Of a stretch of DNA of 20,990 nt, positions 1 through 20,990 are shown in pieces (the stretch's first letter is position 1; every line of letters starts with the position of its first letter). The stretch spans positions 1-20,990 of IMG/VR virus record IMGVR_UViG_3300006805_000199, one strand, 5' to 3'. The notes under the pieces are model-generated. The model had not been told where the DNA came from. It saw only the letters and a program-made list of their open reading frames with translations, and searched no databases. Origin of the DNA: a virus. A program made the translations under genes and the position numbers.

Positions 1-140
1 CGGTGATCCTCGGTTCGGGCCATCCGGTGGGTGACGTCGTTGCGGCTGGTGACTTCGTACCGGTCGCGGTGGCTGGTGACGGTATAGCCGCCCACCTGGA
101 TGCGGCTGGGGGAGACTATTTGATTGGGGAGGTAGGACAT
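1..140 (-). CDS. Partial overlapping ORF of unknown function at the left edge
   Basis: The ATG at 140 (or TTG at 146) opens a second minus-strand frame that stays open for 46 codons to the window edge, inside the lipoprotein frame. Almost every third codon position is C or G, and the peptide is balanced and polar (it includes GGYTVTSHRDRYEV). The lipoprotein frame over the same bases reads as a Pro/Arg-rich string. This suggests the ATG frame is the real coding frame here, either a separate gene overlapping the lipoprotein's end or the continuation of the lipoprotein after a frameshift. No family recognised. The 3' end lies outside the window, so neither option can be settled. Confidence 0.4.
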   Translation of the reverse strand, partial: MSYLPNQIVSPSRIQVGGYTVTSHRDRYEVTSRNDVTHRMARTEDH

Positions 141-393
141 GGGCAAGAGTGGCTCCCACTAGTATCGAGGAGGCGAAATAAGTGTTGACCCTACCGACTG
201 ATGGGTGAGCGCCCAAGAGGTTGTTTGTTTCCGACCACTGATGGGGGTTCTTGGCAGCGATATAACTCTGCCGCCAGTCTGCCAGGGTAAGAACGAGCGC
301 AGCGGCACCCAGTCCCTTGTCTCCTCCATCCCAGGGCTCAGCCCGCAAGTTACAGGAAGTAAGGAAGAGGAGGGCGAAAAGTAAAGGTTTCAC
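1..393 (-). CDS. Small lipoprotein with a DW-x-Q/NP-H signature, 3' end outside window
   Basis: The GTG start at 393 overlaps the stop of the upstream minus-strand gene in a GTGA junction, which argues for translational coupling. The N-terminus is a short lipoprotein signal: MK, a leucine/phenylalanine-rich core, then an L-T-S-C lipobox with Cys at residue 13. A segment follows with ADWRQSYIAAKNPHQWSE, then a NNLLGAHPS stretch and a hydrophobic helix. From memory this pattern (DW-Q...A-K-P...E-N-LG-HPS-GRV) occurs in small membrane-associated proteins of proteobacterial phages, often near lysis genes; I cannot name a function. Downstream of about base 140 this frame turns into proline/arginine-rich sequence, while another frame looks more coding-like, so the true C-terminus is unclear. 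Frame and signal are seen directly; the family resemblance is recalled. Confidence 0.6.
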   Translation of the reverse strand, partial: MKPLLFALLFLTSCNLRAEPWDGGDKGLGAAALVLTLADWRQSYIAAKNPHQWSETNNLLGAHPSVGRVNTYFASSILVGATLAHVLPPQSNSLPQPHPGGRLYRHQPPRPVRSHQPQRRHPPDGPNRGSP

Positions 394-515
394 AGTCTAT
401 CCTCCATCTCGTCTGCTAGCTCTTTATCGAATCTGGGTGCAAATATCACCCATCCCAGCCAGCCCCCAAGGGCAAGGGGGAGCCAATAAAGTAGGAGGTC
501 AAGTAGGGTGCTCAT
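390..515 (-). CDS. 41-aa single-span membrane protein
   Basis: A short ORF runs from ATG 515 to TGA 390. It encodes one hydrophobic helix of about 22 residues (LLDLLLYWLPLALGGWLGWV) followed by a short charged tail ending EDRL. The stop overlaps the GTG start of the lipoprotein gene. Upstream purines (GGGAGATGAG) could serve as a ribosome binding site, although rather far from the ATG. A tiny membrane protein coupled to a lipoprotein gene recalls phage lysis cassettes (holin, or an inner/outer membrane spanin pair), but it is shorter than typical i-spanins and lacks a long periplasmic coiled coil, so the role is open. The stop/start overlap is the best evidence that both genes are real. Confidence 0.6.
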   Translation of the reverse strand: MSTLLDLLLYWLPLALGGWLGWVIFAPRFDKELADEMEDRL

Positions 516-633
516 GATTATTTCATCTCATCTCCCGGACGAGCCGGGGTTAAGTTAATAATACACTAGTCATACATGGTTTCATTGACCTATATCAAGG
601 TTTCACTAAATACATGGGCGTATATTACTGGTC
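516..633. promoter_or_regulatory. Divergent intergenic spacer with hairpin
   Basis: These 118 bases separate the leftward genes from the rightward cassette. A 5-bp CCCGG/CCGGG hairpin with a 5-base loop lies at 534-548, close to the start of the leftward membrane gene. It has no T-run, so it is not an intrinsic terminator. The rest is AT-rich and contains TTGACC and TATATCAAGG elements that could form divergent promoters. On the minus strand a weak TTGATA (598-593) with TATGAC 18 bases on is the best match. No ORF was seen. Confidence 0.4.
585..612 (+). promoter_or_regulatory. Possible rightward sigma70-like promoter
   Basis: TTGACC (585-590) and TAAATA (607-612) are separated by 16 bases in the AT-rich spacer, with the first rightward start codon at 634. 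Each box is one or two mismatches from consensus. It fits as the promoter of the small-protein and sugar/radical SAM cassette but is weaker than the promoter at 2941. Confidence 0.35.
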
Positions 634-783
634 ATGACTCCGAGAGCCAGGGAGGGAAATCGTCGTAGGTGTGCCCGGTGGCGGGAAAAGCATCGGGAGA
701 AGTATAACGCCTATATCAAGGGGTGGAGGAATCGTCGAAAACTCAACAAGGTGGTCAATGAGGTTAGGAATGACAGACCTTGA
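634..783 (+). CDS. 49-aa basic protein, unknown function
   Basis: ATG 634 opens a 49-codon frame rich in Arg, Lys, Trp and Tyr, with the pattern R-W-R-E-K-H-R-E-K-Y-N-A-Y-I-K-G-W-R-N-R-R-K. The spacing resembles small highly basic phage proteins built from 'Y..KNREK' helical units, some of which flank HNH nucleases; no catalytic motif is visible. It overlaps the next gene by 14 bases. There is no clear Shine-Dalgarno before the ATG, so the start is less certain than the frame. The peptide composition looks coding, whereas the competing minus-strand frames do not. DNA or RNA binding is only an inference from charge. Confidence 0.5.
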   Translation: MTPRAREGNRRRCARWREKHREKYNAYIKGWRNRRKLNKVVNEVRNDRP

Positions 784-988
784 ACGAGAGACCGAGATAG
801 CTTTTCGGGAGTACGAGAGAGAGAGGCTGAGGCTTTGGTATAAAAACAACAGGGAGAGGGTGAGATTTCTCCAGAAGATGTACTACTTGAAGAACAGGGA
901 AGCCCAGAAGGCTCGGGCAAAAATCTATTACTGGCTCAATCGAGAGCGAGTGTTAAAAAGGATGAAGGAAAAGCGTTGTCCAGTCTGA
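770..988 (+). CDS. 72-aa basic helical protein with NRE repeats
   Basis: I chose ATG 770 because GAGG at 760-763 sits 6 bases upstream. The frame stays open further upstream, but that part reads as shadow of the preceding gene. The protein is almost entirely charged helix and contains three degenerate copies of an aromatic-x-x-(K/L)-N-(N/R)-R-E unit at about residues 24-29, 42-46 and 58-62 (YKNNRERV, YLKNREAQ, WLNRERVL). No catalytic residues are recognisable. Its TGA (986-988) overlaps the TTG start of the sugar reductase by 13 bases, so it is probably co-translated. It may be related to the preceding 49-aa protein; nucleic-acid binding is a guess from composition. Confidence 0.6.
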   Translation: MTDLERETEIAFREYERERLRLWYKNNRERVRFLQKMYYLKNREAQKARAKIYYWLNRERVLKRMKEKRCPV

Positions 989-1437
989 TAATCGGTAAGA
1001 ACGGGATGCTAGGTGAGGCCCTTTACAAAAGAATAGGGGGGGTTGCGACAACCAGCAGAGACTTCGACCTGCGGGGCGATCCTAAAGACCTGCCTGAGGC
1101 AGAATTGGTCTATATCGTGGCTGCGATGTCGAAGTTTAGGGATTGCGAGTTAAATCCTGATTCGTGGGCGATCAATGTAGACGGACCTATCAGAGTCGCT
1201 CATCATTTCAAAAACTCGTTCATCGTGTATATTTCAAGCGAAGCTGCCGAGTGGGGAAGGACTGCTTACGGGATTCAGAAGGCTCATGCTGAGTTAGGTC
1301 TTTTGGCGGTGTGCGGTTATGAAAGGCTGGCGATATTCAGGCCGTGCAAGATCGTTCCTTCGATGTTGAACATGCTGTGCAGAGATCTGGACAGGATAGG
1401 CAAGGAAAGATTATGCGGAGTGCACAGGTTCCGATGA
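976..1437 (+). CDS. Short RmlD/SDR-like NAD(P)-dependent sugar reductase or epimerase
   Basis: It starts at TTG 976, with AAGGA at 965-969 about 6 bases upstream. The N-terminus has a Rossmann fold nucleotide motif close to that of dTDP-4-dehydrorhamnose reductase (LIIGKNGMLGEAL; glycines at 7, 10 and 13). An acidic/aromatic strand follows, and then a catalytic YxxxK at Tyr98/Lys102, preceded by the Ser-rich strand YISSEAAEWG. These are the key residues of extended short-chain dehydrogenases. At 153 aa it is about half the usual RmlD length: nearly the whole C-terminal substrate domain is absent. It may therefore be a minimal enzyme, bind a partner, or be a decayed copy. It is coupled to the radical SAM gene downstream by a 25-base overlap. 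Role: probably making or altering a nucleotide sugar; substrate unknown. Confidence 0.72.
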   Translation: MSSLIIGKNGMLGEALYKRIGGVATTSRDFDLRGDPKDLPEAELVYIVAAMSKFRDCELNPDSWAINVDGPIRVAHHFKNSFIVYISSEAAEWGRTAYGIQKAHAELGLLAVCGYERLAIFRPCKIVPSMLNMLCRDLDRIGKERLCGVHRFR

Positions 1438-2366
1438 TGATGCAAACCATGACCGAGGTTAAGAATCTCTGGTTTCCCATTGAACAGAGGCTTAAAGAGC
1501 CCGTTCCTGCCTTGCTCGAATTTCCCCGGTACTTCGAGATTGAAACAGTCAATGCCTGCAACGCCAGGTGTCCGATGTGCACCATTGACGACTGGGACCG
1601 GAGAGACGGTTTGATGAAGATGGACCTATTTGAGAAGATCGCCAATGAGATAGGGGAGCACACTCAGGAAGTCACTCGGGTGCATCTTTACCGGGATGGA
1701 GAGCCTTTACTGGACAAGACTTTGGCGACCAAGGTAGCGATGTTGAAAGGTCGCGGGGTCAAACGGGTAGGGATTTCGACCAATGTTGCGTTGCTAGACG
1801 AAGAAAGAGCCGAAGGTCTTTTAATGGCGGGGCTGGATGAGATCATTCTCTCGATAGACAGTCTCAGAGCTGGGGTCTATGAGGCGATCAGGAAGAATCT
1901 GCATTTCGACCAAGTCATGTATAACGCCCACAACTTCATCACCAAGAGAAACGCAGGTAAATACAACACCCAGGTTTGGGTGAGGATGATAAGGCAGAAG
2001 TCAAATTACGATGAATGGGAGCACTATCAAAGGTACTGGAAGAGCTGTCTTAAGGAAACCGACCGGATTGATTATCGTGATTTACATCATTGGGGTGGAC
2101 AGTTGATAGGCTTCGACCGCGAACCCAGGAGGTCGGATACAAAACCTTGTGTAGCGTTGTGGTCTTTGATGGTGATCTTTGCCAACGGAGACGTACCCAG
2201 ATGCAACGTCGATTACAACAACAAACACCCGGTAGGTAATGTTAAGAACTCCACCATCAGGGAGTTGTGGCAGGGCGAGATACAGAATACGGTGAGGCGG
2301 GATCATCTGGAAGGAATTAGGACGAGCATTTGTAATGGGTGCGATGTGTGGACGGAGAAAAGATAA
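1413..2366 (+). CDS. Radical SAM enzyme with SPASM-type C-terminus
   Basis: The start is placed at ATG 1413 because AAGGA (1402-1406) lies 6 bases upstream; ATG 1434, within the previous stop, is an alternative. The 317-aa product has the radical SAM cluster motif CNARCPMC (Cys49, 53 and 56), which binds a [4Fe-4S] cluster and cleaves S-adenosylmethionine. A DGEP motif follows at 95-98 and then alternating beta/alpha elements. The C-terminus has cysteines at 246, 264, 307 and 310, including an NGD-x-x-x-C strand and a final C-N-G-C, typical of a SPASM/twitch auxiliary cluster domain. Family members modify peptides, sugars or metabolites by radical chemistry. The neighbouring sugar reductase and methyltransferase suggest a sugar or natural-product-like substrate, but no precursor peptide is evident. 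Confidence 0.88.
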   Translation: MRSAQVPMMMQTMTEVKNLWFPIEQRLKEPVPALLEFPRYFEIETVNACNARCPMCTIDDWDRRDGLMKMDLFEKIANEIGEHTQEVTRVHLYRDGEPLLDKTLATKVAMLKGRGVKRVGISTNVALLDEERAEGLLMAGLDEIILSIDSLRAGVYEAIRKNLHFDQVMYNAHNFITKRNAGKYNTQVWVRMIRQKSNYDEWEHYQRYWKSCLKETDRIDYRDLHHWGGQLIGFDREPRRSDTKPCVALWSLMVIFANGDVPRCNVDYNNKHPVGNVKNSTIRELWQGEIQNTVRRDHLEGIRTSICNGCDVWTEKR

Positions 2367-2944
2367 AGATCACCTTCGCGAAGAAGATCACTCCTGATTT
2401 ATTCAGGCTGTGGCTCGATGAGATGGAATTTCCTCAAGACGAGCGGGAGTTCTCTAAGCTCTTGGAGGAGATCAAGGGAATCTCGTCGATACTTGAAATA
2501 GGTTCTCGGTTCGGGGTCAGCTTGACCCGATTCAGTCAAGTCATGAACCCGGGGTCAAAGGTTGTGGCAGTAGACTTACCGGGAGACGATGAGTCGATGA
2601 TATTTCTGGATAGTGAGACTTCTTTAAGGGAAAGGGCAAAGAAGATTGGGGAAAAACATCAGATGAGCTTATTCTTCGGAGACAGTCACGACCCGGAGAT
2701 GGTAAGCAAAGTCAAGGAGTTGTCACCGTTTGATTTTATTTTTATCGACGGAGATCACACTGAGAAAGGGGTGAGGTTGGACTGGGAAAACTACGGCCCG
2801 ATGGGGAGGATGATTGGCTTTCATGATATTGGTCCCTACAGCAAGTTATCGTGTAAGAATGTGTGGTCTGAGATCAAGGGTCAGTACCGGCACAAGGAGT
2901 TTTTGGACTCCGGCTGGATGGGAATAGGTATCTTGTGGCGTTGA
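2339..2944 (+). CDS. Class I SAM-dependent methyltransferase (Methyltransf_24-like)
   Basis: The product has a Rossmann-type methyltransferase core: motif I SILEIGSRFGVSL near residues 50-62, an acidic post-I strand VVAVDLPG, and FDFIFIDGDHTEKGV near 130-145 followed by an FHDIGPY strand. The IDGDH and H-D segments match class I methyltransferases that act on sugars or small molecules (cephalosporin hydroxylase/CmcI and Methyltransf_24 groups). The start is uncertain. GTG 2339 gives the longest frame and overlaps the radical SAM gene by 28 bases; GTG 2348 is also in frame, and neither has a strong ribosome binding site. The stop is overlapped by the -35 box of the next promoter. It probably works with the two genes upstream; the target is unknown. 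Confidence 0.8.
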   Translation: MRCVDGEKIKITFAKKITPDLFRLWLDEMEFPQDEREFSKLLEEIKGISSILEIGSRFGVSLTRFSQVMNPGSKVVAVDLPGDDESMIFLDSETSLRERAKKIGEKHQMSLFFGDSHDPEMVSKVKELSPFDFIFIDGDHTEKGVRLDWENYGPMGRMIGFHDIGPYSKLSCKNVWSEIKGQYRHKEFLDSGWMGIGILWR

Positions 2945-2969
2945 CAACCACAACATATAGGCGTATTAA
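2941..2969 (+). promoter_or_regulatory. Strong sigma70-type promoter before the late operon
   Basis: A perfect -35 TTGACA (2941-2946), exactly 17 bases of spacer, and TATTAA (2964-2969) predict a start near 2976. The -35 box overlaps the stop codon of the methyltransferase gene. A short palindrome, GTCA-AA-TGAC (2971-2980), straddles the expected start and could be an operator. This is the best promoter match in the window and sits just before the packaging and structural genes. Confidence 0.72.
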
Positions 2970-2975
2970 GGTCAA

Positions 2976-3059
2976 ATGACGCGACCGCTAGGTCTATTTC
3001 GTCGGCGTCCCTCCCTCGCCGGCATGAGCCCCGTTAATGCTACGGGGCTTTTTTCTTTT
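2976..3059 (+). ncRNA. Candidate ~80-nt leader/small RNA with three hairpins
   Basis: No ORF of note lies between the promoter and the terminator, so the predicted product is a short untranslated RNA. Its parts are: a small hairpin GACC-GCTA-GGTC (2983-2994); a linker TATTTC; a 7-bp hairpin GTCGGCG/CGCCGGC (3001-3007 with 3017-3023, one G-U pair) whose 9-base loop is TCCCTCCCT; and the 8-bp terminator stem. GGTC at 2970-2973 could compete for the first hairpin if transcription starts early enough. The loop is complementary to ribosome binding sites of the GGGA/GGAGG type, as in UCCC-loop regulatory RNAs. The alternative is a late-operon leader or an antitermination (put/Q-type) region. Structure was read by eye; function is inferred. 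Confidence 0.55.
3027..3059 (+). terminator. Strong intrinsic terminator
   Basis: A perfect 8-bp stem AGCCCCGT/ACGGGGCT (3027-3034 with 3042-3049) and a 7-base loop are followed directly by a T-rich tract, TTTTTTCTTTT. This is the clearest rho-independent terminator in the window. It lies about 50 bases after the expected start of the promoter at 2941 and just before the structural operon, so late transcription must either read through it or start elsewhere. Confidence 0.88.
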
Positions 3060-3088
3060 CCCATCTTTTTAAAATTGAAAGGTAGATC

Positions 3089-3325
3089 ATGAAGAAGCCA
3101 CGTTCAGGCGGTTACGGTCCAACCAAGCGCGAGACAGCGGGTCTGTCTCTGGAGAAGAAATCGCTGTCTCAGAAGGTTGGAAGAGCCGAAGGGAGGTCCA
3201 GTCCTTATTACACTCCTGTAGGTTCTGGTTCCCGGCCTGTAAAGTCGGTGTATCGGATTGAATCCAGTGCTCCGATGACGACTCAGAGGATTCGTCCCTC
3301 CAATCCGGTAGAAAGAAACAAGTGA
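3089..3325 (+). CDS. 78-aa basic protein, unknown function
   Basis: This is the first gene after the terminator. ATG 3089 is preceded by AAAGGTAG with suitable spacing. The product is rich in Lys, Arg, Ser, Gly and Pro and looks largely disordered. No domain, signal peptide or membrane segment is seen. It overlaps the next gene in a GTGA junction, so the two are probably made together. The position just before packaging genes suggests a phage-specific structural or DNA-associated role, but this is only context. Confidence 0.6.
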   Translation: MKKPRSGGYGPTKRETAGLSLEKKSLSQKVGRAEGRSSPYYTPVGSGSRPVKSVYRIESSAPMTTQRIRPSNPVERNK

Positions 3326-3564
3326 CTAGGGGTTGGAAGCCGGTTAAGGACTTCGATCCGAACAGTCAGGACGCTGACGAGAAGTACGATCCTGCCAGGA
3401 GACTTCAAACCAAGGACGGCGTGTACTACACGGGTAAGGGTCAACAGGGGGGTAGTTCTCAAAAGACCCCTCAAGCCCAGCGTATGGTCACAGGAAACTC
3501 CAGGGGCGGGTCTTATGTTATCGGAAGTTCGTCCCCCAAAGACAAACAGCGTATCCGTGGGTAG
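3322..3564 (+). CDS. 80-aa polar protein, unknown function
   Basis: GTG 3322 overlaps the stop of the preceding gene (GTGA). The product is polar and probably unstructured, rich in Gly, Ser, Gln, Lys and Asp, with patches such as YYTGKGQQGG and SYVIGSSSPKD. Its composition resembles that of the preceding 78-aa protein, so the two may be related or form a pair. No known domain recognised. Coding status rests on the stop/start overlap and on the absence of a good alternative frame. Confidence 0.55.
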   Translation: MTRGWKPVKDFDPNSQDADEKYDPARRLQTKDGVYYTGKGQQGGSSQKTPQAQRMVTGNSRGGSYVIGSSSPKDKQRIRG

Positions 3565-3571
3565 ATGTAGA

Positions 3572-3607
3572 TAGACGTGGTTAGACGTGGATAGTTCGTG
3601 GATAGTT
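3572..3607 (+). repeat. Short tandem repeats around a gene start
   Basis: TAGACGTGG occurs at 3572-3580 and 3582-3590 (10-base period), merging into GTGGATAGTT at 3587-3596 and 3598-3607 (11-base period). The last copy contains the GTG proposed as the start of the next small gene. Periods of 10-11 bases place the copies on one face of the helix, which fits a protein-binding site but could also be slippage. Confidence 0.5.
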
Positions 3608-3771
3608 TTGAGAAGGAAAATCAGGAATTGCGGATGATGCTTGAGGAAGTCTTGCAGGGCTGGTCTTTGGCGGCTGCAAGCCTGGAATCAGGTCAAGCCG
3701 TATGGATCTGGAAACGGATTAACGGTATCCGGGAAAGAATGAAATGGCTAGAGTACGGGAACGTACAATGA
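3598..3771 (+). CDS. 57-aa coiled-coil-like protein, unknown function
   Basis: The frame runs from GTG 3598 to TGA 3769-3771. The N-terminus has a heptad-like amphipathic helix (FEKENQELRMMLEEVL), followed by a Trp/Arg-rich segment (IWKRINGIRERMKWLEYG). ATG 3634, with AGGA 7 bases upstream at 3623-3626, is an alternative start, but it would cut off part of the helix. The stop is in the same frame as the following small-terminase-like gene, 42 bases before its ATG. A small helical protein immediately before the terminase genes could assist packaging; no homologue is recognised. Confidence 0.55.
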   Translation: MDSFEKENQELRMMLEEVLQGWSLAAASLESGQAVWIWKRINGIRERMKWLEYGNVQ

Positions 3772-3813
3772 CCGCGTATAACTCTGTGTGTATCCTGTGG
3801 GTCCACGTGGAAC

Positions 3814-4116
3814 ATGGCTGCTCGTTCTTCTAAGGTAATTCTGCATGAGAAATGGCGTGAGAAGATTCGCGCCAGCATGTTGATAAATAGACTTAGAAAT
3901 CACGTACTTGGTAGGCTGGAAATGAGCAATACCCAAATACGAGCAGCAGAGATTCTATTATCCAGGGTTATGCCCACCCTACAAGCTACTGATTTCACCG
4001 CATTGGACGCAGATGGGCAACCACTTGCGATATCACTCATTGCTTACCATCCCTCACAACTATCAACCCCGGCCCTACCAGCTCCCGATACTGAAGGCTC
4101 TGGACTCAGGCATTAA
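3814..4116 (+). CDS. Probable terminase small subunit
   Basis: The 100-aa product is a basic helical protein whose middle part (INRLRNHVLGRLEMSNTQIR, then AAEILLSRVMPTLQA) matches my memory of proteins encoded just before the large terminase in P22-like phages and usually called small terminase. The pattern is a DNA-binding helix pair followed by 'A-x-E-I-L-L-x-x-x-M-P'. Such subunits recognise the packaging site and feed DNA to the large subunit. The C-terminal 34 residues overlap the large-subunit gene by 104 bases in another frame. The ATG has only a weak ribosome binding site (GTGGA, close spacing), within a CCACGTGG palindrome. The call rests on position and pattern. Confidence 0.62.
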   Translation: MAARSSKVILHEKWREKIRASMLINRLRNHVLGRLEMSNTQIRAAEILLSRVMPTLQATDFTALDADGQPLAISLIAYHPSQLSTPALPAPDTEGSGLRH

Positions 4117-5347
4117 GAGAGCAGTAGCGGTTTGGCACAGGAGAAGCGGTAAGGAAAAGACGTTCATCAACTACGTTTGCAAGGCGGCGTTTCAGAGGGT
4201 AGGAACTTACTTTTACATGTTTCCTACGTATGCTCAGGCAAAAAAAGTCTTGTGGGATGGGAGAGATCGGGAGGGGTTTCCGTTCATGGGTCACTTCCCC
4301 AAAGAGATTGTCAAGACCTCCAACGAAACAGAGCTTAGAAAAGAACTAGTCAATGGCTCGGCTGTACAGCTTATCGGCACGGACAATATTGATTCTGTAC
4401 TTGGGACTAACCCTGTTGGCTGCGTATTTTCGGAATATGCCATGCAGGACCCTAAAGCCTGGGACTATATGCGCCCGATTCTCAGAGAGAATGGAGGCTG
4501 GGCTATTTTTGATTATACGCCCCGCGGGAAGAATCACGGATATGCTCTATACCAGATGGCTCGATCTAACCCTGAATGGTTTGCGGAGATTCTTACAGTA
4601 GATCAGACGCAGGCTCTCAATCCTGGGGACATAGACAAGGAACGCAAGGAGGGGATGAGCGAGGAGTTAATACAGCAGGAGTATTACTGTTCATTTGAAG
4701 GGGTGCAATTTGGAGCCTACTACGGTAAACAGCTACAGTTGGCCGAACAAGAGAAGCGAATATCCCACATCCAGTACGAGCCCGATCTCGGAGTTGAGAC
4801 TTGGTGGGATTTGGGAATCGGGGATTCAACCGCTATCTGGTTCACTCAATCCACAGGGAGAGAGATCCGAGTCATTGACTACCTCGAAGCCTCGGGAGAA
4901 GGACTCCCCCATTATGCGAAGAAGCTCCAGGAGAAGCCTTACGTTTACTCAGCGCACCACGCCCCGCATGATATTGAGGTCCGCGAGTTGGGTTCTGGGA
5001 GGTCTAGGAAGGAAATTGCGCAGTCTCTCGGGATTGTGTTTCAGGTGGTCCCGAATGTTTCGATTGAAGACGGTATCGAGGCGGCGCGGGCGATCCTTTC
5101 ACGATGTTACTTCGACCAAGAGCGGTGTCGCAGAGGGCTAGATGCCCTGGCGTCCTACCATAAAGCCTATGACGACAAGCTCAAGGACTGGAAGTCCTAC
5201 CCGCAACACGACTGGTCAAGCCACGCAGCAGACGCCTTCAGGTATTTAGCAGTGGGTCATAAGACGACGCAGGCAAAGACTCAAGAGGCTGTTGAAATCG
5301 TGTATTACAGCAAAGACGAGGGGAACCAGAATTGGATGGCCGTCTGA
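4013..5347 (+). CDS. terL: Terminase large subunit (ATPase-nuclease packaging motor)
   Basis: The 444-aa product has the two-domain plan of large terminases. The N-terminal ATPase has a Q-motif-like PRPYQ (residues 19-23), Walker A HRRSGKEKT (42-50), Walker B GCVFSEYA with Glu141, and the coupling motif DYTPRGKNHGY (167-177). The C-terminal RNase H-like nuclease has acidic residues in WWDLGIGDST (Asp266), HAPHD (Asp320) and HAADAFRYL (Asp407). It pumps genome DNA into proheads and cuts concatemers. The 104-base overlap with the preceding gene is long, but both frames look coding and no better downstream start is present; TTG 4037 is the only near alternative. Confidence 0.95.
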   Translation: MGNHLRYHSLLTIPHNYQPRPYQLPILKALDSGIKRAVAVWHRRSGKEKTFINYVCKAAFQRVGTYFYMFPTYAQAKKVLWDGRDREGFPFMGHFPKEIVKTSNETELRKELVNGSAVQLIGTDNIDSVLGTNPVGCVFSEYAMQDPKAWDYMRPILRENGGWAIFDYTPRGKNHGYALYQMARSNPEWFAEILTVDQTQALNPGDIDKERKEGMSEELIQQEYYCSFEGVQFGAYYGKQLQLAEQEKRISHIQYEPDLGVETWWDLGIGDSTAIWFTQSTGREIRVIDYLEASGEGLPHYAKKLQEKPYVYSAHHAPHDIEVRELGSGRSRKEIAQSLGIVFQVVPNVSIEDGIEAARAILSRCYFDQERCRRGLDALASYHKAYDDKLKDWKSYPQHDWSSHAADAFRYLAVGHKTTQAKTQEAVEIVYYSKDEGNQNWMAV

Positions 5348-5550
5348 CGGTGAGGTTCAGTGAGTCGGAGCGATATGACATCAACCTTGATTGTGAGGTT
5401 GTGTGTTTTGTGGCTACTACTTCTACTGGGAGTTACTTTTCTGAGATACCTGTGGATAGCGAGCAGTCAAAGAAGAGAAAGCAATTCAAGGACAAGGTCA
5501 TTGAGTTGATGGAGAATGGACATGAACCCGGAGAGATTAGTTTTTCATAA
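5332..5550 (+). CDS. 72-aa protein between terminase and portal, unknown function
   Basis: TTG 5332 overlaps the terminase end by 16 bases and has GAGGGG about 8-10 bases upstream; GTG 5350 is an alternative. The product begins with beta-strand-like sequence (LTVRFSESERYDINLDCEVV) and ends in a charged helix (KDKVIELMENGHEP). No recognisable domain. Its stop overlaps the portal ATG (TAATG). Small proteins at this position are common in podoviruses, but I cannot assign a role. Confidence 0.6.
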   Translation: MDGRLTVRFSESERYDINLDCEVVCFVATTSTGSYFSEIPVDSEQSKKRKQFKDKVIELMENGHEPGEISFS

Positions 5551-7814
5551 TGGCTGAACCTGCTGTAACTGACAGAGCACCCTCAGCGAAGTCCGAGAAG
5601 AAAGCTCGGGACGAGGATGAATTCATGTCCTTGGTGAGAAAGAAGTTCGAGCGGTGCGTCTCTGCTGAGTCAGTCAATAGGAAGATGGCCGTAGAAGACC
5701 TGAAGTTCAAGAATGGGGATCAATGGCCAGAGGCTATAAGAGCCGACAGGACGACTCAGAAGAGGCCCTGTCTGACGGTCAACAAGATGAAGACGTTCGT
5801 TCATCAGATCACCAACGATCAGAGGCAGAATCGACCCGCTATCAATGTCAGTCCTGTAGGTGATAGGAGTGACCCGAACACGGCCAAGATGCTAAAGGGC
5901 CTGATAAGGCAAATCGAGAGGCAGAGCAATGCTGACGTCGCTTACGACACCGGGTTTGACAGTGCTGTATCTAGTGGTTGGGGGTATTGGAGGATCTATA
6001 CAGAATACGAAGACGATGAGAGCTTCGATCAGGTAATACGAATAGGCAGGGTCAGGAACCCGTTTCGGGTATATCTCGACCCCGATCACCAAGAGCCCGA
6101 TGGTTCGGATTCCCAGTGGGGGTTTATCTCCGATCTCATTCCCAGGTCTGAGTTCGAGGAGACCTGGCCTGACAAGGACCCAATGCAGTTCGAGGCTGGC
6201 GGTATGGGGGATGAATTCAAGAACTGGACCACTCAGACTCACGTCAGGATCGCCGAGTATTTTTACTTCGAGACCTCGACCAGGAAGCTGGTTCACCTCA
6301 AGAACGGGCATATCGGCTTTGAAGACGAGTTGGATGAAAGTCTCAAGAATGAGGAACCAGAAAAGACAAGGGAAGTTCAGGTCAAGAGGATCAAGTGGTG
6401 CAAGCTGACTGGGAAGCAGATTCTTGAAGAGAACGATTGGGCGGGCAAGTGGATTCCAATAGTCAAGGTAGTTGGGGACGAGGTTGATGTAGAGGGTAAA
6501 GTCTCTCTGGCTGGTCTTATTCGTGATGCTAAAGACCCTCAGAGGATGTACAACTACTGGGTTACTTCCGAAACTGAGATGGTCGCCCTTGCCCCGAAGG
6601 CCCCATATATCATGGAAGAAGGTCAGGTTGAGGGGCATGACAAGCAGTGGAAGCAGGCTAACGACAAGGCTTATCCCTATCTGCTTTACAAGGGAACGAA
6701 TATAGGTGGAAAACAAGCCCCTCCTCCGCAAAGGCAGATGTATGCCGGCCCTCCTCAAGGGATTATCCAAGCCAAGATTGCGGCAGCTCAGGACATACAG
6801 GCGACTACTGGTATAAGGTTCGATGCGACTTTACAAGAGAGGACGTATGACGAATCAGGCAAAGCCCTTAGAGAACTTAAAAGAACGGGTGACCTTGGAA
6901 ACTTTCACTATGTTGACAATCTTGCAAGGTCGCTTAGACACACTGGAAGAATCCTTATCGACCTTATCCCGAAGATTTACGATACTCCTCGGGTCCTTAC
7001 GATCCTCAGGGAGGACGATAGCGAAGAACGGGTCAAGATTGAGCCCTCGCTAGGGGTTCCCCATCAGACGGTCCCAGGTCAGGGCGGGAAGATAGAGAAG
7101 CTCTACAACCCCAAACTGGGTAACTATGAGGTTGCGGTAACAATAGGCCCGAGTTATGCAACTAAGAGGGCCGAGGCTGCTGATAGTCTTCTTGCTTTCA
7201 TGAAAGCCGTACCACAGTCGGGTCCTTTGATTGGCGATCTAGTTGCCAAGAACATGGATTGGCCGGGTGCTGAAGAAATCAGCACCAGACTAGCTGCTGT
7301 ATTGCCTCCTCAAGTTCAAGCTTTGTTGGGTAAGAACATGCACGACTGGCCGCCCGAGGCGAAGGCTTTGCTGATGAACATGAACTCACAGATGCAGAAG
7401 CTTACCCAGGATCATCAGACTGCACTTCATTTATTGGGTGAGAAGCAGACCGAGCAAGTACAGCATCAGCAAGAGATCGACAATCAAAGGGAAAAGATCG
7501 TCAAGGATTTCGAGGCAAAGCTGACCAAAATAGCCGCAGACATGGAGAAGACGGGCCTACAGACTGCCCAGAAAGTCTACGACGATGTGAGACAACTTGC
7601 ACAAGCTGTCAAGTCAATGGAGCAAGCTCTGAATAAACCCCAGGCAGAGACAAAGCAGGACGCAAGTATGAGAGGGACGGACGCGAGCAAGATAGCCGAG
7701 TCTTTAAAGTCTGTAGGAGAAGCTCTAGCTGCTGTTTCCAAACCCAAAACCCGAAAAGGAAAGATGAAAGGTCCCTCTGGTAAGGTCTACGAGATGGAGA
7801 TGAGTGAGTCCTAG
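5550..7814 (+). CDS. Portal protein, P22 gp1-like
   Basis: At 754 aa this is close in size to P22 portal (725 aa). It follows the terminase genes and precedes scaffold and coat, the expected portal position. N-terminal features include a helical region with QWP, VNKMKTFVHQITNDQRQNRP and INVSPVG, followed by YDTGFDSAVSSGWGYWRI and RNPFRVYLDPD, which I recall as typical of the P22-like portal family. The middle part has the IQATTGI...ERTYDESGKALREL segment. The C-terminus is a long Gln/Lys-rich coiled coil (about residues 600-710), comparable to the barrel region. Twelve copies would form the DNA channel and dock terminase and neck proteins. The ATG overlaps the previous stop, and the GGAGAG site lies far upstream, so coupling is likely. 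Confidence 0.93.
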   Translation: MAEPAVTDRAPSAKSEKKARDEDEFMSLVRKKFERCVSAESVNRKMAVEDLKFKNGDQWPEAIRADRTTQKRPCLTVNKMKTFVHQITNDQRQNRPAINVSPVGDRSDPNTAKMLKGLIRQIERQSNADVAYDTGFDSAVSSGWGYWRIYTEYEDDESFDQVIRIGRVRNPFRVYLDPDHQEPDGSDSQWGFISDLIPRSEFEETWPDKDPMQFEAGGMGDEFKNWTTQTHVRIAEYFYFETSTRKLVHLKNGHIGFEDELDESLKNEEPEKTREVQVKRIKWCKLTGKQILEENDWAGKWIPIVKVVGDEVDVEGKVSLAGLIRDAKDPQRMYNYWVTSETEMVALAPKAPYIMEEGQVEGHDKQWKQANDKAYPYLLYKGTNIGGKQAPPPQRQMYAGPPQGIIQAKIAAAQDIQATTGIRFDATLQERTYDESGKALRELKRTGDLGNFHYVDNLARSLRHTGRILIDLIPKIYDTPRVLTILREDDSEERVKIEPSLGVPHQTVPGQGGKIEKLYNPKLGNYEVAVTIGPSYATKRAEAADSLLAFMKAVPQSGPLIGDLVAKNMDWPGAEEISTRLAAVLPPQVQALLGKNMHDWPPEAKALLMNMNSQMQKLTQDHQTALHLLGEKQTEQVQHQQEIDNQREKIVKDFEAKLTKIAADMEKTGLQTAQKVYDDVRQLAQAVKSMEQALNKPQAETKQDASMRGTDASKIAESLKSVGEALAAVSKPKTRKGKMKGPSGKVYEMEMSES

Positions 7815-8548
7815 TGGCGATAGCTTTCAAACAAGCGCCCGATCCAGGAGCCGCTACGGCTTCAGGGACTACTTTGAATTTGGCCTTCGTCTCCGATGTA
7901 ACCGCAGGAGGGTCTATTCGTGTGGTTGCCAGAATAGGCGCAACAGGAAGAACCATAACGATAACTGACTCGAAAGGGAACACCTATAACGCCAGCCCCG
8001 GTATTACCGGGGATGTTACACAGGCACAGACTACTGACCTACATCAGGCATATATTTTCAGTGCTGATAATTGCGCCGCAGGTCCTACTACGGTGACTAC
8101 TGCGATAAGCGGCGCGGCAACCACGATCAGAGTATGTATTGCTGAATACAGCGGGATAGCGACTTCAGGTGCGCTAGACAAGACAGCAAGTGCTCAGGCA
8201 GATGCGAGCTCTGCTCCAAGTTCCGGGGCGACAGCGGCTACGACTCAAGCTGATGAATTGGTTTTTGGAGCCTCAAGTTCTTCCGACAATCAGACCTATA
8301 CAGCGGGGTCTGGATATACGAGAAGGGCGAGCACCCCTTCAAATGCAGGAACGGCGAGAATGTCCATCGAGGATAAGATTGTCGCGGTAACGGGCGCTCA
8401 GACCGCCGATTGGTCTACGGGTTCTACAAACTGGACTGCTTTAGTTGCGACTTACAAAGGGGCGGCGGCGGGTGGAGGGGGCAGCATGGTGAAGTTTCCG
8501 TGGTCTGGAGAGAATTCCTCTGGCTCTCTCCATAGTCAAAGACTTTAA
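7814..8548 (+). CDS. Putative beta-sandwich virion decoration protein
   Basis: GTG 7814 overlaps the portal stop by one base. The 244-aa product is rich in Ala, Thr, Ser and Gly and consists almost entirely of predicted beta strands. Its pattern resembles an Ig/jelly-roll-like domain seen in surface proteins: a TTLNLAFVSDVTAGGSIRVV strand pair, ITDSKGNTYN, an AYIFSADNCAAGPTTVT strand, IRVCIAEYSG, and a closing WTALVATYKG. A Gly-rich linker and a short polar tail end the protein. No enzymatic motif is seen. Its position between portal and scaffold suggests a head or tail surface component, possibly carbohydrate binding; that is inference. Confidence 0.6.
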   Translation: MAIAFKQAPDPGAATASGTTLNLAFVSDVTAGGSIRVVARIGATGRTITITDSKGNTYNASPGITGDVTQAQTTDLHQAYIFSADNCAAGPTTVTTAISGAATTIRVCIAEYSGIATSGALDKTASAQADASSAPSSGATAATTQADELVFGASSSSDNQTYTAGSGYTRRASTPSNAGTARMSIEDKIVAVTGAQTADWSTGSTNWTALVATYKGAAAGGGGSMVKFPWSGENSSGSLHSQRL

Positions 8549-8550
8549 CA

Positions 8551-9618
8551 ATGGCACTCATTCAAAGAAAAATAGGGACCACCTCGGAGAATCTTCGAGT
8601 ATTCATTAACGACGCTACCGTATCTACCGGGGCGGGGTTGGCCAATATCGTCGCTTCGTCAGTGACCTTTGCTTGGTCTCGGGACGATATGAGCACGGTC
8701 TCTAGTGGAACTTGCACCACAGGGACTTTGGGGACTTATACGGTAAGTTCTTTCGTTCAAGCTCTTTCTACAAACGCTTTGGGGTGGTATGAGTTCGACC
8801 CCCCGGATGGAGTTTTCTTGTCTGGCAGGAAAGCTTTCATTCACCTTTCGGGGGCTCCATCGATGGCCCCTCTACCTATTTTGATAGAGTTGACTGCGAC
8901 CGACAATCAGACCTCAATGTCTTCCCAGACGATCAGCACCACTCTCAATTCATTAGGTGTGGTGATGACTGATAAATCCGGTTATGGAGTCTCCTCTGTT
9001 AATACAGGGGTCAATGTCACCTCATTTGCGATAAATGTTGGGGTGTCTTCGGTCAATACAGGGGTGAATGTAACCTCTGTAGTAGGTAGTCCAGCGGTGA
9101 CTTCGGCAGCGGGGATTCTGGCATACACCTTTGATCTTGGCAGAACCGCCAATCCCAATTCAACGGTGACGTTCAGTTCTCTGTCTCTAAGTACTCAATC
9201 GGTGACGGTCGGGGGTGTGAATGTCACCTCTGTAGGCGGGAGTGCGATCGTTACCTCTTCTCCAGGGATAATCACTGTCTCGACCCAGACGATAGACAAA
9301 GCAGGTTACAGCCTCGTAGCTGGTTATGACCCGGCAAAAACCGCCTCTCAAGCTGGGGATGCCATGACTTTAACGACTGGAGAGAGGGCGAGTCTTGCAA
9401 ATGTCTTTCTGACGACCACTCAACCAGAAGTCTTTAGGACGCAAAACGCTCCGGGTTCGATCATGCAGATACAGTATGAAATCCTCGCAAATCTCACCGA
9501 GGCTTCAAATTCAGGAACGACAAGGACTTTGAACAGCGTTACCAGTCATGTAGCTCAGGCGATTACCTATGGGTATGATTCTTCCACTTCTCCGGCTTCG
9601 ATAACGAGAACGGCATGA
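8551..9618 (+). CDS. Repeat-containing structural protein, fibre-like
   Basis: ATG 8551 lies 2 bases after the previous stop. The 355-aa product is Ser/Thr/Val/Gly-rich and beta-like. The N-terminal 110 residues look like a globular baseplate or fibre-type domain (RVFINDATVSTG, then WYEFDPPDGVFLSGRKAFIH). They are followed by repeats of VSSVNTGVNVTS at residues 147-158 and 165-176 and a related GVNVTSVGG near 222-230, typical of trimeric beta-helical shafts. A DKAGYSL segment and a helical C-terminus close it. It is probably a virion appendage or head-fibre protein. It overlaps the next gene in an ATGA junction, and the cluster with its two neighbours suggests a shared structure. Confidence 0.6.
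   Translation: MALIQRKIGTTSENLRVFINDATVSTGAGLANIVASSVTFAWSRDDMSTVSSGTCTTGTLGTYTVSSFVQALSTNALGWYEFDPPDGVFLSGRKAFIHLSGAPSMAPLPILIELTATDNQTSMSSQTISTTLNSLGVVMTDKSGYGVSSVNTGVNVTSFAINVGVSSVNTGVNVTSVVGSPAVTSAAGILAYTFDLGRTANPNSTVTFSSLSLSTQSVTVGGVNVTSVGGSAIVTSSPGIITVSTQTIDKAGYSLVAGYDPAKTASQAGDAMTLTTGERASLANVFLTTTQPEVFRTQNAPGSIMQIQYEILANLTEASNSGTTRTLNSVTSHVAQAITYGYDSSTSPASITRTA
8989..9231 (+). repeat. Degenerate coding repeats in the fibre-like gene
   Basis: Two 36-base units at 8989-9024 and 9043-9078 encode the identical 12-residue VSSVNTGVNVTS while differing at several silent positions. A third partial unit at 9214-9231 encodes GVNVTS. The silent differences show that the protein repeat, not the DNA, is being conserved. 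Confidence 0.8.
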
Positions 9619-10121
9619 GCCTGTCTACTGTTACCACGATGGGATATGAAGTGGGGACCTTGAGTCTTGTGGTGACTTTGGGATATGGACAGGGAGCCGC
9701 CCCACCCCCTCCTCCTCCGGTGAGTGTTTCACAAGTCTACGGTCCCGCTCTAACCGAGTATGAAAGAAACAGATGGTTTGGGGATTACGATCCCGATAGG
9801 GAGAAAAGAAAGAAAGCCCTGGAAAGGGCAAAACGAATCGAGTTGGGGATCATCAAAGAACTAAAAATTCCTACCAAGATCAAGGCCGAGGTCAGAGAAG
9901 TCGTCAAAGAAGCAGCTCAAGTCGAAGTTTTCAGGTCTCAGTACGTAGAAGAAGCTTCTGTCATTTCTCGCCTTGTAGCTGAGATTTCCGCAGATCTAAA
10001 GCTAGCCTTGAGAGAAGATAAAGAATTAAGAGAGGTGAGAAGGCAAAAGGAACTGAGAAGGTTAGAATCCGAGGAAGAAGAGGAAGCTATTGAAGTCGCT
10101 ACCCTTTTCATGCTTAACTAG
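9615..10121 (+). CDS. Helical protein with polyproline linker, unknown function
   Basis: ATG 9615 overlaps the previous stop (ATGA). The first 28 residues hold two similar strand-like pieces (VTTMGYEVGTLS and VVTLGYGQG), followed by six consecutive prolines at 30-35 and a YGPALTEYERNRWFGDYDPD segment. The remaining ~100 residues are strongly charged helix, with a run of glutamates near the C-terminus. The arrangement suggests a small anchoring domain tethered to a coiled coil. No family recognised. Linked by overlap to the fibre-like gene, it may be a partner of that structure. Confidence 0.6.
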   Translation: MSLSTVTTMGYEVGTLSLVVTLGYGQGAAPPPPPPVSVSQVYGPALTEYERNRWFGDYDPDREKRKKALERAKRIELGIIKELKIPTKIKAEVREVVKEAAQVEVFRSQYVEEASVISRLVAEISADLKLALREDKELREVRRQKELRRLESEEEEEAIEVATLFMLN

Positions 10122-10141
10122 TACGTAACCAGTACGTAACC
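10120..10141. repeat. Exact 11-base tandem repeat before the scaffold gene
   Basis: AGTACGTAACC occurs twice without a gap (10120-10130 and 10131-10141) in the 35-base spacer before the scaffold start. Each copy contains the palindrome TACGTA. The 11-base period is about one helical turn. No -35/-10 pair was found beside it, so a regulatory role is unproven. Confidence 0.6.
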
Positions 10142-10156
10142 GCCGAAAGGTGCCAC

Positions 10157-11134
10157 GTGGAAACTGAGAAGCAAGTAGTTTTGGATTTGCTCGACACCAA
10201 CTCTCCGGCGTTGTCCTCTACCGACGATGTGCCGAAGGTTGAAACCAAGCCGGACGCTACCCCGGCCAAAGAAGAGGTAGTGCCTGCCGCGCCTGAAAAG
10301 GCTGAAACAGAGACATCGGCAACCTCTGACAAACCGGAAGATTCATCCGCGACTCCCGAAGAGGCTAAGAAGCCCGCGAAGGGTGTTCAGAAACGAATCG
10401 ATGAGCTGACGCGACAACGGGAAGACGAAAGACGTGCCCGCGAAGCCGCAGAAGCCCGAGAACTCAGGATACTCGCAGCACTTGAGAAAGCTACAGGTGT
10501 TACCGAGAAGCCTAAGGATACCGATACAGAGCCGGTCAGACCTCAAGAGAGTGCTTTTCAAAATCCCCAGGAATACGATGCTGCTGTCGAGAATTGGATA
10601 GCGGCCCGTTCCGAGTGGATTGCAGATAGAAAAGTCGCTCAGAAATTCGAGGAGCAAAACCGCAGGACCGCTGAAGAGCGTCAGGCTGCACAAGTCAAAA
10701 AGGTGCAGGAAGACTTTCAGAAGCGTGTGGATAAGGCCAAGGAGAAATACGCCGACTTCTCGGAAGTCGCTGAATCTCCCGATGTCATGGTTTCTTTTCC
10801 CATGTCTTACGCGATTTTGAATGCTGAAGAAGGCCCTGAAATACAGTATTTCCTCGGGAAGAACCCGGCAGAAGCCAAACGTATTTCGGAGATGAACATC
10901 GTAGACCACAACGGTAATACGGTGCCCGACGTTGCGAGGCAGCTAGTTGAGCTTGGAAAGATCGTGAACAAACTCACGATACCTACCAGGCCCGTTTCGG
11001 CCGCACCCGCACCGATCAAGCCGATATCCAAAGCCTCTGAACACGAGAAGTCTGCGGAAGAAGAGTCTATGGAAGAGTATGCAGCTAGACGCAAGAAAGA
11101 GCTGAACTCGGTAAGACCGGGGGTGAGGCACTAA
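10157..11134 (+). CDS. Scaffold (head assembly) protein
   Basis: GTG 10157 has AAAGGTG about 6 bases upstream. The 325-aa product is acidic at the N-terminus (Glu/Pro/Ala/Thr-rich, disordered for ~75 residues), then a long charged coiled coil (RIDELTRQREDERRAREAAE and beyond), a middle FQNPQEYDAAVENW segment, a compact region (SYAILNAEEGPEIQYFLGKN) and a basic C-terminal helix (EYAARRKKELNSVRPG). This design, with its position directly before the coat gene, is that of P22 gp8-like scaffolds, which bind coat through a basic helix-turn-helix at the C-terminus. By eye it uses more CGN arginine codons than the modification genes. The start codon lies inside a CCACGTGG palindrome. Confidence 0.85.
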   Translation: METEKQVVLDLLDTNSPALSSTDDVPKVETKPDATPAKEEVVPAAPEKAETETSATSDKPEDSSATPEEAKKPAKGVQKRIDELTRQREDERRAREAAEARELRILAALEKATGVTEKPKDTDTEPVRPQESAFQNPQEYDAAVENWIAARSEWIADRKVAQKFEEQNRRTAEERQAAQVKKVQEDFQKRVDKAKEKYADFSEVAESPDVMVSFPMSYAILNAEEGPEIQYFLGKNPAEAKRISEMNIVDHNGNTVPDVARQLVELGKIVNKLTIPTRPVSAAPAPIKPISKASEHEKSAEEESMEEYAARRKKELNSVRPGVRH

Positions 11135-11153
11135 CCCCTTTTAGGAGTCTTAC

Positions 11154-12362
11154 ATGTCCTCGCAGGTACTATTAACTCCTACGATCATCACGAAAGAAAG
11201 TCTGGTGATCCTGGAGAATAACCTTGTCGCGGCAAATCGGGTGAATCGGAAGTTCGAGAACCAGTTCGTAAAGATCGGGAATTCTCTTACCATCCGAAAG
11301 CCCAACCGCTTCACGGTAGCATCAGGCGCGGGACTCGCGGTTCAGGATATTGCAGAACCGTCAGTCGCGATTACCATCAACCAACAGAAGCACGTTGATT
11401 TTCAGTTCACTTCTCAGGACCTAACACTCACCGTCGAGGAATTCTCGGAGCGGTATCTGAAACCCGGCATGGCTGCTCTTGCCAACCAGGTTGACTATCA
11501 GGTATTGCAGAACTTCTCTGGAATCTCGAATTTCGTCGGGACGCCAGGGACGACGCCGGGTGCGTTTTCAACCTCGGTTCAGTTGGTGGGTCAGAGAATG
11601 GACGATAATGCCGCACCCCAGGATAACCGTACATTAGTTTTGAATCCGGCTGCTTACTGGGCGATCTCCAATGGTCTGACCGGAAGTTTCGTTATGCCGA
11701 CCGCCAAGGAAGCTCTGGTGAAGGGTTATCTGGCAACCATCGGTAATTACGAAATCTACATGGATCAGAACATACCCACAGTTACAAGCTACATCCATGT
11801 GTCCACCAACGCCTTGGTCTCTAACGCTCCCGCTTCTCAGTCTGGGTCTCTCATTTCTACGGTCGGCTTTAACACTACCGACATCTTCCAGATTGGCGAG
11901 GTAGTGACCTTCGGTACGGTTTTTTCCATCAATCCCCAAAGTCGTCAGTCCACAGGGTCATTGAAGAACTTCGTCATTACTGCCACTACCCAGCCGGGTA
12001 CGGGCAGTACAGCGGTTCTTTCGATCTCCCCGTCAATGATTACTTCGGGACCGTATCAGAATGTCACCAACGGGACTGTCTCGACTGCGTCAGGCAAGGT
12101 ATCTATCCTTAGCGGAACTCCAACGGTAAGCTCTACGTTCACTCAGAACATAGCATTTACAAGAGATGCTTTCGGTCTGGTGATGGTGCCTCTGGAAATC
12201 CCGCAAGGGGTAGATTTTGCAGCCAGAGAGACGTATCGAAATATAAGCATGAGGGTCATTCGTGCTTACGATATCAACAATGACGTATTCCCGACTCGTA
12301 TAGATATCCTGTTCGGGACGGCCACTTACTACGACGAGCTTGCCTGTCGTCTAGGAGGTTAA
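11154..12362 (+). CDS. Major capsid (coat) protein, P22 gp5-like
   Basis: ATG 11154 has a good TAGGAG site 7-8 bases upstream. The 402-aa product matches the P22 coat family at the N-terminus: LLTPTIITKESLVILENNLV, then VNRKFENQFVKIGNSLTIRKP. It continues with an HVDFQFTSQDLTLTVEEFSE stretch and a Ser/Thr-rich insertion near residues 220-330 that corresponds in position to the inserted I-domain region of P22 coat. The C-terminus has the FTRDAFGLVMVPLEIPQG and DILFGTATYYDELACRLGG segments typical of this family. P22 coat is 430 aa. It forms the icosahedral shell on the scaffold. Conserved order with scaffold upstream makes the call firm. Confidence 0.94.
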   Translation: MSSQVLLTPTIITKESLVILENNLVAANRVNRKFENQFVKIGNSLTIRKPNRFTVASGAGLAVQDIAEPSVAITINQQKHVDFQFTSQDLTLTVEEFSERYLKPGMAALANQVDYQVLQNFSGISNFVGTPGTTPGAFSTSVQLVGQRMDDNAAPQDNRTLVLNPAAYWAISNGLTGSFVMPTAKEALVKGYLATIGNYEIYMDQNIPTVTSYIHVSTNALVSNAPASQSGSLISTVGFNTTDIFQIGEVVTFGTVFSINPQSRQSTGSLKNFVITATTQPGTGSTAVLSISPSMITSGPYQNVTNGTVSTASGKVSILSGTPTVSSTFTQNIAFTRDAFGLVMVPLEIPQGVDFAARETYRNISMRVIRAYDINNDVFPTRIDILFGTATYYDELACRLGG

Positions 12363-12363
12363 T

Positions 12364-12633
12364 ATGGCTACCACATCAGCGGCACTCAGAGATCTGTCGG
12401 ACCAGAACTCTCAAGGAACACGACTTGGGACGACTTCAACCGACCTGATCTGTTTTTACGGGGTTACCTCGGGTATTGCGGCGGTGACTGTTATCGGGAC
12501 CTCTATCGGTGTCAATTCACAAGTCCCGATTGCCAGCAACCAGGGTAACGTGTTTGGCTTCAGCTCTTCGGCCCAGTGTCAGGCGGTAATCAGTACGATG
12601 CTTCAACTTAGACTCATGGGTCTCATTGCTTGA
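12364..12633 (+). CDS. 89-aa head-associated protein
   Basis: ATG 12364 follows a near-perfect TAGGAGG site placed at the end of the coat gene, indicating strong translation. The product has the pattern LRDLSDQNSQGTRLGTTSTDLICFYG followed by strand-like VTVIGTSIG and a short C-terminal helix ending MGLIA. I recall similar small proteins (D-x-N-S-Q-G-T-x-L-G...D-x-I-x-F-Y-G) next to capsid genes in many phages. Some are annotated as head proteins, and a decoration or head-fibre role is plausible but unproven. Confidence 0.7.
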   Translation: MATTSAALRDLSDQNSQGTRLGTTSTDLICFYGVTSGIAAVTVIGTSIGVNSQVPIASNQGNVFGFSSSAQCQAVISTMLQLRLMGLIA

Positions 12634-12670
12634 TCTTTGCAAGAGCGAGCAGTTATAGGGTCGCCTTCTT

Positions 12671-12692
12671 TGCCCGGTTGTGTTACTGGGCA
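12671..12692 (+). promoter_or_regulatory. Hairpin just upstream of the groES-like ribosome binding site
   Basis: TGCCCGG (12671-12677) pairs with CTGGGCA (12686-12692) across an 8-base loop; one pair is G-U. No T-run follows, so it is not a terminator. The GAGAGGG ribosome binding site of the co-chaperonin gene begins at once after it (12693-12699). It could mark a transcript end/processing site or tune translation. Confidence 0.45.
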
Positions 12693-12706
12693 GAGAGGGT
12701 TTCCCT

Positions 12707-13018
12707 ATGGGCGAACGGGAAACTCATAGACAGATGCGAATAAATCCTTTGTCGGACATTGTAGTCATCAAGAGGTCGTCTTACGACGAGATCAATCAAA
12801 GCGGAATAGTCTTGCCGCTCTCTGCTGATATTCTTGAAGACATCGGTACGATCAAGTTCTGCGGTAAGGGCAAGGTCACTCCCAAGGGAAAGTGGCCTAT
12901 GGAAGTCAAAGAAGGAGACAAAGTCATATTTTCCACTAACGGTCATATGGTGAAGTACATCGAAGGGGAAGAATTTATTGTCACCCACCAAGATTCGATC
13001 ATAGGGATCATCGAATGA
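12707..13018 (+). CDS. groES: GroES-like co-chaperonin (Cpn10)
   Basis: ATG 12707 is chosen because GAGAGGG lies 7 bases upstream; GTG 12680 and ATG 12734 are also in frame. After ten extra residues the 103-aa product follows the GroES pattern: INPLSDIVVIKRSSYDE, SGIVLPLSA, DIGTIKFCGKGK, VKEGDKVIFS, EGEEFIVTHQDSIIGIIE. The Leu/Val/Ile-rich SGIVLP segment corresponds to the mobile loop that binds GroEL. GroES forms a heptameric lid over GroEL during folding; phage homologues such as T4 gp31 are needed to fold coat protein. Its position two genes after coat fits that role. It could also replace host GroES for other large virion proteins. Confidence 0.9.
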   Translation: MGERETHRQMRINPLSDIVVIKRSSYDEINQSGIVLPLSADILEDIGTIKFCGKGKVTPKGKWPMEVKEGDKVIFSTNGHMVKYIEGEEFIVTHQDSIIGIIE

Positions 13019-13251
13019 ATCTAGAGCACGTAAGACTTAGACAAGAGGCTATCTCAAGGAAGAAAGAAAGACGCGAGAGGCAACTTGTTCTAGAGGCTCA
13101 AATAAAAGCCAGGAGAAATTCCAAATGGTATCCCCATCCTGACGGAGTAATGTCCGATGGAATGGGAAGATATTTCTACAATGGGGAAGAAATTCACCCC
13201 GTGGGGAAGTTGATCGGTCATTCGATAGAAGGTTATCTATGCCAAGAGTAA
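13015..13251 (+). CDS. 78-aa protein, unknown function
   Basis: ATG 13015 overlaps the groES-like stop (ATGA). The N-terminal half is a charged helix (RLRQEAISRKKERRERQLVL). The C-terminal half has a compact WYPHPDGVMSDGMGRYFYNG segment that looks like a small beta hairpin. No domain recognised. It overlaps the glycosyltransferase start by 13 bases, so it is co-translated with it. It could be an accessory to either neighbour. Confidence 0.6.
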   Translation: MNLEHVRLRQEAISRKKERRERQLVLEAQIKARRNSKWYPHPDGVMSDGMGRYFYNGEEIHPVGKLIGHSIEGYLCQE

Positions 13252-15467
13252 GCGTATGCAGTTCGGTTTTGAATCAATCCGCATGGTTGAGGGATATGAT
13301 CGCCTCAGTCATAGCCCAGACCTACAAGGACTGGGAACTGATTCTTGTCGATGACGGGTCTACCGAGGACATTCTGGGCATTGTCGATGAATTCAAAGAC
13401 CCAAGGATACAGCTCACACGTTTTCCTGAGAATCTTGGCATTCCCCACGGCATAAACTGGGCCTTTCAGCACTGTTCGGGGGAGTACGTACAGCCTTTGG
13501 CGGCGGATGAAATAATCACCCCGACCAAGCTTGAAGATCAGGTCAAGTATCTCGATGAGAACAAGACCATAGACTGCATCTGGGGACTGCCTCAGTTCTG
13601 CGGTTCCATAGAACTCAGAGAGACCGGGTTGAGACCTTCCTGGGAGCAGTACCTCATGAAGGCTCATAACAGGAGCAGGGAGTCGTGGTTGAAGACCTTG
13701 CTTTTGCTAGAGAACGTCCCGCTGGGGTCGTGTTCCGCGCTGTGGAGAAGGTCGGTCTTTGATTCCATCAGGTATTTCGATCCGACTCTAACTTCGTTTG
13801 TCGATCACGAATGGTTCTGCCGTTTCTTCGAGAAACATGAAGGCAGAGTCTTACCCTATAGATGGGCTCTTTGCCGTCCCAATCCCAACTCCGTACAGTC
13901 CAAGTCACCGGAGAAGAATATAGAGGAATTGAAGTACGTAAGAGAAAAACACAAGCTCATCCTGCCTCCTGTAACTGGGAAGGTCACGGTTGGAATTCCC
14001 TGCTTCAACATGGCGAATTATGTTCCTGATGCTGTGAACAGTATTTTGAAGCAGACCCACCAAGACTTCGAGGTCATAGTCCTAGACGATGCCTCTACAG
14101 ACAATATTGCAGAGGTCATGGCAGGATTCAATGACGAGAGAATCAAGTTCATGGCCTTTGATGAGAATCGGGGGCAGATGGAAGCTCAGAACCAGATGCT
14201 GGCCAGGGCCGAAGGGGAGTTCTTCGTTCCTCTGTCCGCCGATGATGTATTAGCCCCTACTCATCTTGAGAGGTGTCTAGCGGAATTCTCAAAAGACCCG
14301 TTCCTAGAGTTTGTCTCTACCCAGACGGATTTTATAGACGAGAAGGGCGAGCCGTTCAAGGACGTTAAACACCCGTTCTTCCAGATAGAGAAAGCGGTCA
14401 ATCATACTCAGGATCAATGGAAGCAGAGGCTTTATTACGGGAACGTCTATTTCGGCGTGGGGATGTACCGCACCTACGCCGCCAGGGAAGTCGGGGGGTG
14501 GGACAAGAAGCACGGGGTTATCTCAGATTACGAAATCTACCTCAGGCTTTTACAGAGAGAGAACATTCACGTAATAGAGGAAGCCTTGACGCATACCCGG
14601 ATTACCGGGAAGAATCAAAGTCTGATAAGCAAGGAAGAATCTCTTAAGCTTAAGCAGAGGTACTACGATGCCAAGTCTCCATACTACCCGCCTAGAATTA
14701 AGGTCGTCATTGCGACACCGTTCTATGAATTGAAGGGTTTCAGCCCGTATATTTCAAGCATGGTCCTGACGACTAAGATGCTTCATCAGATGGGAATCGA
14801 GTTCGAATTCTGGGAGCTGTCTGGAGATTCCTACGTACATCGTGCGAGGAATACTCTATGCGCCAAGTTCCTTGAAGATCCTGCGGCTACAGATTTGTTC
14901 TTCATAGACTCAGACATGCAGTGGAACCCCGAAGCCCTTATAAACATGGTTCTCCTACAGGAAGAAGTGGTCGGCGCTTCGTATCCGATCAAGAACAACT
15001 ATGCAGGCTGGACGAGCATTCCTTATTTTGAAGTAGGAGAGGACAAGAAGGGTCATCCGTTCGGTAGGGTTTTGCCGGACGGTACGGCTCTTTTAAAAGC
15101 CCACGTAGTAGCAGGAGGGTTTTTGAGAATCAAGAGAAAGGCTCTTGAGAAATTCAAAGACTACTATCCCGATCTTTGGTACAACGAGCCCTCGGCTGAT
15201 CCTTCAGCTCCCGAAAGGAAGTACCACGCCTACTTTATGAGTCAGATAGAAGACCATCTTCTTTACGGAGAGGACATGTGGTTCTCCAAGAAAATGCGCG
15301 AGATGAACGCCGAGATGTGCATCTACCCCAACGTCAACATGGGCCACTTCGGTGTCAAGGGCTGGTCGGGTAACTATCATACTTTCTTGTCAGGAGCTAA
15401 AGACGAATTGAGGGAAGACCCTAGCTTCATACAGAATATCAGCGGAAAGTCGGGAAAGGCTACCTAA
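13239..15467 (+). CDS. Triple-domain glycosyltransferase (two GT2 units plus a third GT-A-like unit)
   Basis: ATG 13239 has AGAAGG about 7 bases upstream. The 742-aa product holds three nucleotide-sugar transferase-like domains. Domain 1 (about 3-235) is GT2: VSVCSSVLNQSAWL, LILVDDGSTED, an AADE acidic motif at 88-91 and VDHEW at 188-192. Domain 2 (about 248-480) is also GT2: VTVGIPCFNMANYV, VIVLDDASTDN, SADD at 333-336 and ISDYEIYLRL. Domain 3 (about 486-720) differs: IKVVIATPFYEL, an RARNTL segment, FIDSDMQW with a DSD metal motif at 557-559, and YGEDMWF at 677-682. Such proteins transfer sugars to lipids, glycans or proteins. No membrane segment is seen. Lying inside the morphogenesis operon, it may decorate the virion; acting on host surface glycans is the alternative. 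Confidence 0.88.
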   Translation: MPRVSVCSSVLNQSAWLRDMIASVIAQTYKDWELILVDDGSTEDILGIVDEFKDPRIQLTRFPENLGIPHGINWAFQHCSGEYVQPLAADEIITPTKLEDQVKYLDENKTIDCIWGLPQFCGSIELRETGLRPSWEQYLMKAHNRSRESWLKTLLLLENVPLGSCSALWRRSVFDSIRYFDPTLTSFVDHEWFCRFFEKHEGRVLPYRWALCRPNPNSVQSKSPEKNIEELKYVREKHKLILPPVTGKVTVGIPCFNMANYVPDAVNSILKQTHQDFEVIVLDDASTDNIAEVMAGFNDERIKFMAFDENRGQMEAQNQMLARAEGEFFVPLSADDVLAPTHLERCLAEFSKDPFLEFVSTQTDFIDEKGEPFKDVKHPFFQIEKAVNHTQDQWKQRLYYGNVYFGVGMYRTYAAREVGGWDKKHGVISDYEIYLRLLQRENIHVIEEALTHTRITGKNQSLISKEESLKLKQRYYDAKSPYYPPRIKVVIATPFYELKGFSPYISSMVLTTKMLHQMGIEFEFWELSGDSYVHRARNTLCAKFLEDPAATDLFFIDSDMQWNPEALINMVLLQEEVVGASYPIKNNYAGWTSIPYFEVGEDKKGHPFGRVLPDGTALLKAHVVAGGFLRIKRKALEKFKDYYPDLWYNEPSADPSAPERKYHAYFMSQIEDHLLYGEDMWFSKKMREMNAEMCIYPNVNMGHFGVKGWSGNYHTFLSGAKDELREDPSFIQNISGKSGKAT

Positions 15468-16198
15468 TGGCGGTTACTGCAAACGATCTGATTACCAGGG
15501 CCATGAAGTCCCTTCAGTCCTTGGGAGGGGGGGAAGTCCCCTCTGCTGCTGAGGCGAACGATGGTCTTGTCGCTTTGAATGCGATGCTCGACAGTTGGTC
15601 TAACGAAGGTCTCAATGCCTACGAAGTTCAGGAACAGAGTTTTACTCTGGTTGTGGGGACTTCTTCGTACACCATAGGTTCTGGGGGGGTTATAAACGTA
15701 ACCCGACCTATGGATATAGTTCAGGCTTATGTTCAGGACTCGGGGTCTAATAATTTCCTGATGAACATAGTTCCTAGAGACATTTGGAACAACATAGGAA
15801 ATAGGGGCTCGACGATCACCAGTCAGATTCCTGATACTCTTTTCTACGATCCGCAATTTCCTCTGGGGGTCATTAACATCTTTCCGACTCCCTTACTCGG
15901 GTATACGGTCTTTTTTGATAGTCTTCTCCAGCAGGTAACTTTTGCAACTCTGACCACGGCTCTATCCATGCCTCCGGGTTACGAAAGGGCGATGGTCTAC
16001 AACCTGGCGGTGGAGATTTCTAGCATGTTTGGCATACCCATACCTCTAGTAGCTCCTGGGGCGAAGAACGTAGGGCAGTTAGCCTCCGAGTCTTTGGGGA
16101 ACATCAAGAGAACCAACATACGGGAAAACATCGCCAATTACGACCCTTCTATTGTTTCCAGATCGTACTACAGCTACAACATTTACCGGGATGTATGA
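15467..16198 (+). CDS. P22 gp4-like tail accessory / DNA-stabilisation protein
   Basis: ATG 15467 overlaps the glycosyltransferase stop (TAATG), with AAAGG upstream. The N-terminus matches the gp4 family: TANDLITRAMKSLQSLG, EANDGLVALNAMLDSWSNEG, followed by QSFTLVVGTSSYTIGSGG and a DTLFYDPQFPLGVINIFPTP segment and a C-terminal helix with MPPGYERAMVYNLAVEI. P22 gp4 forms the first ring under the portal and stabilises packaged DNA; it has 166 aa, so this 243-aa version is longer at the C-terminus, as in many relatives. The ordered pair with the gp10-like gene downstream supports the call. Confidence 0.87.
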   Translation: MAVTANDLITRAMKSLQSLGGGEVPSAAEANDGLVALNAMLDSWSNEGLNAYEVQEQSFTLVVGTSSYTIGSGGVINVTRPMDIVQAYVQDSGSNNFLMNIVPRDIWNNIGNRGSTITSQIPDTLFYDPQFPLGVINIFPTPLLGYTVFFDSLLQQVTFATLTTALSMPPGYERAMVYNLAVEISSMFGIPIPLVAPGAKNVGQLASESLGNIKRTNIRENIANYDPSIVSRSYYSYNIYRDV

Positions 16199-17634
16199 GG
16201 GTTCAATTGTACGGAATAGGCATCAAAGGAAAGTCTCCCTCGATAGACGCACAGAGGAGGATCAACTGTTATCTTGAGCCTCAACAGGCAGGAGAGGACA
16301 AGGTCAGAATGGCTTTGATAGGAACCCCAGGTCTGACGGCTTTTTCTACCTCTATAGGTGGGAACCCTTCTAGAGGGATGTGGGCTGTCAACACCTTAGC
16401 CACCCCTCTTTTATTCACGGTACATGGGAATACTCTGTACTCGGTCAACAACGCTTCAATCGTGTCGAACATAGGGACGATTCTTACCAGTTCCGGTGAT
16501 GTATCGATGGTTGATGACGGTACTTTTCTAGTCTTGGTCGATGGAACGAACGGCTGGGTGTACAACATGATTACCCCGGCTGGGCTAAATAAAATCACAG
16601 ACGGAAACTTTACGGCCACTCCAAAGACAGTGACATGGCAGGACAACTACTTCATCGTTACTGCTAATACCGGGAGACAATTCCAGCTTTCTCAAATCTC
16701 CCCATCAGTAGATCCTACGGTCTGGCCTGCGGTGCAGATCAACTTCACAGGTTCAGGTCCAAGCCAAATACAGGCGGGGTTGGCCGATCACTCGATACTG
16801 GAGCTTTTTACCGCCGAAACCACAGAATTCTGGCAAGATGCCGGGAATCCGGATTTCCCCTATGCAAGCCTTCCTGGGACGGCCCAGGAGTATGGTTTGA
16901 CCTCGGCGTGGTCCTTGTGCAAGTACGACAACTCTCTCGCGGGGCTTTTCAAGAACAAGATGGGTGAGTCGAATATATCAAAGACCTCCGGTTTCAATCT
17001 TCATAAGCTATCCACTCCGGAGTTGGATTTTACTTTGAACGGATACTCGAATGTTGCCGATGCCGAAGGGTTCGGTTACATGCTGGGAGGTCATCCGATG
17101 TTGCAAATGGGATTCCCTTCTGCCGGTAATACTTGGGAGTTCGACGGACTATCGAAAGCCTGGGGGGAGAGACAAGCTACAGACGGCACAAGATACTGGG
17201 CGCACAAGTTTGCCAATTTCCAGAACAAAAGGCTCGTTTCAGATTACAGGAACGGGAACATATACAAGATAGACAATACGGTTTTTACCGACAACGGATC
17301 GAGTATCCCAATGGAGGTATGGTCCAAACATATTTGGAATGACGACAAATACCTGACCATCCCCCAGTTACAGGTAGATGTGGAGTCCGGGGTTGGATTA
17401 ACTTCCGGTCAGGGTGTCAATCCTCAATTGATGCTTGAGGTCTCCAAGGACGGAGGACAGACCTTTACCGCTGTTTCGTGGTCTTCTATGGGTGCCATAG
17501 GTCAATATACCCAAAGGGTCATCTGGAGACGACTGGGAAGGGCGAGAGATTGGATATTGAAGCTTCGCATAACCGATCCGGTAAAAAGGGTCTTGACTGG
17601 TGCGAGCGCGGAGATTATAGGAGGTACGTTCTAG
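16195..17634 (+). CDS. P22 gp10-like packaged-DNA stabilisation protein
   Basis: ATG 16195 overlaps the previous stop (ATGA). The 479-aa product, close to P22 gp10 (472 aa), begins with YGIGIKGKSPSIDAQRRINC and YLEP, and continues with LIGTPGLTAF and SRGMWAV, signatures of the phage stabilisation protein family. The body is beta-propeller-like, with repeated short strands ending in V-D-G or N-G turns, an EFWQDAG segment and a late RVIWRRLGRARDWILKLRI strand typical of the family's C-terminus. It plugs the neck below gp4 and prevents DNA leakage. Confidence 0.9.
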   Translation: MRVQLYGIGIKGKSPSIDAQRRINCYLEPQQAGEDKVRMALIGTPGLTAFSTSIGGNPSRGMWAVNTLATPLLFTVHGNTLYSVNNASIVSNIGTILTSSGDVSMVDDGTFLVLVDGTNGWVYNMITPAGLNKITDGNFTATPKTVTWQDNYFIVTANTGRQFQLSQISPSVDPTVWPAVQINFTGSGPSQIQAGLADHSILELFTAETTEFWQDAGNPDFPYASLPGTAQEYGLTSAWSLCKYDNSLAGLFKNKMGESNISKTSGFNLHKLSTPELDFTLNGYSNVADAEGFGYMLGGHPMLQMGFPSAGNTWEFDGLSKAWGERQATDGTRYWAHKFANFQNKRLVSDYRNGNIYKIDNTVFTDNGSSIPMEVWSKHIWNDDKYLTIPQLQVDVESGVGLTSGQGVNPQLMLEVSKDGGQTFTAVSWSSMGAIGQYTQRVIWRRLGRARDWILKLRITDPVKRVLTGASAEIIGGTF

Positions 17635-17916
17635 ATGGCCGGTCCCAACCTTCAGCCTCCTTCTCCTCTTACACCTATAATCACTGAGGATGGAACGGTG
17701 ACGATGGGTTATGCAACTTTATTCCATACGCTACAGAGCATTGCTTTTTACTCTACGCGGAGCGGCCCGACTTCAACCAGACCCACCTCCACGAGTGAGG
17801 CACGATGGATCGGTATGCCTTATTTCGACACCTCTTTGAGTACCAGGGGGATGCCTATATTCCTGGCGGTAGCTTCTACTAACGTCTGGGTCGATGCTGC
17901 GGGGGCGGTCAGATGA
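17635..17916 (+). CDS. 93-aa tail-associated protein, unknown function
   Basis: ATG 17635 directly follows the gp10-like stop, with GGAGG at 17620-17624. The product starts with a Pro-rich segment, then TVTMGYATLFHTLQSIAFYS, GPTSTRPTS, RWIGMPYFDTSLS and a closing NVWVDAAGAVR. I recall this order (a helix, 'SGPTSxRPT', 'W-I-G-x-x-Y-F-D-T', 'VWVxAAGxx') in small proteins near phage tail-fibre genes, where the last part looks like a beta-hairpin closing unit. The function is not known to me. Confidence 0.7.
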   Translation: MAGPNLQPPSPLTPIITEDGTVTMGYATLFHTLQSIAFYSTRSGPTSTRPTSTSEARWIGMPYFDTSLSTRGMPIFLAVASTNVWVDAAGAVR

Positions 17917-18158
17917 GCTTTCAAATGGGCATACCCGTAGGAGACTTCATGGTCACACGGCTTTTACTACAGGCCGGAGAGGCTCTACCCATACCCAAAA
18001 ACGAGGAGGTCTATCCCCTGATAGTCGGTTTGGGAAAGGTGAAGGTCGGAAATCAGATGGCTGTTCAGGGAATGACCTTACCTATAGATAAAGACTGCGA
18101 GGTCGAGGCTATGGAAAATTCTGTTTTATACACGGTGGAATATGTTGCTCAATCCTAA
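17913..18158 (+). CDS. 81-aa possible cupin-like protein
   Basis: ATG 17913 overlaps the previous stop (ATGA). The product is nearly all short beta strands separated by G/N turns (MVTRLLLQAGEALPIP, YPLIVGLGKVKVGN, CEVEAMENSVLYTVEYV). This rhythm resembles a single double-stranded beta-helix (cupin) but without the usual metal-binding histidines. The next gene encodes a clear cupin and overlaps it by 17 bases, so the two may form a heteromer. The cupin idea is low confidence. Confidence 0.55.
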   Translation: MSFQMGIPVGDFMVTRLLLQAGEALPIPKNEEVYPLIVGLGKVKVGNQMAVQGMTLPIDKDCEVEAMENSVLYTVEYVAQS

Positions 18159-18498
18159 CGGGGTTCCAATTTCAAAGGTTCAATTCAACCCCCCGCAAAC
18201 GGTGGAGTTCAAGGGCGGGATTTATTTCCGCACCTTGATTTTGAATGGCGGGGATATCGGAGGACAGCACGTTCATCAATTCGACCATGCGACGATGATA
18301 GTTACAGGAAGCGCTAGGCTTTGGATCGGATCTGAAATCGAGGGAGACTACAAAGCCGGAGATATAGCAGAGGTCAAGGCCGGAAAGATTCACGTCTTTG
18401 AGGCTTTGGAGGACAATACAAGGCTGACTTGTATCTGGCCTGAATCCATAGGTGAGAAACTCGATGAAGAATTTCCAGCTACTCGCTCGGGGGGTTGA
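18142..18498 (+). CDS. Cupin-domain protein
   Basis: ATG 18142 has GGTGGA about 3-8 bases upstream. The 118-aa product shows both cupin motifs. Motif 1 is GQHVHQFDHATMIVTGSARL, with His43, His45 and His49 as likely metal ligands; the usual Glu is replaced by His/Asp. Motif 2 is AGDIAEVKAGKIHVFEAL, with His84. Single-domain cupins bind a metal and act on small molecules or sugars, or serve as binding proteins. It sits directly before a 2-oxoglutarate oxygenase-like gene, which it overlaps by 35 bases, suggesting linked function. In a phage tail region it could also be structural. Confidence 0.75.
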   Translation: MLLNPNGVPISKVQFNPPQTVEFKGGIYFRTLILNGGDIGGQHVHQFDHATMIVTGSARLWIGSEIEGDYKAGDIAEVKAGKIHVFEALEDNTRLTCIWPESIGEKLDEEFPATRSGG

Positions 18499-19057
18499 TG
18501 TGACCCCGCTCCTCCTGGAGCTGAACCGTCAGCCTCATTTATGGGACAGAAATAAAGCAAGGCTCTACGAAACCTCTCCCCACCGGGAGACGCACGATAT
18601 ATGGATAAGATACAACGATGAAACCGAATTCAAAAAGAACGGAGACTATTCCAGGTTCAATGATGCCCATGAGTCTGTGTGGTATCCGGCTTTTTACGCT
18701 CTACCCTCTCTGAGGAGGCTCATATTTCCTCTGATGTCTAGTGTTGAAGGAGAAAGGCTCGGAGGGGTTTTGATCTACAATCTCCCCAGAGGAAAGCAAA
18801 TCTATCCTCATATTGATACGGGTTGGCATGTGGAGTATTTTGAGAAGTTCAATATCTGTCTTCAGTCTGAAAAGACAAAGTTCTGTTATGCAGACGAGGA
18901 AATGGTAGCCAAGCCCGGAGACGTTCACAGATTCAGAAACGACATAGAGCACTGGGTAGTTAACGAAGGGAACGAGGATCACCTCATGCTGACGGTATGT
19001 ATTCACGTCCATGATTACGAGAAGAGGTACGTATGCCATTCGCAATTGCAGCAGTAG
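18464..19057 (+). CDS. Aspartyl/asparaginyl beta-hydroxylase-like 2-oxoglutarate/Fe(II) oxygenase
   Basis: ATG 18464 is preferred because AGGTGAG ends about 8 bases upstream; GTG 18452 is also in frame and gives 201 aa. In the 197-aa product the HxD pair is His116/Asp118 (IYPHIDTGWH), and the distal histidine is probably His163 in DIEHWVVN, giving the iron-binding facial triad of the family. A strand PRGKQIYPHID, an FNICLQ strand and a KPGDVHRF loop match this hydroxylase group as I recall it. Relatives hydroxylate Asp/Asn in proteins; phage-encoded copies near tail genes are known, but their substrates are not established here. It overlaps the preceding cupin by 35 bases and the ejection protein by 25. 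Confidence 0.82.
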   Translation: MKNFQLLARGVDVTPLLLELNRQPHLWDRNKARLYETSPHRETHDIWIRYNDETEFKKNGDYSRFNDAHESVWYPAFYALPSLRRLIFPLMSSVEGERLGGVLIYNLPRGKQIYPHIDTGWHVEYFEKFNICLQSEKTKFCYADEEMVAKPGDVHRFRNDIEHWVVNEGNEDHLMLTVCIHVHDYEKRYVCHSQLQQ

Positions 19058-19728
19058 GCGGCGCACTTATCGGAGGATATGCGTCGAACCGCGCAGCTAA
19101 TACACAGGCGGGGGCCTCCGACAGAGCTGCGGAACTCCAAGTCGATATGTTTCAGCAGACCCAGAGAAACCTCGCGCCTTACATGCAATCAGGCCAACAA
19201 GCTCTGGAGCAACTCAACCAAGGAATAGCTCCCGGAGGGAGGTTTCAACACGAATTTAACCTTCAGGACTTTCAGGCTTCTCCGGCTTACAACTTCAATT
19301 TACAACAAGGACAACAGGCGATTGACAAGGCGGCGAATGCCAGAGGGAACTTCTACGCCCCCCAGACGTTGCAGGACATCAGCAGGTTTTCTCAAGGTCT
19401 AGCCTCTAACGAATTCCAGAATGCTTTCTCGAACTACAACACTACGCAGGGGAATATCTGGAACAGGCTACAGACCCTTGCAGGAAGCGGTCAGAATGCA
19501 GCGGTGAATCTGGGTACTAATGCAACCGCTGTAGGGGGTCAAGTAGGATCTAATATCATCGGAGCTGGAAATGCGCGTGCTGCTGGTCAAATGGGCGTAG
19601 GAAATGCTATAGGTGGGGCGTTCAATCAATATGGGAATGCCGCCATGTACAACCAAATGCTTCGTCAGCAACAGCAAGGTACGGGGGATGTGAACTATAT
19701 TGAACAGGATCAACAGTATGCCTATTGA
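19033..19728 (+). CDS. Ejection / internal virion protein (gp7-like)
   Basis: ATG 19033 has AGAAGAGG upstream. The 231-aa product begins with a Gly/Ala-rich hydrophobic stretch (IAAVGGALIGGYASNRAA), then Gln/Asn/Ala-rich helices (MFQQTQRNLAPYMQSGQQAL), a YNFNLQQGQQAIDKAANARG segment and a Gly/Ala-rich tail ending QQQQGTGD...QQYAY. This low-complexity design and its place after the neck genes match P22-like DNA-transfer proteins, which leave the capsid with the genome and span the host envelope. Its last codons (TATGCCTATTGA) contain ATG 19718 in another frame, the likely original start of the next ejection gene. Confidence 0.78.
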   Translation: MPFAIAAVGGALIGGYASNRAANTQAGASDRAAELQVDMFQQTQRNLAPYMQSGQQALEQLNQGIAPGGRFQHEFNLQDFQASPAYNFNLQQGQQAIDKAANARGNFYAPQTLQDISRFSQGLASNEFQNAFSNYNTTQGNIWNRLQTLAGSGQNAAVNLGTNATAVGGQVGSNIIGAGNARAAGQMGVGNAIGGAFNQYGNAAMYNQMLRQQQQGTGDVNYIEQDQQYAY

Positions 19729-19843
19729 TGCTATTTCCCGAAACGGGCTTTTGTTCCCCTTCGTGAGATTTCATAAATTGACAAAAGAGGGGTGTCCAGC
19801 GTTTGTGGAATTGACCATCCATAATGAAGACGTGCCCAAATAG
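19718..19843 (+). pseudogene. Stranded start region of the downstream ejection gene
   Basis: ATG 19718 has AGGA 8 bases upstream (19706-19709) and encodes MPIDAIS before running into the inserted reverse-strand gene and stopping at TAG 19841-19843 (41 aa). The intact downstream gene begins MPIDSAIP at 20203. The stranded copy therefore looks like the ancestral ribosome binding site and start, cut off by the insertion. The remainder of this frame is just shadow of the HNH gene. Confidence 0.5.
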
Positions 19844-20186
19844 TAGAAAGGGACAAACCTTTTTCTCTTCCCCATTGGGCAAGAGTCAAGGTCTTTCCAT
19901 CGTGGGTCAATGTTCTATTGTCGGAACGATTAGACATTTGTGTTTTCTTGTCAGCCCAGCGCACATTCCCTTTTTCATAGTGGCCGTTATTGTTGATGCG
20001 ATCCAAACTTTTATTAGGAAGGCAATATCCCAAGTATTCAAAAAATTCTTCAAAATTCTTGAATTTCACTTGAATACCACGGCCTCCATAATAGCGAAAT
20101 GCTTTGTTCTTAGGATTTCTGCATCTCGCACGCATATTGCTCCAAGAGGCGTATTCTCTTGAGTGTTTCATACCGTGAGTCCTCAT
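19731..20186 (-). CDS. Putative HNH-type homing endonuclease
   Basis: This is the only complete reverse-strand gene within the late operon. The 151-aa product starts HGMKHSREYASWSNMRARCR (from residue 4), then YYGGRGI, FEEFFEYLG and a core LDRINNNGHYEKGNVRWADK followed by QMSNRS. I recall this as a phage family of HNH/AP2-type free-standing nucleases. The C-terminal part (GKTLTLAQWGREKGLSLSTI, then RLHYGW) resembles the modular helix-turn-helix repeats of homing endonucleases. The gene is AT-rich: a hand count over 19981-20100 gives 42 G+C of 120 (35%), against 53% in a sample of a structural gene (17401-17460). Opposite strand, distinct composition and lack of a clear ribosome binding site indicate a recently acquired selfish gene. 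Confidence 0.75.
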   Translation of the reverse strand: MRTHGMKHSREYASWSNMRARCRNPKNKAFRYYGGRGIQVKFKNFEEFFEYLGYCLPNKSLDRINNNGHYEKGNVRWADKKTQMSNRSDNRTLTHDGKTLTLAQWGREKGLSLSTIWARLHYGWSIPQTLDTPLLSIYEISRRGTKARFGK

Positions 20187-20202
20187 TTCGATAGCTTAGC
20201 AT
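19731..20202 (-). mobile_element. Inserted homing-endonuclease cassette
   Basis: The segment between TATGCCTATTGAT on the left (19717-19729) and TATGCCAATAGAT on the right (20202-20214) holds just the nuclease gene plus 16 bases. The flanks are the same sequence with two mismatches, and each keeps one neighbouring gene intact: the left completes the upstream stop, the right supplies the downstream start. Boundaries are approximate. Confidence 0.5.
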
Positions 20203-20990
20203 ATGCCAATAGATAGTGCAATCCCTCTCAGTTACAACCCCTCTACAAAGCTGATGGGTCCGAAGGAACTGTTGTCTCTGAAAGACCTGTCCCAGAGGTC
20301 GCAGATGAACGAGCAGGAAATACAGAAGAAAAATTCAATGACTCAGGCGCTTTCTGCTCCTGGGGCTGTAGACCCCAGAACGGGAAGGCTGAGCCTTCAG
20401 GCTATTGGCGCGGTGACGCAAATCGACCCCATGTTAGGGGCGCAGTTGGGTCAACAGCAGGAGACTTTGAGGTTGAGGGACTTGCAGATCAACGAAAAGA
20501 AACAAGCTCTGTCGATGAGGATAGGTACTTCCTATGTTGAGTCATATGACCGATACCTGCAACAGACCGGAGGGAACAAGGAAGAATCAAGAAGAATGGC
20601 TGTTTCTGACAGAAACTCGATCATAGATGAACTGGAAAGGTCCGGGCAGTTTTCATCCAACGGGGTCAGCGATCAGGAGATTATGAGAATAAGGTCTACG
20701 ACAAGAGACCCCGATCAGGTGAGAGCTTTGGTAAGTGCAATGGGGGGGAAGATAACAGAGGTCAATAAGGGCTCATTCGAGCAGGATTTGAGGGCGGCGG
20801 GGATTCAACCTGGGACCCCTGAGTGGAATGCCCATATGAAAAAGCGTCTCGCTCGTGAAACTTCTCCTACCATGCAAATGCAAATGGCAGATATTACTAT
20901 TCCTGAAGAAGACAAGAAGTTCTGGGCTGAAATCATCCGGAAAGGTGGTTCGTTGCCCCCAGGACTTGCCAGGAGCGCGGCGGGGGCAAA
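20203..20990 (+). CDS. Second ejection / DNA-transfer protein, 3' end outside window
   Basis: ATG 20203 opens a frame that stays open to the window end (262 codons). The N-terminus has PIDSAIPLSYNPSTKLMGPK followed by a Gln-rich helical stretch (SLKDLSQRSQMNEQEIQKKN), then QAIGAVTQIDPMLGAQLGQQ and more charged helix. Composition and order after the first ejection protein fit P22 gp20/gp16-like DNA-transfer proteins. There is no visible Shine-Dalgarno before 20203: the upstream bases are the 5' side of the inserted nuclease gene. Translation may thus be weakened or depend on another signal. Confidence 0.72.
   Translation, partial: MPIDSAIPLSYNPSTKLMGPKELLSLKDLSQRSQMNEQEIQKKNSMTQALSAPGAVDPRTGRLSLQAIGAVTQIDPMLGAQLGQQQETLRLRDLQINEKKQALSMRIGTSYVESYDRYLQQTGGNKEESRRMAVSDRNSIIDELERSGQFSSNGVSDQEIMRIRSTTRDPDQVRALVSAMGGKITEVNKGSFEQDLRAAGIQPGTPEWNAHMKKRLARETSPTMQMQMADITIPEEDKKFWAEIIRKGGSLPPGLARSAAGA

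Follow-up and report, generated by a model that had tools for sequence, protein, structure and literature searches.

The 6S late leader RNA of lambda is a short RNA derived from the terminated transcript of the late promoter. A comparable origin is described for StxS, which in Stx phages is encoded in the interval from PR' to tR' and acts in trans on mRNAs (PMC7873438). Among bacterial small RNAs, the anti-Shine-Dalgarno (anti-SD) loops of the NmsR RNAs repress mRNAs by means of SD pairing (PMC5362039), the members of the Rfam family RF02278 are 'double-hairpin' RNAs with CU-rich stretches that were named for their toxicity in E. coli (PMC5688073, PMC4603805), and the alpha-r14 RNAs of Rhizobiales combine conserved CCUCCUCCC loops with variable stems (PMC3927594, PMC10746234). 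The open-access literature yielded no phage-encoded anti-SD small RNA of such kind, which is weak evidence of novelty. The locus considered here lies in a stretch of viral DNA of 20,990 bases (IMG/VR record IMGVR_UViG_3300006805_000199; hereafter the window), in which a promoter, a short leader and an intrinsic terminator precede the late operon (Table 1). Comparative analysis of this cassette suggests, with a probability of roughly 0.6, that it is a phage small RNA gene situated at the late promoter, whose product would carry an NmsR-like anti-SD loop and most likely act in trans, with the late operon being reached via read-through.

Table 1. Features of the cassette and its flanking genes in the window
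Feature	Coordinates	Strand	Remarks
Methyltransferase-like ORF ending in the -35 box	2339..2944	+	Methyltransf_24, E 2.6e-10
Late promoter	2941..2969	+	-35 TTGACA 2941-2946, 17-nt spacer, -10 TATTAA 2964-2969; from sequence
Proposed small RNA/leader, ~80 nt	2974..3058	+	predicted start to end of U-rich tract; ends predicted
SL1, small 4-bp hairpin	2983..2994	+	window fold; a different hairpin or none in other carriers
SL2, 7-bp hairpin with conserved CUCC/CCUCC-type loop UCCCUCCCU at 3008-3016, proposed anti-SD seed	3001..3023	+	
Intrinsic terminator, stem 3026-3050 then TTTTTTCTTTT	3026..3058	+	terminator scan of the window
First late gene, 78 aa, GSGSRP motif, SD GAAAGG without GGAG	3089..3325	+	conserved small protein family
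Large terminase ORF, downstream late operon	4013..5347	+	phrog_2, E 6.7e-28

The promoter proposed in the initial annotation (TTGACA-N17-TATTAA, with a start near 2976) is indeed there, with both boxes and the 17-nt spacer in place and transcription predicted to begin at about 2974-2976. Its -35 box shares bases with the stop codon of the methyltransferase-like ORF lying upstream, and its -10 hexamer matches TATAAT in four of six positions. The final T of this hexamer is usually conserved; it is absent from the window promoter, which is therefore not listed by a generic promoter scan. A TTGACA-type promoter occurs at the equivalent spot in most of the nearer relatives, with or without the leader, and the window version would be of the sigma70 type, for use by the host RNA polymerase. 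The packaging and structural genes that had been assigned to the region downstream are likewise borne out, with terminase, portal and head genes lying 3' of the cassette. The product of the first late gene recovered no match in PHROG and Pfam searches; small proteins with the GSGSRP motif head the late operon in many phages. Just upstream of the promoter, the region 976-2944 holds apparent cargo genes, namely a weak RmlD-like match, a radical SAM/SPASM protein and the methyltransferase, which are variable among carriers of the cassette. Further downstream, the structural operon includes an ORF with two glycosyltransferase family 2 domains (13239-15467), and two neighbouring cupin-like ORFs, the second below the Pfam cut-off, are found in the late operon at 18142-19057.

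The RNA spanning 2976-3057 is predicted to fold into three hairpins, SL1, SL2 and the terminator (-34.4 kcal/mol, z = -3.67), with one of 200 shuffles being equally stable. The terminator stem comprises nine pairs, six of them G-C, and stands at the top of the terminator list of the window, although the 16 terminator-like sites in the window represent no excess over shuffles (18.4 +/- 5.2). A CU-rich loop of the SL2 kind arises in 1.4-4% of shuffles of each leader, so any single variant is unremarkable, and the evidence from the window sequence on its own is only moderate. What sets the cassette above chance is its conservation: TTGACA, a hairpin with a CUCC loop and a terminator are found at the orthologous site in all four variants recovered, and the combination is rare under a strict matcher (see below). 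Thus, the strong intrinsic terminator reported after the short leader is retained across the variants, and the promoter-leader-terminator arrangement first noticed from the window is confirmed, but its key element, the loop at 3008-3016, had been overlooked. A leader peptide was also considered and was dropped, as the ATG 5' of the terminator is missing from some variants.

Relatives were gathered from viral contigs with the terminase, the portal and the first gene as queries; used alone, the first-gene protein recovered only one near-identical record. The carriers of the cassette fall into four variants, i.e. the window with L082, L002 with L087, L004, and a group comprising L007, L008, L084-L086 and L095, and in all of these the cassette sits directly ahead of the first late gene and 3' of the late promoter, with SL2 and its CUCC loop followed by the intrinsic terminator. 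The four carriers group together as a single clade in the portal tree (support 100/98); the terminase tree places L084 elsewhere, indicating recombination. Seven relatives (L003, L005, L090, L091, L092, L094 and L098) have the promoter immediately before the first late gene without any cassette, in the form TTGAAA in L003 and TTGACG in L091, and most relatives outside the carrier clade keep the promoter with neither leader nor terminator, as judged by the matcher that finds the terminator in all four variants. Since the promoters of L002 and L090 are identical in 27 of 31 bases, the cassette looks to have been inserted or deleted 3' of a homologous promoter, and it appears to constitute an optional module at that site. 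The position of the terminator directly 3' of an ORF might alternatively imply that it is the ordinary terminator of the upstream gene or genes, such terminators being common after operons, next to a sequence that resembles a promoter by chance. This explanation we regard as very improbable, given that the genes upstream vary among carriers while the cassette is kept, that every carrier has a promoter separating the upstream gene from the terminator, and that it leaves the conservation of the loop and the covariation of its stem unaccounted for.

Searches beyond these contigs found few further relatives. Among the cultured phages searched none possessed the leader, with weak scattered matches only, and none possessed the first gene; a portal search for prophage relatives found none, and a terminase search found four distant ones of mixed taxa. 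A separate set of relatives (L100, L102, L103, L106 and L107) carries, at the same late-promoter spot, another leader that has a terminator of its own. This alternative leader (AGCAC...GTGCTTTTTTTT) is conserved between L100 (approximately 3450-3615) and L103 (1-174), and an Rfam search with the L100 version gave no match.

The SL2 loops of the four variants, UCCCUCCCU, CUCCUCCUC, UCCCUCCC and UUCCUCCC, are all of the CUCC/CCUCC type while their stems differ. Comparison with related phages for covarying stems had been proposed as a check, and it is SL2 that appears to pass it: in a sequence-based alignment of the four variants, four of the five aligned pairs are changed on both sides in a compensatory manner and pairing holds in 95% of cells, whereas the terminator helix shows no double changes on the same alignment, which fits the terminator poorly. 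Taken jointly, the SL2 and terminator helices pair in 89.7% of cells, a figure that falls to 20-46% on sliding the partners; the covariation score of the four-variant alignment is 0.55 compared to 0.26 +/- 0.08 in shuffles. Coming from four sequences, this support for covariation is good but not conclusive. The strict motif matcher, which was devised with the first variants already known, was run on both strands of 294 loci (2.9 Mb, overlapping loci counted) and returned five distinct matches, namely the four variants and one in the unrelated phage L192. Among 20 records, a covariance model of the four variants matched these variants alone, with nothing better than E 1.6 elsewhere. The predicted energies of duplexes between the loop and SD sequences range from -6.2 to -13.4 kcal/mol.

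Permissive Rfam scans with the short leader stretch of each variant placed small RNA families of the anti-SD type at or near the top, all of them below threshold. RF02278 (Betaproteobacteria_toxic_sRNA) scored 21.7 bits for the window, 21.5 for L002 and 22.9 for L007 against a gathering threshold of 50, and was unlisted for L004; RF02837 (anti-hemB) scored 26.1, 18.4, 18.2 and 14.6 bits for the window, L002, L004 and L007, respectively, against 49.5; and RF02877 (NmsRb) was recovered with L002 only, at 24.1 bits against 52. None of these families was listed in the Rfam search with the whole locus. The leader thus looks like the anti-SD-type small RNAs, while missing the thresholds for membership in their families. 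It resembles NmsRA and NmsRB of Neisseria in having three stem-loops, with a UC-rich anti-SD loop in SL2 and the terminator as SL3, but these are bacterial chromosomal genes with an extra anti-SD stretch between SL1 and SL2 (PMC5362039), which the phage leader lacks. With RF02278 and RF02837 it shares two hairpins, the first bearing a CU-rich loop and the second being the terminator directly after it, in an RNA of about 60-80 nt; the latter, however, are bacterial genes with their own promoters, whereas the phage cassette precedes a late operon. As in the alpha-r14 or 'cuckoo' RNAs, the anti-SD loop is conserved while the stems vary, but those RNAs have three or four CCUCCUCCC hairpins, with at least three being required for assignment to them, and the phage leader has a single such loop with shorter or broken motifs.

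These comparisons also bear on the earlier suggestion that the leader is a put-like cis-acting antitermination RNA, whose hairpins would attach to the polymerase transcribing them and enable it to run through terminators. In favor of this idea, the long operon begins with a structured RNA, and polymerase meets a terminator there. Yet what is conserved is a loop of pyrimidines, as is typical of small RNA seeds, in a hairpin directly 5' of the terminator, the sub-threshold Rfam matches of the variants are nearly all bacterial small RNAs, and no put-named family was among the listed Rfam matches of the four variants. The idea is accordingly unsupported and deserves very little credence. The stand-alone small RNA, which the initial annotation had offered last, emerges as the best-supported option, with a loop that appears to be kept over compensating stems and with its mainly small-RNA matches in Rfam.

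The other reading offered at the outset, a switch of the lambda pR'/tR' kind, calls for closer consideration. Here the terminator would keep the late operon silent for as long as the polymerase at the late promoter has not been modified by a phage antiterminator, and the RNA would be a by-product. The geometry of promoter, short leader and terminator ahead of late genes is correctly described and is conserved in a clade. In L002, L004 and L007 only a few tens of bases separate the terminator from the ATG, leaving no room for a second promoter, so that the late genes would need read-through of the terminator. Moreover, in G008, a longer record from a relative, the leader is preceded by O-like, NinB and NinG genes; this layout is lambdoid and lends plausibility to an arrangement like pR'/tR'. 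In the L100 lineage, the equivalent place is occupied by a different leader that also ends in a terminator, which could mean that the terminator rather than the loop is what matters. Against this, most relatives have the promoter without a terminator, a conserved loop with a covarying stem is not explained by a switch, and the Q-family Pfam domains PF06530 and PF03589 (Antiterm/AntitermQ) gave no match in the seven records bearing the small RNA, all of which are partial. Q proteins are diverse, and antitermination by a factor other than the known Q families is possible. On balance, a switch with the RNA as a mere by-product seems unlikely.

Under the favored small RNA interpretation, the host polymerase would start near 2976 and mostly stop at 3050-3058, giving a structured RNA of about 80 nt. 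The SL2 loop would then most likely pair in trans with ribosome-binding sites of the GGAG(G) type in host and perhaps early phage mRNAs and lower the translation of the targeted messages, while the late operon would be reached by read-through of a leader terminator that either leaks or is overcome with the help of an antiterminator that escaped detection. A more specific version, in which the late promoter floods the cell with an anti-SD RNA and messages of the host and of the early phage genes that are led by GGAGG are thereby repressed just as the late genes start, is put forward tentatively. A genome-wide comparison of carriers, made with a crude gene caller, found no difference in avoidance of GGAG in SD sequences, and the major head gene of the window keeps AGGAG in its SD; a broad immunity of phage mRNAs is therefore unsupported. 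No clear target emerged when the loop was matched against translation starts of the phage itself. At the first late gene, the SD is without GGAG in the four carriers as well as in L100 and L103, and contains GGAG in eight leaderless relatives (L003, L005, L013, L090, L091, L092, L094 and L098), a post hoc comparison among related phages to which no probability is attached.

This last pattern might be read as avoidance of a pairing partner, and hence as a sign that the leader is a cis-acting riboregulator, whose CUCC loop would pair in read-through transcripts with downstream ribosome-binding sites and so set the translation of the late operon. The very absence of GGAG makes the nearest site a poor partner, however, the operon showed no conserved pairing, and the lack of GGAG extends to L100 and L103 with their different leader. 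We consider regulation in cis to be improbable.

If the late promoter does flood the cell with such an RNA, this would represent a small-RNA route to the takeover of host translation that is coupled to the late switch. StxS provides the precedent that a terminated leader from a phage late promoter can regulate and is not merely a by-product, and it resembles the present RNA in being a short RNA formed by termination at a late promoter ahead of phage late genes; it differs in targeting stx1B and rpoS, in being bound by Hfq and processed by RNase E, and in that no conserved CUCC-loop hairpin is described in the passages considered (PMC7873438). The present leader would thus be a second case, unrelated to StxS, with comparative support for a defined seed loop. 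Its clean presence or absence between relatives sharing one promoter supports the module view, and the case makes the question of phage anti-SD RNAs acting against host translation directly testable.

Comparable arrangements may exist elsewhere. The L192 match, on the minus strand of an unrelated phage contig (3657-3769), consists of a TTGACA resembling a promoter element, TTTCCTCCTCC and a strong terminator, behind which comes another promoter-like sequence, and is a candidate for another small RNA gene. A looser pattern of promoter, CYCCYCC and T6 recovered 12 other phage loci, most of which do not have the structure. With a pattern of CTCCTCC followed by GGGCTTTTTT, nine hairpins of at least six pairs around the motif were seen among the matches listed, a mild enrichment over shuffles (3.2 +/- 1.7). 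Further phage contigs (L320, L366, L346, L356 and L362) have CTCCTCC in a hairpin loop just 5' of a terminator, the loci in L320 and L366 being similar to each other.
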